Origin: Candidatus Caccoplasma merdavium
GTDB taxonomy: Bacteria > Bacteroidota > Bacteroidia > Bacteroidales > UBA11471
Direction: 5' to 3'
Assembly (NCBI GenBank): GCA_018715595.1
Contig: DVLI01000019.1
Location: forward strand, 62,001 to 126,000
DNA: 64,000 nucleotides
In this document: positions 1-64,000 of the stretch, piece by piece
Layout of the letters: every line of letters begins with the position of its first letter
Numbering within the stretch: the first letter of the stretch is position 1
Program-made: the position numbers and the translations under genes
The notes under the pieces: model-generated
What the model was told of the DNA's origin: nothing
Seen by the model: the letters and a program-made list of their open reading frames with translations, nothing else
Database searches by the model: none

Positions 1-421
1 CATCATCGATCTGGAACTGCACTAAGCTCAGGCAGGGGGCTTGGTTGCTTTCCGCACCGGTGGCGCCCAGAAAGAGGACGTAGTTCTTGCTGTTGCGTTT
101 TTCCCGGTTTATCCGTTCGATAAGCGGTGGGAGCTTTTCCAAATAGGTGGGGTAACTGTTCACCAATACGGGGCCGCAATAATCCCACCAGTTGATACCG
201 GCATCGCGGTATTTCTCCACGGTGCGCTCGCCTTGCATGAAGAGGTCGAGTTCGTTCCGCAGTTTTTTGCGGGCGATGTTGTGCCCCTCGAAAATGTCGA
301 GTAGGTCGGCGGGTGTAAGGTGTAACCTCTCGTTGAGCAGGTAGATGATTTCGCCTTTTTTGTTCCTTTGCCGTTTTCCCGTTTCGATGATGCGGGTCAG
401 CATTTGATAATATTTGTTCAT
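1..421 (-). CDS. Thymidylate synthase-like protein, N-terminal part (runs off left edge)
   Basis: The ATG is at 421-419 and the frame stays open to the window edge, giving 140 residues that begin MNKYYQMLTRIIETGK. The layout resembles thymidylate synthase / deoxypyrimidine hydroxymethylase: an N-terminal helix, an LHL segment like the KKLHLKSI stretch of synthases, an NELDLFMQGE segment matching the family's HELLWFLKGD, INWWDY in place of the usual IWDEW, and near residue 131 APCLSLVQFQI, which matches APCHAFFQFYV around the catalytic cysteine. The Arg-Thr-Gly-Thr loop near residue 21 is not conserved, so the substrate may differ. It sits beyond the lysis genes, where Mu carries accessory and DNA-modification genes. 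The C-terminal half is not visible. Confidence 0.55.
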   Translation of the reverse strand, partial: MNKYYQMLTRIIETGKRQRNKKGEIIYLLNERLHLTPADLLDIFEGHNIARKKLRNELDLFMQGERTVEKYRDAGINWWDYCGPVLVNSYPTYLEKLPPLIERINREKRNSKNYVLFLGATGAESNQAPCLSLVQFQIDD

Positions 422-448
422 TCGATCGTTTTTTTCGGTTTATTGTTT

Positions 449-456
449 TACATTTG
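449..456 (+). promoter_or_regulatory. Bacteroidetes-type -7 box TACATTTG for the 461-604 RNA
   Basis: TACATTTG matches the Bacteroidetes TAnnTTTG element exactly. The -33 region is T-rich but has no clear TTTG. Predicted transcription would start about 5 nt downstream, at the first base of the long helix of the candidate RNA. Confidence 0.45.
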
Positions 457-460
457 TGTT

Positions 461-604
461 GCCAATCACATACGATGCGGAATTTCCGCACACACAAAAG
501 CGCCACAGCGCGGTCAGAAGGCATAAGCCCCCGACTGTGCGTTGTGGCGCATCTTTGTGTTAGTATGTGATTGGCGTCCTACTAACAGGTCGGGGGCTTT
601 TTTC
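461..604 (+). ncRNA. Candidate pseudoknotted small RNA of the prophage
   Basis: About 144 nt with no ORF of its own, on the strand opposite to its neighbours. Helices read directly from the sequence: P1, 461-473 with 563-575, 13 perfect pairs; P2, 476-480 with 486-490, a short hairpin; P3, 492-498 with 554-560 continued by 500-507 with 543-550, 15 pairs around a small internal loop. In the P3 apical loop, 525-535 is perfectly complementary over 11 bases to 589-599, downstream of P1. That is a pseudoknot, and it is followed at once by a U-tract (598-603). A promoter box precedes P1. No known RNA family was recognised. Confidence 0.6.
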
Positions 605-625
605 ATTTCCCCCGGATTTTCTTTA

Positions 626-1120
626 TTATCTTTTCAAAAAGAGACGGGCGGCCGCCCAAGCGACCGCACCGGCTATGAGTGCGAGCATGAGGTTGCCCAA
701 CCATAATCTCATTTGCGTGAACCACCCCATCGGTTTTTCGATAGGCACAGGCTGCGGCACCACCTTCTCCCGGTATATAATCGAATCTTTCGCTTGGACG
801 GACAGCTCTCGGGTAAGGGTGTCGGTGCGAGGCTTCGTTTCGAGCGTGTGGAAGAGCGAGCCGTCGGACAAGATGCGGGCATCGCTCATGGCGTAGTCGT
901 TTTCGAGATGAGACGAGCTGTCGGCCGTCGTCCGCTCGGCCGATTGTGGCGGAACTTCCATAAAGAAGGTATCGACCACTTGCACATAGCGCAACCGCTC
1001 TTCTATTCTTATACTATCCTTTCCCTCGACTACAACGACCTGCCTACCGGTGCGGCACGATGAGAATAGTAGCAGAGTAACGGAAAAGGTTATCAATGAG
1101 GCTATCTTGCTTTTGTTCAT
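626..1120 (-). CDS. Probable single-molecule spanin (u-spanin) lipoprotein
   Basis: A 164-residue protein with a lipoprotein signal peptide at the N-terminus (hydrophobic run, then FSSC with Cys22 as the lipidated residue) and one strongly hydrophobic helix at the extreme C-terminus (about 138-160, ending FLKR). A soluble, charged region lies between. A lipid anchor at one end and a transmembrane anchor at the other is the architecture of unimolecular spanins such as T1 gp11, which join outer and inner membranes in the last step of Gram-negative lysis. Its start codon overlaps the stop of the preceding lysis gene (ATGA), and holin and enzyme genes lie upstream. The function is inferred from architecture and context. 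Confidence 0.65.
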   Translation of the reverse strand: MNKSKIASLITFSVTLLLFSSCRTGRQVVVVEGKDSIRIEERLRYVQVVDTFFMEVPPQSAERTTADSSSHLENDYAMSDARILSDGSLFHTLETKPRTDTLTRELSVQAKDSIIYREKVVPQPVPIEKPMGWFTQMRLWLGNLMLALIAGAVAWAAARLFLKR

Positions 1121-1527
1121 ACGACCTCTATTTCTATGGTTTCACCACCGGCAAGAGCCGCCTTGCACAGCGCCACCAGCTTCTCCTCGTAGGGCGTCGA
1201 GTTGATAACCTTACCCTTCACCTTGTTTTCCCCCACTAATATGCACCCGGCAGAGTCCTCCGCCGTGTTGCCCCGGTGGATAAGCACACCCTCAAACATC
1301 GGCACATCGAGCAGCCGGGGAAGGTCGCGGCCAAACTTTGGAGAACGGTTCACGATAACTTTGTAGCGGCCTTCTGGGATAGCCGTCTCACCGGGCACCT
1401 TGGCCTCACCTCCGGCAAGGTCGCGCACCCGGTCTTCGAGGGTATCGCAGAACTTTTCTCCGTTTACAGACAAAGAGCCTATTGTATAGGTGTCTCCTTT
1501 GAATCTTCTAACAAGTCGTAACTTCAT
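1117..1527 (-). CDS. DUF5675-type protein, probable lysis enzyme
   Basis: A 136-residue protein with no signal peptide. The conserved core is IHRGNTAEDSAGCILVG around residues 84-100: a histidine, then about eleven residues later SAGC. This resembles the His...Ser-x-Gly-Cys arrangement of YkuD L,D-transpeptidase-type enzymes and is the hallmark of the DUF5675 family of phage proteins. The gene lies in a translationally coupled chain (ATGA overlaps at both ends) between the holin and spanin candidates, so a peptidoglycan-acting role is likely. No other endolysin is seen in the window. Enzyme activity is inference. Confidence 0.6.
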   Translation of the reverse strand: MKLRLVRRFKGDTYTIGSLSVNGEKFCDTLEDRVRDLAGGEAKVPGETAIPEGRYKVIVNRSPKFGRDLPRLLDVPMFEGVLIHRGNTAEDSAGCILVGENKVKGKVINSTPYEEKLVALCKAALAGGETIEIEVV

Positions 1528-2057
1528 TTCTTTTCCTCCTGGTTATTATTTGTAAATTCTTCATTCAACGTATCACCGTGCTCCCGCTCCACGCGCTCCA
1601 CGATTTTCTGCACGTTCTCGGGCAGCGCCCGCTTGAACTCAAAGCGGATAACGTGGTAGATAATGCGCAGCGCCTTGTTCGCCGGGTAGGCGTGTATGAG
1701 GTTACGGAAAGCATTCTGCACATACACATACATAAACACATACGTCAGCGACTTCATTGCGATGAGCGCCGCCGTGTCGTCGCCACAGTTCAACATGATG
1801 GAATATATCGTCTCCGAGATAATCAGGTAGAGCAGCAGCTCGGCCAGCGCGTTTTTGAATTTCTTGAATGAGAAATTCCGACACCGCACCACCGACACCC
1901 CGTCGGCCCGCATACCCGCCCACACGTTGAAGGCAAACATGATAACCAGCGCATAGACAAACCCTCGTGTCGGCGTCAGGAAGGCCAGCACGGGACTCAT
2001 GGCCGAGACGGCGATGATGCGCCACTGTTCCCAGTTGAATATCCGTTCCATCATCAC
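1524..2057 (-). CDS. Holin-like membrane protein
   Basis: A 177-residue protein with several hydrophobic segments in its first 120 residues (roughly 12-28, 32-50, 70-90, 95-115) and a long, charged cytoplasmic tail rich in Glu, Lys and Asn. This resembles the multi-helix holin-family proteins often found in Bacteroidales prophages. Its stop overlaps the next gene's start, and it opens the three-gene lysis cassette (holin, DUF5675 enzyme, spanin). Three consecutive Met codons begin the ORF, so the exact start is uncertain by a few residues. The role as holin is inferred from topology and position. Confidence 0.6.
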   Translation of the reverse strand: MMMERIFNWEQWRIIAVSAMSPVLAFLTPTRGFVYALVIMFAFNVWAGMRADGVSVVRCRNFSFKKFKNALAELLLYLIISETIYSIMLNCGDDTAALIAMKSLTYVFMYVYVQNAFRNLIHAYPANKALRIIYHVIRFEFKRALPENVQKIVERVEREHGDTLNEEFTNNNQEEKK

Positions 2058-2063
2058 CCTCTC

Positions 2064-2609
2064 CTATACAAAGTCATACCAGTACACCGTACCGGCGTCG
2101 CACTTCAAGTTCAACGAATGGCGATATCGGTCGCGGCGGTAGCGCCACAACCACAGGCGGGGAATCACACAGTCGGCACCGCCATGCAGGTTCTTCTCTT
2201 TCAATCGCTCCGGCCCATGCGGGTTGAAGGTGGTGTTCCAATCCCTCTTGTCGCTCACATAGATACAGTGCGGATGTTCGGGGGTGAGAAACATCGCTTT
2301 CAGACGGTCGAGGTCGTCGGCCTTCACACGGTGGCTGCCCAACCGGTTTTCAAGCACCACCCGGTAGTAGCAGCCGGAGGCTTCGAGGCGCGACACCACG
2401 GCCTGCACATCGGCCTTGAACTCTACCAGCCCGTGGCACGGCACCAGGTTCCCGACACGGTCGAAGCGCACACGCAGGTCAAACACCCGCGCCCCGTTCT
2501 CCATCTGCTGCCAGAGGGTCGCCCGTTGGCACCGGGCAAACGGCAGGAATATCCACCCCCACCATCGTTTCGGTTTATAGCCCGTAAAGCTGTTGTGTGA
2601 ACCGTACAT
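2064..2609 (-). CDS. PI-PLC-like phosphodiesterase
   Basis: A 181-residue protein with the signature of the phosphatidylinositol-specific phospholipase C X-domain. GSHNSF near the N-terminus carries the first catalytic His; TLWQQMENGARVFDLRV is the family's QL..GvRyfDiR strand; PCHGLVEF carries the second catalytic His; VVLENR follows. The domain is short (typical X-domains are about 250-300 residues) and there is no signal peptide. It lies between the fibre genes and the holin. Bacteroidales make inositol-containing lipids, so a phage enzyme acting on them at lysis or entry is conceivable, but the substrate is unknown. Confidence 0.65.
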   Translation of the reverse strand: MYGSHNSFTGYKPKRWWGWIFLPFARCQRATLWQQMENGARVFDLRVRFDRVGNLVPCHGLVEFKADVQAVVSRLEASGCYYRVVLENRLGSHRVKADDLDRLKAMFLTPEHPHCIYVSDKRDWNTTFNPHGPERLKEKNLHGGADCVIPRLWLWRYRRDRYRHSLNLKCDAGTVYWYDFV

Positions 2610-2645
2610 ATTTCTGTGTTTTTATGATTTTACTTTCCGTAATAA

Positions 2646-3431
2646 CTAACTCCAAGGTATGCCGTCGAACGGGGCGGCTTCGTCGTAGTCGATGGCTGTG
2701 CGGTGTTTTATGCCACCGCTCCCCACATAGAGTTGCGTAAGACAATCGACATAGGTACTCCCGCTCTCGCCAAGCTCCGAGCGGTATTTCGTCTGGTAGA
2801 TCACCCCCTCCTGTCCGGGAGGCGCGCCGTCGGCCTCCGCCCGGTTATACCATATCACCACCGTGCCGTACTCTGCCTGCGGGTAGTTGTCGATGTTTAT
2901 CGCGTCCGACGCGTTCGCAAAGGCCATGCCGGTGTAGGAACTTTCCCCGTAAACCGCAGGAATGGCCGAAACAACCGAAACAGCAAAGCCCGTAACGGCC
3001 TTGGTCGTTTTCGTGCCGCCCTCGCCGAGGAAAACAAACGACGGGTAGTCATTCCCCGTGTTGCTCTCGAAATAGACATCGAACGAGGCATTCCCCGTCC
3101 GCACCAGCTTCACCCTCTCGTGCATCTCCGCACCGGTCGCTGAAATACAGACCGCCTTGCACGACTTCACCGCCTCCGTCTCATAACGCCATTTCAGCAT
3201 ATAATCGGCAAACCCCATAAGAGGAGACGAGATCGAAAAACGGACGATACCTTTTTCTGCGTTCCGGGCGATGGACAGGAACTTGTAATACCGCCCGTAC
3301 GCAGTCGCACGGACGTGCCGCAGCCCCGAAGAGCTCCATTTCTCACCCGTCTCCGGGTCCACCACCGCCTCCGAAATCGTCGCCGGGTAGATGGTGGAGC
3401 CGTTTTCTTTCAATTTCTTTATTCGTGCCAT
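2646..3431 (-). CDS. Second tail fibre/adhesin-like protein sharing an N-terminal module with its neighbour
   Basis: A 261-residue protein opening with MARIKKLKENGSTIYPAT, nearly identical to the first ~24 residues of the next gene upstream. After that the two are unrelated, which points to a shared attachment module with exchangeable distal parts. The rest is rich in Gly, Ser, Thr and aromatic residues without a recognised domain; it could form a receptor-binding or decoration protein. The gene is 11 bp downstream of its paralogue and 36 bp upstream of the PLC-like gene. Functional call by context only. Confidence 0.5.
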   Translation of the reverse strand: MARIKKLKENGSTIYPATISEAVVDPETGEKWSSSGLRHVRATAYGRYYKFLSIARNAEKGIVRFSISSPLMGFADYMLKWRYETEAVKSCKAVCISATGAEMHERVKLVRTGNASFDVYFESNTGNDYPSFVFLGEGGTKTTKAVTGFAVSVVSAIPAVYGESSYTGMAFANASDAINIDNYPQAEYGTVVIWYNRAEADGAPPGQEGVIYQTKYRSELGESGSTYVDCLTQLYVGSGGIKHRTAIDYDEAAPFDGIPWS

Positions 3432-3442
3432 AATTTACGAGG

Positions 3443-4558
3443 TTAGAGGGTTATTTCTTTATAGTCGGTAACATCGGTAACGGCCGAGGCTTTCAGGTAG
3501 GTCGTGGATATATTATTCCCAGCCGAGTCGTTTGTAGCTTTTTGAGAGTTTGTTACTGTAACGGATCCATCACCACCCACTGTTATATGATTACCACTCT
3601 TTACCCCTCCCAGCTTCGAAGAAGTGGCAACGGGGAGGCTGTAATTATTTGCGTTTGTTTCGATACCGTTGAGTTTGTCCTTGTCGGAGGCCGACATTAA
3701 GCCGGATACAGACGTTGTTGCGGCAGAGGCAATGAAATTGCTTGTATATACCCACGAACCTGTATCATCATCGGCATATATATAATAAAGGCGGCGGTTT
3801 GAGGCCACAAATATACAGGCCACACTTCCCGTCGTCGGGTCTTCAACAACAGAAATAGGAGCGTACCCATATTCGTCTTTCGCTATGTGTAATAGCCCGT
3901 CGCCAACGCTGATGCCACTCATAAACCCGTTGAGATTCTGCAACGTATCTCCCGAAAGAGTGTATTCGTGAACACGTATTCCGGCAAGGCCTTTTGAGAG
4001 TAGTGTCTGCAAGGAGACATTCGACATATCCGTTTTGGCCAGAGAACTGAGGGTCACTCCCGAATCCTTAGCCGTTTTATTGCTTCCGGCCGAAGTCAGC
4101 ACACGGTCCGCAGCCACGGCATTCGACGACATCGTTACGGCATTGGCCGTCCCCTGCTGTACCTTCCCGTCGGCATAACTCTTCGCCGCGGCAAGCGTGT
4201 CGGCCAGCAGCCCCGTGAGCGACTCCGTGTCGGTGATGCCCGCCAGGAACGACTCTATCTCCTTCCAGCTGTCGATGACACCCGCCGACGCCCCCGCATC
4301 ATTCAGGAACGCGTTTACCTTGTCGACGAACCCGTTCAGCTCCGACAGGTACATGTCCAGCGACACGCCCTCGCCCAGCGATGACTGCAGGTCGCCCATC
4401 GCCAAGTCAAGATGCTCGCGGTCACCGTTCGACAGCACCCCGAGCAATTGGTCCATGAACGACGCCAGCGTGAAGCCGTTCACGTCCACCACCGCCTCCG
4501 GTATCGTCGCCGGATAGACGGTACTCCCGTTCTCTTTCAGTTTCTTGATTTTTGCCAT
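3443..4558 (-). CDS. Tail fibre-like protein with shared N-terminal module
   Basis: A 371-residue protein starting MAKIKKLKENGSTVYPAT. The N-terminal half is helical and low in hydrophobics (residues ~30-130). The C-terminal half contains repeated short segments such as TTSVSGLMSASDKDKLNGIE and SKLGGVKSGNHITVGGDGSV, common in trimeric phage fibres and pyocin-like fibres of gut bacteria. It ends in DYKEITL; the gene before it ends in DYKEI, a second sign of module shuffling. It lies downstream of the collar protein in the tail operon. Specific receptor unknown. Confidence 0.65.
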   Translation of the reverse strand: MAKIKKLKENGSTVYPATIPEAVVDVNGFTLASFMDQLLGVLSNGDREHLDLAMGDLQSSLGEGVSLDMYLSELNGFVDKVNAFLNDAGASAGVIDSWKEIESFLAGITDTESLTGLLADTLAAAKSYADGKVQQGTANAVTMSSNAVAADRVLTSAGSNKTAKDSGVTLSSLAKTDMSNVSLQTLLSKGLAGIRVHEYTLSGDTLQNLNGFMSGISVGDGLLHIAKDEYGYAPISVVEDPTTGSVACIFVASNRRLYYIYADDDTGSWVYTSNFIASAATTSVSGLMSASDKDKLNGIETNANNYSLPVATSSKLGGVKSGNHITVGGDGSVTVTNSQKATNDSAGNNISTTYLKASAVTDVTDYKEITL

Positions 4559-4590
4559 GATTCATTCGTTTTTTTTGTGAGACATTCAGT

Positions 4591-5172
4591 TTATATCTCT
4601 TTATAATCCTTTCCGTCCGTGTAGTCCGCCGACATGATGAACTCCGAGAGCCGGTAAGCCCGCTGCCGTATGAGCTTGAATGCATCGGGCTGTGTTTCGA
4701 GGGTCATTTCATGGAAACGGCCGTCGGCCCCGGTAAAAGAGAGCACGAAGAGCAGACCGTTTTCATTTGATACCGAGGCGGTTGAGCACCCACCCGCACC
4801 GATGACGAAAAGACTCTTTCCCTGACCCGTAACCTTGCCCAATATCCTTTCTATCACGGACATGGGAGTCAGGAAAAATACCTCGCCATCATCACCGTAA
4901 TGTTCCACTTCAATGATTTCCGGTTGCAGTTCTCCGGTTGCGATTTCGAGGTCGCCGATACGGCCGGCTTCTTGCTCCTGCTGTTTTTTTATCAATTCCA
5001 CAGTCGCAGTATCGGCCTTTCTGTTGAGCGTATCCGTCAGCCCTTCGACCGAGGCCGCCGGTATCTTGTCGTCCTTGTGGAAAAACGAGTCGATCCACGC
5101 GGCGAACTGTCCGGCCGTAGGATAAGCCCCCCGGCTGAACCATTTTTTCAATGTCTCCCTTGTTGTTGCCAT
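4591..5172 (-). CDS. Phage tail-fibre-region protein, unknown
   Basis: A 193-residue protein; start chosen at MATTRETLKKWF because it falls directly after the upstream stop and earlier in-frame codons overlap that gene. The first 40 residues (FSRGAYPTAGQFAAWIDSFFHKDDKIP) form a motif often seen at the start of fibre proteins in Bacteroides phages. A helical segment follows (residues ~45-80), then a beta-rich domain. The C-terminus, DGKDYKEI, is shared with the end of the 3443-4558 protein. Probably a structural protein of the fibre/baseplate complex. Confidence 0.5.
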   Translation of the reverse strand: MATTRETLKKWFSRGAYPTAGQFAAWIDSFFHKDDKIPAASVEGLTDTLNRKADTATVELIKKQQEQEAGRIGDLEIATGELQPEIIEVEHYGDDGEVFFLTPMSVIERILGKVTGQGKSLFVIGAGGCSTASVSNENGLLFVLSFTGADGRFHEMTLETQPDAFKLIRQRAYRLSEFIMSADYTDGKDYKEI

Positions 5173-5173
5173 T

Positions 5174-6157
5174 CTATCGTGCTTTGATGATGTAGGTAAG
5201 CGTGTAGTAAGGCGGCCGGTTTTCGTGCGACTTCGAGGCGTTCCTACCGCCGGCGTTCTCCGTCTCTTTGGCGGCATCTTTTACCCCCGAGTGTCCCCGG
5301 CAGATGCGGGTAACATCACTGTCCGACGAGGAATTTCCGAAGCTCTGCCAGCGGAACGTGTGCGTATGCAAAGGCAGCCCCGACTCTTCGGCCGTGAGGG
5401 TTACGTTTTTCTTTCCGCCGGCAGCCCCCAAAGCGTCATAGTCATCATCGGAGTCGCTGCGACCCACGACGAACCGCCCGCGCAGGTCGGGCACCCGGAA
5501 ATAGCCGGCAGTCGTGGTATAAGCCTCGTCATTTGCCGACATGGCCCGGTTGAAGGCCGCACCGATGGCCGCATAGAGTTCCGGATAATCCTTTTGGGCG
5601 TATTGCGCCCCGTTGCAGAGAAGCCAGCCGTCCGGGACGTTCTCCCCGGCAAAGAGCTGTACAGATCCCACCGGTTGGGGCTGTATCTTTTGGAAGGCTG
5701 TTTCCAGTTCCGACAGTTCCGCCCGCAACTCCGGCAGGGTATCTGCCTCGTGGAAATCTTCCCATTTGAAATTTTCCCCGCCGATGCCCGGCGAGAGGCA
5801 GCGCACGGTGTAGGCCCGGGGGAAGTCCACGCCTCCCGACGACACAGAGACCGCCGAAGCGTTGAGGTACATGCCCGATGCCACCGCACCGCCCTCAAAA
5901 TAAAGGACCTCCCCGTCGGGGAACTCTTTCGTGCGAATAAACACATAACCCGGAGCTCGTCTCGTGCCCTCTTCTTGGAGTTCGCACCCCCGGAGCACGG
6001 CCTTGTCACCGGCGAGGTTGCCGATAATCTGCACGAGGCTGATGTTCTCCTCCATCGAGGCGAAAGTCTCCGCATCGACGGGGAAATACTGCTCGGCCTG
6101 TGTCGTAAAATTGCCAATCGTTCGTTTCATCATATATTGTTTTACAGATTCTTTCAA
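5174..6157 (-). CDS. Tail collar-domain fibre protein
   Basis: A 327-residue protein. Residues ~165-230 carry the phage tail collar signature: VGSVQLFAGENVPDGWLLCNG, then PELYAAIGAAFN and FRVPDLRGRFVVG. This is followed by LPLHTHTFRW and ends HENRPPYYTLTYIIKA, the usual closing motif of the family. The N-terminal ~140 residues are a separate domain that probably attaches to the baseplate. It opens the fibre group, just after the baseplate genes, with a 4 bp overlap at its own start. Role: part of the tail fibre or its connector. Confidence 0.8.
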   Translation of the reverse strand: MKESVKQYMMKRTIGNFTTQAEQYFPVDAETFASMEENISLVQIIGNLAGDKAVLRGCELQEEGTRRAPGYVFIRTKEFPDGEVLYFEGGAVASGMYLNASAVSVSSGGVDFPRAYTVRCLSPGIGGENFKWEDFHEADTLPELRAELSELETAFQKIQPQPVGSVQLFAGENVPDGWLLCNGAQYAQKDYPELYAAIGAAFNRAMSANDEAYTTTAGYFRVPDLRGRFVVGRSDSDDDYDALGAAGGKKNVTLTAEESGLPLHTHTFRWQSFGNSSSDSDVTRICRGHSGVKDAAKETENAGGRNASKSHENRPPYYTLTYIIKAR

Positions 6158-6648
6158 TTCCCATATAGAACGGCATACCGCATCGAGGCCAGCCGGTAGG
6201 TGTCGACCACGCCCGAAAGGCGGCTTTCGTCGATGTTCCCGCGTAAGGCGGCGGGAATCCCCACGATGAAGTCTACCGCACCGGCTCCCGTGAATCCGCG
6301 GCGGTAGATTTTAACCCCCGCCGAATCCGCCCGCAGGGGCAGCTTCAACGGCCGCCGGGCCACACGCCGATAAACCACCGTCCCGAAGTCGGTCTTGTCG
6401 CTGTCGGAGATGGTGATGCGGCGCAGTTCCGGGTCGAACTCGTCGTTGAGCACCGCCCGCAGGTAACAGACCTGCCCGTTATGCCGCAGTCGGTAACCGG
6501 TGCGCTGCCTGTATTGCATGAAGCGCACATGCAGGTGGCTCACCGGCGTAACCAACGCAAAGGCAAACGCGCCGAACAACGGCCTCCGCCAGAAAGTCGG
6601 CAGCAACAGCAGTGCCAGCCGGCGGAAATTCACATCGTATTTACCCAT
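6154..6648 (-). CDS. Baseplate-region protein at the gp48 position, unknown
   Basis: A 164-residue, Arg-rich protein with no recognised motif. Its place between the baseplate J-like protein and the first fibre gene is that of Mu gp48 / P2 gpI, which links the baseplate wedge to the fibres. Its first codons overlap the end of the J-like gene and its end overlaps the start of the next gene, so the three are coupled. The segment YRQRTGYRLRHNGQVCYLRAVLNDEF looks like a small beta domain. Function is inferred from position. Confidence 0.5.
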   Translation of the reverse strand: MGKYDVNFRRLALLLLPTFWRRPLFGAFAFALVTPVSHLHVRFMQYRQRTGYRLRHNGQVCYLRAVLNDEFDPELRRITISDSDKTDFGTVVYRRVARRPLKLPLRADSAGVKIYRRGFTGAGAVDFIVGIPAALRGNIDESRLSGVVDTYRLASMRYAVLYGN

Positions 6649-7471
6649 TGTTGTAGACTTTCAGGTTCAACGTCAGCGTGTCCACCCGGAAATAGCCCGC
6701 ATCGGGGACATACCGGGCATTGATGGCCGCCCCGTCCGTGGTGGAAGCGCCGACAAACTCGACCACCTTCACCCCCTCGACCCCTTGCAGGGCGTCGACA
6801 AGCGCCATGTTGGTATATTCGCCGTTGAAGGGCAGGTTCTCGATATACGACTTGATCGCCGCCTCGCAATCGGTTTTCACCGTCTCGGGGGCCAGCATAG
6901 CATCGTAATAGATGTCGACCTCACAGCTAAACGGGTCTCCCTCCTTGTTTACCACATTGATGCGCACGCCAGCATCTTTTATCTCGGCAAAGTAAGCTTC
7001 CAATTGCTGCACCGTCTCTTCATCGAGCGGAGCGCGACGGCCGTCCGATTCGCCGGCAACTTTGACTGTCAGTATCGAAGTCTCGCGGCTCTCCACCGCT
7101 ACGGCATGCTTCACTACCCGGGTGGCGGCTATCTCTTCCTCACTCATCGTCGAGGTGTCGTATTCGTCGCTGTCGGGCAGGAGCACCTTGCCCTTCATAA
7201 ACCGCAGCGCCTTGTCGCGGTACCACTTCGGGCGGTGCGGCAATATCTCGTCGATGCGGCTGTCCACATCGGCTGTGTGCGCGTCGAAAAGGCATTCCAA
7301 TACCCATACGGCACATGCCACAACATAAAACAACACGTTCTCAACGCTTACCTTACTGAAACGTTCCGTAAAGTTGTCGCCCGGCGTGAACTCGTAAGCC
7401 GAAGCCGCCGCCTCGTTGCGCATGAAATCCGCGGCAAGGCTTTCTTTTATTTCTGTAACAGTTCGTGCCAT
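6641..7471 (-). CDS. Baseplate J-like protein (Mu gp47 type)
   Basis: A 276-residue protein, shorter than Mu gp47. The start at MARTVTEIKESL is chosen because AGGAGG lies just upstream; an earlier in-frame ATG at 7495 overlaps the LysM gene. The N-terminal VENVLFYVVACAVWVLECLFDAH helix and the DEETVQQLEAYFAEIKDAGVRINV plus C-terminal VEGVKVVEF segments fit the wedge protein family. It sits between the LysM protein and the gp48-position gene, the expected place for the wedge component of a contractile-tail baseplate. Confidence 0.7.
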   Translation of the reverse strand: MARTVTEIKESLAADFMRNEAAASAYEFTPGDNFTERFSKVSVENVLFYVVACAVWVLECLFDAHTADVDSRIDEILPHRPKWYRDKALRFMKGKVLLPDSDEYDTSTMSEEEIAATRVVKHAVAVESRETSILTVKVAGESDGRRAPLDEETVQQLEAYFAEIKDAGVRINVVNKEGDPFSCEVDIYYDAMLAPETVKTDCEAAIKSYIENLPFNGEYTNMALVDALQGVEGVKVVEFVGASTTDGAAINARYVPDAGYFRVDTLTLNLKVYNNG

Positions 7472-7491
7472 GATTCCCTCCTGTTTTTCGT

Positions 7492-7791
7492 TCAACTCAC
7501 TATAAAATCCACCTCGATACCCATGAAACCGATGCCCCCGTAAGGAACCGCCGCCATCTCTTCCGCCGTTACTTCCGTAGCCGGACGTACTTTCCCGGCA
7601 GCAAGCATGGCGACGACCTGTTTTTTTACGATATCCTCTTGTTCATACACCAACAGCCGGCCGGTGGAGAGGCTGTCGGTTACAGAAAGGCCGTTTCTTG
7701 CCGCCAGGGAAAAGACGGCTTCAAAAGTCCCGCATTCCTGCACGGCGATATCCGCCAATGATTGCCCGTTATATACCGTGATATTCCGCAT
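7492..7791 (-). CDS. Small LysM-like tail hub protein
   Basis: A 99-residue protein whose first 50 residues read as a single LysM-type module: ITVYNGQSLADIAVQECG, then FEAVFSLAARNGLSVTDSL and GRLLVY. In contractile-tail phages a small LysM protein (P2 gpX-like) glues the tail tube end, spike and baseplate together. The gene overlaps the end of the gp25-like gene by 23 bp. The second half has no clear fold, and a peptidoglycan-binding role is not implied. Confidence 0.65.
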   Translation of the reverse strand: MRNITVYNGQSLADIAVQECGTFEAVFSLAARNGLSVTDSLSTGRLLVYEQEDIVKKQVVAMLAAGKVRPATEVTAEEMAAVPYGGIGFMGIEVDFIVS

Positions 7792-8101
7792 CGATCGTAA
7801 CTTTGTTTTTTACGGTGTCGATTTCCACCGTGTTGATTGTCATTCCGTCCGATTCCAGTTGTAGGGATATTTCCCGCTTCCAAGCCGTTATTTCGTCATC
7901 ACCGAGAATATCGGAAATGCCCGCCCCGAGAAGCGGATATTCCTTGAATTCCCCCTTGTGTGCCTGTAATATGACGGCTTGGTTCTGATAGGTTGTACGT
8001 CCTATTTCCAGTCCCCCGGCGATAAGCCCTTGGGAGTCCCGGGCCGTATTTATTTTCAGGTCGGAGGTTTCCGGGTCGAGTAATATGCCAGTTCCTTTCA
8101 T
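7769..8101 (-). CDS. Baseplate protein W / gp25-like (Mu gp46 position)
   Basis: A 110-residue protein. The start MKGTGILLD at 8101 overlaps the stop of the spike gene (ATGA), so it was preferred to an upstream extension. The segments AVILQAHKGEFKEYPLLGAGISDIL and TINTVEIDTVKNKVTIDAEY follow the gp25/W wedge family: the EYPLLG stretch matches the conserved E-x-P loop near the baseplate ring. Part of the wedge together with the J-like protein encoded next. Confidence 0.65.
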   Translation of the reverse strand: MKGTGILLDPETSDLKINTARDSQGLIAGGLEIGRTTYQNQAVILQAHKGEFKEYPLLGAGISDILGDDEITAWKREISLQLESDGMTINTVEIDTVKNKVTIDAEYHGI

Positions 8102-8664
8102 CAGTGTGTAACTTTCGTGTCTTCTATGTCGGCTTCCCGCGTCTCTGTCAAAGTGGAGGACCACGATACCTCGAGCGCCGTTTTCAGGGCACCGCCACCG
8201 TCCTGCAGTACAGGCGTCCAAGCTTTAAACACCGATTTAAGCGCGTTTATATCCCGTTCGATGAGATTCAGCCGTCCGGTCAGTTCCTTTACCTTGGCCA
8301 GCCCGTTGTTGCTGCCGCCGTTTATTTCGATGGCTTTTCCGGTGAAGCGTGCACTGCTTTCCCCGACATGCAGTTCGATGGCGGCAATTTCGGTAAAACC
8401 GATGACAGCCAGTTCGCGCATCGTTCCGGCCGAAAGGTCGGCCACCAAGACGGAGCTGCCCCCGGCCGGGGTGATGAGCAAACCTTTTTCCGCTCCTTTC
8501 TTGACCGTAGAAAGGCGGATACCGGGAATCACCAGATCGCCTATCCGGGCCGAGCAGGTGTCCCCATCCACCGAGACCACTTCCATCAGCCAAAAGGCGA
8601 AACAGGGTTTTCCTGTTCCCGTAATTTCCCGAAGCAACGCCGCTATCTGCGAGTATTTTTCCAT
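8101..8664 (-). CDS. Baseplate spike protein (Mu gp45 / gpV-like)
   Basis: A 187-residue protein with an OB-fold-like N-terminal half: PCFAFWLMEVVSVDGDTCSARIGDLVIPGIRLSTV, then a glycine-rich stretch and LHVGESSARFTGKAIEINGG, which resembles the triple-stranded beta-helix of membrane-piercing spikes. No C-terminal metal-binding His tip is visible. The C-terminal third is helical. It is coupled to both neighbours (4 bp ATGA overlap with the W-like gene, one shared base with the hub gene). Together with the hub it forms the puncturing device. Confidence 0.65.
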   Translation of the reverse strand: MEKYSQIAALLREITGTGKPCFAFWLMEVVSVDGDTCSARIGDLVIPGIRLSTVKKGAEKGLLITPAGGSSVLVADLSAGTMRELAVIGFTEIAAIELHVGESSARFTGKAIEINGGSNNGLAKVKELTGRLNLIERDINALKSVFKAWTPVLQDGGGALKTALEVSWSSTLTETREADIEDTKVTH

Positions 8665-9623
8665 CAGTCTATTTTTTTCCCAAGTGTAACTTTCCTTTTT
8701 CCACCGGCCGAAGAGAAAGAGGTCTCGACGGCGACGACATAGTACTTGCCGGTTTTGTATTCATAATCTGCATCCCTTATCTCCGCAGCCCATGCTGGCT
8801 CGACATAGGGAACGAGCCAACCCGTTATACTCCCTTCATAGCCGGTATATGAGCGTATTTTCAGTTCTTCGTCGGCACGGCGTTCGAGGGTGGCCCTATC
8901 CGAAACTCCCGGTATTTTCAAATTGAATTTGTCCCCGCCGGGAGTACCTTTGGTAACTTTCACCGTTTTACCGGCCGCATCGGTTCCCTCGATGGTGCAG
9001 ATGAATTTTCGGTTCCGCGCTTCTCGGTATTTCAGCTCCGACCTTTCTATGTTCACGGCAAAATCATAGATGACGGTTCCCCCTATCTCCGCATATTGCG
9101 GGTGTATGTGCAGTGTCCTGCCTTTCAGGTATATGTTCGCCCGGGTCTCCTCCTGTATCTTTTTCAGCACGTCGAATCCCGTCGCGTTGTAGAGGGTGAA
9201 CCTGTCGTATTTGAAATCGTAGTCGCAGGAGAGGTCAAAGCCGCCGAGTTCCCGGTTTACATACTCCATGATTTCTTTTACGGTGACGTCGGTAAAAACT
9301 TTATCGGGCAGGTCTTTGCGGTAATTGTACAACTCATCTTCACACTGTATTTTTATGCTGCCGTCATCGGTGGCGATACTTTCCACGTACCCCACGAACT
9401 CGACCGGAAGTTCCGTTAGGTCGGCGTCATAGCCGAACCGGACGGTAACGGGATCTCCTTCATTGATTTTCCCCTCGATTTCCAGTGCTTTGTTATATAC
9501 GGTTGCCGGAAGGACGACCACGGCGGTATCCGCCAGGTTTTCCACTCCGGCTTTGACCGTTACGCTTTCGAGCAGGGTCAACCGGTAACCGCCTATGGTG
9601 ATGTCGAAGTCGAGCGAATACAT
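8664..9623 (-). CDS. Tail hub protein (Mu gp44 / late control D-like)
   Basis: A 319-residue protein. Features of the gpD/gp27-type hub: N-terminal strand segment YSLDFDITIGGYRLTLLESVTV, then DPVTVRFGYD and PVEFVGYVESI, a middle part with VKEIMEYVNRELGGFDLSCDY and FDVLKKIQEETRANIYLKGRTLHI, and a C-terminal domain ending with YYVVAVETSFSSAGGKRKVTLG. Located between the DUF6046 gene and the spike gene as in Mu-like tails. It probably forms the trimeric hub between tube and spike. Confidence 0.72.
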   Translation of the reverse strand: MYSLDFDITIGGYRLTLLESVTVKAGVENLADTAVVVLPATVYNKALEIEGKINEGDPVTVRFGYDADLTELPVEFVGYVESIATDDGSIKIQCEDELYNYRKDLPDKVFTDVTVKEIMEYVNRELGGFDLSCDYDFKYDRFTLYNATGFDVLKKIQEETRANIYLKGRTLHIHPQYAEIGGTVIYDFAVNIERSELKYREARNRKFICTIEGTDAAGKTVKVTKGTPGGDKFNLKIPGVSDRATLERRADEELKIRSYTGYEGSITGWLVPYVEPAWAAEIRDADYEYKTGKYYVVAVETSFSSAGGKRKVTLGKKID

Positions 9624-9625
9624 GG

Positions 9626-10258
9626 TCAGATGGAGATGAAAAGTTCCGTATTGTTGTCGCTGTACGCTTTGATGCTGAAATTTTGGTTGTTCAGCCCTTT
9701 GGTGTGCGGGAAAGAAACCGATTCCACCGCCAGGTATTTGATGCCAAGTATAAGGAGCACTTCTTGCGCCACCTCTATGCTCCGGCGTTCGTTGAAAAGC
9801 GCGGTTATCGTTCGGACCTGTTCCTCGGGATAAGCGTTCCCGTCGAGGGAAACGACACCTTGTATCTGTACGGTGTAATCATCTTGACACCACCGTTCCT
9901 TGACGCTTCCGCCTGCCGTCCCTTTGGCGACGGAACGCCGTATGATCGAGTTTTTTCCGCTGACCGAAACCAGCGGCTCGATGGGGAAGGTGAACCATTC
10001 CGTGTCGTCCGGACGTTTCACTTTAAAGGGCATTTGTGAATGAATGACACCTTGGCGGGTCATTGTCCCCTTGACGGCCTCTGCATCGGAAACGGAAGTA
10101 ATCGGGTTCCCACCCGGCAGAATGATATACGGGGGCAAGGCGCCGAAACTTCCTAACGCTTTCGAGTAACGGACGGCCGCCGGGTCCAGTGGGTTGCCGC
10201 TGTATGAAACATCCACATTCGGAATCATTTTTTGCAGCTCGTATTCGATTTTAGCCAT
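9626..10258 (-). CDS. DUF6046-like tail protein
   Basis: A 210-residue protein. The start MAKIEYELQKMI overlaps the stop of the tape measure gene, so longer in-frame extensions inside that gene were discarded. The PFKVKRPDDTEWFTFPIEPLVSVSGKN segment and the C-terminal half with an AVESVSFPHTKGLNNQNF stretch match a family of conserved tail proteins in Bacteroidales Mu-like phages. Its position, directly after the tape measure and before the hub, corresponds to Mu gp43. Exact role unknown; probably a tube-baseplate linker. Confidence 0.6.
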   Translation of the reverse strand: MAKIEYELQKMIPNVDVSYSGNPLDPAAVRYSKALGSFGALPPYIILPGGNPITSVSDAEAVKGTMTRQGVIHSQMPFKVKRPDDTEWFTFPIEPLVSVSGKNSIIRRSVAKGTAGGSVKERWCQDDYTVQIQGVVSLDGNAYPEEQVRTITALFNERRSIEVAQEVLLILGIKYLAVESVSFPHTKGLNNQNFSIKAYSDNNTELFISI

Positions 10259-12231
10259 TATTGTGCCGTTTTTGCCATTTGTAAAACCCGGATAAATAGG
10301 CTCTCCATGTCCCGCTCCATGTTTTCCCGATTGTCGTCGTAGCCGCCTTCGTAAACGATACGTTCGACCATGTTCCCGATAGAGATGTTGATGGTCGTGT
10401 TCCGTGTCCCGCCCGTGGCGACGGCTTCGGTGGCGTTTTTGGCCACCTCCCCGCCCGTAGGGTTGATTCCGCTTTCCGTTTCCGACCCGCCGAGTCCGGG
10501 TATGGACGGGGAAGATATGCCCAGTTTGGCCCCGAATCCCGAAACGATGTCCGACAAAGACTTTTCCGAATTCCATGACATATCGATGCCGGCGAGCGAC
10601 CGGCCGGCATTCTTCAAATGGTCGGCCACACGTTGCGCTCCTGCAGTAATGGCCTGTTGCCGGGCTTCCACGTCGGCACCGATGGCAGCTATGGCCGCCC
10701 GGTTTTCCGCGCTGTTTCCCAAGCCTACCGCCTCTTTGAATTCGTACCAGCCCAACTTTATTTTGTCGAGCCCGATCATGATGCCGTTCACAAGGGTGGA
10801 GAAATAGAGCTTTACCCCGTCGACGAATGCGTAGAAGGTGTATTTCATGAATCCGATGACACCTTCCCAAAGGGAACCCCACCCCTCGATTTTATAACAG
10901 AGGTAGGCGATGACGGCAATAAGAGCCACCACACCGGCAATGATCCATGTCGTGGGGGAAGCCCACATGGAAGCGTTCAATGCCGTTTGCGCCGCCGTCC
11001 ACGCCCATTTGGCCGTGGTAACTATACCCGCCCATAAGGCGGCCAGTTTGGCCCGGGCAATGACGACCCCCATCGTTGCGGCCATTATTCCCAACAAGGC
11101 CGTAAGTATAGTTACGGCTGTGTTCCCCCCGGAAAGCAGGTCGAACCAGCGTCTGAAAGCAGACACGCAACCTGTTACACCCTTATGTATCCAAGACAAA
11201 AGACCGGCGGTGTAGTCGATAAGTCGGGAGAAAACGGCAAATACCGGATTGATGAATGGCTCGATGATATCATACAGTTTCCAAAGCAGCATGACGGTGT
11301 TGTCCAACAAGGTAGACCATCTCCCGGACTTTGAACTGCCGAGACGTTCGGTCATGTTGTAAAACAGCCCGCCCGCAGAGGTAGCCGAAATGAAGGCGTC
11401 TCGGACCATTTCTGCCGATATTTCCCCCTTGCTCATTTCATCTTTCAACACGGCCATCGACTTGCCGGTCGTCCTTGATATTTCATTCAGGGGGTTGAAA
11501 CCTGCGTTAATCATCTGCAGCAGGTCTTGACCCATGAGTTTGCCGGTGGAGGTCATTTGGGAAAAAGCCAGTGTCAGGGAGTTCATCTTTTCCCGGTCGC
11601 CCATGGCTATATCCCCCAACATCTTGATATTTGGCATGACGCGGTCTGCAGCGATACCGAAGGAGAGCATCATTTTGGCATTTTCCTGCAAATCCGCCGC
11701 CATGTAGGGTGTGGCCGCCCCGTATTGCTGGAGGTCGGAGACCAACCGCCCGCCGGCTTCTTTCGAGCCGAGCAGCACTTCGAAGGATATCTGTGTCTTT
11801 TCCCGTTCAAAACCTTTCTTCAAAGCCGCCACTCCTGCCGTTCCGGCCAGTACGATGGGGTTGGTGATGGCCGAGGCGAACGGCAGGCTACCGAATGCTT
11901 CGGAAAAAGCCGTCTTCAAACGGCCGCCTGTCGTACTCTCCAACCGGCGCAACTGCCTTTCGAGCGATTGTATTTCCCGGTTGGTGGTGCGTATCGCTTC
12001 GATGTTTCCGGCCGGTATCCACTCCCGCTCGGCACGCAGGGCGGCAATACGTCCCGTCAGCGAACCGATGCTCACGCCGAAGTCCTGCATCGTGCGGTCG
12101 GCTTGTACGACCTGCCGTTGCACCCGGCTCCACACCGCCAGTTGCCGGTCGTTGGCAATGCCTATGCGCGAGAGCTTGCCCGAGATTTTATCTTGTAGGG
12201 AGAGGGTATATTCAACGATATTGCCTGCCAT
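10258..12231 (-). CDS. Tail tape measure protein
   Basis: A 657-residue protein. Residues 1-90 are helical/coiled coil (VQADRTMQDFGVSIGSLTGRI and similar). Residues ~115-290 carry the TP901-type tape measure core (FEVLLGSKEAGGRLVSDLQQYGAATPYMAADLQ, MLGDIAMGDREKMNSLTLAFSQM, DLLQMINAGFNPL). A hydrophobic middle (~370-470) has several membrane-like helices. The length fits a short contractile tail of roughly 95 nm by the usual 1.5 Angstrom per residue rule. The gene follows the chaperone pair by 11 bp, the invariant synteny for tape measures. Confidence 0.88.
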   Translation of the reverse strand: MAGNIVEYTLSLQDKISGKLSRIGIANDRQLAVWSRVQRQVVQADRTMQDFGVSIGSLTGRIAALRAEREWIPAGNIEAIRTTNREIQSLERQLRRLESTTGGRLKTAFSEAFGSLPFASAITNPIVLAGTAGVAALKKGFEREKTQISFEVLLGSKEAGGRLVSDLQQYGAATPYMAADLQENAKMMLSFGIAADRVMPNIKMLGDIAMGDREKMNSLTLAFSQMTSTGKLMGQDLLQMINAGFNPLNEISRTTGKSMAVLKDEMSKGEISAEMVRDAFISATSAGGLFYNMTERLGSSKSGRWSTLLDNTVMLLWKLYDIIEPFINPVFAVFSRLIDYTAGLLSWIHKGVTGCVSAFRRWFDLLSGGNTAVTILTALLGIMAATMGVVIARAKLAALWAGIVTTAKWAWTAAQTALNASMWASPTTWIIAGVVALIAVIAYLCYKIEGWGSLWEGVIGFMKYTFYAFVDGVKLYFSTLVNGIMIGLDKIKLGWYEFKEAVGLGNSAENRAAIAAIGADVEARQQAITAGAQRVADHLKNAGRSLAGIDMSWNSEKSLSDIVSGFGAKLGISSPSIPGLGGSETESGINPTGGEVAKNATEAVATGGTRNTTINISIGNMVERIVYEGGYDDNRENMERDMESLFIRVLQMAKTAQ

Positions 12232-12242
12232 CGGTTCGTTTG

Positions 12243-12417
12243 TTAGGGTTTGTTCGCCTCTTTTTCCTTTTTCCGGATATATACCAGTTCATTATAACGG
12301 GCGGCGAATTCCTCGTCATCGAGGTTATCCGGTTCTATGTGCATGTAGTAGCGCAGCTGCGCCGCCATGATCCGAAACGTATCGGCATCATCGACGGTCG
12401 CAGCCTCTATAACTTTT
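12243..12417 (-). other. Frame -1 extension of the tail assembly chaperone (gpGT-type frameshift product)
   Basis: Reading in the -1 frame from the end of the chaperone gene gives about 57 codons with no stop (KVIEAATVDDADTFRIM...AARYNELVYIRKKEKEANKP) ending at TAA 12245-12243, 11 bp before the tape measure ATG. A slip at GGAAAAG (minus strand, 12416-12410), just before the zero-frame stop, would fuse the two. An independent start at ATG 12368-12366 is also possible (41 residues). A -1 frameshift between paired chaperone ORFs ahead of the tape measure gene is widely conserved in long-tailed phages. Confidence 0.6.
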
Positions 12418-12733
12418 CCAGTTCGGCCTCCCCGACTTCAACGATATCGGGTATCATTCCCGAAGCGGCGAGGAACAGGCTGTCGTCGGTGCGGATATCC
12501 GTATCCCCGCCGAGCCAGCACTGCCGCAATATGACCTCGTTGAATTTCAACGGGTCGGTTTTTCCGGCCACGGAAGCGGCCGAGAGGTCCTTCCGTTTCG
12601 GCGCACGCAGGTAACAGACGTGCTTTCTACCGTCGGCATCGTCCACCTTGATGGCGAATACGTTTTTATGGGTCTCTTTCCACTCTTTTATCTGCTCGGC
12701 GGTGGCTTCTCCGATCGGTTTTTCCTTTTCCAT
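12407..12733 (-). CDS. Tail assembly chaperone (gpG-like, zero frame)
   Basis: A 108-residue, acidic, soluble protein (MEKEKPIGEATAEQIKEW...; ...GMIPDIVEVGEAELEKL). It lies between the tail tube gene and the tape measure gene, where Mu gp41 and lambda gpG are found. There is no recognised catalytic motif. The 3' end contains the A-rich slip site described in the next entry and the stop follows within two codons, as in other chaperone genes with programmed frameshifting. Proposed role: coats the tape measure and recruits tube protein during assembly; absent from the virion. Confidence 0.65.
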   Translation of the reverse strand: MEKEKPIGEATAEQIKEWKETHKNVFAIKVDDADGRKHVCYLRAPKRKDLSAASVAGKTDPLKFNEVILRQCWLGGDTDIRTDDSLFLAASGMIPDIVEVGEAELEKL

Positions 12734-12769
12734 GACGGATTTTCTGTTTGATGACGGTTGCCCGTCCGG

Positions 12770-13180
12770 TTAAACGATTTTTTTCTTGTCCAGGAAGATG
12801 AAAGGGAGGGTGCATTCCATGAATTTGTCCCCCTGTTTCAGTTCTTTGGGTTCTTCGGTAAACTGGCAACCGATCAACTCGTCCGTGGCGATCATATCCC
12901 CTTTCGACGGGTTGCCGTAATTGGCGACTATTTTCACCTCGAGGTCCAGTATGGAGCCTCCGCCGGCGACTTCCAGCGCCAACAGTTCGGATTGGGTGAG
13001 AGTGATTTCCCCTTCACCCGACTTGTTGCCTTTCTGAATGCTCAGCGGTTTGTTACCTTTGCCGTAAAGCGCTTCTTTTTCTTGTTTGTAGACATATTTC
13101 AGTCCTCGCAGGCCGGAGATGTCGCGGTTACCCATGAAGACGGTCAGGTCTGCAAATTCGTACTCTCTGCTGTTGAACAT
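12770..13180 (-). CDS. Tail tube protein (Mu gp40-type)
   Basis: A 136-residue protein. The start MFNSREYEFADL was chosen because earlier in-frame codons overlap the sheath gene and give a low-complexity Arg/His-rich stretch. The pattern of short beta segments (DLTVFMGNRDISGLRGLKYVY, GEGEITLTQSELLALEVAG, ILDLEVKIVANYG) fits contractile tail tube proteins, which polymerise into the inner tube. It lies directly downstream of the sheath gene with an 11 bp gap, as in all myovirus-type operons. Confidence 0.72.
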   Translation of the reverse strand: MFNSREYEFADLTVFMGNRDISGLRGLKYVYKQEKEALYGKGNKPLSIQKGNKSGEGEITLTQSELLALEVAGGGSILDLEVKIVANYGNPSKGDMIATDELIGCQFTEEPKELKQGDKFMECTLPFIFLDKKKIV

Positions 13181-13191
13181 TGTTTCCTTGT

Positions 13192-14391
13192 TTATGTGGT
13201 TTTGAAACCGAGATCGACATCGATGTATTTGGCGTAACCGTTGGGCTTGACACGCAAGCCGGCGGCAATACGGGAGGTGGCGAGAATGTCCTGCTTGTAA
13301 TCGATGGAACACTCCACGCCGGTATCGTCAGGGTCGGCGGGGTCGTTTCCGAGGTTCCCGTTGGCGGTCATGCTGCTGATGATGGCTTGTTCGACATCGC
13401 CCTGCACGGAGGCGCACCAAGCCGGAGAAAGGGTTCCATCCGTGGCGATAGGCACTTCGTCGTTGAGCGATTCGACAAGGGTGTTGTATGCGATACGGTA
13501 AGCCTTGTCTATGACCCGGCGGTTCGACAGCGAATTGTAATCGTCCGTGGCAGCCGTGGCCAGCGGGTCATCCGCAATGAAGTAACCCGACTTGCCCACA
13601 AACGTCCGGAACGTGATGTATCCTTTGTCGTTGATGCTTTCCACATCTGCTTCCTCGACGGTTTTCCCGCCGACGAACATCTCCACCGGCGTAAGGGCGC
13701 CGCTTTTCACCCGGCTGATCTTACGCTGGACGTCCGTGGCGGCGATTCTCCCGGCAACGATGCCCATGGCCGCGTTCGGGCTGTCTTGCGACGTATCGCC
13801 GATGACGATGCCGCAACGGTCATGGTTCATTGTTTTCAGATCGGGCAGGCCGGTATCATTGCCGGAATAGGCATACCCTTCAATCAAAGTGAATATCGGG
13901 GCATAACGTTCGTCCGTGGCCCATTCACCGAGAGCCTGTGCCTTTGGCAGGGCGGTGATGACATCGCTGTCCATACACTCGGAATCGTCGAGCTCGTAGC
14001 TTTCCCCGGGCGTTTTGAAGGCGATGAGTCCCCGTATGTTGCCTTTGGCCGACAATAACAGCGATTTTGCGCCGCCGGCATTGTCCTTGTCGAGTACCGT
14101 GGCAAAAGCGGCTGTCTCGGCAAAACCCATGAGCCACAATTCCAGGCCGTCGCCGCCCTCCGCATAGAAATCCTTGACATTGCGGTAAAGGTTGGGATTG
14201 TTCTCGGAAGTAACACCCAAACTTTCAAGGTCGGCGAGCTTTTTGAGAGAGTAAGCCTTGCCCAGTTTGAAATTTTCTTCCCCGGCCACCTCTGCCGCAC
14301 CGATAGCGATAAAGCCCAGGCAACCGTCGTCCATTTCGGCCACTTGCCCGAGAGCCCCGTTCGAATAGGTTATTTTTACACGTGGTAACAT
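13192..14391 (-). CDS. Contractile tail sheath protein (DUF2586-like)
   Basis: A 399-residue protein starting MLPRVKITYSNGALGQV. It has the features of the Mu gpL/DUF2586 sheath family: an N-terminal strand-rich region ending in FIAIGAAE, LADLESLGVTSENNPNLYRNVKDFYAEGGDGLELWLMGF, then the variable protruding domain, and C-terminal YDYNSLSNRRVIDKAYRIAYNTLV and YADVDLGFKTT-like strands used to interlock subunits. Gene order capsid - small protein - sheath - tube supports it. No frameshift or truncation seen. Confidence 0.82.
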   Translation of the reverse strand: MLPRVKITYSNGALGQVAEMDDGCLGFIAIGAAEVAGEENFKLGKAYSLKKLADLESLGVTSENNPNLYRNVKDFYAEGGDGLELWLMGFAETAAFATVLDKDNAGGAKSLLLSAKGNIRGLIAFKTPGESYELDDSECMDSDVITALPKAQALGEWATDERYAPIFTLIEGYAYSGNDTGLPDLKTMNHDRCGIVIGDTSQDSPNAAMGIVAGRIAATDVQRKISRVKSGALTPVEMFVGGKTVEEADVESINDKGYITFRTFVGKSGYFIADDPLATAATDDYNSLSNRRVIDKAYRIAYNTLVESLNDEVPIATDGTLSPAWCASVQGDVEQAIISSMTANGNLGNDPADPDDTGVECSIDYKQDILATSRIAAGLRVKPNGYAKYIDVDLGFKTT

Positions 14392-14400
14392 GGCTTCTTT

Positions 14401-14715
14401 CTATTTTCGTTTGACTGTAATTACGTTTTTATCACCGAGACGTTTCGCATGTTCCCGGGCGTCGTGCTCGTCGAAAAAGCCGAAATTGTCCGAGGTCATG
14501 AAAACCTTTTCCTGGTCGGGATAGCAGGAGAGTATCCGCAATCCCTCTTTTTCGATAGTCGAAAGCGGTGGTTCTTCCTTTTTTTTCTTTGAACGGGTTT
14601 CTTTTTCCGCTCCTGCGGATTTGGACGCTTTATCGGTTTGGGGTTCGTTCTTTTCAGATTCACCCGGTCGGGTATCCATATCCCCCGCACCCGTTTTGTT
14701 TTCTTCGTTTTGCAT
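14401..14715 (-). CDS. Hypothetical lysine-rich protein between capsid and sheath
   Basis: A 104-residue protein. The first ~60 residues are disordered and highly charged (repeated Glu/Lys, SKKKKEEPP). The last ~45 form a small domain with LRILSCYPDQEKVFMTSDNFGFFDEHDAREHAKRLGD, a layout often seen in a small protein next to capsid genes in Bacteroidales Mu-like phages. Its place suggests a head decoration or completion factor, but no family was recognised. Confidence 0.5.
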   Translation of the reverse strand: MQNEENKTGAGDMDTRPGESEKNEPQTDKASKSAGAEKETRSKKKKEEPPLSTIEKEGLRILSCYPDQEKVFMTSDNFGFFDEHDAREHAKRLGDKNVITVKRK

Positions 14716-14915
14716 TTTAATAGAGGTAAAATCGTTTATGAATGGTGTTTGAATTTCCGGTCGGGGAGTTCGCGCGGGCCGCCGCGCGTATCCGTTTTCA
14801 GGATAACGGGCGGTGCGGCCCTGCCGTCGAGGTGAAACGCGCCGGTATCATGGAACGTTTCCAACCCCTACCTGCCGGCGGTGCGGGATCGGCCCGCACC
14901 CGGAACCCGTATGGC
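14716..14915. other. 200 bp gap after the capsid gene with one strong hairpin
   Basis: No ORF with a credible start fills this gap. A perfect 8 bp stem with a 5 nt loop lies at 14880-14900 (stem arms 14880-14887 and 14893-14900). There is no U-tract on either side, so it is not a standard terminator. It may stabilise the capsid mRNA 3' end or be a processing site. Confidence 0.4.
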
Positions 14916-15833
14916 TTATCCCGCGGCGGAAGGCTCTTCGGTCGCCTGGCAAATAAGCGCGACACCTTTTTTGTCCGATCGGATATAACTTCCCCCGGCA
15001 CGTTGCAGGAAAGAGATGATATCGCCGTAATAAAGCGGGTTGCCTTCATCGTCGAAAAGAATCGACGCACCGAGAGCCCGGGATACGCAATCTTCCTGCC
15101 AGGCTATGCCGGCTGCCGAATCGGTCGCATCGGCGGCCGCGCTCCACTCCTTGAGGACTCCGGCTTTCGTCGTTTTGGCGACCTGGCCGCGTTTGTAGAA
15201 CCGGAAGCCGGCATATTCCCCGATGACACCTTTTTCCGGATCGGCACCCGCCAGGAAGGCAACAACCTCGTTGTTCGTCATCGAGTTCTTCAACTGGTTG
15301 TACATGTAAGCGTCCAAGAGCATGTAACGGCCTGTCTGTGGAATGTTCTGCGAGTCGAAAAGCAGTTGGGCCGCTTCGACGGAGGCTTTGGTCATCGATT
15401 TGCGGTTTCCCGTCGCCGAGGCAATATGGGCGGGAACGGCAGCTCCTTCGGTGAATATCGTGTTTACCCCGGAAGGAATCCATGAATAGATGAGTGACGC
15501 GTGTATGTCATCTGCCAGTTTGTTGCGTGATCCCCGTATGATGCTTTCCCGTTTGTTGTACGAAAGCTCCACCTTGTCCGCATTGGGTATGCGGATAGGA
15601 TCGACCGAAAATTCATCGATATCATACGAAAGGTCCACGTCTTCCCGTGTAGTGACTGTAGCGGGAAAGGTTGAGCGGTTTTTCACCACGGAAGGCGCTG
15701 CACCCGCATTAGGAACATGAACTGTTTTTCCGTTTACAAACTCCGAGTGATCCACCGATTTAGAGGCGAAAGAATTGTCTGCAAACAGATTTTCGATAAT
15801 GGATTTGATCCAGATTTGAACTTGTAATGCCAT
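14916..15833 (-). CDS. Major capsid protein (Mu gpT position)
   Basis: A 305-residue protein starting MALQVQIWIKSIIENLF. HK97-fold traits: an N-terminal helix, an extended E-loop region (FVNGKTVHVPNAGAAPSVVKNRSTFPATVTTRED), the long spine helix area (ADDIHASLIYSW...), and C-terminal GEYAGFRFYKRGQV and SILFDDEGNPLYYGDIISF strands. It follows the protease/scaffold gene by one base pair and precedes the tail genes, as expected for the capsid gene of a Mu-like phage. The N-terminus shows no delta-domain; scaffolding is therefore left to the upstream protein. Confidence 0.82.
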   Translation of the reverse strand: MALQVQIWIKSIIENLFADNSFASKSVDHSEFVNGKTVHVPNAGAAPSVVKNRSTFPATVTTREDVDLSYDIDEFSVDPIRIPNADKVELSYNKRESIIRGSRNKLADDIHASLIYSWIPSGVNTIFTEGAAVPAHIASATGNRKSMTKASVEAAQLLFDSQNIPQTGRYMLLDAYMYNQLKNSMTNNEVVAFLAGADPEKGVIGEYAGFRFYKRGQVAKTTKAGVLKEWSAAADATDSAAGIAWQEDCVSRALGASILFDDEGNPLYYGDIISFLQRAGGSYIRSDKKGVALICQATEEPSAAG

Positions 15834-15834
15834 T

Positions 15835-16842
15835 TTATGAGTTTTGAATGTTTAGCGTTGAACACATTTCTTTGTACTTTTTCTCGTACAGGTCGGGGTA
15901 CTTTTCTTTCAATTCCAACAGACGGCCGGAACGATCGATTTCGTCCCACGTCATCTTTGCGAGGCATTCGCCTTCCCCTCCGTCGGCAATTTTCCCGCGC
16001 AGGCTCTGCCGGGCAGGCAGGCTTCCGAGAATCTTACGGGTATTTGCGAAATCGGTCTCGAACAGCTTCAAGTAGGTTTCTTTCAGGTCAGCAGGGATTT
16101 TTCCCTCTTTTATGGCCTGCTCCACTTGTGTGGAGGCTTCGGCTTTCTCCCCGGCGATTTTTTCTTCGGACAACCGTTTCACTTCGGCCTCGGCTTTCTC
16201 TTTTGCCGCTTGCAGGGCGGCGATCTCCTGTTTATGGCTCTCCTGTAACCGGGTGATGGCAGATAACACCTCCGCGTCCCCAGCGTTTTCAGGCAGCCCG
16301 AGCTTCAAAGCAATTTCTTTCATTGGTTTATGATTTGTTTGTTTATGAATAAGACGAACGGGACAGTCCCTATCGTCGGATAATTCAATGACCCGGTCAT
16401 TGTCGTCGTAAAGGACAATGCCCGCCGCATTCGGATTGGAGGGTATGTCGACGATCGACACTTCGCGCAATTCGCATTTCGTTACCGTCGCCCGGGTCTG
16501 TCCGGGTTTAAGGTGCTCGGGGGCTTCGCTCACCTCTATGATACGGATTCCGATCGAGCAGGCTTTCAAAAAACCGCCTTCCACTTTATCCGCGATCTTG
16601 GCCGCAAAATCGTCTTTCTTGTCGAAAACGGGTTCGCCGGACATGATGCCGCCTTCCCCGGCCCCGTAGTTCTTCCAAATGCCGATGGGAAGTATCTCGT
16701 CTTTCTTACCGTACAATGTGCGGTGGTGGTTGAACAGCATCACGGGGTTCTTTTCAAAGCGTGTCATGTCGATGCCCGATGTCAGTACCCGGAAACCGTA
16801 ACTGTTTAATTCTTCGTCTGTCCAGATAAGTCTTTTTGCCAT
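15835..16842 (-). CDS. Head maturation protease fused to scaffold (Mu gpI/Z-like)
   Basis: A 335-residue protein. Residues ~1-170 are an HK97-type prohead protease: MLFNHHRT carries the catalytic His, and ACSIGIRI (about residue 100) the catalytic Ser in the usual S-I-G-F/I context. Residues ~172-335 are a scaffold: MKEIALKLGLPENAG, then a long coiled coil rich in Ala, Glu and Lys (LQESHKQEIAALQAAKEKAEAEVKRL) and a charged tail. The Met at the junction (about residue 172) is preceded by AT-rich sequence and could start a separate scaffold from the same mRNA, as Mu does with gpZ. First gene of the minus-strand late operon. Confidence 0.8.
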   Translation of the reverse strand: MAKRLIWTDEELNSYGFRVLTSGIDMTRFEKNPVMLFNHHRTLYGKKDEILPIGIWKNYGAGEGGIMSGEPVFDKKDDFAAKIADKVEGGFLKACSIGIRIIEVSEAPEHLKPGQTRATVTKCELREVSIVDIPSNPNAAGIVLYDDNDRVIELSDDRDCPVRLIHKQTNHKPMKEIALKLGLPENAGDAEVLSAITRLQESHKQEIAALQAAKEKAEAEVKRLSEEKIAGEKAEASTQVEQAIKEGKIPADLKETYLKLFETDFANTRKILGSLPARQSLRGKIADGGEGECLAKMTWDEIDRSGRLLELKEKYPDLYEKKYKEMCSTLNIQNS

Positions 16843-16857
16843 TGTTTTTATAAAAGG

Positions 16858-16891
16858 ACGGGGGCTTGGCAGGGCGGCAACTCACCCCCGT
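16858..16891 (-). other. Leader hairpin A (loop complementary to hairpin B)
   Basis: A perfect 7 bp stem (16858-16864 with 16885-16891) enclosing 20 nt. The loop contains GCGGCAA (16874-16880 on the plus strand) that is exactly complementary to the loop of hairpin B. It lies 16 bp before the protease/scaffold start codon, so it may influence translation of the first late gene. No U-tract. Confidence 0.5.
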
Positions 16892-16909
16892 ATGACAGTT
16901 CCCTCGGTT

Positions 16910-16937
16910 ATCCGCCGGATTGCCGCTCCCGGCGGAT
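16910..16937 (-). other. Leader hairpin B (kissing partner of hairpin A)
   Basis: A perfect 9 bp stem (16910-16918 with 16929-16937) with a 10 nt loop. The loop (16919-16928) includes TTGCCGC, which pairs perfectly with the loop of hairpin A; flanking G-U and G-C pairs extend this to 8-9. It is just downstream (minus-strand sense) of the tRNA-like gene. Confidence 0.5.
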
Positions 16938-16954
16938 CTTTCAAAAATGGTTTG

Positions 16955-17026
16955 TGGCGGGAGCGGGATTCGAACCCGCGACTTCGAGGTAATGGGCCTC
17001 GCGAGCTACCTCTGCTCTATCCCGCT
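16955..17026 (-). tRNA. tRNA-Met-like (CAT) with abnormal anticodon loop
   Basis: Folds as a complete cloverleaf of 72 nt without encoded CCA: acceptor 17026-17020 / 16962-16956 with an A1-C72 mismatch; D stem GAGC/GCTC with a 7 nt loop containing GG; anticodon stem CGAGG/CCTCG with loop CCCATTA; variable region of 5; T arm GCGGG/CCCGC with TTCGAAT. The central loop triplet is CAT. Position 33 is C rather than the near-universal U, and position 37 is U rather than a purine, both unusual for a working tRNA. It is transcribed in the direction of the capsid operon and sits in its leader. It may be a decayed tRNA or a tRNA-like regulatory element. Confidence 0.75.
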
Positions 17027-17143
17027 GTTTTCCAGCAAAAATCTCAATAGGTTTCCGTCCCGGCAAATTGTGTGGACATTCTGTGCACTCTTTTTTGACA
17101 CCAGCCGTATGAAAGCGACTTTTGCATTAAAAAGATATTCCGA

Positions 17144-17632
17144 ATGTCTCTTACGAAACAAGAAATCGAAATACGGAAAGGTTACGCTTTTCGTCTTTTC
17201 ATGAGCGGGGAATCCCAAAAATCGATAGCGCGGACCGTGGGTATTACGGAAGCGACGGTAAGCCGGTGGGCGGGAAAAGAGGAATGGGACAAGAAAAAAC
17301 AGGAGCAGAACACTTCGACGCTTGCCTTGGCCAATTCCATGATGGCGGCGGCCCGTAAAATGTCAGAACTCATCATCTCGAACATCGAGAACGGGAATAC
17401 CGATATAGGGACGATCACCAAGTGCTCGGACAACCTTGTCAAAATCATGGCGGCGGCCGAACGTATCGCCAAGACCGTTACCAGGGCGACGGTCATCGAC
17501 GTGGTCATCGCCCTCGACCGCTGGCTGGTGCAACGGGCGGAAGTCGATGAGTGTCTTTCTCCTGAAATGCTCGAATCGATTACCGGTTTTCACAGGAAAT
17601 ATATCGAATATATCACCTCAAACGAGACATGA
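17144..17632 (+). CDS. Terminase small subunit-like protein
   Basis: A 162-residue protein with an N-terminal helix-turn-helix (AFRLFMSGESQKSIARTVGITEATVSRWAGKEEW, residues ~10-45) followed by helices (SMMAAARKMSELIISNI, CSDNLVKIMAAAERIAK). The HTH followed by an oligomerisation region, and the 4 bp overlap with the large terminase gene, fit the small subunit that recognises phage DNA for packaging (Mu DUF1804-like). First gene of the plus-strand block. Confidence 0.72.
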   Translation: MSLTKQEIEIRKGYAFRLFMSGESQKSIARTVGITEATVSRWAGKEEWDKKKQEQNTSTLALANSMMAAARKMSELIISNIENGNTDIGTITKCSDNLVKIMAAAERIAKTVTRATVIDVVIALDRWLVQRAEVDECLSPEMLESITGFHRKYIEYITSNET

Positions 17633-19146
17633 TGGCCGGAGAAAAAGAGAGATATAAAAAAGCGCTTGAACGTTATGCCAAACATCTTCAAGAGATACGA
17701 AACATAACGTCTGTCATACCTAAGGGTACCGAAGTGGAACGCATATCACGCATGGCTCGGGCCAAAGAGGACTATGATTTTTTCGTGCATGCCTATTTCC
17801 CACATTTGGCGACTTCCCGATGCGGGAAGTTCCAGATAGAAGCGGCGGAATACATAAAAAACAATCCACGTGCACGGTGCGTATTCGAATGGGCTCGTGG
17901 CCATGCGAAAAGTTCACACATATCGTTAATGATTCCGCTTTGGCTGAAAATACAGGAAAACCCCGAGCCGATGATTATGGTACTCGTGTCAAAGAGTGCG
18001 GACATGGCCCGGCGGCTGTTGTCCGACTTGCAGGCAGAACTTGAGGGAAATGACCTGTTTCTGCATGATTTCGGAAGGCAGAAAACGGACGGTCTTTGGA
18101 CGGACGGGGAATTCGTCTGCGCCGATGGTTCCATGTTCATCGCCCTCGGGCGTGGACAATCGCCGCGCGGGATCAAACGGCGGGGGCTGCGGGTGAATTA
18201 CATTAGCATCGACGACATCGACGACGATGAGATGTGCCGCAACCCCCGGAGGGTGGACGAAGCCGTCGACTGGTGCCTGAGCGCACTCATCGGCACCATG
18301 GCCATGGGGCGGGGACGGTTCGTTCTGGTTGGAAACCGCATCGGCCAATATTCCATTCTCGGGGAAATGGCCTCGCGCCCCCATTTTTACCATACCGTCG
18401 TGAATGCCCTCGACAAAAAAGGAAAACCGTCCTGGTGGCAGAATTACCAACTGTCGGAAATCAACGACCTGCGGGTGGAAGTCGGTGAACGGCGCTTTCA
18501 AAAGGAATACATGAACAACCCACTGGACGAAGGGTCCGTTTTCGAGCGGAAGTATATCCGCTACGGCAAGATGCTTCCTTTGCGGGAATACCGCGCAATC
18601 GTCTCTTATACCGACCCGTCGTTCAAATCGTCGTCGAAAAACGACTTCAAGGCCACGCTTTTGGTGGGGCTGACCAAAGAGGGAAAGTTCCATGTCATAA
18701 AGGCTTACGCCGACCAGACGAAGGTGTCGGTCATGGTGGGGTGGCATTACGAGATAAGCGAATTTGTGGGGGATACGCCCGTCCGGTATTACATGGAGTC
18801 CAATTTTATTCAGGACTTGTTGATGGACGAGTTCCGCAAAGCGGGTATCGCCTCGGGAAAGCAGATCCCCATTACCGGGGACGGACGGAAAAAGCCGGAG
18901 AAATTCGCACGCATCGAGGCGTTGCAGCCCTTTTTCCAACGCGGGGAGATTCTTTTCAACGAGGCGGAAAAATCGTCGGGAGGCATGAAAGTGCTCGAAG
19001 ACCAGCTGCTGACGTTCCAGCGGGGAAGCAAGGCGCACGACGATGCGCCCGACGCCCTCGAAGGGGCCGTGTGGTTGCTGAGTAACAAAGTAAGGACGGC
19101 GACTACCCGTTACGTCATTGGACACAGACCTAACCGTAAATATTGA
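17629..19146 (+). CDS. Terminase large subunit (Mu gp28-like)
   Basis: A 505-residue protein. The ATPase half (residues ~60-270) has a Walker A-like FEWARGHAKSSH and a Walker B strand VNYISIDDIDDDE. The nuclease half (~320-490) has the RNase H-like acidic strands SYTDPSFKSS and, late, DAPDALEGAVWLL. This matches the headful-packaging motor of Mu-like phages. Two adjacent Met codons begin the ORF; the first overlaps the previous stop as ATGA. The gp36-like gene follows after 5 bp. Confidence 0.87.
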   Translation: MMAGEKERYKKALERYAKHLQEIRNITSVIPKGTEVERISRMARAKEDYDFFVHAYFPHLATSRCGKFQIEAAEYIKNNPRARCVFEWARGHAKSSHISLMIPLWLKIQENPEPMIMVLVSKSADMARRLLSDLQAELEGNDLFLHDFGRQKTDGLWTDGEFVCADGSMFIALGRGQSPRGIKRRGLRVNYISIDDIDDDEMCRNPRRVDEAVDWCLSALIGTMAMGRGRFVLVGNRIGQYSILGEMASRPHFYHTVVNALDKKGKPSWWQNYQLSEINDLRVEVGERRFQKEYMNNPLDEGSVFERKYIRYGKMLPLREYRAIVSYTDPSFKSSSKNDFKATLLVGLTKEGKFHVIKAYADQTKVSVMVGWHYEISEFVGDTPVRYYMESNFIQDLLMDEFRKAGIASGKQIPITGDGRKKPEKFARIEALQPFFQRGEILFNEAEKSSGGMKVLEDQLLTFQRGSKAHDDAPDALEGAVWLLSNKVRTATTRYVIGHRPNRKY

Positions 19147-19151
19147 CATAT

Positions 19152-19568
19152 ATGTATTTATCCGCAGAAGAATTGAAAACAGCCATGTATGCCCATGTCG
19201 TCGAAGAGATTACCGGTGGGGACGTTTCAATCGTTTGCCAAGCCATCGAAGCAGCCGTGGAAGAAGCGAAGTCTTACCTGTCCAACCGCTACGACGTGGA
19301 GAAGATATTCTCGGCCGTCGGGGAGGGACGGAACGCCATGATTCTCGAAAACATCAAGGTCATGGCCGTATGGCGCATCATCACCATCTGCAATGCCGAA
19401 ACCATCTATGAGATGTGGAAAGAGCGCTACGACCGTGTGGTCGACTTTTTCAAGAACGTGGCCAAAGGGATTGTCGCGCCTGCCTTGCCGCTCCGGACGG
19501 ACGAAAAAGGCAATATCGAACTGCAAGCCAAATTCGGCTCTAACCCCAAATTTCATCATTCTTTATAA
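19152..19568 (+). CDS. Mu gp36-like head-tail connector (DUF1320)
   Basis: A 138-residue protein starting MYLSAEELKTAMYAHVV; a TTG nine bases earlier is a less likely start. The helical pattern, IVCQAIEAAVEEAKSYLSNRYDVEKIF and then ENIKVMAVWRIITIC, is the DUF1320 (Mu gp36) family signature, a head-completion / adaptor protein. In Mu it lies after the capsid gene, but here it lies between terminase and portal. Its stop overlaps the portal ATG by one base. Confidence 0.75.
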   Translation: MYLSAEELKTAMYAHVVEEITGGDVSIVCQAIEAAVEEAKSYLSNRYDVEKIFSAVGEGRNAMILENIKVMAVWRIITICNAETIYEMWKERYDRVVDFFKNVAKGIVAPALPLRTDEKGNIELQAKFGSNPKFHHSL

Positions 19569-20821
19569 TGAAAAGAAAAAAACAGGACCATGCCCCTTCC
19601 GGGAGAAAACGGAAGAACGGGGCCTCGCTGGTACGCCGTGTCATCGAACGGCACGAGTCGATAACGCGGAAAGACATTGCCGACTGGAAAAAGGCCCGGC
19701 AACAGGCCACAAGCGATTACGAACCCAAACAGGTGCTTCTGCAAAACCTCTATGAAGAAGTCATGCTCGATGCGTTGATGTCCTCCCAGGTGGGACTGCG
19801 CATCGATAAAAGCCAGGGGGTGGACTTTTCGCTGGTGCAAGGGGGAAAAACCGACGAGGAACAAACCCGGATACTCAAGGATAGCGGCCTTTTCGACCAG
19901 TTGGTCGAGCTGATTGTCGAAAGCAAGTTTTACGGCTGTTCCTTGATTGAGTTTTCCTATACGCCCGATGGTATCCGCGCCGACCTCGTGCGCCGCCAGA
20001 ACGTGGCGCCCAAGACGGGACGGTTTTATCCCGACACCTACGGGAGCGAATTCGTGTCGTACCGGGAAGAACCGGAATTCGGCCGGTGGCTCGTCGAACT
20101 ATACCCCCGGGAAGGGGATTTGGGGCTGCTCAACAAGGCCGTCCCCTATGTGCTGATGAAGAAGTTCGCCATGTCGTGCTGGAGCGAGCTGTGCGAAATC
20201 TTCGGCATTCCGCCGCGCGTCATGAAAACGAACACGTCCGACCCCGAAATGCTCTCCCGAGCGGAACAAATGATGAAGGAGATTGGTTCGGCCGCCTACT
20301 TCATCATCGATACCGAGGAGAACTTCGATTTTGCACAGGGTGTCGCTACAAACGGGGAGGTTTACAAGAATCTCATCGATACCTGTAACCAACAACTTTC
20401 CTTGCTGAACCTCGCTGCCGTGCTGGGGCAGGATACCGTGAATGGAAACCGCTCGAAGGAGGAAAGTTCCTCCAAATTGCTCGACTCCGTGGTGAAGGCC
20501 GATAACCGTTTCATAGAATCCTCTTTCAACAGGATCATACTCCCGGCGCTCGCCTCCATCGGCGTCCTCAAACCCGGGCTACGGTTGGTCATCGCCAAGG
20601 AGGTCGATGTGGAAAAGTTGTGGAAAATGGTACACGAGGGATCCCAGTACTACGATTTCGACATAGACTGGGTACGCGAGACGTTCGGCATCGAGGTTAC
20701 CGGATTGCGTACCGACACGGCTCCGGCGGTTTCTCCGGCTCCGGGGAATAAAAAGGACGGAAAAGCGGGCGCTTCCGGAAGCGGGGAAACACGGGAGCTG
20801 CCGGATGATTTTTTCTTTTAA
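19568..20821 (+). CDS. Portal protein (Mu gp29-like, DUF935)
   Basis: A 417-residue protein. Family features: LYEEVMLDALMSSQVGLRIDKSQG near residue 60, KFYGCSLIEFSYTPDG, RFYPDTYG, KFAMSCWSELCEIFGIPPRVMKTN, then EENFDFAQG and NRSKEESSSKLLDSVV, typical of gp29/DUF935 portals. It forms the 12-subunit channel at the capsid vertex. The C-terminal 40 residues are a low-complexity linker (PAVSPAPGNKKDGKAGASGSG). It is followed by a perfect 16 bp palindrome (20823-20838) before the next gene. Confidence 0.85.
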   Translation: MKRKKQDHAPSGRKRKNGASLVRRVIERHESITRKDIADWKKARQQATSDYEPKQVLLQNLYEEVMLDALMSSQVGLRIDKSQGVDFSLVQGGKTDEEQTRILKDSGLFDQLVELIVESKFYGCSLIEFSYTPDGIRADLVRRQNVAPKTGRFYPDTYGSEFVSYREEPEFGRWLVELYPREGDLGLLNKAVPYVLMKKFAMSCWSELCEIFGIPPRVMKTNTSDPEMLSRAEQMMKEIGSAAYFIIDTEENFDFAQGVATNGEVYKNLIDTCNQQLSLLNLAAVLGQDTVNGNRSKEESSSKLLDSVVKADNRFIESSFNRIILPALASIGVLKPGLRLVIAKEVDVEKLWKMVHEGSQYYDFDIDWVRETFGIEVTGLRTDTAPAVSPAPGNKKDGKAGASGSGETRELPDDFFF

Positions 20822-20838
20822 GGGCTGGCCGGCCAGCC

Positions 20839-22137
20839 TTGAAGTCCACCCTTGACGACCTCTATTTCAACGGTTCTTTAACGGCGTTGGAAGAGTGTTT
20901 GAAAGAGTTCGGGCAGTCGGTGGCGGGAATGTTCCCTCTGGCGGACGGGGAGATGTTCGGCAGGATCATCGGGGAGATTGCGGACGATTTCGATGCGGCC
21001 GTCAACAAACGCCTGCTCGACATATACGCGGGCAACCTGCTCGGAGGCGTCCGTGGCGTTTTCGGGGATACCGGGTACGGAAGCCGCTATTTCAGCCTTG
21101 TAAACCGGCTGGAAGCCAACGCGGCCAGGTTCGCGGCTTACAAGGCTTACCATGCCACGGAACAGGTCAAGAGGCAACTGACGGCCCGCGTGTCGAAAGA
21201 AGAGGCCCTGAAAAGGGCCGAAGGGGCTTTGCGGGCGTTCAACAGGTACCAGGCCGCGGAATACAACACGGCCGTGGCACGCTGCCGGACGGCCAGGCAA
21301 TGGACCGACTTCAACCGGGAAGGACATGCGGACATTTTTCCGAATATCCGTTGGTTGCCGAGCCGGAGCGCCGAAAGGCGTACGCAGCATGTCCCTTACT
21401 ATAACCGCGTATGGGCGAAGACCGACCCGTTCTGGCTGGAAAACCAGCCCGGCAACGAATGGAACTGCAAGTGCGACTGGGAGGAAACCGCCGATGACGT
21501 GGACCACGACGGGGTGAAGGTTACACCCCCGCCGGCGGGCCTCTCCGGAAATCCTGGCATCACCGGGGAGATCTTCTCGGAAAAGTCGATATATTTTACG
21601 GCCAACGGGCACGACCGGGTAGGCAGGGGGATATTGGAACTGGGCGAAGGCGGTTTCTTGGGCAAAGGGAAAATCGATGCGGTGGAGGTGCTGTCGCACG
21701 TGTTGCACGAGCCGGGCGAAATCGCCGGGAACATGGAGGTCGCTACCCTGTTTTGCCGGCATAACAAAGGGGTAAGGCGTATAAAACTGCTGCCCAATGT
21801 GGTAAAAGAGGATGCCGGCCTGCGGCCCCGGTTCTACCCCAAAGGCATGACACCGCGCGGGGCGAATAAAAATGCCGATGCCGTCATCGAATGGGACAAC
21901 GGCGACAAGTGGGTCGTCGACTTCAAGTGCATGCAGGGAAACGGGGCGAAACTCAAAGAACGCCTATGCGACGCCTACGAGCAGGCCGACTATGCCGTCG
22001 TGAAGATATGCGGGGAAATAAAAGAGATTCAAAAAGTAATCGAAACGGCCGATCGGTTCATGAAAGGGCATCATCAGTTCAAAGGGTTGATTGTCTATGA
22101 TAATTCGGACAGGGAAATCTTTCGGATAATAAAATAG
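20839..22137 (+). CDS. Minor head protein (Mu gpF-like) with C-terminal BECR-type nuclease-like domain
   Basis: A 432-residue protein with a TTG start (no ATG in frame nearby; the next is at about residue 31). Residues ~1-230 are the Mu gpF / SPP1 gp7 minor head module: KAYHATEQVKRQL, ARQWTDFNREGHADIFPNIRW, and the terminal HVPYYNRVWAKTDPFWLENQPGNEWNCKCDW motif. Residues ~240-432 are an added domain with RIKLLPNVVKEDAGLRPRF, NADAVIEWDNGDKWVVDFK and LCDAYEQADYAVVKI, which resembles the barnase/EndoU/colicin E5-D/RelE-like (BECR) nuclease tails known from phage head proteins and contact-dependent toxins. Nuclease activity is inferred. Confidence 0.72.
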   Translation: MKSTLDDLYFNGSLTALEECLKEFGQSVAGMFPLADGEMFGRIIGEIADDFDAAVNKRLLDIYAGNLLGGVRGVFGDTGYGSRYFSLVNRLEANAARFAAYKAYHATEQVKRQLTARVSKEEALKRAEGALRAFNRYQAAEYNTAVARCRTARQWTDFNREGHADIFPNIRWLPSRSAERRTQHVPYYNRVWAKTDPFWLENQPGNEWNCKCDWEETADDVDHDGVKVTPPPAGLSGNPGITGEIFSEKSIYFTANGHDRVGRGILELGEGGFLGKGKIDAVEVLSHVLHEPGEIAGNMEVATLFCRHNKGVRRIKLLPNVVKEDAGLRPRFYPKGMTPRGANKNADAVIEWDNGDKWVVDFKCMQGNGAKLKERLCDAYEQADYAVVKICGEIKEIQKVIETADRFMKGHHQFKGLIVYDNSDREIFRIIK

Positions 22138-22200
22138 GCGGCATGGTTGCCGCCTATGAACCCCACTACTGTCCACCCAACGGGTCGCCAAGGATTCTTT
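22134..22200 (-). ncRNA. Tandem small RNA 1 (about 64 nt)
   Basis: Minus-strand unit. The promoter lies at 22202-22233, and the transcript should start near 22197. Helix P1 pairs GAATCC with GGGTTC, and an inner hairpin ACCC-GTT-GGGT is followed by GGACA. The terminator is a 10 bp stem (22134-22143 / 22148-22157, loop TGGT) followed by TTTTATT on the minus strand. Helices P1 and the inner hairpin recur with compensatory base changes in the neighbouring unit, which argues for a selected RNA structure. The terminator stem overlaps the end of the gpF-like gene on the other strand. Confidence 0.6.
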
Positions 22201-22201
22201 G

Positions 22202-22233
22202 CAAATGTAGTAAATAATTTCTCTATAAACAAA
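22202..22233 (-). promoter_or_regulatory. Promoter of small RNA 1
   Basis: On the minus strand: TTTG (22233-22230), 20 nt spacer, TACATTTG (22209-22202). Exact fit to the Bacteroidetes consensus. The TTTG overlaps the terminator U-tract of small RNA 2. Confidence 0.65.
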
Positions 22234-22301
22234 CAAAGAGGCGTTCCGCCTCTTTGCCCAACCCAAGTGTCCCAGCCAGCGGCTCGATCGCGAGTTGTTT
22301 C
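22234..22301 (-). ncRNA. Tandem small RNA 2 (about 65 nt)
   Basis: Second copy, 101 bp from the first when measured between -7 boxes. Predicted start near 22298. Helix P1 pairs CAACTC with GGGTTG; the inner hairpin is AGCC-GCT-GGCT, followed by GGGACA. The terminator is a 10 bp stem (22234-22243 / 22247-22256, 3 nt loop) followed by a T-rich tail. Primary sequence has diverged from unit 1 while both helices are kept. No start codon with an ORF of more than a few residues is present. Confidence 0.6.
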
Positions 22302-22302
22302 G

Positions 22303-22332
22303 CAAATATAGTGATAATTTCTTACAAACAAA
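22303..22332 (-). promoter_or_regulatory. Promoter of small RNA 2
   Basis: On the minus strand: TTTG (22332-22329), 18 nt spacer, TATATTTG (22310-22303). It lies just before the plus-strand gpG-like start, so the two transcripts diverge from here. Confidence 0.6.
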
Positions 22333-22338
22333 TATTTT

Positions 22339-22842
22339 ATGGCAAAAATGACTCCCGGACAATTCAAAGCGGAAATAGAAAGGCTGCGTGAGATGTCGCC
22401 CGACTTTATGGCCCGTATAGCCCCGTTGGTGGCGGCGAATACGGCGGTTGCGGTCTTTAAAAACAACTTCCGAACCGAGAGCTTCGACGGGGTGAAGTGG
22501 AAAGAGGTACAACGACGCGACGGGCATTCTCCGGCTTATCGGTATGCGGCAAAGTACCACCCGGCAAGGACGACGCGGAACATATTGACCGGAGACACCG
22601 GTGACCTGGGCCGTTCCATCGAGGTGAAGGAGGTGGGGGAAGGGCGGGCTACCGTATGGACTTCCCCACAGGAATTCGGCAGTAAGGAGCCTTACGGGGC
22701 GGTTCATAACGAAGGCTTGAAAGCGGGACGGGGTGCCGGATTCATCATGCCCCGTCGCCAGTTTATGGGAGACACCCCCAATTTGCGGGGGAAAACGGTG
22801 AAAGAACTCGGGAAAGCATTGGACCGGCTCTTCAAAAAATAA
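22339..22842 (+). CDS. Phage virion morphogenesis protein (Mu gpG-like)
   Basis: A 167-residue protein. The pattern MAKMTPGQFKAEIERLREMSPDF, VFKNNFRTESFDGVKWKEVQRRDG, ARTTRNILTGDTGDLGRSI and the C-terminal GFIMPRRQFMGDTP followed by a helix is the signature of the Mu gpG / phage virion morphogenesis family (tail completion). It is separated from the gpF-like gene by the small RNA pair. Convergent with the next gene, with a shared bidirectional terminator. Confidence 0.78.
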   Translation: MAKMTPGQFKAEIERLREMSPDFMARIAPLVAANTAVAVFKNNFRTESFDGVKWKEVQRRDGHSPAYRYAAKYHPARTTRNILTGDTGDLGRSIEVKEVGEGRATVWTSPQEFGSKEPYGAVHNEGLKAGRGAGFIMPRRQFMGDTPNLRGKTVKELGKALDRLFKK

Positions 22843-22868
22843 ATGCGGAGGCCTGAGCCTCCGCATTT
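22841..22868. terminator. Bidirectional terminator between convergent operons
   Basis: A perfect 12 bp stem (22841-22852 / 22857-22868) with loop CTGA; A/T runs on both sides serve both strands. It closes the plus-strand gpG-like gene and the minus-strand early/middle operon, which meet here. Confidence 0.75.
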
Positions 22869-23360
22869 TCATTTGCTTTCAGGGTACAAGGTTATTTTTA
22901 TCCCTTCGGGGTGTACGGCCGTTCCTTCTCCGGCATGGCCCGCCGTGAATTGCGTCGCATAAGAGAGGGCATACACTTCGAACGTGTTGCCGACATGAAG
23001 TTTCCGCCAGTTCGTCCGCACCAACGGTGCGAACCCCTTTTCATAATACAGCTGCAAAGCATCATGCACGCTCTCCATCAGTTCGATGGCGGCATATCCG
23101 TCTTCTTTCCGGGGGGCATACAGCGACGTGGGCGTGAGCCGCTGGTCGGCGATGGTGATTGTTACCGATACGTCCGCCAGTTGTCCGCCTTTGCCGGTTT
23201 CACTGAAACCGGCTTGTTCCAGGTCGATGAGCGCGCAGGGATATTTCACCGCAGGCTGATCGTATCGTAATTGCCCCCAATCCTTGTCGATGTATTTCAG
23301 CTCCGGCACCGTGGCGAGCCGTTCCTGTATGCTCAACAGCAAATCTTTAAATTGTCCCAT
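22869..23360 (-). CDS. Probable tail terminator/completion protein (Mu gp37 position)
   Basis: A 163-residue protein. The start MGQFKDLLLSIQERL is chosen because the longer frame (to 23486) lies inside the neighbouring gene. The layout, an N-terminal helix followed by IDKDWGQLRYDQPAVKYPCALIDLEQAGF, VSVTITIADQRL and a helix ELMESVHDALQLYYEKG, then a strand ending GIKITLYPE, resembles DUF1834/tail terminator folds. It lies on the minus strand although its functional partners (gp36-, gpG-like) are on the plus strand. Family assignment is tentative. Confidence 0.45.
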   Translation of the reverse strand: MGQFKDLLLSIQERLATVPELKYIDKDWGQLRYDQPAVKYPCALIDLEQAGFSETGKGGQLADVSVTITIADQRLTPTSLYAPRKEDGYAAIELMESVHDALQLYYEKGFAPLVRTNWRKLHVGNTFEVYALSYATQFTAGHAGEGTAVHPEGIKITLYPESK

Positions 23361-23601
23361 CGTGTTCGTTTTTGTCGAATAGTGATAACTGACCGGGTCT
23401 TTCCGGTTGTTCCCGGGTCTCCCGCAAGGGCGTGGCGATGTAACGCAGCAGGGTGCGGTAACACATCGGGTAAACGGGGTTGACATACCGTTCCCAGACT
23501 TTGAAATAACTTTTGGCGTAATTCCCCGGCTCGTAATGCTGCTGGACGATGTCGCAGACCAACTTTATCCGCCGGAGGGTGTTTTTACGTCGACCGCCCA
23601 T
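23347..23601 (-). CDS. Small basic protein, possible DNA-binding regulator
   Basis: An 84-residue protein: MGGRRKNTLRRIKLVCDIVQQHY, then GNYAKSYFKVWERYVNPVYPMCYRTLLRYIA and a charged tail. The middle part could form a helix-turn-helix ending in the YRTLLRYI helix. Its position, at the end of the early region and just before the late genes, is where Mu has its late activators Mor and C, but no clear sequence match to those is seen. A 7 bp inverted repeat lies 29-52 bp upstream of its start. Unknown function. Confidence 0.45.
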   Translation of the reverse strand: MGGRRKNTLRRIKLVCDIVQQHYEPGNYAKSYFKVWERYVNPVYPMCYRTLLRYIATPLRETREQPERPGQLSLFDKNEHDGTI

Positions 23602-23629
23602 TGTTTTTCCCGGATTTCGTTTTACCTTT

Positions 23630-23653
23630 GTTACAACTTCCCCAAATTGTAAC
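23630..23653. promoter_or_regulatory. Inverted repeat GTTACAA-N10-TTGTAAC, candidate operator
   Basis: Perfect 7 bp arms at 23630-23636 and 23647-23653, with a centre-to-centre distance of 17 bp. It lies in the 105 bp gap upstream of the small basic protein gene. Size and spacing suit a dimeric regulator. Confidence 0.4.
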
Positions 23654-23706
23654 TCGCTTGCCGAATCCGGTGGGCGGGTTATTTTTTATCCTTTACACGC
23701 TGCGTC

Positions 23707-24375
23707 TCACGCCTCGGTCATGCCGAGGGGTATCTGTTTCCATGCCCCACTTTTTTCGTCTTTGTATTCGGCATAAATATAGGTTTTCGACAGCTGCGGG
23801 ATATAAGCCTCCTCTATGATGGTGATCCCTTCGTTCAGCCGTTCGTCGTTCAACTCATTCGCCAATTTGCGTAGTTGCAGGGCCTTGTTGGCTTTCAGGT
23901 TCCCTGCAGCGTCCCGGGAGAGCAGCCGCATCATTTGGTTGACGAGCGCCCGCGTGGTGTCGTCCTTGATGAGCGAGAGGCACGCTTCTTTGACAATGGC
24001 GACACCGTCGTTTACGGTATCTCTCCAACCGTCGCACTGGTGACGGCCGATGGTGATGCGGCGGGTACCGTCGGAAGTGGTGAAGGTATGCGATTTCTGG
24101 TCTTCTTTTACCCGTCGCAAGACATCGGCTTTCATCTGCAATATGGCGGAAAACCGTTCGAGGATTTCCCCTTTGACGGCCGAAATTGTCCCGCTCAGCT
24201 CTTTGAGCCGGGGCAGAGCGGCGGTTACTTCTTCATCGACCAGCTGGCTGTAGGCCGCGCGGTCGCGTTTGGCTTGTTCCTTTGCTGTCTTGGCGGCTTT
24301 GGCCCGTTGGAAGGCTTCATACTCTGCGATTTGCGCCTCCGTCATCATGACGGCCTGCTTCTTCTCTTCGTTCAT
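23707..24375 (-). CDS. DUF3164 family protein
   Basis: A 222-residue protein with a charged coiled N-terminal third (EAFQRAKAAKTAKEQAKRDRAAY), then LKELSGTISAVKGEILERFSAILQMK, SHTFTTSDGTRRITIGRHQCDGW and VNQMMRLLSRDAAGNLKANKALQLRKLA. This is the pattern of DUF3164, a conserved protein of Mu-like phages encoded near GemA. No enzymatic motif is apparent and its role is not established. Part of the minus-strand early operon. Confidence 0.75.
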   Translation of the reverse strand: MNEEKKQAVMMTEAQIAEYEAFQRAKAAKTAKEQAKRDRAAYSQLVDEEVTAALPRLKELSGTISAVKGEILERFSAILQMKADVLRRVKEDQKSHTFTTSDGTRRITIGRHQCDGWRDTVNDGVAIVKEACLSLIKDDTTRALVNQMMRLLSRDAAGNLKANKALQLRKLANELNDERLNEGITIIEEAYIPQLSKTYIYAEYKDEKSGAWKQIPLGMTEA

Positions 24376-24387
24376 GGTTGTATGTTT

Positions 24388-24597
24388 TTAATCCAATAAA
24401 TATTTTTCTTGTTTCAGTAACTCCTTTACTCGTCTGTCCCGGGAGGCTTTGCTCGGAAATACTTCCAATGTCCGCCATACGCCGTAAGTGTCCGAATATT
24501 TGATTCTCGGCTGGTCGTTTTTGCTTCCGCCGTCTTGGGTTGCCCTTAATAATATATATCCGGCATCAAGTAATTTTTGAGTGCTGGTTTTGTCCAT
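24388..24597 (-). CDS. Hypothetical protein, 69 aa
   Basis: A short basic protein (MDKTSTQKLLDAGYILLRA...) that contains IKYSDTYGVWRTLEVFPSKASRDRRVKELL, a beta segment followed by a charged helix. Gaps of 10-12 bp on both sides place it in the early operon. No family recognised. Confidence 0.5.
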   Translation of the reverse strand: MDKTSTQKLLDAGYILLRATQDGGSKNDQPRIKYSDTYGVWRTLEVFPSKASRDRRVKELLKQEKYLLD

Positions 24598-24608
24598 CGC
24601 CGTAAGGT

Positions 24609-24809
24609 TTAATCGTTATCGAAATGTTGGTAAAAATCCATGTCATCGGCTCCGGGTTCGTCGTCGATGAGCATCGCTTCACTGTTGGCATAGGCCCAGT
24701 CGGCCAGTTCGCCAAGGAATTGCGCAGCTTCGGTCCGTTCCATATCCGAAGTCTGCAACGCCAGTTCTTTCTTCACCCGTTCAAGGGCGGATACGTTTTT
24801 CTTTTCCAT
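24609..24809 (-). CDS. Hypothetical acidic protein, 66 aa
   Basis: The first half is helical and charged (SALERVKKELALQTSDMERTEAAQFLGELADW); the end is strongly acidic (DDEPGADDMDFYQHFDND). It lies 6 bp downstream of the GemA-like gene in the early operon. Small acidic proteins of this kind are common in phage early regions. No family recognised. Confidence 0.5.
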   Translation of the reverse strand: MEKKNVSALERVKKELALQTSDMERTEAAQFLGELADWAYANSEAMLIDDEPGADDMDFYQHFDND

Positions 24810-24815
24810 AATGTT

Positions 24816-25283
24816 TCAGTTTATAAGGGTATGACGGTCGAGAACGATGCAGACCGTTTTCCCCGGTTGTTTGACAGTGGTTTCAATAGGCTTCAAGCCT
24901 CCTTTGCGGGCAATGGTCCGCAATTTCTTTTGTAAAATAGGGAGTTCGTCGAATGTTATCCGGGCAAATGGTTTCCCTGCTATACGGGGGTGGCGGCAAA
25001 AATGATCGACACGCGACCAATCGGTCGTATCAATGCCCAATTGCTGCATTTGTTTGAGACAAACGGAACGCCGTTTCTTCATCTCGTCTTTACGCCCCGT
25101 CAATTTTTCCATGCCGGCACAGCATGTGTTGTATTCCGATTTTGTCATTTCCCGCAGGCTTTCTGTGCGTCCCGACGTATATTCCCGGACGATTTGGCGC
25201 TTCAACTCCTCCCGGTCGCCGGTATAGGGCAAACGGTTGAACAAAGCGTAAAAGCGCGCAAAATTGGTTATCTCTTGTGTCAT
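24816..25283 (-). CDS. GemA-like protein (Mu gp16, DUF1018)
   Basis: A 155-residue protein. It has the DUF1018 layout: an N-terminal helix with FYALFNRLPYTGDREELKRQIVREYTSGR, LREMTKSEYNTCCAGMEKL, a linker, and C-terminal MQQLGIDTTDWSRVDHFCRHPRIAGKPF. Mu GemA modulates host gene expression and DNA supercoiling. Its position downstream of the transposition genes and upstream of DUF3164 fits the Mu order. Confidence 0.75.
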   Translation of the reverse strand: MTQEITNFARFYALFNRLPYTGDREELKRQIVREYTSGRTESLREMTKSEYNTCCAGMEKLTGRKDEMKKRRSVCLKQMQQLGIDTTDWSRVDHFCRHPRIAGKPFARITFDELPILQKKLRTIARKGGLKPIETTVKQPGKTVCIVLDRHTLIN

Positions 25284-25287
25284 GTTC

Positions 25288-25524
25288 TTATTGTTTTGAA
25301 GGTTTCCATTCTATGGTAACAATGGCGTCAAGCTCTCCACTGCCCCTACATACGGGACAATCCTTGTGTATTGGCTCTCCTTTCTCATTCTCGCTCCATA
25401 TCCAACCGTTGCCCTTGCAACAACTGCATACATGCCCTGGGCTACAAAATACCTCCCGACCCGATCTGTTGACAGTGAGGTATGGCGGTACCTTTAATTC
25501 GATAATGGTATTTCTTGTACTCAT
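25288..25524 (-). CDS. Small zinc-ribbon protein with CxxCxGxG motifs
   Basis: A 78-residue protein. Two cysteine pairs, CSCCKGNGW and CPVCRGSGE, are spaced about 26 residues apart, giving a CxxCxGxG...CxxCxGxG arrangement like one zinc-binding repeat of DnaJ's Cys-rich domain. No J-domain is present. It probably binds one zinc ion and could bind protein or nucleic acid. In the early operon, 4 bp from its neighbours on each side. Confidence 0.5.
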   Translation of the reverse strand: MSTRNTIIELKVPPYLTVNRSGREVFCSPGHVCSCCKGNGWIWSENEKGEPIHKDCPVCRGSGELDAIVTIEWKPSKQ

Positions 25525-25527
25525 ATA

Positions 25528-25713
25528 TTAATCTCCTACTACAAATTGCACATAAAAATCAAATTCATCTGTCAGTCGCTTTATCTGTATCACGCTCATC
25601 GGGTTTAAGCCATAAGGGCACTCTATCATGCGACGTTTGGTGATGCACCGGACTCCTTTCTTCCGAAGACGGTACAAGAGGTTTGCCCGTCTTTTTCGCA
25701 TTCGCTTTTCCAT
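25528..25713 (-). CDS. Hypothetical basic protein, 61 aa
   Basis: The start MEKRMRKRRANLLYRL was chosen because a longer frame overlaps the ATPase gene by more than 100 bp. The N-terminal third is very basic (many Arg and Lys). The remainder (CITKRRMIECPYGLNPMSVIQIKRLTDE) has two Cys and no known motif. Possibly nucleic-acid binding; no family recognised. Confidence 0.45.
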   Translation of the reverse strand: MEKRMRKRRANLLYRLRKKGVRCITKRRMIECPYGLNPMSVIQIKRLTDEFDFYVQFVVGD

Positions 25714-25714
25714 G

Positions 25715-26338
25715 TCATAAGTTGTTACTCGTTTGAATGATTCCCTCTTCCCATACAACAAAGTAACTTCCCGGTTCACCGATGGCTCTTCCTTGACAGT
25801 AAGCCTTATAACCCACCACACGCAATTTCATGTCGCAGATATATCTCAGTTTCAGTGCACCGCTTCCCATCGGTTGGCTTTTTTTCTCTTGGCTTACCCA
25901 TATAAAGCACTTTCTCGGAAAGCGCTTCATCAATGCCTCGGCATCGGGATATTCCCACGGGGCGACCTGAAAAGAATCGATGATAATGAACTTCGGACTT
26001 TTCGGCTTTTTCAGCCGCTCTATGACCTCTTCATAACTTTCGCCTACTGCAACCCGGAACTTCCCCTGCACCTCGTCCATTTTCAGGTAACCCATCCTGC
26101 GTTGGAAGCTCTGGTTCACACCCTCCTCGTAGCTGATGTACAACACCGTCCCGTAGTTGCACAGTTCTTTGCCCAGTTGCATCACGAAAGAACTTTTTCC
26201 GCTGGCCGATGCTCCGCTGATGAACCACGAGGCGGTGTCTGCGGGGAAACCGAACGGCTTGCTCCACTTCTCGCCCCATGACAATGTTGTCCATTTCTTG
26301 GCGGCTATCTCTTTCGGGCTGTACGCTCGTTTGGGCAT
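25715..26338 (-). CDS. RecA/DnaB-type ATPase of the early operon
   Basis: A 207-residue protein with Walker A GASASGKSSF (residues ~42-51) and Walker B KFIIIDSFQ (~115-123), and a later VSQEKKS segment like the sensor Gln/Ser of RecA-fold ATPases. The first 35 residues are a short N-terminal region. There is no helicase C-terminal domain. It lies 2 bp after the MuB-like gene. Such small RecA-like ATPases are found next to the transposition genes in Bacteroidales Mu-like phages; it may help strand transfer, repair or target choice. Function inferred. Confidence 0.65.
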   Translation of the reverse strand: MPKRAYSPKEIAAKKWTTLSWGEKWSKPFGFPADTASWFISGASASGKSSFVMQLGKELCNYGTVLYISYEEGVNQSFQRRMGYLKMDEVQGKFRVAVGESYEEVIERLKKPKSPKFIIIDSFQVAPWEYPDAEALMKRFPRKCFIWVSQEKKSQPMGSGALKLRYICDMKLRVVGYKAYCQGRAIGEPGSYFVVWEEGIIQTSNNL

Positions 26339-26340
26339 GG

Positions 26341-27213
26341 TTATACGCGTTTGAGTTTCTCAATCTCTGTATATACCCGACGCAGACCGCCTCCGCTTTT
26401 TCGCACGATGGCCGAAATGTCACTCTCCTCCGGTGCGTTCACCTTTGCCACGACACGCGCCTGCTCGTTAAGGAATTGTCCGCGCTCTTTTCCGTCATCG
26501 GGAGTTACTTTGCTGTAACGGTCGCCGAAACGGCTCAACATTTCGGTATAACCCACTTTTTTGCATTGTACGGCCCGATTGATTTTTTCCTTTAACCCGT
26601 CGGCTCCCATCATATACCAGGCGCAACACCTTTCGGTGGCATTCCACAAGGCTTTCAACTCCAAAAAGGCTTCATATTGCAGATCTCCGGCCTCATCGAG
26701 GACGATAAGGGGATTTTCGATCGACCGTAAGTAGTAGACGAGGTCATCGTACACATCGGCATAACGGCCATTACTACTCACACCATACTCTTTGGCAATG
26801 AAACGGATAAGTTTCTGCTTGCTCTTCACCTGCGAGCAGTCCACATAGATGGCGTTCTTATGGCTTTTTACGTAATGCCGGGCCGTAAATGTCTTGCCGA
26901 TGTTAGGCAGGTCGCACAATATCGCGCTGATACAGCCTGCCTGGCACAGTTCCAACTGCGAGGTTATGAAGTCGAACGTTGCTGTGCGGGCCGGCTTCCA
27001 TTCTATTTCCCCGCGCAGACTGACACCAAGCTTGCGTGCGATGGTTATCCAGTTTGCTTCGCTGAGAACCCTTTCTGTCTGCCCGTTTTTTACGGCACTG
27101 TATATGGCGCTCGATATACCCAGCGAGGCCGCATGTTTCGCGTCGCTCGGGTAGTTTGACCGGTGAGCCGAAATGGCTTCAGAAATTCGTTTTTTACTTT
27201 CTTCTGTTATCAT
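26341..27213 (-). CDS. MuB-like transposition ATPase (AAA)
   Basis: A 290-residue protein. Residues ~1-70 contain a helix-turn-helix region (RISEAISAH..., AKHAASLGISSAIYSAVKNGQT) as in MuB. The ATPase core has a Walker A variant CDLPNIGKTFTA (residues ~107-118, with the first Gly of the loop replaced), Walker B NPLIVLDEAG (~168-177), a sensor region WYMMGADG and an arginine-rich C-terminal part. It delivers target DNA and activates the transposase. It lies 23 bp downstream of the transposase gene in the same operon. Confidence 0.82.
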   Translation of the reverse strand: MITEESKKRISEAISAHRSNYPSDAKHAASLGISSAIYSAVKNGQTERVLSEANWITIARKLGVSLRGEIEWKPARTATFDFITSQLELCQAGCISAILCDLPNIGKTFTARHYVKSHKNAIYVDCSQVKSKQKLIRFIAKEYGVSSNGRYADVYDDLVYYLRSIENPLIVLDEAGDLQYEAFLELKALWNATERCCAWYMMGADGLKEKINRAVQCKKVGYTEMLSRFGDRYSKVTPDDGKERGQFLNEQARVVAKVNAPEESDISAIVRKSGGGLRRVYTEIEKLKRV

Positions 27214-27236
27214 ATTAGAATTGTTTTAATGTCGTT

Positions 27237-29249
27237 TTAAAGGGATTCAAACGCTTTTTTTCGATAATCTTCTTCGATAGCCATATAATCAGGCATATCG
27301 CAGTTTTCCATCGGAACTTCCTCGACGGGACAGGTTTCGGCAGCCTCTTCCTTTTCTGGCTGTATGATTGCCGTACCGACCCGGTCAACAGCATTGTCGC
27401 GGACGTATTTGCCGAAACTGCTTATCTTTTTCTGCTGCTCGATATAGTTCACCACGTCCTCCCCGGTCTGTTCGGCCATTACCCGGTTATAGGTCTTTAC
27501 TTTCTCCACCTTGTCGATGAAACGGTCGCCCTGGAATATATACACGTCAGTGGGCTTCCCCTCCTCGTCCGGCAGATAGTAGGCCGTCACCTTGTAGTCG
27601 TTCGGTTGCAGGCGTTCCAGCACAGACGTGTCGCTCAGCCACCAGTCCTCATAGGCAACTCGCACCGTCGAATTGCGCCGTATGCTGGTTTCCACGCGCT
27701 CGCCTATGAAGCGGCTCAGCGTGAGTTTGTCGTACTTGCGCAGGGTCGGGTTGATATTTGCCATCAGTACCTGCCAACGGGTCATTCCGGGATATTTCTT
27801 CTGGTTGGGGTGAAGCGAGTTGTTCCATTCGGCATTGTCCCTGCGGTCATCGGCCACCAGCTGCTCATAGCTGAAATACTCCCTGTCTTCGTAGGTGTCA
27901 TTGGTCTCGTCGCTGACTTTCTTGTATTCCACGCGCCACTTGCCCTTGCCGTAGAAACGCCCAATGCCGGCATGGTTCTTGTGAATGACGCTGCGCTTCT
28001 TCGCACCGTTAAGTGGTTCGGCATATTTCTCCTGTGAATTCTGCGGAGCGCAGAAGTGAACGAAGTTGAATGTAACGCCTGCTTGCAGGAAACCCTCCTT
28101 ATATTCGCTCATCAGGTGGTTCTCCACCTCTATGCCGGCAGGAATACCCCAGCCGTTGCGCTCGATAAGCCTGAACATGTCCCGGAAGCAGTCCACGACA
28201 AGCATCTGGTCTTTTTTGCGCCCATAACTCGCCCCTACCACACACTGGCTCACCACGTCGTAGGCGTAATAGGCGTGTACGCGCTGCTTGGTATCCTTCA
28301 ACTTACGTGTCAGGTCCACATCGTCCATCGTGATTTGCGACAGGGAGAATTTCCCGTTATGGCGGTGGACGTGTGGCATCTGCTCGTGCATGAACGTGGT
28401 GTATCCCATGAGAGCATGGTTTACAAGCAGCTTGTTGCTCGGTTTGTTCAGCACGTTGTTGATGGTGCTCTCGCTCAGTTCCTTCGGGTCGCCGTTCTTG
28501 TCGGTGAAGTCGTCGGGGTTGAATATCTCACCGGTACTCAGGTCCCATGCCTCGCGTTCGCCGCAGACAAAAGCGATGTACATCTCGTGCACATTGCTGT
28601 TATATGGCTTGTTCTCCTGTGCGGCAAGGCTCAGTATGAGCCGTTCGGTCTTATAGTCCACCTTTCTCGCGCTCTGGTTGCCGAACTTGCCGCTTATCAG
28701 GCAGGCATAACCGTCGCGCTTGTATTCGGCCACTTTTTTGCGGAAGCGGAGTGTCGATGCCGGTAGGTCGTGGCCGAACTCCTCGCGCAGCGTCTCGATG
28801 ACGGTGGCCATCATACCCCAGTCGTACTTTTCGCCCATCAACTTGCGGTAATCACGGCTGCGGTTATACAGCCTGATGCAGGTGTTCAGTACCGATGCGT
28901 TTACCGCATACTTTTTGGCCAACTCGGCCGAGGCCTTGTTGCTGTGCTGCTTGGCAGCCCAATCCATGAAGTAGGCAATGGCGGTTTGGTCAAGTTCATA
29001 GTTCGATATTATCCAGCCTCGTAACAGCACAGCATTACCGCCGGGGTATTTCTCTTCTACCTTTTCTTTGCAGGTGGTAGGCAGACTGTCAACGGCAACC
29101 AAGGCATAATTACCTGCCGCACCTCCACCACGACGAACCACATTGATTCGGCCACGGTTTACCCAGTTCCTGTAACAGGATTCGGTAATAAAGCCTTCAT
29201 CAATGAGTGTACGTGCTGATATGCAAAGTTTGTTGCCGAAAAATTCCAT
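27237..29249 (-). CDS. MuA-like DDE-type transposase
   Basis: A 670-residue protein, close to MuA (663). Residues ~1-70 form the Mu-type DNA-binding HTH (LIDEGFITESCYRNWVNRG). An internal HTH follows (~150-260), then the RNase H-fold catalytic core. The first acidic residue lies in ITMDDVDL (about residue 308). At the position expected for the second Asp the sequence reads GIEVENHLM, giving Glu (about 376). The third is Glu in KYAEPLNG (about 409). A basic beta-domain and a C-terminal tail that would contact the ATPase complete it. It executes integration and replicative transposition. Confidence 0.86.
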   Translation of the reverse strand: MEFFGNKLCISARTLIDEGFITESCYRNWVNRGRINVVRRGGGAAGNYALVAVDSLPTTCKEKVEEKYPGGNAVLLRGWIISNYELDQTAIAYFMDWAAKQHSNKASAELAKKYAVNASVLNTCIRLYNRSRDYRKLMGEKYDWGMMATVIETLREEFGHDLPASTLRFRKKVAEYKRDGYACLISGKFGNQSARKVDYKTERLILSLAAQENKPYNSNVHEMYIAFVCGEREAWDLSTGEIFNPDDFTDKNGDPKELSESTINNVLNKPSNKLLVNHALMGYTTFMHEQMPHVHRHNGKFSLSQITMDDVDLTRKLKDTKQRVHAYYAYDVVSQCVVGASYGRKKDQMLVVDCFRDMFRLIERNGWGIPAGIEVENHLMSEYKEGFLQAGVTFNFVHFCAPQNSQEKYAEPLNGAKKRSVIHKNHAGIGRFYGKGKWRVEYKKVSDETNDTYEDREYFSYEQLVADDRRDNAEWNNSLHPNQKKYPGMTRWQVLMANINPTLRKYDKLTLSRFIGERVETSIRRNSTVRVAYEDWWLSDTSVLERLQPNDYKVTAYYLPDEEGKPTDVYIFQGDRFIDKVEKVKTYNRVMAEQTGEDVVNYIEQQKKISSFGKYVRDNAVDRVGTAIIQPEKEEAAETCPVEEVPMENCDMPDYMAIEEDYRKKAFESL

Positions 29250-29258
29250 ACCGTTCTC

Positions 29259-29630
29259 CTATCTCAAAGCCATCGCTTCGCGTTGTATCGTTTCCATTTC
29301 ACTGATCCTGGGATTGTCATAGCATCGGGCCACTTTTCCTCCGACAATAAGGAACACTTTCCCGCTCTTCTTGTCTCCGTCGAGAACCACTCCGTTGGGA
29401 AAATACTGGCGCACATGGCCGTCTGTGTCGTGCCACGTCTCTATCTCCGCGACTTCTACCATGACGGTGCCGCCACGCTCTAAAGCCAACTTCCGGATAC
29501 GTTTCGCCAGCTCCGTGTTACCACGTAAGGCGTCGAACGTGATAGCGTTCAATATCGTTTTGTCTGTTACCCCGAATGCCTTCTTCAGGAATTCGCGGTT
29601 TTCCTTCGTTATATCAATGTATCGCTTCAT
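29259..29630 (-). CDS. Hypothetical protein, first-gene group of early operon
   Basis: A 123-residue protein beginning MKRYIDITKENREFLKKAFGVTDKTILNAI. A helical N-terminal half with a possible DNA-binding helix (KTILNAITFDALRGNTELAKRI) is followed by a small beta domain (TVMVEVAEIETW, RQYFPNGVVLDGDKK). Lies 9 bp upstream of the transposase start and is co-transcribed with it. Position suggests a Ner-like or accessory regulatory protein, but no family is recognised. Confidence 0.5.
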   Translation of the reverse strand: MKRYIDITKENREFLKKAFGVTDKTILNAITFDALRGNTELAKRIRKLALERGGTVMVEVAEIETWHDTDGHVRQYFPNGVVLDGDKKSGKVFLIVGGKVARCYDNPRISEMETIQREAMALR

Positions 29631-29637
29631 GATTCGT

Positions 29638-29850
29638 TTACTTTATTGTTTCAAAACTTACTTCTCCGTCAAACCGGGTGGTAATTAAAGCCTTGGCCCA
29701 CGCCATCGCGGTATCGTTGGAGGCGCACAGTAGAAATTCGTCCACATTAACGATGGCGGCAACCAGATTATGCTCTTGATTCAACTCTGGAACCAACTCC
29801 ACCATTTCCTTTACGTCAACTCGGTCGATAAAAACTTTTACACCTTTCAT
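29638..29850 (-). CDS. Hypothetical protein, first ORF of early operon, 70 aa
   Basis: A short protein (MKGVKVFIDRVDVKEMVELVPELNQEH...) with alternating beta strands and one helix, ending FDGEVSFETIK. First gene after the early promoter at 29928-29959; a 14 bp palindrome lies in its 5' leader at 29908-29921. Family unknown. Confidence 0.45.
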   Translation of the reverse strand: MKGVKVFIDRVDVKEMVELVPELNQEHNLVAAIVNVDEFLLCASNDTAMAWAKALITTRFDGEVSFETIK

Positions 29851-29907
29851 ATCCTTTTTACTGTTTTAAGTTCGTAAAATCGACCGCCTTTTTGTATATT
29901 TACGGCC

Positions 29908-29921
29908 GTTCTTTGAAGAAC
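29908..29921. promoter_or_regulatory. Palindrome GTTCTT-TG-AAGAAC in the early leader
   Basis: 6 bp perfect arms with a 2 bp centre. It lies just downstream of the early promoter's predicted start, so it could act as an operator or as a short leader hairpin. Confidence 0.35.
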
Positions 29922-29927
29922 ACGCAG

Positions 29928-29959
29928 CAAAGATAGGTGATAATTTTCAACAAAACAAA
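29928..29959 (-). promoter_or_regulatory. Early promoter (transposition operon)
   Basis: Minus strand: TTTG (29959-29956), 20 nt spacer, TATCTTTG (29935-29928), a perfect Bacteroidetes promoter. The spacer contains one copy of the operator repeat at 29940-29951, so a bound repressor would block it. Confidence 0.75.
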
Positions 29960-29981
29960 TATAACGGGAATAATTTTCAAC
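29940..29981. promoter_or_regulatory. Operator direct repeats ATAATTTTCAAC x2
   Basis: Identical 12 bp copies at 29940-29951 and 29970-29981, exactly 30 bp apart (about three DNA turns). The first lies inside the early promoter and the second ends 2 bp before the repressor ATG. This allows repression of the early operon and autoregulation by one protein. Confidence 0.65.
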
Positions 29982-29983
29982 TA

Positions 29984-30721
29984 ATGGGGACAATTTTATC
30001 AAGGATACAGGAAATTGCTTTAAAGGAAGGGATAACTATCGGTGCCTTAGAACGTAATATAGGTGCAAGTAAAGGCGTTTTATCAAGAGCAATCAATAAT
30101 GGCACAGATATTCAATCAAAATGGATTCAAATAATTGTTGAAAATTATCCCAATTATTCATCTGAGTGGTTATTAACAGGTCGTGGAGAAATGATCAAAA
30201 CGAACGGTATCACACCGTCGCATTCAGCACTTGATCCGGCTCCTAACGAGCATAAAAATAACGATTTACATCGAAATAAACAAGAAAAACGCACGCAATC
30301 CGTGGCGATTCCGGTAACAAAACAAGACGAAGGTATACCCCTCATTCCTATTGATGCGATGGCGGGAGTGCTTACATGTGAGCAAACAGCCCTCGAATAC
30401 GAGTGCGAGCGTTATGTCGTGCCTATGTTCAAAGGTGCGGACTTCCTTATTCCCGTAAAAGGATCCAGCATGTACCCCAAATACAACTCCGGAGACATTG
30501 TCGCCTGCAAACGGGTTTCCATGACCGACATCTTTTTCCAGTGGAATAAGGTGTATGTAATCGACACCGATCAAGGCGCATTGATCAAGCGCATTAAACC
30601 CGGCAGTGCGCCCGACCGTATACTTATTGTTTCCGATAACGACAAATACGACCCCTTCGAACTGCCTTATTCCGCCATACACGCAGTTGCACTTGTCATC
30701 GGTGTCATTCGTCTCGAATAA
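29984..30721 (+). CDS. Prophage repressor, HTH plus S24 peptidase (C1/LexA-like)
   Basis: A 245-residue protein. Residues 1-70 form an HTH (LKEGITIGALERNIGASKGVLSRAI). A linker of charged residues follows. Residues ~120-245 are a LexA-like S24 domain with a possible self-cleavage Ala-Gly in DAMAGVL (~125), catalytic Ser in KGSSMYPKYNSGD (~162) and catalytic Lys in GALIKRIKPG (~203). It keeps the prophage silent and would be inactivated by RecA-stimulated self-cleavage after DNA damage. The first ~85 codons are much more AT-rich than the C-terminal part, which suggests recent exchange of the DNA-binding domain. Confidence 0.82.
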   Translation: MGTILSRIQEIALKEGITIGALERNIGASKGVLSRAINNGTDIQSKWIQIIVENYPNYSSEWLLTGRGEMIKTNGITPSHSALDPAPNEHKNNDLHRNKQEKRTQSVAIPVTKQDEGIPLIPIDAMAGVLTCEQTALEYECERYVVPMFKGADFLIPVKGSSMYPKYNSGDIVACKRVSMTDIFFQWNKVYVIDTDQGALIKRIKPGSAPDRILIVSDNDKYDPFELPYSAIHAVALVIGVIRLE

Positions 30722-30957
30722 ATCGAATCGTCCTGTTTATGGCCCTCATAAATCCCCTTTTATACCCCTATTTATCGGTGTTTCCCCCTCTTTCATGGGT
30801 AAAAAGCACGCTAAGTGTCCGAATTTAGGGCAGATAACAAGCCGGTATTTAAAAATAGAGTGGTATTTTTGGGGGGGCTATCGAATCAAAAAACGGGGGT
30901 ATTTTTGAAAAAGTGGTATTTTACCCACTCTCCATGCGTACCCTAAAAACCCACTTT

Positions 30958-31015
30958 TGTAACCCTAAACTAAAAAAGATGTAACCCTAAACTGTAACCC
31001 TTAATGTAACCCTAA
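30958..31015 (+). repeat. Four TGTAACCCTAA direct repeats
   Basis: Starts at 30958, 30980, 30993 and 31005, so spacings of 22, 13 and 12 bp. The first two extend to TGTAACCCTAAAC. The third has one changed base (CCCTTAA). Could be sites for a regulator or transposase; not resolved from sequence alone. Confidence 0.6.
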
Positions 31016-31431
31016 TGCCAAAAGCACCTATTTTGGACATAAAAAGAGAGGTCGGCAGACCTTCCACAACCGCATCACCAAAATGCCGTTAAATTTGCGC
31101 TCTAAACCCATTCAAGCATCCATTCCTTAGAACAACCCCCAAACCACCTGAAATAAGCATAGATTGCTTGATTATAGCCCATTTATTGCATACTGTGTCA
31201 TTGCCAGACAACCCGGCATGAAAGGAACAGCCGGTTTTGAATGAAAGAATAGTACTCAATACACCCGAAGGCGTTTGAATAGCAGCCAGTACGCCTTCAA
31301 ATGCCCATTGACAAAGGATTTTAGGGGAAAGAATAAAAAAGGACGCAAATCGCATGATTACGCCCCTTTAAATTATACGCAAATTATAAAGATCGTCGTT
31401 TTAAGCCTCGGGAATTATACCGAAATTATAG

Positions 31432-31468
31432 CAAATTATACGTTTCGTTTTATTGGCCCAATCAGGCA
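31432..31468 (-). repeat. Inner end repeat (transposase-binding site candidate)
   Basis: Read on the minus strand it starts TGCCTGATTGGGCC and continues AATAAAACGAAACGTATAA. It matches the terminal repeat at 31521-31556 at most positions; outer edges are 88 bp apart. The AATTATA motif it contains recurs several times farther inside (31371-31431). Confidence 0.55.
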
Positions 31469-31520
31469 AGTATTTATAACAAACTAAACAACAAACAATT
31501 AAACAAGCTATTCACTATCT

Positions 31521-31556
31521 GTCAATATACGCTTCGTTTTATGCCCCATATAGGCA
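31521..31556 (-). repeat. Terminal end repeat; predicted prophage boundary
   Basis: On the minus strand TGCCTATATGGGGC then ATAAAACGAAGCGTATATT. The terminal TG at 31556-31555 is the conserved dinucleotide of Mu-type ends. 31557-31561 (ATTTT) would then be the 5 bp target duplication. The other copy lies outside the window, so this cannot be confirmed here. Confidence 0.5.
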
Positions 31557-31597
31557 ATTTTTGTGGAGATAAAAAGCGAGAAGTTTTTTATCGGGAA

Positions 31598-31632
31598 CGG
31601 AGGATTCTTTGCGAAAAGATTCTCCGTTTTTT
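31598..31632 (+). terminator. Host terminator next to the prophage end
   Basis: Stem-loop at 31598-31627 with a T-run on the plus strand (31626-31632). No plus-strand gene precedes it except the prophage, so it probably belongs to a host gene now on the far side of the insertion. Confidence 0.55.
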
Positions 31633-31647
31633 AGAGCAGGCATTGAC

Positions 31648-32472
31648 TTAATTGTCCAGTAATGACTCTATGTCTTCGGCCTTGAATCCCAACGAAATGG
31701 CTTTTTCAAAATCTTTTTTGGCTTCGGCTTTTTCAAAACGGGCCAGTTTCAGCTTGCCGCGCATGACATAGACGAGTGGGTCGTCGGGGGAGAGTTGCCG
31801 CGCCATCTCGATGTCTTCGGCGGCGCGGGAGTATTGTCGGTTGTAGTAGTAGGCTTCGGCGCGGTTGAGGTAGAGCGACGAGAGGTTGGGGTTGGCCCGT
31901 AAGACTTGGGTGTAAAGGTCGATGGCTTGGACATAAAATTCCCGGCATTTCATCAGGGCGGCCAGTCCGATGCGGGCATTGGCGCTTTTGTCGTTGATGG
32001 AGAGCAACTGCTCGAAATCGCGGCGAGCCGACGCCGTGTCGTTCAGTTCCAGGGAGATAAGCCCTCTGCGATAGAGCGCCTCTTCATTCTTGTCGTCGAT
32101 GAAAAGTATATGTGAATAGTCTTCCTTGGCCTGTTGCAGGCTGTCCATTTCGGCCCACAATGCCGCCCTGTTGTAGAGTAGTGTGAGTGACTTGGGCGAC
32201 ATGACCAGGGCGTTGTTGTAGGAGCGGAGGGATTCGGTGAGTTTGCCCATGTTGCGCTGTATGGTGCCGAGGTTGGAGAGCAGGAGCACGTTCCCGGGAT
32301 TGGCCGGCTCGGTGCGCAGGGCTTGCAGAAGCGCCTGTTCGGCTTTGTCGAGGCGGCCGTTGTCGATGTAATAAAAAGAGGAATCGATATATTCGGTATA
32401 AGACTGGGCCTTGGCCGGGAAGGCCGTTGCCGCCAGGGCTACAATGGCAGCTGTCACGATGCGCAGTTTCAT
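31648..32472 (-). CDS. Secreted/periplasmic TPR-repeat protein
   Basis: A 274-residue protein with start at MKLRIVTAAIVALAATAFPAKA, a classical signal peptide ending AKA-Q; an ATG 27 bp upstream would only extend it with a non-conserved stretch. From residue ~25 to the end it consists of tetratricopeptide repeats (ALLQALRTEPANPGNVLLLSNLG, SYNNALVMSPKSLTLLYNRAALW, YSHILFIDDKNEEALYRRG, IDLYTQVLRANPNLSSLYLNRAEAYY, and others). Acts as a protein-interaction scaffold, partner unknown. Confidence 0.75.
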   Translation of the reverse strand: MKLRIVTAAIVALAATAFPAKAQSYTEYIDSSFYYIDNGRLDKAEQALLQALRTEPANPGNVLLLSNLGTIQRNMGKLTESLRSYNNALVMSPKSLTLLYNRAALWAEMDSLQQAKEDYSHILFIDDKNEEALYRRGLISLELNDTASARRDFEQLLSINDKSANARIGLAALMKCREFYVQAIDLYTQVLRANPNLSSLYLNRAEAYYYNRQYSRAAEDIEMARQLSPDDPLVYVMRGKLKLARFEKAEAKKDFEKAISLGFKAEDIESLLDN

Positions 32473-32590
32473 GTGGAGAGCATTTGGTTCTTGTTGCAAA
32501 GTAATGCAATTTCTTTTTTCCTTCGCAGCCGGGTACCCCCTTTTTACGGAGATTTATGATTTGGTGTGTTGTGCTATCATTTTTTTACCC

Positions 32591-32598
32591 TATTTTTG
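32591..32598 (+). promoter_or_regulatory. -7 box TATTTTTG for the clostripain-MscS operon
   Basis: TATTTTTG fits TAnnTTTG; a TTG at 32569-32571 lies 19 bp upstream as a weak -33 element. Confidence 0.4.
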
Positions 32599-32628
32599 TG
32601 CTTCGAACCAAAGATACCGACAATTCTC

Positions 32629-33849
32629 ATGCGGCTACTCATATCGACATATATATTGATGGCCCTTTGCGTGGCGCTGTTATTCCCGTCGTGCTGCGAT
32701 TCCCATAAAAATGATGTTTCGCCAGCCGGAGGTGACACATGCGACTGCACGGTATTGGTCTACATGGTGGGAAGCAACACCCTGAGCGGCTTTGTCGAGA
32801 GTAATATTTCCGACATGAAAAAGGCGGTGGGGAAAGGCGCGTTGCACAACGGGAACCTGTTGCTTTACATCGACCGCTACGGAACCCCCACGCTCGAACG
32901 CCTTTCGCTCGAAAACGGCACGGTGAAGCGCACCGTGGAGCGCTCCTATGACGACCGTAATTCGGCCTCGTCGGAGGTGATGGCATCGGTCATCGAGGAG
33001 GTGAAGGCGCTATATCCGGCATCGACATTCGGGCTTGTCCTGTGGTCTCATGCCAATGGCTGGTATCCGGCACATATCGATACCGACTTGGCTCTGTTGC
33101 GTTCCACGCGTTCGTTCGGTGACGACGGGGGAGAGGCGATGAACATCGATGAGATTGCTGCGGCCATACCCGATTCCACGTTCGATTTTATCCTTTGTGA
33201 TGCCTGTTATTTAGGCGCTTCTGAGGTGGCCTATGATTTGCGGGCGGAGTGCCGGTATTATGTCGCTTCGCCGGCGGCGGTGATGGGTGCCGGCTTTCCC
33301 TATGAAGAGGTCATTACCCACCTCTTTTCCCTGGAAAAGCCCTTGGTCGGGAAGTTGACAGAGGTTTGCCGTTCTTATATGGACTATTATCGCTCCTATC
33401 GTGACCCTTACGGGGCGGTTTCGCTCGTCGACATGAGTGCGCTCGACCTTCTGGCCCAGTCGGTAAACAGGGCTTTGCGCCACCAAACCGACTCTTTGGC
33501 CGTCGATTCGGTACAACAATATTCCCAGGAACGGGGTCTGAGCATCAGTTACCAAAAACTTTTTTTCGACCTCGATGATTATGTCGCCCGAGTATGTGCC
33601 GATTCGTCGGCGTATGCTTATTTTGCCGATTGTCTCGACCACACCGTGCTTTATGCCGATGCCACGGAGCGTTATCTCTCTTTGGTCTCGGGCGTGTGGT
33701 GTAGTTATCCGTTGGAGAAATATTGCGGTCTCTCGGCTTACATACCCGGTGCCGTGGCCGACAGCGACGAGGTCATCGACTTGTATTATCGCACCTTGGC
33801 CTGGTATAAGAAAGTCTATGCCGGCATCGATGAAATTTTGATAAAGTAA
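32629..33849 (+). CDS. Clostripain-family (C11) cysteine peptidase lipoprotein
   Basis: A 406-residue protein. The start MRLLISTYILMALCV gives a lipoprotein signal with Cys at PSCCDSHKN. C11 features: TVLVYMVGSNTLSGFVESNISDM at the start of the fold; FGLVLWSHANGW with the catalytic His; FDFILCDACYLGASEVAYDL with the catalytic Cys; and YYVASPAAVMGAGFPYEEV. C11 peptidases cleave after Arg or Lys and often self-activate. Surface anchoring suggests a role outside the cytoplasm. The MscS gene follows after 7 bp, so the two are probably one operon. Confidence 0.85.
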   Translation: MRLLISTYILMALCVALLFPSCCDSHKNDVSPAGGDTCDCTVLVYMVGSNTLSGFVESNISDMKKAVGKGALHNGNLLLYIDRYGTPTLERLSLENGTVKRTVERSYDDRNSASSEVMASVIEEVKALYPASTFGLVLWSHANGWYPAHIDTDLALLRSTRSFGDDGGEAMNIDEIAAAIPDSTFDFILCDACYLGASEVAYDLRAECRYYVASPAAVMGAGFPYEEVITHLFSLEKPLVGKLTEVCRSYMDYYRSYRDPYGAVSLVDMSALDLLAQSVNRALRHQTDSLAVDSVQQYSQERGLSISYQKLFFDLDDYVARVCADSSAYAYFADCLDHTVLYADATERYLSLVSGVWCSYPLEKYCGLSAYIPGAVADSDEVIDLYYRTLAWYKKVYAGIDEILIK

Positions 33850-33856
33850 TTGTGAT

Positions 33857-34768
33857 ATGAAACTTCTTGACATTGATCTTACCTCGGGAATCATCGCGGC
33901 TTCGGATACGACGAATGTCGTACAAATCAAAGAGGTGGTCGAAAAATATGCCGGTATGACAGCCGATGAGATACTGACGTCTTTGTTGTCGAAATTGTTG
34001 GCGTTCGGCTTGAAGTTTGTCGGTGCATTGGTCGTCTTTTTTGTGGGGCGCTGGCTGATGAACCGTTTTTGTAATTTCATCATCAAGTTGCTTACGCGTC
34101 GTCATGTCGAGCCGTCGGTGCAGTCGTTTTTGCGCAGTTTTATCAACATCACGTTGATGCTCGTATTGGTGGTGATGGTTATTGGCATTTTTGGTATCAA
34201 CACCACGTCATTTGTCGCCCTTTTCGCTTCGGCCGGAGTTGCCATCAGCATGGCGCTGAGCGGTTCGTTGCAAAATTTTGCCGGTGGTCTCATGATATTG
34301 GTCTTCAAACCCTACAAGGTGGGCGATTTTATCGAGGCACAGGGGCAGAGTGGCACGGTGAAGGAGATACAGATTTTCAATACGGTGCTGATTACCGGCG
34401 ACAACCGGACGATTTTCGTGCCCAATGGAAATCTCTCGAACGACATCATCGTCAACTATTCCCGAGCCGGAGTGCGTCGGGTGGAGTGGACTTTCGGTAT
34501 CGGTTATGGCGACCGCTACGAGACGGCCAAGAAAGTCCTTGCGGAGCTCCTCGAAGCCGATGCCCGCATCTTGCGCGAACCGCCCGTTTTTATCGCCCTC
34601 CACTCCCTGGGCGATAGTTCGGTGAATGTGCTGGTCAGGGCTTGGGTGGCTACCGAAGATTACTGGAATGTCTATTATGATCTTAACCGAAAGGTTTACA
34701 AGGCATTCGCCGATAATGATGTGAATATCCCCTATCCGCAGATGGACGTGCATCTGATAAAAGACTAA
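33857..34768 (+). CDS. mscS: Small-conductance mechanosensitive channel MscS
   Basis: A 303-residue protein, close to E. coli MscS (286). Three predicted membrane helices: ~50-75, ~95-120 (NITLMLVLVVMVIGIFGI) and the pore-lining helix (ASAGVAISMALSGSLQNFAGG). The beta domain then follows with FKPYKVGDFIEAQGQSGTVKEIQIFNTVL and TIFVPNGNLSNDIIVNYS, both diagnostic, and the mixed alpha/beta C-terminal cage. It opens under membrane tension to release solutes during hypo-osmotic shock. Transcribed with the clostripain gene. Confidence 0.9.
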   Translation: MKLLDIDLTSGIIAASDTTNVVQIKEVVEKYAGMTADEILTSLLSKLLAFGLKFVGALVVFFVGRWLMNRFCNFIIKLLTRRHVEPSVQSFLRSFINITLMLVLVVMVIGIFGINTTSFVALFASAGVAISMALSGSLQNFAGGLMILVFKPYKVGDFIEAQGQSGTVKEIQIFNTVLITGDNRTIFVPNGNLSNDIIVNYSRAGVRRVEWTFGIGYGDRYETAKKVLAELLEADARILREPPVFIALHSLGDSSVNVLVRAWVATEDYWNVYYDLNRKVYKAFADNDVNIPYPQMDVHLIKD

Positions 34769-34967
34769 TCTTTTTTGCTTTTTTATAAGAGTCGTATCTC
34801 TTTCTTTGAGGAGAAATGACTATCTTTACAGCTGCAAAATTTTTTTGCAGTACACGCTTACTGTTTTTTGCGGGGCGATGGCCCCGCCGTCTTTATGTCG
34901 CCCAAGGGCGATAATCCTTATAAACAGGCGTGTCTTTCGGCTTCCGAAGAAAATAAAACACTATATA

Positions 34968-36695
34968 ATGGTAAGCAAATGGAACTACGTGCCCCTTACC
35001 GAAGAAGAAAAGCATATCGAAAAACGATTGGCAGAGACCCTGTCGATAAGCCCTGCCATATGCACACTTCTGGCTCAGCGAGGGGTAAAAACAGAAGAGC
35101 AAGCTAAGAAATTTTTCCGACCACAACTGTCCGATTTGTATGATCCGTTTTTGCTGAAAGATATGGATAAGGCCGTTGCGCGCCTCAACCAGGCCATGGG
35201 AGCCAAAGAAAAAATCCTTATCTATGGCGATTATGATGTCGACGGAACTACCGCAGTGGCATTGGTCTACAAGTTCTTGAACAATTTCTATTCCAACATC
35301 GACTATTACATTCCCGACCGTTATGACGAGGGTTACGGCATTTCGATAAAAGGCATCGACTATGCGGCCGAAAACGGTTTTACGTTGGTTATTGCGCTCG
35401 ACTGCGGCATCAAGGCCGTGGAGAAAGTGGCTTATGCCAAGGAACGCGGGGTCGATTTCATCATCTGTGACCACCATGTGCCCGACGATGAGTTGCCCCA
35501 TGCGGTTGCCGTGCTCGATGCCAAACGCGACGACGATGCCTATCCTTACAGTCACTTGTCGGGTTGCGGCGTGGGATTCAAGTTCATGCAAGGCTTTGCC
35601 ACCAGTAACAACATCAGCATCGAACAGTTCTTGTTCCCGTTGCTCGATATGGTGGCCGTGAGCATCGCTTCGGACATTGTGCCGATTACCGACGAGAACC
35701 GTATCCTGGCCTATCACGGCCTGCGGCGCCTCAATTCCAACCCGAGCCTTGGCCTGCAAGGCATTATCAATGTCTGCGGGTTGCGCGGGAAAGAAATCAC
35801 CATCAGCGACATCGTGTTCAAGATAGGCCCCCGCATCAATGCATCGGGTCGTATGCAGTCGGGTAAAGAGGCCGTCGACTTGCTGGTCTCCAAAGATGCA
35901 TCGACCGCCATGAAAAAGAGTCACGACATCAACCAGTATAACGAAGACCGCAAGGAACTCGACAAGAAGGTGACGGAAGAGGCCAGTCAATTACTCGAAC
36001 AGCGTCCCGACTTCGACGACCGCAAATCCATTGTCATCTACAATGCCGAGTGGCACAAGGGCATCATCGGTATCGTGGCTTCCCGTCTCACCGAGCTTTA
36101 CTATCGTCCGTCGGTCGTGCTCACCCTCTCCAATGGGTTGGTTACCGGTTCGGCTCGTTCGGTACAGGGATTTGATGTGTATAAAGCCGTGGAGTCGTGT
36201 CGCGATTTGCTCGAAAATTTCGGCGGTCACACCTATGCTGCCGGTCTCTCCCTGCGGGAGGAAAATGTGGACCGCTTTATCGACCGCTTTGAAAACTATG
36301 TGGCCGAGAATATTCTTCTCGAACAGACTTGTCCCCAAATCGACATCGACATGGAGTTGGGTTTCGATGAGATTACGTCGGGATTCTACACCTGTTTGAA
36401 ACAGTTCAGTCCTGTCGGGCCGGGCAATATGAAGCCGGTCTTCTCGACATTGGGCGTTGTCGATGCCGGTTCCCGGCTCGTGGGTCGCAATCAAGAACAC
36501 CTCAAACTCGAAGTGCGCGACTTGCGCTCGTCCATCACGATGAGTGGCATAGCGTTTGGCATGCACGAGCATTATGCCCATATCAAAAGCGGGGCTCCGT
36601 TTGACATCTGTTACACCATCGAAGAAAACAATTTCAAGGGCGTCACGTCGATACAGTTGCAAATAAAAGACATACGTCCTTCGGCCAAGCGATGA
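34968..36695 (+). CDS. recJ: Single-stranded-DNA exonuclease RecJ
   Basis: A 575-residue protein. The start MVSKWNYVPLTEEEK was chosen because the longer frame begins in a GC-rich leader with hairpins (34835-34855 and 34872-34890). Motif I YGDYDVDGTTA, motif II ALDCG, motif III ICDHHVPDDELPHA (the DHH that names the family), the DHHA1 region HKGIIGIVASRL, then GGHTYAAGLSL and an OB-like C-terminal domain (QIDIDMELGFDEI). 5'-3' exonuclease for recombination and mismatch repair. Confidence 0.93.
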   Translation: MVSKWNYVPLTEEEKHIEKRLAETLSISPAICTLLAQRGVKTEEQAKKFFRPQLSDLYDPFLLKDMDKAVARLNQAMGAKEKILIYGDYDVDGTTAVALVYKFLNNFYSNIDYYIPDRYDEGYGISIKGIDYAAENGFTLVIALDCGIKAVEKVAYAKERGVDFIICDHHVPDDELPHAVAVLDAKRDDDAYPYSHLSGCGVGFKFMQGFATSNNISIEQFLFPLLDMVAVSIASDIVPITDENRILAYHGLRRLNSNPSLGLQGIINVCGLRGKEITISDIVFKIGPRINASGRMQSGKEAVDLLVSKDASTAMKKSHDINQYNEDRKELDKKVTEEASQLLEQRPDFDDRKSIVIYNAEWHKGIIGIVASRLTELYYRPSVVLTLSNGLVTGSARSVQGFDVYKAVESCRDLLENFGGHTYAAGLSLREENVDRFIDRFENYVAENILLEQTCPQIDIDMELGFDEITSGFYTCLKQFSPVGPGNMKPVFSTLGVVDAGSRLVGRNQEHLKLEVRDLRSSITMSGIAFGMHEHYAHIKSGAPFDICYTIEENNFKGVTSIQLQIKDIRPSAKR

Positions 36696-36718
36696 CTGAC
36701 CGAAGGGAAAAAATACAA

Positions 36719-36757
36719 AGCGGAGGAAGGATATTGTCCTTCCTCCGCTATTTTTTT
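36719..36757 (+). terminator. Terminator after recJ
   Basis: Perfect 13 bp stem (36719-36731 / 36737-36749) with a 5 nt loop and seven Ts. Confidence 0.85.
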
Positions 36758-36775
36758 GCCTTGTGCGGCTGAGGA

Positions 36776-37411
36776 TTAGAATGCCAGTCCGACTCTGAAT
36801 CCGATATTGTGCAGGCCGTCGACCTTGTATATGAGCAGATGGTTCTGGTTGGAGGCGTAGTCGTAGTAGAAGGCCATGTGGAAGCCAAACAGGTTGGGCC
36901 CCATCGGGAATATGTTCACGCCGATTTCGGGCGATACGAAAACGCCCCATTTTTCATTGCTGGTGCTGTAAACATTGTAATACGAAGTCGTTTTGCAATA
37001 TTGCGCACCTACTTTGACTCCGGCGTATGGAGCAAACTTCTTTTCGGGCATGAAACGGTAACGGAAGGCGGCTCCGAAAGGCATCTGGAACAGCATGTGC
37101 TGCTGGTCGCAGGTGAGTTGGGAGGTGGCCGAGAGATGGAGTGTCTGAGTGTCGATGTACTCATTGTTGGTGTGGAAGGCCATAAACAGTCCGACGCCGG
37201 CGTTGGGGGTGATGTAGTAACCGCCTTCGAAGTTCATGCCCCAACCGCTGGCCTTGTCAGAGAATCCGTTGTTGAGCGGTATGTTGAATTGCCAGTCGAT
37301 ATTGGCATAGCCTTTTTTTGCGGGAGCCTGTGCCCAACCTATTGAGGGCAGGAGGCATGATAGCGCGCACACAAAAACGATGCGCAGTCGATTGATGCAA
37401 GTTGTTTTCAT
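36776..37411 (-). CDS. Outer-membrane beta-barrel protein
   Basis: A 211-residue protein with a signal peptide (MKTTCINRLRIVFVCALSCLLPSIGWAQA) and alternating aromatic/hydrophobic strands typical of a small barrel (GWGMNFEGGYYITPNAGVGLFMAFH, YAGVKVGAQYCKTTSYY, GFHMAFYYDYASNQN) ending in a terminal Phe (GFRVGLAF), the usual C-terminal strand signature of outer-membrane barrels. Substrate or role unknown. A DUF4136 lipoprotein gene lies just upstream on the same strand and may be functionally linked. Confidence 0.7.
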   Translation of the reverse strand: MKTTCINRLRIVFVCALSCLLPSIGWAQAPAKKGYANIDWQFNIPLNNGFSDKASGWGMNFEGGYYITPNAGVGLFMAFHTNNEYIDTQTLHLSATSQLTCDQQHMLFQMPFGAAFRYRFMPEKKFAPYAGVKVGAQYCKTTSYYNVYSTSNEKWGVFVSPEIGVNIFPMGPNLFGFHMAFYYDYASNQNHLLIYKVDGLHNIGFRVGLAF

Positions 37412-37421
37412 AAGTTTATAA

Positions 37422-38051
37422 TCAGTTTTGAATATTCAGGTAAGACGATTGTTTGAAAGCCTGGTTGATGGCCTCGACAGAGAGTTGCAGGTTGATTTTG
37501 TTCGACGAGTAGAGCAGGCCCGACATGTAGGCGTTCCAGATGATGGGGATTTTTTTCGTTTCGGCGTCGAGTTTTACCAATTCGATGAGAAGAGAACCGG
37601 TCGAATAATTGTATGACACCGTGTAAGGGTAATACCAACTGTTCCAGTATCCGCCCCAATAACCGGGGTACCAGTAACCGGGATAGTCCCACCACCAGTA
37701 AGGGCTGCTGTAATTGGTAAAATAATAGGTGCTCTCGACATAACTCATCTGTATGCCGACATTGGCGTATTCTTTCTGTGAGACGCGCGAAAAGCCGTAC
37801 GAAGTCATGTTGTCGACTACGGCCATGATAAGTTCTTCGGCCTGCTGGTCTTTCCAATAAGTGGGCGTTTTGCTCGAAGAGATGAGCAAGATGCTGTCGG
37901 GAATGTAGAAAAATTCGAAATCACTGAATTTTTCGCTGGTGTCATAGTCGGTGAAAACGAGAAAGTTACCGCTGAGTTTCGATGTGTCAGGCTCTTTTTG
38001 GCAGGAGGCCATAAAAAGTAAGACGAGGAGGAGGGGGGTTAGTTTTTTCAT
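37422..38051 (-). CDS. DUF4136-like lipoprotein with a Tyr/Trp-rich segment
   Basis: A 209-residue protein. The start MKKLTPLLLVLLFMASCQKEP gives a lipoprotein signal with Cys at MASC. Conserved family features are DYDTSEKFSDFEFFYIPD and the end LNQAFKQSSYLNIQ-like helix. A striking stretch of aromatic residues at residues ~120-150 (PYWWWDYPGYWYPGY...) is typical of Bacteroidales DUF4136 proteins. Outer-membrane associated, function unknown. Co-directional with the barrel gene. Confidence 0.7.
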   Translation of the reverse strand: MKKLTPLLLVLLFMASCQKEPDTSKLSGNFLVFTDYDTSEKFSDFEFFYIPDSILLISSSKTPTYWKDQQAEELIMAVVDNMTSYGFSRVSQKEYANVGIQMSYVESTYYFTNYSSPYWWWDYPGYWYPGYWGGYWNSWYYPYTVSYNYSTGSLLIELVKLDAETKKIPIIWNAYMSGLLYSSNKINLQLSVEAINQAFKQSSYLNIQN

Positions 38052-38134
38052 TTTTCTTCCCATTTTAGGTTATTATTAAGAATCTTTTCTCCTAATAACA
38101 CTTCTGTTTGGGGAAAGTTTGGGAATGAGGCGAT

Positions 38135-38788
38135 TTATTTAATGAAATATTCGTAAAATCCGGTTCCCACGCCCACCAACGACATGACAATGATGACGAT
38201 GCTTATGATGCGGTTGATGAGCCACAAGCTGCGAAGATTGAAGTGTGAACGCACCTTATTGATGATGTAGGTGATGGTAAACCACCAAATGAAGGCTCCG
38301 AGAATGATTGATACATAGCCGAGTATGTAGTGACCGGCCTTCATCTCGGGCAGGAAAAAGTTGAGCCGGGCAAAGAGACCGATGAGCAGCAGCAGAATGA
38401 GCGGGTTGGAAAGGGTGAGCAGGAATGAAGAGGCGAAGTCCTGGGTGAATGAGCTTTTCTGATTGAGTTTCTTGCGGATATTCCGCGCCGGATTTTGCCG
38501 GAACAGGTAGAGCCCGAACCCCGTGAGCACGAGACTGCCGATAATTTGTAGCGGCGCTTGGTGGGCCTCGATGAAGTCCACGACAATAGAGAGGCCCAAC
38601 CCCGTGAGTATGGCATAGCAGAGATCCGAGAGCGAAGCCCCGAGACCGGTGGCCAATCCCGAACGTCGCCCCTTGTTCAGGGTGCGTTGTATGCACAACA
38701 CACCGATGGGCCCCATCGGCGCCGATACCAGTATTCCGATGGCCAATCCTCTGATAATAATGTATATAAGCAACTCTATCGTGGACAT
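38135..38788 (-). CDS. LysE/RhtB-family amino-acid exporter
   Basis: A 217-residue protein. The start MSTIELLIYIIIRGLAIG is chosen because the promoter at 38835-38866 and its predicted start point lie within the longer frame. LysE pattern: helix 1 with AIGILVSAPMGPIGVLCIQRTLNKG (the PxGP motif), RRSGLATGLGASLSDLCYAIL, then five further hydrophobic helices. Six transmembrane segments in all. Exports amino acids or related compounds; the substrate cannot be told from sequence. Confidence 0.82.
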   Translation of the reverse strand: MSTIELLIYIIIRGLAIGILVSAPMGPIGVLCIQRTLNKGRRSGLATGLGASLSDLCYAILTGLGLSIVVDFIEAHQAPLQIIGSLVLTGFGLYLFRQNPARNIRKKLNQKSSFTQDFASSFLLTLSNPLILLLLIGLFARLNFFLPEMKAGHYILGYVSIILGAFIWWFTITYIINKVRSHFNLRSLWLINRIISIVIIVMSLVGVGTGFYEYFIK

Positions 38789-38834
38789 ACCCAAGTGACT
38801 GTAAACCGGTCGGCCGGTTGCTGTTTTGCCGGTG

Positions 38835-38866
38835 CAAATATAAGCAAATGAGAACGCCGAGACAAA
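38835..38866 (-). promoter_or_regulatory. Promoter of the LysE-family gene
   Basis: Minus strand TTTG (38866-38863), 20 nt spacer, TATATTTG (38842-38835). Exact consensus. Confidence 0.7.
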
Positions 38867-39058
38867 CGAAAATGAAGTTTTCAACTTTGACAGGTGTCGA
38901 GTGGCCTGCTATCTTGTATGAAGACAGGAAAAAACGCGCGCGGATAATAAGGCGTTTACACAAAAGTACGATGTCGCCCCGAATCCTGTATTCTCAAAAT
39001 ATCGCGCTTATTCCCAAAAATACTTTTTTTTATTGTTTTATAACCCGAGGCTTTTCAT

Positions 39059-39066
39059 TACATTTG
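39059..39066 (+). promoter_or_regulatory. -7 box TACATTTG of the purL operon
   Basis: Matches TAnnTTTG; T-rich -33 region upstream. It lies 65 bp before the purL start. The 38867-39058 stretch between it and the LysE promoter holds no gene. Confidence 0.5.
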
Positions 39067-39130
39067 CACACAAATAAACCCGTTCATACGATTATCCATT
39101 TCCGGTTATACACACATAAAACAATAGAGA

Positions 39131-42100
39131 ATGGTACTTTTCTTTAAAACCCCCGAACAGCAAATTATCGCTGTTGATGTTACGCACGAATTATCGGCCC
39201 CGGAGGTCGAGAAGCTGAGTTGGCTTTTCGGTCGGGCACAGTTGCTTTCCGAGACTCGTCTCGACGGTTGGTTTGTCGGTCCCCGCAAAGAAATGATTAC
39301 CCCGTGGAGTACCAATGCCGTGGAAATCACCCAGAACATGGGCCTCGAAGGAATCCTCCGCATCGAGGAGTATTTCCCCGTTTCAAACGCACAGGCCGAG
39401 CACGACCCCATGTTGCAACGCATGTACGACGGCATCGACCAGAAAATATTCGAAATCAACAAGCAGCCCGATCCTATCGTTTACATCGACGACATCGTGG
39501 CCTATAACGCCCAGGAAGGGCTTGCATTGAGTGATGAAGAAGTGAAGTACCTCAACGACCTGAGCCACAAACTCGGCCGCAAGCTCACCGATAGCGAAGT
39601 TTTCGGCTTTTCGCAGGTCAATTCCGAACACTGTCGCCACAAAATCTTCAACGGCGTATTCATCATCGATGGAGAAGAAAAAGAAAGTTCGCTGTTCAAG
39701 TTGATAAAGAAAACCTCCGAGGAGAATCCCAACAACCTCGTGTCGGCCTATAAAGACAATGTGGCCTTCAACAAAGGCCCTGTCGTGGAGCAATTCGCCC
39801 CGGCCACCCAGGACAAGCCCGATTTCTTCGAGATAAAAGACATCGAAACCGTCATTTCCCTCAAAGCCGAGACCCATAACTTCCCCACTACCGTAGAGCC
39901 CTTCAACGGCGCAGCTACTGGTACCGGCGGAGAGATTCGCGACCGTCTCGGCGGAGGCAAAGCCAGCCTTCCCATTGCGGGAACGGCCGTCTATATGACC
40001 TCTTATCCCCGTACCGAAGAGGGCCGTGAATGGGAAAATGCCATGGCTCCCCGCAAATGGCTCTATCAAACGCCCGAACAGATTCTTATCAAAGCCTCGA
40101 ACGGAGCTTCCGATTTCGGAAACAAATTCGGCCAGCCGCTCATTTGCGGTTCGCTGCTCACCTTCGAACACGCTGAGAACTATAAGAAATTCGCCTACGA
40201 CAAAGTCATCATGTTGGCCGGTGGCGTAGGATTTGCCACCCTGCGCGACGCATTGAAAGGCGAAGCCGAACCCCAAGAAAAAGTGGTGGTCATGGGCGGT
40301 GACAACTACCGCATCGGAATGGGTGGCGGTGCCGTATCTTCGGTCGAGACCGGGCAGTATGCCAACGCCATCGAGCTCAATGCCGTGCAGCGTGCCAACC
40401 CCGAGATGCAAAAACGTGTCTCCAATGTCGTTCGGGCTTTGGCCGAGAGCGACGATAACCCCATCATCTCTATCCATGACCACGGAGCCGGCGGTCACCT
40501 CAATGCCCTCTCGGAGCTTGTCGAAACGACCGGCGGGAAAATCGACATGGCACAGTTGCCCATTGGCGACCCGACCCTTTCGGCCAAGGAAATCGTGGGC
40601 AACGAAAGTCAGGAACGCATGGGTATGCTCATTGCCGAGAAAGACATCGACCGTGTGCGTCGCATCGCCGACCGTGAACGTGCCCCGATGTATGTGGTGG
40701 GCGAGACCACGGGCGACCATCGTTTTGTCTTTGAACAGAAAGACGGTGTGCGTCCCATCGACCTCGAAATGGACGATATGTTCGGTAAGGCACCCCGTAC
40801 CGTCATGCACGACACGACCGTGGAAGAGACTTACGAAGATGTGACCTATAACGTGGCCGACATCTATCAATATGTAGAGCAGGTGCTGCAACTCGAAGCC
40901 GTCGCCTGCAAAGACTGGCTCACCAATAAAGTCGACCGTTCGGTAACCGGCAAGGTGGCCCGTCAGCAATGCCAGGGCGAGATACAGTTGCCGTTGAGCG
41001 ACTGCGGCGTCGTGGCGCTCGATTACCGCGGAAAAGCCGGTATCGCCACTTCGATAGGCCATGCCCCGCAAGCCGCCATGATCGACCCGGCTGCCGGTTC
41101 GGTATTATCGGTGGCCGAAGCTCTCACCAACATCGTGTGGGCTCCCTTGGCCGAGGGTCTCGACAGCGTATCGCTCAGTGCCAACTGGATGTGGCCCTGC
41201 AAGAACCCCGGCGAAGATGCACGCCTTTATAAGGCCGTGGAAGCATGTAGCCAGTTTGCCTGTGAGTTGGGCATCAACATACCTACCGGAAAAGACAGCC
41301 TCTCGATGACGCAGAAATATGGCGACGAGAAAGTCTATTCGCCCGGTACCGTCATCATCTCGGCCGGAGCCGAGGTGAGCGACGTGAAGAAAGTCGTTTC
41401 GCCCGTGTTGGTGCGCGATGCCCGCACGGCCGTTTACTATGTCGATTTCTCGTTCGACGCCCTTTCGTTGGGCGGTTCGGCCTTTGCCCAGTCTCTGGGT
41501 AAGATAGGCCGCCAGGCACCGACGGTGCGCGATACCGAATATTTTGCTTCGGCTTTCAACGCCATACAGGAACTCATTGCCAAGGACCTCGTGTTGGCCG
41601 GTCACGACATCTCGGCCGGCGGCATGATTACGGCTTTGCTCGAAATGAACTTCGGCAATACCGAAGGCGGCCTCGAAGTGAAACTCGACAAGATACCCGA
41701 GAAAGACCTTGTCAAGATTCTGTTCAGCGAAAATCCCGGTGTGCTCATTCAAGTCAAAGACCGCAAGGCCGTCGAGAAGATTCTCGAAGAAGCCGGCGTA
41801 GGATATGCCGTGATTGCCCACCCGTGCAGCGAACGCCATATCCTGGTGAGCAAGGACGGCGCCGAATATCTCTTCGGCATCGACCACCTGCGCGACGTGT
41901 GGTTCTCGACCTCGTATCTGCTCGACCGCAAGCAGAGCGGCGAAGAACAGGCCAAGGCTCGCTTCCTCAACTACAAGGAACAACCGCTGCGTTACCATTT
42001 CAATAAGGACTTCACCGGCAAGATGCAACAGTTTGGCATCTCGGCCGACCGTCGCACACCTTCGGGCGTGAAAGCGGCGATTATCCGTGAGAAAGGGGTG

Positions 42101-42820
42101 AATGGCGACCGTGAGATGGCCTACTCGCTCTATCTCGCCGGTTTCGATGTGAAAGATGTGCACATGACCGACCTTATCAGCGGCCGCGAAACCCTCGAAG
42201 ACGTGAACATGATTGTCTACTGCGGCGGATTCTCCAACTCCGATGTTCTCGGTTCGGCCAAGGGTTGGGCCGGCGGTTTCCTTTGGAACGAGAAGGCCAA
42301 GAAAGCCCTCGACAACTTCTATGCCCGTCCCGACACGCTCAGCCTCGGTATCTGCAACGGCTGCCAGCTCATGGTCGAGTTGGGATTGCTTACACCCGAC
42401 CACGAAGAGAAACCCCGCATGTTGCACAACGACTCGCACAAGTTCGAGTCGCAGTTTGTGGGTCTTACCATTCCGAAGAACAACTCTGTCATGTTCGGTT
42501 CCCTGTCGGGCAGCAAGTTGGGCATTTGGGTGGCTCACGGCGAAGGAAAGTTCAGCTTCCCCTATGACTTGGACAAATACAATGTGGTGGCCCAGTACAG
42601 CTACGATGCCTATCCGGCCAACCCCAACGGTTCGCCCAGTGCCGTGGCCGGTATTGCCTCGGCCGACGGTCGCCACCTGGCCATGATGCCCCACCTCGAA
42701 CGGGCCATCTTCCCGTGGCAGTGGGGATATTATCCCGGCAACCGCAAAGACGATGAAATCACCCCGTGGGTCGAAGCCTTTGTGAACGCCCGCAAATGGG
42801 TCGAAAACATTAAACGATAA
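39131..42820 (+). CDS. purL: Phosphoribosylformylglycinamidine synthase, single chain
   Basis: A 1229-residue protein, the long single-chain form found in Gammaproteobacteria and Bacteroidetes, in which synthetase and glutaminase are fused. Landmarks: ATP-binding KAETHNFPTTVEPFNGAATGTGGEIRD; HDHGAGGHLNALSELVE; GKDSLSMTQ; AGHDISAGG; and the C-terminal class I glutaminase with catalytic Cys in GICNGCQLMVELGLL and the terminal PHLERAIFPWQWG. Converts FGAR to FGAM in purine synthesis. The downstream PurF homologue follows after 24 bp. Confidence 0.95.
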   Translation: MVLFFKTPEQQIIAVDVTHELSAPEVEKLSWLFGRAQLLSETRLDGWFVGPRKEMITPWSTNAVEITQNMGLEGILRIEEYFPVSNAQAEHDPMLQRMYDGIDQKIFEINKQPDPIVYIDDIVAYNAQEGLALSDEEVKYLNDLSHKLGRKLTDSEVFGFSQVNSEHCRHKIFNGVFIIDGEEKESSLFKLIKKTSEENPNNLVSAYKDNVAFNKGPVVEQFAPATQDKPDFFEIKDIETVISLKAETHNFPTTVEPFNGAATGTGGEIRDRLGGGKASLPIAGTAVYMTSYPRTEEGREWENAMAPRKWLYQTPEQILIKASNGASDFGNKFGQPLICGSLLTFEHAENYKKFAYDKVIMLAGGVGFATLRDALKGEAEPQEKVVVMGGDNYRIGMGGGAVSSVETGQYANAIELNAVQRANPEMQKRVSNVVRALAESDDNPIISIHDHGAGGHLNALSELVETTGGKIDMAQLPIGDPTLSAKEIVGNESQERMGMLIAEKDIDRVRRIADRERAPMYVVGETTGDHRFVFEQKDGVRPIDLEMDDMFGKAPRTVMHDTTVEETYEDVTYNVADIYQYVEQVLQLEAVACKDWLTNKVDRSVTGKVARQQCQGEIQLPLSDCGVVALDYRGKAGIATSIGHAPQAAMIDPAAGSVLSVAEALTNIVWAPLAEGLDSVSLSANWMWPCKNPGEDARLYKAVEACSQFACELGINIPTGKDSLSMTQKYGDEKVYSPGTVIISAGAEVSDVKKVVSPVLVRDARTAVYYVDFSFDALSLGGSAFAQSLGKIGRQAPTVRDTEYFASAFNAIQELIAKDLVLAGHDISAGGMITALLEMNFGNTEGGLEVKLDKIPEKDLVKILFSENPGVLIQVKDRKAVEKILEEAGVGYAVIAHPCSERHILVSKDGAEYLFGIDHLRDVWFSTSYLLDRKQSGEEQAKARFLNYKEQPLRYHFNKDFTGKMQQFGISADRRTPSGVKAAIIREKGVNGDREMAYSLYLAGFDVKDVHMTDLISGRETLEDVNMIVYCGGFSNSDVLGSAKGWAGGFLWNEKAKKALDNFYARPDTLSLGICNGCQLMVELGLLTPDHEEKPRMLHNDSHKFESQFVGLTIPKNNSVMFGSLSGSKLGIWVAHGEGKFSFPYDLDKYNVVAQYSYDAYPANPNGSPSAVAGIASADGRHLAMMPHLERAIFPWQWGYYPGNRKDDEITPWVEAFVNARKWVENIKR

Positions 42821-42844
42821 CCTCAAACCTTAATCCTGACAAGT

Positions 42845-44248
42845 ATGGGCGGTTTTTTTGGAACCATAAAAAAAACAAACTGCGTAGCCGATCTTTACTA
42901 CGGTATCGACTATAATTCTCACTTGGGAACCAAACGCGGTGGAATGGTGACCTTTGACAAAGGCTATTTCACCCGTTCGATTCACAATATCGAAAGTTCT
43001 TATTTCAGAACCAAATTCGAAGCCGATTTGCCTACCTTTTCGGGCAATTCGGGTATCGGTATCATCAGCGACACCGATGCACAACCTATCATATTCAGTT
43101 GCCACCTCGGCAAATTTGCCATCGTCACCGTGGCAAAGGTCAACAATCTGCCCGACCTCGAAAAAGAGCTCCTCGACAAGGGGCACCACTTTTGCGAGCA
43201 CAGCAACGGCATAACCAACCAGACCGAGTTGATAGGAACCCTCATTTCCGAAGGTAAAGATTATGTCGACGGTATCGAGAATGTGCAGAACAAACTCAAA
43301 GGTTCCTGCTCGATGCTTCTCCTTACCGAGAACGGCATCATTGCCGCACGCGACAAGTATGGCCGCACCCCTATACTTATAGGCAAGGGCGCAGAAGGAT
43401 ATGCCGTCTCGTCGGAGACGTGCAGTTTCCCCAACCTGGGTTATGAGACATGTTACAACGTGGGTCCCGGTGAGGTCGTGCAGGTTACGGCCGATGGCTT
43501 TACCCAACTTCGCAAGCCCAACAAGAAGATGCAGATATGCTCGTTCCTGTGGGTCTACTATGGCTATCCCGTGTGTGAATACGAAGGTAAAAATGTCGAC
43601 CACATGCGTTTTGAGTGCGGCCGTGAAATGGGCGAGAAAGACTCGGTCGAAGCCGATTTCGTCTCGGCCATTCCCGACTCGGGTATCGGTATGGCATTAG
43701 GATATGCCGAGGGGAAAAACATTCCATACAAGCGGGGTATTGTGAAGTACACCCCGACCTGGCCCCGTAGTTTTACCCCGCCCACACAGGAGTTGCGCGA
43801 GTTGGTGGCCAAGATGAAACTCATTCCCAATCCCGACCTCATCAACGGTAAACGTGTGGTTTTTTGCGACGACTCCATCGTGCGAGGTACCCAATTGCGC
43901 GACAATGTGTGCGATCTTTTCCGTTGCGGAGCCAAGGAAGTGCACATGCGCATTAGCTGCCCGCCGTTGATATATCCGTGCCGTTTTGTCAATTTCACGG
44001 CTTCGAAGTCGGAGCTTGAACTGATAACCCGCCGCATCATTCAACAGTTCGAAGGAGACCATACCAAGAATCTCGAAGCCTATGCCAAGACCGGTTCGCC
44101 CGAGTATGAACGCATGGTCGAGGAAATTCGCCGGCAGTTGAAGATAACTTCGCTCAAATTCAACCCCCTCGAAACGATGGTCAAGGCCATCGGCCTGCCC
44201 AAGGATTGCATCTGCACACACTGTTTCGACGGTACGAGCTACGAGTAG
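42845..44248 (+). CDS. Amidophosphoribosyltransferase homologue without the N-terminal catalytic Cys
   Basis: A 467-residue protein with both PurF domains. The phosphoribosyltransferase half has the PRPP-binding KRVVFCDDSIVRGTQLRDNV, an excellent match. The N-terminal Ntn-type glutaminase half lacks the expected MCGI start: it reads MGGFFGTIKKTNCVADLYYGIDYNSHLG, so position 2 is Gly, not the nucleophilic Cys; the closest Cys is at about residue 13. The same start is known from many Bacteroidales homologues. It may use free ammonia, take ammonia from another subunit, or have another role. Its link with purL supports purine metabolism. Confidence 0.8.
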   Translation: MGGFFGTIKKTNCVADLYYGIDYNSHLGTKRGGMVTFDKGYFTRSIHNIESSYFRTKFEADLPTFSGNSGIGIISDTDAQPIIFSCHLGKFAIVTVAKVNNLPDLEKELLDKGHHFCEHSNGITNQTELIGTLISEGKDYVDGIENVQNKLKGSCSMLLLTENGIIAARDKYGRTPILIGKGAEGYAVSSETCSFPNLGYETCYNVGPGEVVQVTADGFTQLRKPNKKMQICSFLWVYYGYPVCEYEGKNVDHMRFECGREMGEKDSVEADFVSAIPDSGIGMALGYAEGKNIPYKRGIVKYTPTWPRSFTPPTQELRELVAKMKLIPNPDLINGKRVVFCDDSIVRGTQLRDNVCDLFRCGAKEVHMRISCPPLIYPCRFVNFTASKSELELITRRIIQQFEGDHTKNLEAYAKTGSPEYERMVEEIRRQLKITSLKFNPLETMVKAIGLPKDCICTHCFDGTSYE

Positions 44249-44264
44249 ACAATATCGTTATGAA

Positions 44265-44294
44265 GAGCGGGCGGCAAAATTTTGCCGCCCGCTC
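44265..44294. terminator. Terminator of the purL operon
   Basis: A perfect 15 bp palindromic stem made of GAGCGGGCGGCAAAA and its complement, followed by a short T-containing tail. Strong in both orientations. Confidence 0.8.
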
Positions 44295-44362
44295 TCGTTA
44301 TTATATCAGAAGTTTTGCTATATTTGCTATCAACATAACCGCATTTCAATAAGATTTTTGCC

Positions 44363-44968
44363 ATGAAACGATTTCCGCTTATCTTCCGTTGTCTTTGCCT
44401 TTCCATGATGTTCTTTGCCTTTTCGTTTTCTGTCGGGACTACGAATACGGCCACGGCATCTCCGGCCGTATTGACTCAGATTTCGCCATATCTCAAACAA
44501 AAAATACAAGGTTACCTCGATAAGGCGTGGAAATGCTATCTCGAAAAGAATTACGACGAGGCATTGCTGTGGTGGCGCAAGGCGGCCAAGCACAATGTCG
44601 CCGCCGCCCAATACAACATCGGCCTCTGCTACGAGCGGGGTACCGGTGTGAAGGCCGATATGAAAACGGCCGTCGAATGGTATAAAAAAGCGGCCGACCA
44701 GAATATGCCCGGCGCCCAATACAATTTGGGCTATTGTTATGCCGAGGGCAAGGGGGTGAAGCAAGATTATGAGAAAGCTTTTGAGTGGTGGCGTGCAGCT
44801 GCCGGTCTGGGTCTGCCCGAAGCCCAATATAGCGTCGGGTGGTGCTATTTCGAAGGTCGGGGCGTGAAGCAGGACTATGAAGAGGCTCTCAAATGGTACC
44901 GTTTGGCTGCCGAGAAAGGAAATGGCGACGCCATAGCCGCCCTTTCTGAGTTGGGTGAAGAAATATGA
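44363..44968 (+). CDS. Secreted Sel1-repeat protein
   Basis: A 201-residue protein with a signal peptide (MKRFPLIFRCLCLSMMFFAFSFSVG) and about four Sel1-type repeats (e.g., AAAQYNIGLCYERGTGVKADMKTAVEWYKKAADQ and AQYNLGYCYAEGKGVKQDYEKAFEW). Sel1 repeats form alpha-solenoids for protein binding. It is directly upstream of a much longer Sel1 protein, 33 bp away, so they are probably co-expressed. Confidence 0.8.
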   Translation: MKRFPLIFRCLCLSMMFFAFSFSVGTTNTATASPAVLTQISPYLKQKIQGYLDKAWKCYLEKNYDEALLWWRKAAKHNVAAAQYNIGLCYERGTGVKADMKTAVEWYKKAADQNMPGAQYNLGYCYAEGKGVKQDYEKAFEWWRAAAGLGLPEAQYSVGWCYFEGRGVKQDYEEALKWYRLAAEKGNGDAIAALSELGEEI

Positions 44969-45001
44969 TGCTTATTTGATTGAGAAATAAATAGTAAGGC
45001 C

Positions 45002-47116
45002 ATGTTGCACAAGTTGTCGAAATACCTGGTAGGGATAGGTACATTTCTTTTTGTTGCGATGTTCCCTGTCGGGGAATTGTACGCCCAGTACAATCTGGAA
45101 ACCATCACAAACAAAGAGCTCTTTGCCTATCCCCCCAAGTCGACATTGCGGGCAACACGCTGGTTGCGCAAGGCCGATAAGTTCAAGGCCGAGGGAAACG
45201 TCGAGAAAGCCGTGCTGTATTATACCAAGGCGGCCGAGAAGGGCGACGCCCGGGCACAGTTCATTATGAGCCTATGTTACAACGATGGCTATGGCGTCGA
45301 TCCCGACGAGGAACGTTCGATGTATTGGCTCAACCTCTCATTGGAACAAGAATATGCCTTGGCTCAGAATTTTAGGGGTGTGGTATATACCTATCATAAA
45401 GAAAACTCCGATTACAAGAAAGCGTTGGCCTATTACAAAAAAGCCGCTCTCCAAGGATACAGTGAAGCCCAGTACAATGTGGGCTGGTGTTATTTCAACG
45501 GCTACGGCGTGGAGGCCGACCAGGAAGAGGCCATGCGTTGGATAAGAATGGCGGCCGAGCAGGAATATGCTTTGGCCCTGGACGCCATGTGGCAGGGTTA
45601 TTATTTCGGTACGAAAGGCTTGCCTCGTGATTATAAGCAGGCTGCCGATTGGATGGAAAAAGCGATAGCCAAGGGAGAGCAGATGCCGCAGTTCTATCTG
45701 GCAACGTTGTATCTCGAAGGCAAGGGAGTAGAAGCCGATACGGTAAAGGCGTTGTCGCTCTTTACGCAATCGGCCGAGGAGGGATATATGTGGTCGCAAA
45801 ACATGTTGGGTAGCCTTTATGAGGTGGGCATCGGTGTGCCCGCCGACAGTGCCGCTGCTTATGCCTGGTATAAAAAGGCGGCCGAACAGGGTCTTTCCGA
45901 TGCGCAAAATAATGTGGGCCGTTGTTACCGCATAGGCATCGGGGTGGAAGAGACCCCGGCTTTGGCCGTGGAGTGGTATCAGCGAGCTTCTAAGAATGGC
46001 AATGTATATGCCATGAGCAACTTGGGGTGGTGCTATGAACAGGGTTATGGCATCGACAAAAATCACGCATACGCCTTTCGGTATTACAAGGAGGCTGCCG
46101 ACCACCATTATGCCGAAGCTTATCTTGGCATGGGCCGACTTTATTGGAAAGGGATTGGCGTGAAGCGGGATTATACCGAAGCCGGCATTTGCCTCCATCG
46201 GGCCGCGGGTGCGGGCGTGACGGCCGCTTATGAGGAACTGGGGCGTTTTTATGAGAGCGACAGTACCGGATTCCGTAACGACAAGGAATCTTTCGACTGG
46301 TATATGTTGGCGGCGGACAAGGGTTCGTCTTATGCCACTTGGCGGTTGGGCCGTTTCTATCAGTTGGGTCGTGGCGTGGAGCAGGACTATGGCAAGGCCA
46401 TCGAATATTTGAGCCGGGCGAGTCATACAAGAAAAACGGCGCTGGTGAATTTGGGCGACTGTTATAAAGAGACCGAAGCCTACGACCGGGCTTTCGACTG
46501 TTATGAGAGGGCTTATGAACAAGGTCAGGAAAATGCGGCTTGTTGCATAGCAATAATGTATGAGAAGGGCTTGGGGGTGGCTGTCGATAATGACGAGGCC
46601 ATGAAGTGGTACACGCTCGGGGCCGAGGCGGGAGACCGCTACGCCCAATATCTTTTGGGGCGGCGTTACCTCATGGGCGACATTGTGCCGGCCGACACCT
46701 TACGGGCGATAGAGTGGCTTTCCCGCTCGGGCAATAATGGCTATGCGCCGGCTTGGTGTCAATTAGGGGTGAGCTATATGACCGGAAAATATCTGCCGCG
46801 TAACTACCAAAAAGCTTTTGCCTGTTATTATCGGGCTGCCCAGATGGGAGACGATTATTCCGCCTTTGCATTGGGCGAGTGTTACCGGAAGGGGCGTGGT
46901 TGTGAACAGAACGATACCTTGGCCTATCAGTGGTTCTGCCGGGCAGCGGAACATGACGATGAGTTGGCTCAAAAGAAACTGGGCGACTGCTATTTTTACG
47001 GCTGGGGAGTGGAAAAGAATCTCGACGAAGCCATAAAGTATTATAGAATGGCTTCGGACAAGGGGGTCACCTCGGCTCGGAAAATGTTGAAGAAAATAGA
47101 AAAGAAGAAACGCTGA
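45002..47116 (+). CDS. Long secreted Sel1-repeat protein
   Basis: A 704-residue protein with a signal peptide (MLHKLSKYLVGIGTFLFVAMFP) followed by about 17 tandem Sel1 repeats of ~36 residues, each with the YxLGxxYxxGxGVxxDxxxAxxWYxxAA pattern (e.g., AQYNVGWCYFNGYGVEADQEEAMRW; AQNNVGRCYRIGIGVEETPALAVEW). The solenoid fills the whole mature protein; no enzymatic domain is seen. Likely a scaffold in the periplasm or on the surface. A GC-rich hairpin follows at 47135-47158. Confidence 0.82.
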   Translation: MLHKLSKYLVGIGTFLFVAMFPVGELYAQYNLETITNKELFAYPPKSTLRATRWLRKADKFKAEGNVEKAVLYYTKAAEKGDARAQFIMSLCYNDGYGVDPDEERSMYWLNLSLEQEYALAQNFRGVVYTYHKENSDYKKALAYYKKAALQGYSEAQYNVGWCYFNGYGVEADQEEAMRWIRMAAEQEYALALDAMWQGYYFGTKGLPRDYKQAADWMEKAIAKGEQMPQFYLATLYLEGKGVEADTVKALSLFTQSAEEGYMWSQNMLGSLYEVGIGVPADSAAAYAWYKKAAEQGLSDAQNNVGRCYRIGIGVEETPALAVEWYQRASKNGNVYAMSNLGWCYEQGYGIDKNHAYAFRYYKEAADHHYAEAYLGMGRLYWKGIGVKRDYTEAGICLHRAAGAGVTAAYEELGRFYESDSTGFRNDKESFDWYMLAADKGSSYATWRLGRFYQLGRGVEQDYGKAIEYLSRASHTRKTALVNLGDCYKETEAYDRAFDCYERAYEQGQENAACCIAIMYEKGLGVAVDNDEAMKWYTLGAEAGDRYAQYLLGRRYLMGDIVPADTLRAIEWLSRSGNNGYAPAWCQLGVSYMTGKYLPRNYQKAFACYYRAAQMGDDYSAFALGECYRKGRGCEQNDTLAYQWFCRAAEHDDELAQKKLGDCYFYGWGVEKNLDEAIKYYRMASDKGVTSARKMLKKIEKKKR

Positions 47117-47413
47117 CCGATATAAAAACGGCTTTCCCGCCTCGAAAAGAACGGGCGGGAGGGAGGTCGGTTCAGAAAATAGCCGGTAGGCTCATCCGTC
47201 GTGTTTGCTTGTCGTTTCAGACGGTGAATGGGCTGGTTTGTGGCTTTTTGCTAAATCAATACGCTTGTTTTTGTGGTTTTGATAGCTGTAATCGGCTTGT
47301 CTTACGGTATTCTTTTATACATAATTGGCAAAATGATAAAAATAATTCCGATTTTTCTTGCGTGTCTCGTAGAATTTTGTATTTTTGTTGTATGAAAATA
47401 ACCTTTAAAATCT
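47117..47413. other. 297 bp intergenic region before gdhA
   Basis: Contains the hairpin 47135-47158 (CCCGCC / GGGCGGG, without a clean U-tract) and an AT-rich stretch with a -7 box. No ORF seen. Confidence 0.5.
47358..47387 (+). promoter_or_regulatory. Promoter of gdhA
   Basis: TTG (47358-47360), 19 nt spacer, TATTTTTG (47380-47387). The start codon is 27 bp downstream. Confidence 0.55.
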
Positions 47414-48754
47414 ATGGCTATGAACATTCAGGCGATTATGAATAACCTTTCGGCCAAGCATCCGGGCGAATCGGAGTATTTGCAGGCCGTACACGAAGTA
47501 TTGCTTTCGATAGAAGACATTTACAATCAGCACCCCGAGTTCGAAAAGGCCAAGCTCATCGAGCGTATGGTCGAGCCCGACCGTATTTTCACCTTCAAGG
47601 TGCCTTGGGTCGACGACAAGGGCGAGGTGCAGGTAAACCTCGGTTACCGGGTGCAGTTCAACAACGCCATTGGCCCGTACAAGGGTGGAATACGTTTCCA
47701 TGCTTCGGTCAACCTCTCCATCTTGAAATTCCTCGGTTTTGAACAGACGTTCAAAAATGCCCTTACCACATTGCCCATGGGCGGTGGAAAAGGCGGTTCC
47801 GATTTCAGCCCGCGCGGAAAATCCGATGCCGAAATCATGCGCTTCTGCCAGGCGTTCATGTTGGAATTGTGGCGTCACCTCGGGCCCGACACCGATGTGC
47901 CGGCCGGTGACATCGGCGTAGGCGGCCGCGAAGTAGGCTATATGTTTGGCATGTATAAGAAATTGGCTCGTGAGCACACCGGAACGTTCACCGGCAAAGG
48001 TCTCGAATTTGGCGGTTCGCTCATTCGTCCCGAGGCAACGGGATTCGGCGGCCTCTATTTCGTGAAACAGATGTTGGAGACCAAAGGTCTCAGTTTGCAG
48101 GGAAAGACCATTGCGGTCAGCGGATTCGGAAATGTGGCTTGGGGTGCCGTCACCAAGGCTACCCAACTCGGAGCCAAAGTGGTTACCTTGTCGGGCCCCG
48201 ACGGATATGTCTATGACCCCGACGGAGTGAGCGGTGAGAAAATCGATTATATGCTCGAACTGCGTGCTTCGGGCAACGATATTGTCGCTCCCTATGCCGA
48301 GAAGTTTGGGGTGCAGTTCTTCCCTGACCGTCGTCCGTGGGAACAGAAGGTCGACATCGCCCTGCCTTGTGCCACGCAGAACGAGCTCGATGCCGACGAT
48401 GCCCGTCGCCTCATCGACAATGGCGTGATCTGTGTCGGTGAAATTTCGAACATGGGTTGCCGTCCCGAAGCCATCGACCTCTTCATTCAGAACCATATCA
48501 TGTATGGACCCGGTAAGGCGGTCAATGCCGGCGGTGTAGCTACCTCGGGTCTCGAAATGACGCAGAACGCCATGCACATCAGTTGGAGTGCCGAAGAGGT
48601 CGACAACCGTCTGCACGACATCATGCGCGACATACATGCCCAATGTGTGAAATACGGTACCGAACCCGATGGATATATCAACTATATGAAGGGCGCAAAT
48701 ATCGCCGGATTTATGAAAGTGGCCAAAGCCATGTTGGCACAAGGTATTTTGTAG
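47414..48754 (+). CDS. gdhA: NADP-type glutamate dehydrogenase
   Basis: A 446-residue protein, the size of hexameric NADP-dependent enzymes. Conserved segments: KGGIRFHASVNLSILKFLGFEQTFKNAL, GGGKGGSDFSPRGKSD with the catalytic Lys, DTDVPAGDIGVGGREVGYMFG, the Rossmann GFGNVAWGAV, and the C-terminal GPGKAVNAGGVATSGLEMTQNA. It assimilates ammonia, converting 2-oxoglutarate to glutamate, which Bacteroidales use heavily. Nearby Met codons (47420) could also start it. Confidence 0.94.
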   Translation: MAMNIQAIMNNLSAKHPGESEYLQAVHEVLLSIEDIYNQHPEFEKAKLIERMVEPDRIFTFKVPWVDDKGEVQVNLGYRVQFNNAIGPYKGGIRFHASVNLSILKFLGFEQTFKNALTTLPMGGGKGGSDFSPRGKSDAEIMRFCQAFMLELWRHLGPDTDVPAGDIGVGGREVGYMFGMYKKLAREHTGTFTGKGLEFGGSLIRPEATGFGGLYFVKQMLETKGLSLQGKTIAVSGFGNVAWGAVTKATQLGAKVVTLSGPDGYVYDPDGVSGEKIDYMLELRASGNDIVAPYAEKFGVQFFPDRRPWEQKVDIALPCATQNELDADDARRLIDNGVICVGEISNMGCRPEAIDLFIQNHIMYGPGKAVNAGGVATSGLEMTQNAMHISWSAEEVDNRLHDIMRDIHAQCVKYGTEPDGYINYMKGANIAGFMKVAKAMLAQGIL

Positions 48755-48783
48755 GTTACACAGCAGACCGTTTTTTCGGGCAG

Positions 48784-48816
48784 CCCCGCAGGAAGATTTT
48801 ACCCCCTCCTGCGGGG
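48784..48816 (+). terminator. Terminator of gdhA
   Basis: 10 bp stem (48784-48793 / 48807-48816) followed by TTTGTT. Confidence 0.75.
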
Positions 48817-48865
48817 TTTGTTCTATTTGAAGAGCTCGAATAAAAATTCCTTTCCGAAAAGATTT

Positions 48866-49240
48866 TTATTCTCCTCGGGAAGAGTCGAGATGGTAATTGG
48901 TCGTAATCCAATTCACCAATTCTGTCAACAAGGGTATAAAACTTTTCCCTTTTTGTGACAGTTCATACTCAACTCTTGGGGGAATTTCAGGAAAGACCTG
49001 TCGATTTATCAAATCGTCTTTTTCAAGAATCCGTAATGTAACGGTGAGCATTCGTTGCGAAATGTCGTCCAAGCTTCGTTGTATGTCCGAGAATCGCATT
49101 TTCCCATTGGCATTCAGAGAGATGAGTATCAGTACCGACCATTTGCTTCCGATGTGAGACAAGATGTCGCGCACAGGACATATTCCATCGTGATAAAAAG
49201 TTTTCATATTTTTAACATTTTGCATTGTCCTAATTTCCAA
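48866..49240 (-). CDS. HxlR-family winged-helix regulator
   Basis: A 124-residue protein; starts at 49225 or 49207 are also possible since Met recurs and the conserved part begins later. HxlR signature: CPVRDILSHIGSKWSVLILISLNANGKMRFSDIQRSLDDISQRMLTVTLRILEKDDLINRQVFPEIPPRVEYELSQKGKSF (split here over the reading frame). These regulators control divergently placed redox or detoxification genes. The DJ-1-like gene is divergent and 133 bp away. Cys in the CPV motif could sense oxidants or electrophiles. Confidence 0.85.
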   Translation of the reverse strand: MEIRTMQNVKNMKTFYHDGICPVRDILSHIGSKWSVLILISLNANGKMRFSDIQRSLDDISQRMLTVTLRILEKDDLINRQVFPEIPPRVEYELSQKGKSFIPLLTELVNWITTNYHLDSSRGE

Positions 49241-49245
49241 TAAAG

Positions 49246-49261
49246 GTTACTTGTTTGTAAC
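49246..49261. promoter_or_regulatory. Inverted repeat GTTAC-N6-GTAAC, candidate HxlR operator
   Basis: In the 133 bp divergent region. A minus-strand -7 box TATCTTTG (49327-49320) for the regulator lies nearby. An AGTAACTA copy at about 49345 repeats one half-site. Confidence 0.45.
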
Positions 49262-49373
49262 TACCTGATTATAATGTTATTTCTTGGGTGTTTATATTCT
49301 TCTTCCGACATTTGCTATACAAAGATAAGAAACATATTAAAAGTAACTATCGTCTTACACAAAGAAAAACGTT

Positions 49374-49901
49374 ATGGCAAAGAAAGTCGCAGTTTTAGCC
49401 GTGAATCCGGTGAATGGATTGGGGTTATTTACCTATTTGGAAACTTTTTATGAAAACAAGATTGAGTTCAAGCTGTATGCCGTGTCCGATACGACGGCGA
49501 TTCATGCCAATTCGGGCGTTGCATTGAAGGCCGATGATGTCGTCTTTTCTCTCAAAGGGCACGCCGATGATTTTGATGCGTTGGTGTTTTCCTGTGGAGA
49601 TGCCATTCCGGCATTTCAGGCGCATGCCTCCGAGTCATATAATTTGGCGATGGTTGATGTCATTCGAGAATTTGCCGCCAAGGAAAAATTGATAATAGGG
49701 CATTGTGCTGCTGCTTTGATATTTGAAAAGGCTGGAATTACTGCCGGGAAAAAAGTGTCTGTGCACCCCATGGCCAAAGTCGCCATACGGCGAGGATATG
49801 CCACCGATGCCCCTTATGAGATTGATGGCCTGTTGTTTACGGCGCAAAATGAGCATTCTATTCAGGTTATGATGCCGGCTTTGCTCGAAGTTTTGCGATG
49901 A
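49374..49901 (+). CDS. DJ-1/PfpI-family protein
   Basis: A 175-residue protein: KKVAVLAVNPVNGLGLFTYLETFYE, DALVFSCGDAIPAF, and IIGHCAAALIFEKAG with the nucleophile-elbow Cys of the DJ-1/PfpI superfamily (typical AxCxG/A motif variant HCAAA). The His/Asp of a protease triad are not clear, so it may be a glyoxalase/deglycase, chaperone or redox sensor rather than a protease. Divergent from the HxlR regulator, which probably controls it. Confidence 0.75.
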   Translation: MAKKVAVLAVNPVNGLGLFTYLETFYENKIEFKLYAVSDTTAIHANSGVALKADDVVFSLKGHADDFDALVFSCGDAIPAFQAHASESYNLAMVDVIREFAAKEKLIIGHCAAALIFEKAGITAGKKVSVHPMAKVAIRRGYATDAPYEIDGLLFTAQNEHSIQVMMPALLEVLR

Positions 49902-50063
49902 TTCATCAATAAGGATTGGGAAAAAGAGAAACGAGTGTAACTTGTTTCTCTTTTTGCTTTTGGGGGGAGTGGAGTTGTGGCGGGTGGCCGTGAGTGATGT
50001 GACAGAATAAGGGCGAGAGTTCCATTTTTTGTGTGATGTATTGCAATTCTGTGGCAAAAATCA

Positions 50064-50071
50064 TATATTTG
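50064..50071 (+). promoter_or_regulatory. -7 box TATATTTG of the etf operon
   Basis: With ATTG at 50040-50043 as a -33 element, 20 nt spacer. The etfB ATG is 54 bp downstream. Confidence 0.55.
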
Positions 50072-50124
50072 TAAAATGAATCATTCGGTTTTGAAAATCC
50101 GAACATAATAAAACCAAATAACCT

Positions 50125-51000
50125 ATGAGTCTAAAAATTGTGGTACTTGCCAAGCAGGTGCCAGATACCCGAAACGTGGGGAAAGATGCCATGAAAGCCG
50201 ACGGAACGGTAAACCGAGCCGCTCTTCCCGCCATCTTCAATCCCGAAGACCTGAATGCGCTCGAACAAGCCCTTCAGCTCAAAGAGAAATATCCCGGAAC
50301 CGTAGTGAAACTCCTTACCATGGGGCCTCCCCGTGCTGCCGACATCATTCGCGAAGGTCTCTATCGCGGTGCCGACGGCGGCGTGCTGCTCACCGACCGA
50401 GCCTTTGCCGGTGCCGATACCTTGGCCACATCATACGCGTTGGCGTGTGCCGTGCGCAAGATGGGCGATTTCGACCTGGTTATCGGCGGACGTCAGGCCA
50501 TCGACGGCGATACCGCACAAGTGGGCCCGCAGGTGGCCGAGAAACTGGGCATACCCCAGATTACCTATGCCGAGGAGATATTGAGTGCCGAAGGCGGCAA
50601 AGTGGTGGTGAAACGCCGTCTCGAACGGGGCGTTGAGACCGTCGAGTCGCCTTTCCCGGCCGTGATTACGGTAAACGGTTCGGCCGACGAATGCCGCCCG
50701 CGTAATGCCAAGGCATTGCAAAAGTATAAATATGCCAAGACTCCCAGCGAACGCCAGGCCGATGACAGTTCCTATTTCTGCGCCTTGTGCGAAGAGCGTC
50801 CCTACCTCAACCTCACCGAGTGGGGCGTGGCCGATGTCGACGCCGACCTTTCGCAGGTGGGATTGGCCGGTTCGCCCACCAAGGTGAAACAAATCGAGAA
50901 CATCGTCTTCCAAGCCAAGGAGAGCAAAACGCTGACCGCTTCTGATGCCGATGTCGAGGAATTGATAAAGGAACTCATTGTGAATCATACCATCGGATAG
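50125..51000 (+). CDS. etfB: Electron transfer flavoprotein beta subunit
   Basis: A 291-residue protein. MSLKIVVLAKQVPDTRNVG is the classical EtfB/FixA start; DLVIGGRQAIDGDTAQVGPQVAEKLGIPQITYAEEI is the AMP-binding signature region. First gene of an EtfB-EtfA-acyl-CoA dehydrogenase operon; spacing to etfA is 60 bp, with a shorter alternative upstream start in that gap. Confidence 0.92.
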   Translation: MSLKIVVLAKQVPDTRNVGKDAMKADGTVNRAALPAIFNPEDLNALEQALQLKEKYPGTVVKLLTMGPPRAADIIREGLYRGADGGVLLTDRAFAGADTLATSYALACAVRKMGDFDLVIGGRQAIDGDTAQVGPQVAEKLGIPQITYAEEILSAEGGKVVVKRRLERGVETVESPFPAVITVNGSADECRPRNAKALQKYKYAKTPSERQADDSSYFCALCEERPYLNLTEWGVADVDADLSQVGLAGSPTKVKQIENIVFQAKESKTLTASDADVEELIKELIVNHTIG

Positions 51001-51060
51001 TAACCTGTCGTGGCCGGCTTCCCTTTTCCCCGGAGCCGCCTCGCAAAACACACAAACGAC

Positions 51061-52080
51061 ATGAACAACTTATTTGTATATTGCGAAATAGAAGACGGAG
51101 TTATTGCCGACGTCAGCCTCGAACTGCTCACCAAGGGACGTTCCCTGGCCAATCAACTCCATTGTAAACTCGAAGCGCTCGTCATCGGCCATCAACTCGA
51201 CGACGTTGCCGCACAAGTATTCCCGTATGGCGTCGATACCCTCTATCTGGCCGACGACGCCCGTCTCTATCCCTACACCTCGCAGCCCCATGCTTCGGTG
51301 TTGATCAACCTCTTCCGCGAGCAGAAACCCCAAGTGTGCCTCATGGGTGCCACCTGCATAGGCCGTGACCTCGGCCCCCGCGTATCGTCGGCGCTCCACA
51401 GCGGTCTCACGGCCGACTGCACCTCGCTCGAAATCGGTACGTTCGAAGACAAGAAAGAGGCGAAGACCTACGAGAACCTGCTCTATCAGATACGTCCCGC
51501 TTTCGGTGGAAACATCGTGGCGACGATTGTCAATCCCGAGTGCCGTCCCCAAATGGCCACCGTGCGCGAGGGGGTGATGAAAAAAGAGATTCTTGACCCC
51601 GCCCACAAAGGCGAAATCGTGAAACTCGATGTGTCGAAATATGTCTCCGATACCGACTTCGTCGTTTCGGTCATCGACCGTCAGATGGAGAAATCGAAAA
51701 TCAACATCAAGTCGGCCTCCATCATCGTGGCCGGCGGATATGGCGTGGGCTCGAAGGAGAACTTCAAGTTGCTCTTCGACCTGGCCGACGCCATCGGCGC
51801 CCAGGTAGGTGCCTCGCGTGCCGCCGTCGATGCCGGATTTACCGACCATGACCGCCAAATCGGGCAGACCGGTGTGACCGTCCACCCCAAGCTCTATATC
51901 GCTTGCGGCATTTCGGGACAGATACAGCACATTGCCGGTATGCAGGACAGCTCGATTATCATATCGGTCAACAGCGACCCCAACGCACCCATCAATACCA
52001 TTGCCGACTACGTCATTACCGGCACGGTCGAGGAGGTATTGCCCAAAATGATAAAGTATTATAAGAAAAACAGCAAATAA
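51061..52080 (+). CDS. etfA: Electron transfer flavoprotein alpha subunit
   Basis: A 339-residue protein; start MNNLFVYCEIEDGVIADVS chosen over a longer frame beginning in the intergenic GC-rich stretch. N-terminal half similar to EtfA with LEALVIGHQLDD and CLMGATCIGRDLGPRVSSAL. The C-terminal FAD-binding domain has SIIVAGGYGVGSKENFKLLFDLADAIGAQVGASRAAVDAGFTDHDRQIGQTGVTV and YIACGISGQIQHIAGMQDS. Forms the FAD-containing electron carrier with EtfB. Confidence 0.93.
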   Translation: MNNLFVYCEIEDGVIADVSLELLTKGRSLANQLHCKLEALVIGHQLDDVAAQVFPYGVDTLYLADDARLYPYTSQPHASVLINLFREQKPQVCLMGATCIGRDLGPRVSSALHSGLTADCTSLEIGTFEDKKEAKTYENLLYQIRPAFGGNIVATIVNPECRPQMATVREGVMKKEILDPAHKGEIVKLDVSKYVSDTDFVVSVIDRQMEKSKINIKSASIIVAGGYGVGSKENFKLLFDLADAIGAQVGASRAAVDAGFTDHDRQIGQTGVTVHPKLYIACGISGQIQHIAGMQDSSIIISVNSDPNAPINTIADYVITGTVEEVLPKMIKYYKKNSK

Positions 52081-52089
52081 CCGAGGATT

Positions 52090-53796
52090 ATGGCCAATTT
52101 TTATACCGATAACAGTGATTTGAAACATCACTTGACCCACCCGCTCATGCAGCGGATTGTGGCTCTGAAAGAACGCGAATATGCCGATGCCCGGAAATAC
52201 GACTACGCTCCCGTCGATTATGAAGACGCCATGGACAGTTACGAGAAAGTTCTCGAAATTGCCGGCGAAATCTGTGGCGACATTGTCGCTCCCAATGCCG
52301 AGAGCGTCGACCACGAAGGTCCCCACGTCGTCGATGGGCATGTCGTGTATGCCGCAGGTACGGCTCGTAACCTCGATGCCTTGGTAAAAGCCGGTCTCAT
52401 GGGAATCTCCCTGCCCCGTCGTTACGGAGGACTCAATTTCTCGCTCGTTCCCTATATCATGGCCGCCGACATGGTGAGCCGTGCCGATGCCGGATTTGTA
52501 AACATTTGGGGCTTGCAGGATTGCGCCGAAACCATTTATGAATTTGCCAGCGAGGACCAAAAACAACGCTACTTGCCCCGCGTATGCGCCGGCGAGACCA
52601 TGGCGATGGACCTCACCGAGCCCGATGCCGGTTCCGACCTGCAATCGGTCATGCTCAAAGCCACATACAGCGAGGCCGACGGTTGCTGGTATCTCAATGG
52701 GGTGAAACGCTTCATCACCAATGGCGACGGACACATCTCCCTGGTACTTGCCCGCTCCGAGGAAGGCACCAAAGACGGCCGTGGCCTGTCGATGTTTATC
52801 TACGACAAGAACGACGGTGGTGTTACCGTGCGTCGCATCGAAAACAAGATGGGTATCAAGGGTTCGCCTACCTGCGAACTGGTGTTCCGCAATGCCAAGG
52901 CCGAGCTCTGCGGCGACCGCAAGATGGGTCTTATCAAGTATGTGATGGCGTTGATGAACGGCGCCCGTCTCGGCATCGCCGCCCAGTCGGTGGGAGTCTC
53001 CGAGGCTGCCTATCGCGAAGCCCTCACCTATGCCCGTGAACGTCGCCAGTTTGGCAAGGCCATCATCGAGTTCCCCGCCGTGTCGGAGATGCTTTCGCTC
53101 ATGAAGGCCAAACTCGACGCATCGCGTTCGCTGCTTTACGAGACCACCCGTTTTGTCGACATGTATAAGACGCTCGAAGACATCTCGAAAGAGCGCAAAC
53201 TCGAAAAGGAAGAGCGCGACGAGATGAAACGTTACCAAAAGCAGGCCGACGCCTTCACGCCCATGTCGAAGGGTATGGGCAGCGAGTTCTGTAATCAGAA
53301 CGCCTACGATTGCGTGCAGATACACGGCGGCTCGGGTTTCATGAAAGACTATGCCTGCGAGCGCATCTACCGCGATGCCCGCATCACGTCGATATACGAG
53401 GGAACCACCCAGTTGCAAGTGGTGGCGGCCATACGCCACGTCACCACCGGTACCTACCTCCACATGATGCACTATTACGAGGAGCAGGAGGTGTCGGGCG
53501 ACTTGCAACCGCTGCGTGCCCGTCTCAAAGAGCTTACCGCCCTCTATGAGGCCGCTGTCGAGAAGGTAACGGCTACGAAGGACAACGACTACATCGACTT
53601 CCATGCCCGCCGCATGGTCGAGATGGCCGGTCACATCATCATGGCCCATCTGCTCATACTCGATACCGAACGCAACGAGTCGTTCCGTACCTCGGCCGAG
53701 GTCTATACCCGCTATGCCGAAGCCGAAGTACGCAAGAATGCCGCCTTTATCCAGTCGTTCGACATCAATGACATGACCTATTACCGCCGCGATTGA
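52090..53796 (+). CDS. Acyl-CoA dehydrogenase with C-terminal extension
   Basis: A 568-residue protein, longer than the usual ~380. FAD/acyl-CoA motifs: MDLTEPDAGSDLQSVMLKA, RFITNGDGHIS, KMGIKGSPTCELVF, YARERRQFGKAIIEFPAVSEML, and CVQIHGGSGFMKDYACERIYRDARITSIYEGTTQLQ. About 170 residues after the core form an extension (EEQEVSGDLQPLRARLKELTALYEAAVEKV...). The electron transfer flavoprotein genes precede it by 9 bp, so it probably feeds electrons from an acyl-CoA or related substrate to EtfAB. Substrate unknown. Confidence 0.9.
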   Translation: MANFYTDNSDLKHHLTHPLMQRIVALKEREYADARKYDYAPVDYEDAMDSYEKVLEIAGEICGDIVAPNAESVDHEGPHVVDGHVVYAAGTARNLDALVKAGLMGISLPRRYGGLNFSLVPYIMAADMVSRADAGFVNIWGLQDCAETIYEFASEDQKQRYLPRVCAGETMAMDLTEPDAGSDLQSVMLKATYSEADGCWYLNGVKRFITNGDGHISLVLARSEEGTKDGRGLSMFIYDKNDGGVTVRRIENKMGIKGSPTCELVFRNAKAELCGDRKMGLIKYVMALMNGARLGIAAQSVGVSEAAYREALTYARERRQFGKAIIEFPAVSEMLSLMKAKLDASRSLLYETTRFVDMYKTLEDISKERKLEKEERDEMKRYQKQADAFTPMSKGMGSEFCNQNAYDCVQIHGGSGFMKDYACERIYRDARITSIYEGTTQLQVVAAIRHVTTGTYLHMMHYYEEQEVSGDLQPLRARLKELTALYEAAVEKVTATKDNDYIDFHARRMVEMAGHIIMAHLLILDTERNESFRTSAEVYTRYAEAEVRKNAAFIQSFDINDMTYYRRD

Positions 53797-53832
53797 ACGC
53801 GAGTCGTGAGATTGCTAATGCCGAAAAACAAA

Positions 53833-53854
53833 CGCCCGACAGAAAAGTCGGGCG
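53833..53854 (+). terminator. Terminator of the etf/acyl-CoA dehydrogenase operon
   Basis: 8 bp stem CGCCCGAC / GTCGGGCG with a 6 nt loop and TTTGTTTT behind. Confidence 0.8.
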
Positions 53855-53871
53855 TTTGTTTTATATTGTGA

Positions 53872-54447
53872 TTAGAATTCTACTCCTATGCGTAAGGAGG
53901 GACCGTGGTGGTGGAGCCTTCTTGTGTAGGAATCGTAGAAGTAAAAACTTCCGTTTCGGTAGTGGTAATATTTTTCTTCATGGACGCACTGTTGATAATT
54001 ATACCCGATACTCATGTTCATCGCCAACTTTGGGGCGATTTTCAGTCGGGCGCCAAATGCGGTCAGATTGACGTAATATCCGGGATTTAATTTGTCAGAA
54101 CTTTTTTTGCCCAGAGCATAACCGGCTTTTAGCCCGAAGAATGGGGTGAATTTCCGGTCTGAAATATTGACTCGAAAATCAACAAACAGAGGCAAAAACC
54201 ATCTTTTGCCCATTTCGTGATATTCGCAACCCAGCCCTGCTCCTACGAAAAGATGGGAATTGATTTGGCATCCGTGGGTGGTGCTTATTGAGCCTGTCCC
54301 TCTGGGGTTGTAGAATCCCACGTTGAAAGAGGTTCCCAATTCTACAAAACCTCGGTATCTGCTGTTTTTTTCGGCGTGATTATCAGCTTGGGCGGTTATT
54401 GGTGCTGCCAGTAAAAGTATCAGTAGGGAAAGAATATATTTTCTCAT
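53872..54447 (-). CDS. Secreted outer-membrane beta-barrel protein
   Basis: A 191-residue protein with a signal peptide (MRKYILSLLILLLAAPITAQA) and beta strands ending in Phe (GPSLRIGVEF), suggesting a small barrel. Aromatic and glycine-rich strands (YRGFVELGTSFNVGFYNPRG, FFGLKAGYALG) alternate with polar loops. No known family. The gene is on the opposite strand to the etf operon, and its stop is 18 bp after that operon's terminator. Confidence 0.6.
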   Translation of the reverse strand: MRKYILSLLILLLAAPITAQADNHAEKNSRYRGFVELGTSFNVGFYNPRGTGSISTTHGCQINSHLFVGAGLGCEYHEMGKRWFLPLFVDFRVNISDRKFTPFFGLKAGYALGKKSSDKLNPGYYVNLTAFGARLKIAPKLAMNMSIGYNYQQCVHEEKYYHYRNGSFYFYDSYTRRLHHHGPSLRIGVEF

Positions 54448-54495
54448 ATGCATAGGGCTTTGGTTATGTTTTTAGAATCAATGGTTTGCGGACCC

Positions 54496-55737
54496 TTAGT
54501 TGGACCATTCGCTGTTCAAGAAGTCTATGCGGTTTTGCAGGACTTCAAAGAGCTGTCTTTTTTTGCTTTCTGTGTCGCCTTTGTTGTATTGCGGCCAGCG
54601 TTTTGCATCGCATTTGTCAGCTTCGGCACAACGTTGAGCCATTTCGGCGATAAATGTGTATATCGGTTCGTATTTGGCGGGATAAAACTCGTTCCATACT
54701 TTGCGTACATGTTCTTGGAAACGCGGGTATTTGGCGATTTCTTTAATCCAGCAACGGGGTCTTTTCCCTTTTTCGTAGAAGAAGTTGCGGGCACCACCCT
54801 CGAATGAATTTCCGAAATCCCACAGGGGACCGAATATCCATTTGGTGTCATTCCCTCTGTTTTTATAGAAATAGGAACTACCTGCGAAGGCGTCGCCGTT
54901 GCAGAAAATTTCTTGTATGATATAATAACGGGCGAGGGCGTCGATGTCGATATATTTTTCCCAGGTGGTGGAGTTTTTATCGTCAGCATACACGGCATCG
55001 TCTATGGCTTTCATCTGTTGACGCAGGTAAGACTCTTGTTCTTTGGAGAGAATTTCGGGGCTTTTGTGTGTGATGTGCATGATGTAACCGCTGCCATTGA
55101 CAAATTTTATTTGGTCGGGGTCGTTGTAGTTGTCGATTTCGAGCAGCCAGCCTCCGGTGATTTCGTCGGCGTTTGTGCAGTTGTCGTCTTGCTCGGTGAT
55201 GTTTACCCGTTTGTCATCCACACGGATATTTTCTACGAGGAAATAGAGCCCTTTGTATTCGTTATTTACAACTACTTCTACGGGCTCGGCTTCGGGCGTC
55301 CAGGCCAGACCTATTTCCTTGCCTAATTCGAAGGCTGCCGTTTCGGTCAAGTACTGGCTGTATGCTCCCACATGGGCTAACAGGACGAAATGTTTGCTTT
55401 TGTTCATTCCCAGTGGAGTGGCTTTGCTGCCCAATTTCAAGCGATATGGTTTTTTATCTTTGTTCCAGGAGGAATTTCCGCGTCCGCGAATCTCCAAAGG
55501 CAGTTGTTCTGCTTCGCTGCCTATCGGTTCGTAGCCGTTGAGATCGAATGTCTCGAGATAGTAGGTGGCGTTGATATATTCTTCTTTCGAGACGATGGGC
55601 TTGTTTTCTTCGGTGTTGATAAACAATACGGGAAGGGTGCGTGAGTAGGTACAATTTGCGATGTCGATTTTTACTTCTTCTTCGGAACAACCGGAGACGA
55701 TTGTCAATAGGAGAATGAGGTATGCCAATCTTTTCAT
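54496..55737 (-). CDS. CotH-like lipoprotein kinase
   Basis: A 413-residue protein with a lipoprotein signal (MKRLAYLILLLTIVSGCSEEE). CotH-family landmarks: LPLEIRGRGNSSWNKDKKPYRLKLGSKATPLGMNKSKHFVLLAH, EVVVNNEYKGLYFLVENIRVDDKRVN, and the WLLEIDNYND and WIFGPLWDFGNSF segments. CotH proteins are atypical protein kinases of spore coats and gut Bacteroidetes surface. Here it is probably a surface lipoprotein, substrate unknown. The gene lies upstream of the small barrel gene. Confidence 0.8.
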   Translation of the reverse strand: MKRLAYLILLLTIVSGCSEEEVKIDIANCTYSRTLPVLFINTEENKPIVSKEEYINATYYLETFDLNGYEPIGSEAEQLPLEIRGRGNSSWNKDKKPYRLKLGSKATPLGMNKSKHFVLLAHVGAYSQYLTETAAFELGKEIGLAWTPEAEPVEVVVNNEYKGLYFLVENIRVDDKRVNITEQDDNCTNADEITGGWLLEIDNYNDPDQIKFVNGSGYIMHITHKSPEILSKEQESYLRQQMKAIDDAVYADDKNSTTWEKYIDIDALARYYIIQEIFCNGDAFAGSSYFYKNRGNDTKWIFGPLWDFGNSFEGGARNFFYEKGKRPRCWIKEIAKYPRFQEHVRKVWNEFYPAKYEPIYTFIAEMAQRCAEADKCDAKRWPQYNKGDTESKKRQLFEVLQNRIDFLNSEWSN

Positions 55738-55968
55738 ATGGGTTATATGTTTGTGAAGTTGTTTTTGGTATTGTTTGTCGTGTATGCATTGGAACAGCCA
55801 TTTGTTTGCTGATGCAACGATTGTCGATGTCCCGCAATAAAGATAAACGAAAAATATAAAGTGTGCGGCCGGAAGTGGACTTTTGGAACAAAGAAACAGA
55901 CCAACCGATTTTAATATCTGACGGCCTGTTGCAAAAATGAAAGATTACATTGGAGTTTTGCTTCCGTT

Positions 55969-56040
55969 ATGTCGGAACGCGAGAACGAGGTTTCCATGTC
56001 GTTCATCATCAACAACATGGCATGTTGTCGTCCCGGCTAA
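55969..56040 (+). CDS. Short ORF, 23 aa (low confidence)
   Basis: ATG at 55969 to TAA 56038-56040: MSERENEVSMSFIINNMACCRPG. It is the only plus-strand reading ahead of a good terminator (56061-56088), in an otherwise gene-free gap between two minus-strand genes. No Shine-Dalgarno sequence. It may encode a small Cys-containing peptide, a leader, or nothing. Confidence 0.3.
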   Translation: MSERENEVSMSFIINNMACCRPG

Positions 56041-56060
56041 AAATGAAACCTCAATATTTG

Positions 56061-56088
56061 CGTCCGGGAACTTTTATCTTTCCGGACG
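56061..56088 (+). terminator. Plus-strand terminator in the 55738-56104 gap
   Basis: 7 bp stem CGTCCGG / CCGGACG with TTTTTTG behind. The only recognised plus-strand feature before it is the 23-codon ORF. The rest of the gap (55738-55968) holds no gene and shows an AT-rich stretch with no clear promoter. Confidence 0.6.
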
Positions 56089-56104
56089 TTTTTTGTTGAA
56101 TAGG

Positions 56105-57142
56105 TTATTTATTGGGACAATGATTCGTCCGCCGGGGAAATTTCCCCAGAAGCCAGAACGCACAGACAGGCGATTTGTGAATGGCCTTGATTATAAAAAC
56201 GCAGACAATCAATATGATAATGGATATTGATGGAGCAACTATAAAATTAAAGAGGTAGAAATTCAGATGGTCAAAGTTTAAATATCTTGCTAATAAAACT
56301 TCTATTATATAGCTTTGAAGGATATAAATTCCCAAGGTATATTGTCCCCAAGAGCTGCATATTTCGAAAAACTTCGGGATGGAGTCTTTATCGAAGAGTT
56401 TTCGGAATAAAAAGATGAAAGAGAGGCTTCCGGCTATACCGATGATGATGCGATATGTTCTTTTGTAACCATATTCGAGAAGGGGATATGGATCTCTGTT
56501 GATGATGGCCTCTTTTAAATCGGGGGAAAACCAGAAGCTTTTGTCCCAAAAGCAGAGTAAGACGATAAAAGACAGAACGATGATGGGGTAAACCGATTTA
56601 AGTTTCCGCATCATTTCGGGAGAATTGTTTAATTCCAGTCCCAGTAAAAATGCCGGATACATCAGATGGACTTGATAAAAAGGAATGACTTGGCTGAAAA
56701 ATAGAGTCAGGACAATCCTCGTTCCCCTTTTCAGATTGCAGCGGTATCCCAAGAATGCAATTAAGTAGCAGATAAAACAACTTTTCAAAAACCAGAATCC
56801 ACCTCGAAAGGAATGGAGTAGGGAATCGATGAATGATGAGTCGAGCGCAGGTCGAATAAGAAAACTAATGAGAATACCCCATGTAAGGCAGGGAAGGAGC
56901 AGTTGGACGCTCTTTTTTTTCAGAAAGTCATTGAGCCTAATATGCATGGACGATGCCGCAAAATAGCCCGATATCATCATGAAAAGGGGCATGTGGAAGG
57001 CGTATATCGTGCGGTATAGGGGTTCGTCGACGGGTTCGCTTGATAAGAAATATTGAATGCAGTGCCCCCAAAGGACAAGAAATATGGCAAACAATTTCAA
57101 TATGTCAAACGATCGGAGGCGGTTTCCTGTTGAAAGTTGCAT
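56105..57142 (-). CDS. Acyltransferase-3 family membrane protein
   Basis: A 345-residue protein; start MQLSTGNRLRSFDILKLFAIFLVLWGHCIQYF, where the conserved H of the family is in LVLWGH. About ten hydrophobic helices throughout (e.g., FHMPLFMMISGYFAASSM, LLLPCLTWGILISFLI, GGFWFLKSCFICYLIAFLG). Acyltransferase-3 proteins O-acetylate sugars or peptides on the cell surface. Convergent with no neighbour; genes around it are not related. Confidence 0.78.
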   Translation of the reverse strand: MQLSTGNRLRSFDILKLFAIFLVLWGHCIQYFLSSEPVDEPLYRTIYAFHMPLFMMISGYFAASSMHIRLNDFLKKKSVQLLLPCLTWGILISFLIRPALDSSFIDSLLHSFRGGFWFLKSCFICYLIAFLGYRCNLKRGTRIVLTLFFSQVIPFYQVHLMYPAFLLGLELNNSPEMMRKLKSVYPIIVLSFIVLLCFWDKSFWFSPDLKEAIINRDPYPLLEYGYKRTYRIIIGIAGSLSFIFLFRKLFDKDSIPKFFEICSSWGQYTLGIYILQSYIIEVLLARYLNFDHLNFYLFNFIVAPSISIIILIVCVFIIKAIHKSPVCAFWLLGKFPRRTNHCPNK

Positions 57143-57240
57143 TCTTTTTCTATAAAATTTTTGCAAAGATAATATACCTCTTTTATTCGTAAATAAATCA
57201 TACTACATGTTGTTAAATATTAACATTTTTGTTGGGGGGT

Positions 57241-57283
57241 ATCAAAGCAAAGGGGCTGCTTTTAGCAGCCCCTTTGCTTTGAT
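57241..57283. terminator. Bidirectional terminator after valS
   Basis: 20 bp perfect stem (57241-57260 / 57264-57283) with a 3 nt loop of T's. It is rich in A and T at the outer ends and serves the minus-strand valS gene. Confidence 0.8.
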
Positions 57284-57296
57284 TGAAATTACTTTC

Positions 57297-59921
57297 TTAT
57301 TTTTTGAGGGCGGCGATGCTCTCTTCAAGCGATTTGATTTTGCTCTCGGCATCGGCCTGTTTCTTGCGCTCCATCTCCACCACTTTGGCGGGGGCGTTGT
57401 TGACGAAGCGTTCATTGCCCAGCTTGGCGAGGACCGAACGCAAGAAGCCTTGTTGGTAGTTCAACTCCTCTTCGAGTTTCTTTATCTCGGCTTCTACGTC
57501 GATGCTGTTTCCCAGCGGTACGGCATACTCGGTCGTTCCCACCATGAACGAAGCGGCCGTGGCGTCTTTGGCTGCTACCGTTTCTATGGCAGAGAGGTTG
57601 CCCAGCTTGGTGATGACGGCATCGCAACTGCCTTCATGGGTACCGATGGCTTGCAACGTCAGCGGCTCCTTGTTGGGAATGTTTTTCTGCAATCGTATCG
57701 TACGCACGCCGGCGATGATTTCCTTGGCTTTCTCGACGGCGGCGAGCAAGGCGCTGTCGGCGGTGCCGGGTGCGGGAATCTGCTCTATCATGATGCTTTC
57801 GCCCTCTTTGCGGTCGTAGAGGTGTTGCCACAGCTCTTCGGTGATGAAGGGCATGAAGGGGTGGAGCAGTTTGAGCAGCGTGTCGAAGAATCCGAGTGTC
57901 GCGTCGTAGCTCTTGCGGTCGATGGGTTGTTGGTAGCCAGGTTTTATCATTTCGAGGTACCACGAGGAGAATTCGTCCCAGAAGAGTTTATACACGGCCA
58001 TCAAGGCTTCGGAGAGGCGGTATTTGGAGAAGAGGTCGGCCATCTCGGCGTTGACCTGGTCGAGCATGGCGGCAAACCACTTGGTGGCGATGCGGGCCGA
58101 CTCGGGTTGGGGCAGGTTGTCGTCGACTGTCCAGCCTTTGACGAGACGGAAGGCGTTCCATATCTTGTTGTTGAAGTTACGGCCTTGTTCGCACAAGGCA
58201 TCGTCGAAGAGTATGTCGTTTCCGGCCGGAGCCGAGAGCATCATGCCCATGCGCACGCCGTCGGCGCCATATCGGTCGATGAGTTCGATGGGGTCGGGCG
58301 AGTTGCCGAGCGACTTCGACATCTTGCGGCCTATCTTGTCGCGCACGATACCGGTGAAGTAGACATTCTTGAAGGGCATCTGTCCTTCGTATTCATAGCC
58401 GGCCATAATCATGCGGGCCACCCAGAAGAAGATGATGTCGGGGCCGGTAACCAGGTCGGAGGTGGGGTAGTAGTAGCGTATCTCCTCGTTGCCGGGGTTG
58501 TTGATGCCGTCGAAGAGGGAGATGGGCCACAGCCACGAGGAGAACCAGGTGTCGAGGCAGTCTTCGTCCTGACGCAGGTCGTCGAGCGTGAGGGCGGCAT
58601 TGCCACTCTTCTCGCGGGCCAGTTTCAGGGCTTCTTCGGCGCTCTCGGCAACGACGTAGCCGCCTTCGGGCAGGAAGTAGGCCGGTATGCGGTGTCCCCA
58701 CCACAGTTGGCGGGAGATGCACCAGTCTTTGATGTTCTCCATCCAGTGGCGGTAGGTGTTTTTGTATTTGGCGGGGTAGAACTTGATGTCGTCGTCCATG
58801 ACCGGTTTGAGGGCGATTTGGGCGAGGTGTTCCATTTTGAGGAACCATTGCATCGAGAGTTTGGGCTCGATGACGACGTTGGTGCGTTCGGAGTATCCTA
58901 CCTTGTTGTTGTAGTCTTCGACCTTTTCGAGCAGACCGGCCTTTTCGAGGTCTTCGGCAATCTGCCGGCGCACGTCGAAGCGGTCTTGGCCCACATACAT
59001 GCCACCGGCCTCGCTGATGGTGCCGTTGTCGTTGAAGATGTCGATGACGGGCAGGTTGTATTTCTCGCCCAGCATATAGTCGTTGACGTCGTGGGCGGGG
59101 GTCACTTTCAGACAGCCGGTTCCGAATTCGATGTCGACATAGTCGTCCATGATGATGGGCACGGCGCGACCTACGAGCGGCACGATGACCCGTTTGCCTT
59201 TGAGGTAGCCGTAACGCGGGTCATTGGGGTTGACGCATACGGCGGTATCGCCCAATATGGTTTCGGGTCGGGTGGTGGCTACGACGATATATTTGTCGGC
59301 TTCACCCTCGATCATGTAGCGCAGGTAGTAGAGCTTGCTGTGTTCTTCCTTGTAGATAACCTCTTCGTCGGAGAGGGCGGTGAGCGCTTTCGGGTCCCAG
59401 TTTACCATGCGCACGCCGCGGTAGATGAGTCCTTTGTTGTAGAGGTCGACAAATACCTTGATGACGCTGCGGCTGCGGGTCTCGTCCATGGTGAAGGCGG
59501 TGCGGTCCCAGTCGCATGAGGCGCCTAGACGGCGCAGTTGTTTCAGAATGATGCCGCCGTGTGTCTCGGTCCAGTCCCACGCATGTTTGAGAAATTCGTC
59601 GCGGGTGAGGTCGGTTTTTTTGATGCCTTGCGAAGCCAACTTGTTCACGACTTTGGCTTCGGTGGCAATCGATGCGTGGTCGGTACCCGGTACCCAGCAG
59701 GCATTCTTGCCGGTCATGCGGGCGCGACGCACGAGAATGTCCTGAATGGTGTTGTTGAGCATGTGTCCCATGTGCAGCACGCCCGTGACGTTGGGGGGCG
59801 GGATAACTATCGTATAAGGTTCGCGACCATCGGGTTTCGACTTGAAATAGCCGTTTTTCAGCCAGTATTCATACCACTTGCCTTCGACATCGGCCGGGTT
59901 GTACTTCGTTGCAATATCCAT
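57297..59921 (-). CDS. valS: Valyl-tRNA synthetase
   Basis: An 874-residue class I synthetase. HIGH-type motif in [16 protein letters not shown] near the N-terminus, KMSKS-type motif [14 protein letters not shown], the editing domain between, the anticodon-binding domain and a C-terminal coiled coil ([17 protein letters not shown]...). Charges tRNA-Val. Single copy, essential; own promoter at 59950-59981. Confidence 0.95.
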
Positions 59922-59949
59922 CGTCTTGCGGTTCTAAGAAATTTGTTTG

Positions 59950-59981
59950 CAAAGATAATGCAAGGAGCCGGCAATGCCAAA
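59950..59981 (-). promoter_or_regulatory. Promoter of valS
   Basis: Minus strand TTTG (59981-59978), 20 nt spacer, TATCTTTG (59957-59950). Perfect consensus; the start codon is 29 bp downstream of the box. Confidence 0.72.
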
Positions 59982-60159
59982 CATATCGCGGGTGCCTTTG
60001 CCGGTAATTCCTGATTATTTGGCTGCAAAAGTAGTTAAAAAACGGCAAATCCGAAACCGAAACGGCCGTACGTTTTGATAAATCTGTATTATGTAATATC
60101 TTTGATAAATTATAAAATAATGTATTCTATTTATATTTTGAAAGATAAACATAGATGCA

Positions 60160-60717
60160 ATGGCTGGAATTATATGTATAGAGGCAGATTTTGAGATTAC
60201 GCGCCCTAAGAGAAAACTTCATACAAATAGTGAGCATCTTATAAAGTTTCTGAGTGAAGAATTTTGTATACCTCATATTTATCGTCGTGTAGCAACTTAT
60301 CAAGAGTTTGATTATTACACAGAACAGTTTGCAAAGAGACTTTATGATAAGTATGATTTTATATATCTCTGTTTTCATGGAGATACTCATTCAATTTTTT
60401 TTGAAGGAGATGAGAAAGATATGTCGTTACGAGATCTTGCTGTAAGTTGCAAAGATAGATTTATCAATAAATATGTTCATTTTGGTAGTTGCCGCACGAT
60501 GCTTGGATCAAGAGGTGAAGTGGATTTTTTTAAAGAACAAACTGGGGCGAAAGTAGTATCTGGTTATACAAAATCTGTAAATAGCAGTTTATGTGCAATT
60601 CATGATATGGCTTTAATAAGAGAGTTCGTTACAAGAAAACAGATTACCCCAATGTTTAAATGTTTAAAAGAGCTATACGGTGGATTGGAGGATAAACTTG
60701 GATTTAAAAAGTTTTAA
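60160..60717 (+). CDS. Caspase/CHAT-like protein (DUF6642-type)
   Basis: A 185-residue protein. YDFIYLCFHGDTHSIFFEG carries a His-Gly after a hydrophobic strand, and KYVHFGSCRTMLGSRGE a Cys in a strand-GSC context, the catalytic dyad arrangement of caspase-fold and CHAT peptidases. The rest (LRDLAVSCKDRFINK, GAKVVSGYTKSVN) fits the same fold. Base composition is strongly AT-rich compared with both neighbours, and it has its own terminator, so it is probably a recent acquisition. Many CHAT proteins act in defence systems, but no partner gene is adjacent here. Confidence 0.65.
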   Translation: MAGIICIEADFEITRPKRKLHTNSEHLIKFLSEEFCIPHIYRRVATYQEFDYYTEQFAKRLYDKYDFIYLCFHGDTHSIFFEGDEKDMSLRDLAVSCKDRFINKYVHFGSCRTMLGSRGEVDFFKEQTGAKVVSGYTKSVNSSLCAIHDMALIREFVTRKQITPMFKCLKELYGGLEDKLGFKKF

Positions 60718-60729
60718 TTCATGAATAAA

Positions 60730-60754
60730 CTTCATATTTATATGAGGTTTTTTT
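60730..60754 (+). terminator. Terminator of the caspase-like gene
   Basis: 7 bp stem (60730-60736 / 60741-60747, one T-G pair) and seven Ts behind. Remaining bases to 60892 are AT-rich and gene-free. Confidence 0.6.
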
Positions 60755-60892
60755 ATCAGTCTATCTTGTTAGAGAATATAAAAATTCGCAATATCCTATA
60801 TAGGCTTTATTTCATTGAAATAGAGATTGTGCAGAATTGTTGCAAAAGCGTGTAAATTTTGGCCAATGCTTGGAACGAGAGTTCTTATAGGG

Positions 60893-60900
60893 TACATTTG
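60893..60900 (+). promoter_or_regulatory. -7 box TACATTTG of the GH95 gene
   Basis: With TTGG at 60870-60873 as a weak -33 element. Confidence 0.5.
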
Positions 60901-60926
60901 TGTGTCAAACAAGAAAACTAACGAGT

Positions 60927-63404
60927 ATGAACATGAAACACATTTGCTTGTCGGTGCTGCTTTGCGGCATGACCTGGGGTCAGGCGCTCGCCGACAATGC
61001 CATGAAGTTGTGGTATGAGCGACCCGCCGCGTTGTGGGTCGAGGCGTTGCCGTTGGGCAACGGACGTCTGGGCTCGATGGTATTCGGCGACCCGGTACAC
61101 GAGCAGTTCCAACTGAACGAGGAGACGATTTGGGGAGGTTCTCCCTACAACAATACCAATCCCAAGGCCAAGGAGGCTCTCGATGAGATACGCCGCCTCA
61201 TTTTTGCCGGTGAGAACATGAAGGCGCAGGAGTTGTGCGGTCCGGCCATCTGCTCGCCTGCGGGAGCCAACGGCATGCCTTACCAGACCGTGGGTTCGCT
61301 GCATCTCGACTTTGAGGGTGTCGACGGTTATACCGATTATTACCGTGAACTCGACATCGCCCGTGCCGTGGCCACGACCCGTTTCAAGGCCGGCGGGGTA
61401 ACCTATTGCCGGGAAGCGTTTACTTCGTTTGCCGACCAACTGTTCATCGTCCGTCTCACGGCTTCGGAAAAAGGGAAAATCTCGTTCTCGGCACGTTATT
61501 CCACACCTTATAAGGAGAGTACCCGCACGGTCGAGGGACGCAATATTTTGCGACTCGACGCCCGGGCCAACGACCATGAAGGCATCGAGGGCAAAGTGCG
61601 TTTTACGACGCTCACCCGCATCGACCGTAAGGGTGGCCGTTGTGAGATGGTGGGCGACACGTTGTTGCATGTCTCGGGTGCCGATGAGGTAACACTTTAT
61701 GTCTCGGTGGGAACCAACTTTGTCAATTACAAAGATGTCTCGGGCAATGCCGAGAAGATGGCTTATTCATATCTCAAAAATGCCGGTCGAAAATACGACA
61801 AGGCGATAGCGAACCACACGGCTGCGTACCGAAAATATTTCGACCGCGTTTCGCTCGACCTGGGAGAGAACGCGCAGGCGGCCAAACCTACCGACGTGCG
61901 GGTGCGGGAGTTTGAAAAGAATTTCGACCCCCAACTGGCCGCGCTCTATTTCCAGTTTGGCCGTTATCTCTTGATATGCAGCTCTCAACCCGGCGGACAG
62001 GCCGCCAACCTGCAAGGAATATGGAACTACAAGTTGCGTGCCCCCTGGGACGGAAAATATACCACCGACATCAATGTCGAGATGAATTACTGGCCGGCCG
62101 AGGTGACCAACCTTGCCGAGATGCACGAGCCGTTTCTCGATTTGGTGAAGCGCGTAGCGGTACAGGGGCGGCAGTCGGCGGCCATGTACGGTTGTCGCGG
62201 CTGGACACTGCATCACAACACCGACATTTGGGCTTCGACCGGTGCGGTCGACGGTCCCCGTTATGGCGTGTGGCCCACTTGCAATGCATGGTTCTGCCAG
62301 CATCTGTGGGACCGCTTCCTCTTCTCGGGAGATACGACATATTTGCGGACGGTCTATCCCCTGATGAGAGGCGCCTGCGAATTTTACATCGACTTTTTGG
62401 TGCGCGAGCCCAAAAACCAATGGCTTGTGGTCGCGCCCTCCTATTCGCCCGAAAATGCCCCCTCGGTCAACGGCAAGCGCTCCTTTGTCATAGTGGCCGG
62501 TACGACGATGGACAACCAGATGGTCTACGACCTTTTCTATAACACCATCGACGCCGCCGCGGCGATGGGAGAGGAAAGCCTCTTTGTCGACACGCTGCGA
62601 ACGGTGGCTTCGCAGCTGGCTCCCATGCAGGTAGGTCGATGGGGACAGTTGCAGGAGTGGCTCGAAGACTGGGACAATCCCCGTGACCGTCACCGCCATG
62701 TGTCGCATCTGTGGGGCCTTTACCCGGGTAGGCAGATAACCTACAATACCCCGGTACTTATGGAGGCGGCCAAGAAAACGCTTTATGGCCGTGGCGATCA
62801 CTCGACTGGTTGGTCGATGGGGTGGAAGGTCTGTTTTTGGGCTCGCCTGCTCGACGGCAATCACGCCTATAAACTCATTACCGAGCAGATACGTCCCACG
62901 ACCGACGAAAGCGGGCAGAATGGCGGCACTTACCCCAATCTGTTCGATGCCCACCCGCCTTTCCAAATCGATGGAAACTTCGGCTGCACGGCCGGAATTG
63001 CCGAGATGCTGGTGCAGAGTCACGCCGGAGCGGTGCACCTCTTGCCCGCCCTGCCCGATGTATGGCGCACGGGAACGGTGAAGGGGCTGCGTTGCCGGGG
63101 TGGTTTCACCCTCGAAGAGATGTCGTGGAGTGAAGGTACGCTCGACAAGGCGCAAATCCGTTCCACCATCGGCGGTACATTGCGCGTGCGTTCGGCCGTG
63201 CCCCTCACATGCAACGGTGTCGAGCTCAAACCGCTCCAATCGGCGGCCGAAACGCCGGGTCTCTTGCTCGAACCCCAGTCGATACGCCGCCCGCTCATTT
63301 CGCCCGAGGCGCCCATCAATACGACACAGTCTGCTTCGCCTGTCTATTACTACGATATAGAGACGGCTCCCGGTGAGGTATATGAGTTGTGTGCCGCTGA
63401 ATAG
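60927..63404 (+). CDS. GH95-family alpha-L-fucosidase/galactosidase
   Basis: An 825-residue protein with signal peptide from [20 protein letters not shown]. The GH95 fold: N-terminal beta domain ([46 protein letters not shown]), a helical middle with [23 protein letters not shown] and [24 protein letters not shown] (acid) and [20 protein letters not shown] (base-region Asp). These match the residues used by GH95 alpha-1,2-L-fucosidases; some members act on alpha-L-galactosides. Acts on host-glycan or plant-glycan ends in the periplasm or on the surface. Confidence 0.86.
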
Positions 63405-63479
63405 ATGAAATTGAGCGCAGCTCAGGATAGATGAATGTACTCGTTTTCCGATGTTGAGTGAATAGCTCCGGAATATATG

Positions 63480-63507
63480 GCGGGTCGCTTTTCAAAAAGC
63501 GGCCCGC
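63480..63507 (+). terminator. Terminator of the GH95 gene
   Basis: 12 bp stem with one T-G pair and a 4 nt loop, then ATGTTTT. Moderate. Confidence 0.55.
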
Positions 63508-63534
63508 ATGTTTTCTGCTTTCCCCCAAAAACTT

Positions 63535-63542
63535 TACATTTG
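63535..63542 (+). promoter_or_regulatory. -7 box TACATTTG of the GHL10-type gene
   Basis: Matches the consensus; the -33 region is T-rich. ATG is 21 bp downstream. Confidence 0.45.
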
Positions 63543-63562
63543 TCGGAAAATCGCTCCGAATT

Positions 63563-64000
63563 ATGCGTTCAATCTTACTTCTGATACTTTTTTTTATCAC
63601 TTTTGTTCATACCCCATCGGCACAGGAAACTCCCAAGCGTGAGTTCCGGGGTGCCTGGATACAGACTGTTTACCAGCCCCAGTACACCGAAATGGATTCG
63701 GTACAGATGTGTGCCTATTTCGATGCGATGCTCGATACCTTGCAACAGACGGGCATCAATGCGCTGCTCTTCCAGATACGCCCCGAGGCCGATGCCTTCT
63801 ACCGTTCGGAGATGGAGCCGTGGAGCCGTTTCCTCACGGGGGAGCAAGGCCGTGCGCCCGAGAACGGTTGGGACCCCATGGCCGCCCTCATCGAGAAATG
63901 CCACAGGCGCAACATCGAGTTCCATGCCTGGATCAATCCCTATCGGGCGCAGTGCAACACGGCCGTCGCACTCGACTCGTCGCACATCTATTACCGGCAC
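63563..64000 (+). CDS. GHL10-type glycoside hydrolase-like protein, N-terminal part (runs off right edge)
   Basis: 146 codons visible with signal peptide MRSILLLILFFITFVHTPSAQ. REFRGAWIQTVYQPQYTE, LLFQIRPEADAFYRSEMEPWSRFLTG and EFHAWINPYRAQ are the signature start of the GHL10/DUF187 family, thought to be TIM-barrel enzymes acting on peptidoglycan or other glycans. The rest of the gene is outside. Follows the GH95 gene, separated by terminator and promoter. Confidence 0.75.
   Translation, partial: MRSILLLILFFITFVHTPSAQETPKREFRGAWIQTVYQPQYTEMDSVQMCAYFDAMLDTLQQTGINALLFQIRPEADAFYRSEMEPWSRFLTGEQGRAPENGWDPMAALIEKCHRRNIEFHAWINPYRAQCNTAVALDSSHIYYRH

Follow-up and report, generated by a model that had tools for sequence, protein, structure and literature searches.

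The window, a 64,000-nucleotide stretch of a contig from Candidatus Caccoplasma merdavium, carries a Mu-like Bacteroidales prophage with Portal_Mu, Gp36 and terminase. Directly behind the portal gene lies a gene for a gpF-like minor head protein of the MuF type (20839..22137, plus strand; PHROG 220, 1.5e-9). Pfam Phage_Mu_F matched this protein at E 0.1 only, and its assignment to the MuF type uses the PHROG 220 match together with its position directly behind Portal_Mu. The C-terminal part of gpF is a toxin-like domain with a predicted PD-(D/E)XK nuclease fold (D...VDFK; 21760..22134, plus strand), matched by Pfam CdiA_C at E 0.003, below the cut-off. A gpG-like tail-completion gene (22339..22842, plus strand; PF05069 Phage_tail_S, PHROG 26) forms the far border of the slot behind gpF and is divergent from the RNA units described below. 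Elsewhere in the window, a tRNA-Met (CAT) gene lies at about 16954-17026 (minus strand), ~0.6-0.7 kb before the terminase large-subunit gene, and is similarly placed in the relatives L166 (8291-8364), L169 (8288-8360) and L185 (8276-8349), in each case on the minus strand.

Two antisense RNA units behind gpF

An earlier note on this DNA had described two tandem small RNA genes on the minus strand of the slot. Direct reading confirmed both, each made up of a folded core between its promoter and its terminator. Unit A (22228..22302, ends approximate, minus strand) consists of a helix P1 (CAACTC/GGGTTG), an inner hairpin (AGCC/GGCT) and a terminator-like 12-bp hairpin, and is preceded by the promoter TTTG-N18-TATATTTG (22303..22332, minus strand). 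Unit B (22130..22201, ends approximate, minus strand) follows the promoter TTTG-N20-TACATTTG (22202..22233, minus strand) and has P1 GAATCC/GGGTTC, an inner hairpin ACCC/GGGT and a 10-bp terminator hairpin; this terminator, with its T-rich tail (22157-22134), extends to the gpF stop codon. Both promoters were read directly from the sequence. The units are spaced ~100 bp apart, with a core of ~40 nt in each, and the host genome contains 215 matches to the Bacteroidota promoter pattern versus 62 to a reversed control.

Folding of units A and B beat that of dinucleotide shuffles (z -3.3 and -3.7), with at most 1 of 200 shuffles as good. Between the two units, P1 differs by one double change (C-G to G-C) and two one-sided changes through G-U, and the inner hairpin by one double change. 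The claim that both helices are kept by paired changes was correct, though two copies are suggestive at most: paired changes between them are thin evidence by themselves, and relatives supply the strong evidence.

A DNA search with both units, covering 60 relatives and a phage collection, matched the window alone, and searches of viral contigs with gpG and the gpF tail found no relatives; the closest gpF tail to that of the window was 38% identical. Matches to a loose core pattern derived from the two units were mostly due to chance. At the Rfam gathering cut-off, the window gave only tRNA-Met, leaving units A and B unmatched, and 20 related loci gave no match; permissive thresholds returned chance-level matches only. 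No tRNA likeness was visible in the window's own RNA class.

Recurrence of the slot and its link to the gpF tail

Relatives were collected using terminase and portal and scanned for a promoter, a hairpin and a T-run, with Bacteroidota-type promoters only. The scan of 190 loci yielded 91 units. Of these, 53 were minus-strand units at 0.6-3.5 kb behind the portal, the majority at 1.4-1.65 kb and just behind gpF. Their sequences mostly could not be aligned with those of the window. The earlier note would have taken a lack of further homologues with the same helices as refuting its claim, and for the wider class this refutation did not materialize: dozens of related phages have the slot, and three families show covarying helices, although no close homologue of the window's own RNAs was found. 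Tandem pairs of slot units also occur at L141 and L231/L233; speculatively, such pairs might broaden the range of toxin variants neutralized.

The C-terminal part of gpF is exchangeable, with several unrelated tails on similar gpF proteins. Tail types comprised CdiA_C/PD-(D/E)XK-like domains, LPD3 and similar small domains, metallopeptidase-like, papain-like (Gln_amidase, 2e-7) and GNAT domains, and gpFs with none. We treated as nuclease-type those defined by protein-similarity clusters, backed by Pfam and two structure models, after removing GNAT-like members and L046 by hand. A uniform test for the promoter (TAnnTTTG 20-125 nt behind the gpF stop, antisense strand) was positive at 92/93 nuclease-type gpFs, 1/27 gpFs with other toxin types and 0/16 without an extension, counts for which p-values express association and not independent events, as these are related phages and the set includes some contigs twice. 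On the sense strand, 2 of the 93 nuclease-type genes had such a promoter.

The sole negative among the nuclease-type loci was L087, where the promoter is farther from the stop because a tRNA-Tyr gene occupies the slot. This tRNA-Tyr (GTA) gene is complete (3951-4025, minus strand) and lies antisense behind gpF, right after the promoter. The gpF slot of L187 (~11056-11132, minus strand) holds an RNA that resembles a tRNA and has D-arm and T-arm motifs; ARAGORN makes no call for it, and its match to tRNA-Sec is weak (E 0.72). L255 had no match among phage records.

RNA class goes with toxin domain. In a comparison of 78 loci, similarity between RNAs correlated with C-terminal similarity (weakly over all pairs, at 0.08, yet a value reached by 0/500 permutations) and showed no correlation with portal similarity. 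Where portals were unlike, a C-terminal domain was common to 17/17 pairs with clearly similar RNAs versus 44/2005 other pairs. A search of viral contigs with the RNA motif TTTG-N-GATTCTGCGGATTC alone recovered the slots of several phages, including L200/L211, whose gpF tail, read by eye from the DNA, is KCPDLNIGNSFYEFES; the remaining matches were unrelated or coding sequence.

Beside most other toxin types, the slot contains a short antisense protein gene. A conserved antisense protein of 72-78 aa accompanies metallopeptidase-like tails in 10/14 cases, and one of 74-83 aa accompanies all four papain-like tails (promoter visible in three); the corresponding proteins measure 48-66 aa beside GNAT-like tails and 80-95 aa beside C2 tails. 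This is the layout expected for immunity genes, and excerpts of published work describe MuF toxins adjoined by small immunity protein ORFs (PMC5576092, PMC11699363). At the window and other nuclease-type tails, no small immunity protein gene was found behind gpF, the slot being made up of RNA units.

The hankyphage p00 has a MuF tail that is papain-like by reading of its translation, and behind a ATACTTTTG promoter an antisense ORF (BK010646 11542-11841; L326 1043-1342, plus strand) overlaps the 3' end of the MuF gene. This ORF is thus a candidate for an immunity gene, in a phage that has been well studied; an excerpt of the hankyphage RNA-seq paper mentions neither small RNAs nor the MuF gene. 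The conserved antisense family beside metallopeptidase-like tails (L012, L014, L016, L017, L114, L127, L166, L169, L185 and L186) has the signature CExCxHFxxGxxCxAFDxIP and is a candidate immunity protein for them.

Covarying RNA families and predicted toxin folds

RNAs linked to LPD3 tails combine an outer stem with an inner hairpin, whose 7-nt loop is UUGUAGU in most and UUGCANN in some; the loop is 8 nt long in L182, L241, L244 and L246, which were excluded from the count. The 7-nt loop reads as U33, G34, Y35 and A36, as in tRNA-Tyr or tRNA-Cys. The stem of these RNAs shows two-sided changes in 5/7 pairs, with a covariation score of 0.44 versus 0.18 when shuffled and 0.17 at best when slid. 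Across 16 whole RNAs, 14 of the 17 predicted pairs carry double changes, and two RNA families beside CdiA_C-like tails covary likewise. The covarying pairs sit in hairpins other than the terminator. Selection on RNA structure, claimed earlier for the window units, is backed in these three related families by covariation far above the shuffled and slid controls.

A search of 393 Bacteroidales genomes with a covariance model of the LPD3 RNAs gave five matches. Three of them (G065, G390 and G222) are on the antisense strand where an LPD3 domain ends, a domain that was found separately by protein profile. In G222 (L331, C18:209930-210329), the LPD3 gene encodes ~176 aa and is not fused to a capsid protein, and the anticodon-like RNA is antisense at its 3' end. 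G153 has an LPD3-type RNA behind a remnant that reads YSISDQESLINNLN. In G277 (L329, C114:5383-5437), two tandem anticodon-like hairpins have GCA loops and no LPD3 gene was detected; their sequence marks them as a possible orphan immunity RNA.

Structure modelling of LPD3 (pLDDT 92) suggests a colicin E5/RelE (BECR RNase) fold, with the CDI toxin 7m5f (Z 5.8), colicin E5 3ao9 (Z 5.2) and BrnT leading at Z 5.2-5.8, followed by MqsR and RelE, all of the BECR RNase group. For the window gpF tail, the AlphaFold2 model (pLDDT 92.5) suggests a PD-(D/E)XK nuclease fold: in VIA-align it matched PaqCI (Z 6.4) and CdiA-CT Bp1026b (4g6v, Z 6.1), although proteins unrelated to these scored about as high. 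The Z values of both models are modest and speak to fold, not to activity. One D is invariant in the gpF-tail alignment, and the window tail has VDFK. Foldseek against the PDB returned no match below E 0.001 for either model.

Alternatives and proposed function

We consider it likely that units A and B encode immunity RNAs (antitoxins) against the nuclease-like toxin domain of gpF, a MuF polymorphic toxin. Judged from sequence, the earlier suggestion that these RNAs may target the 20839-22137 protein at its C-terminal domain fits best.

Short, independently transcribed phage RNAs are known, and a trans-acting regulatory or counter-defence RNA, pairing with mRNA or mimicking a CRISPR repeat, could be located here by chance. 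Its presence depends on the gpF tail, however, with the promoter at 92/93 nuclease-type gpFs versus 1/43 others, and RNA similarity tracks the gpF tail and not the phage backbone; we regard this account as unlikely. About as unlikely is type I-like antisense control, in which the RNA would base-pair to the convergent gpF mRNA at its 3' end and lower its translation or stability. The units are indeed convergent with gpF and unit B reaches the stop codon, so that any gpF transcript that reads through must be complementary to them; plain pairing requires no conserved fold, however, whereas the helices covary and the loops persist. It also leaves unexplained why RNA class tracks toxin domain, why protein genes lie beside other toxin types and why RNA hairpins occur without a toxin gene.

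A packaging or structural RNA that acts with the portal or minor head protein, like the pRNA of phi29, would suit the location in the packaging and head region, and pRNAs too keep their structure while their sequence varies. We hold this to be highly improbable: despite common packaging genes, the RNA is absent from 16/16 phages without a gpF extension and from nearly all with other toxin tails, and the same RNA occurs at an unfused LPD3 gene outside this phage context. Least probable, and close to negligible, is that nothing more lies between these two late genes than terminators and sequences that resemble promoters by chance. One would expect gpF to be followed by a terminator, and the promoter motif is AT-rich and loosely defined, but the antisense promoter occurs at 92/93 nuclease-type genes against 2/93 on the sense strand, and covariation is found in hairpins that are not terminators.

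If the units are immunity RNAs, each would be transcribed from its own Bacteroidota promoter, opposite to the late genes, and could therefore be made in the lysogen. The RNA would fold into a compact hairpin and bind the nuclease domain as a substrate mimic, so that the bound domain would stay inactive in the virion-producing cell, and a recipient cell without the RNA would be exposed to the toxin. Transcription, binding, inhibition, tRNA as the target and virion delivery are steps that we infer, and the window's own RNAs would presumably act like the better-sampled families. The LPD3-linked RNA looks like a decoy of an anticodon arm, a reading on which the fold and loop evidence agree. For the window class, the decoy idea rests on analogy because these RNAs have no visible tRNA likeness and no close homologue; by that analogy, they too may be tRNA decoys.

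On our best reading, the proposed system works like type III toxin-antitoxin systems (ToxIN, CptIN, TenpIN), with a different layout and toxin family. Both place a structured RNA gene beside a nuclease gene, the nuclease here being predicted from fold, and in both, if this reading is right, a structured RNA neutralizes a nuclease protein. Type III toxins belong to the ToxN/CptN/TenpN families, whereas those here are LPD3/BECR-like or PD-(D/E)XK-like and mostly capsid-fused; Pfam scans of the tails found no ToxN-type family, and gave CdiA_C (weak) or LPD3 instead. In type III, short tandem repeats arrayed upstream of the toxin gene, and transcribed with it, form the antitoxin. Here, by contrast, the RNA is encoded behind the toxin gene and antisense to it, from a promoter of its own, in a single or two diverged copies.

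Among colicin E5 and other BECR tRNases (CdiA-CT EC3006, Kp342), the predicted LPD3 structure resembles colicin E5 and 7m5f, and immunity factors there are proteins, unlike the RNA here. Colicin E5 cleaves tRNAs that have G/Q34-U35, tRNA-Tyr among them; most LPD3-linked RNAs have U33-G34-U35-A36. The CdiA-CT of Burkholderia pseudomallei 1026b is a PD-(D/E)XK tRNase (PMC9086364) whose immunity factor is the protein CdiI, unlike the window RNA units; the model of the window gpF tail resembles its fold at a modest score (4g6v, Z 6.1). According to excerpts on the MuF polymorphic toxins of temperate phages (PMC5576092) and Bacteroides Bxa (PMC11699363), these share with our locus a MuF capsid protein behind the portal, an exchangeable C-terminal toxin domain and an adjoining immunity gene, which encodes a small protein there and, putatively, a structured RNA beside nuclease tails here. 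The toxin part of gpF fits the MuF polymorphic toxin family; the immunity part does not. RNA immunity is not mentioned in those excerpts, and a wider literature search found none; in the excerpts of the literature examined, polymorphic-toxin immunity is protein-based.

With less assurance than for the window itself, we lean towards a class of RNA immunity genes for capsid-borne nuclease toxins, in which some RNAs would copy the piece of tRNA that is attacked, and in which unfused toxin and RNA pairs and toxin-less RNAs occur elsewhere in bacterial genomes, possibly to defend against toxins of this kind. A promoter and hairpin behind gpF would provide a simple marker for finding further pairs, and LPD3, a domain of unknown function (PMC5512222), would gain a possible function. 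If this is true, many Bacteroidota phages use small RNAs as immunity, chosen by toxin chemistry, and the RNA sequence would reveal the toxin target, with the LPD3-linked RNAs predicting that tRNA-Tyr or tRNA-Cys is cut at its anticodon loop.
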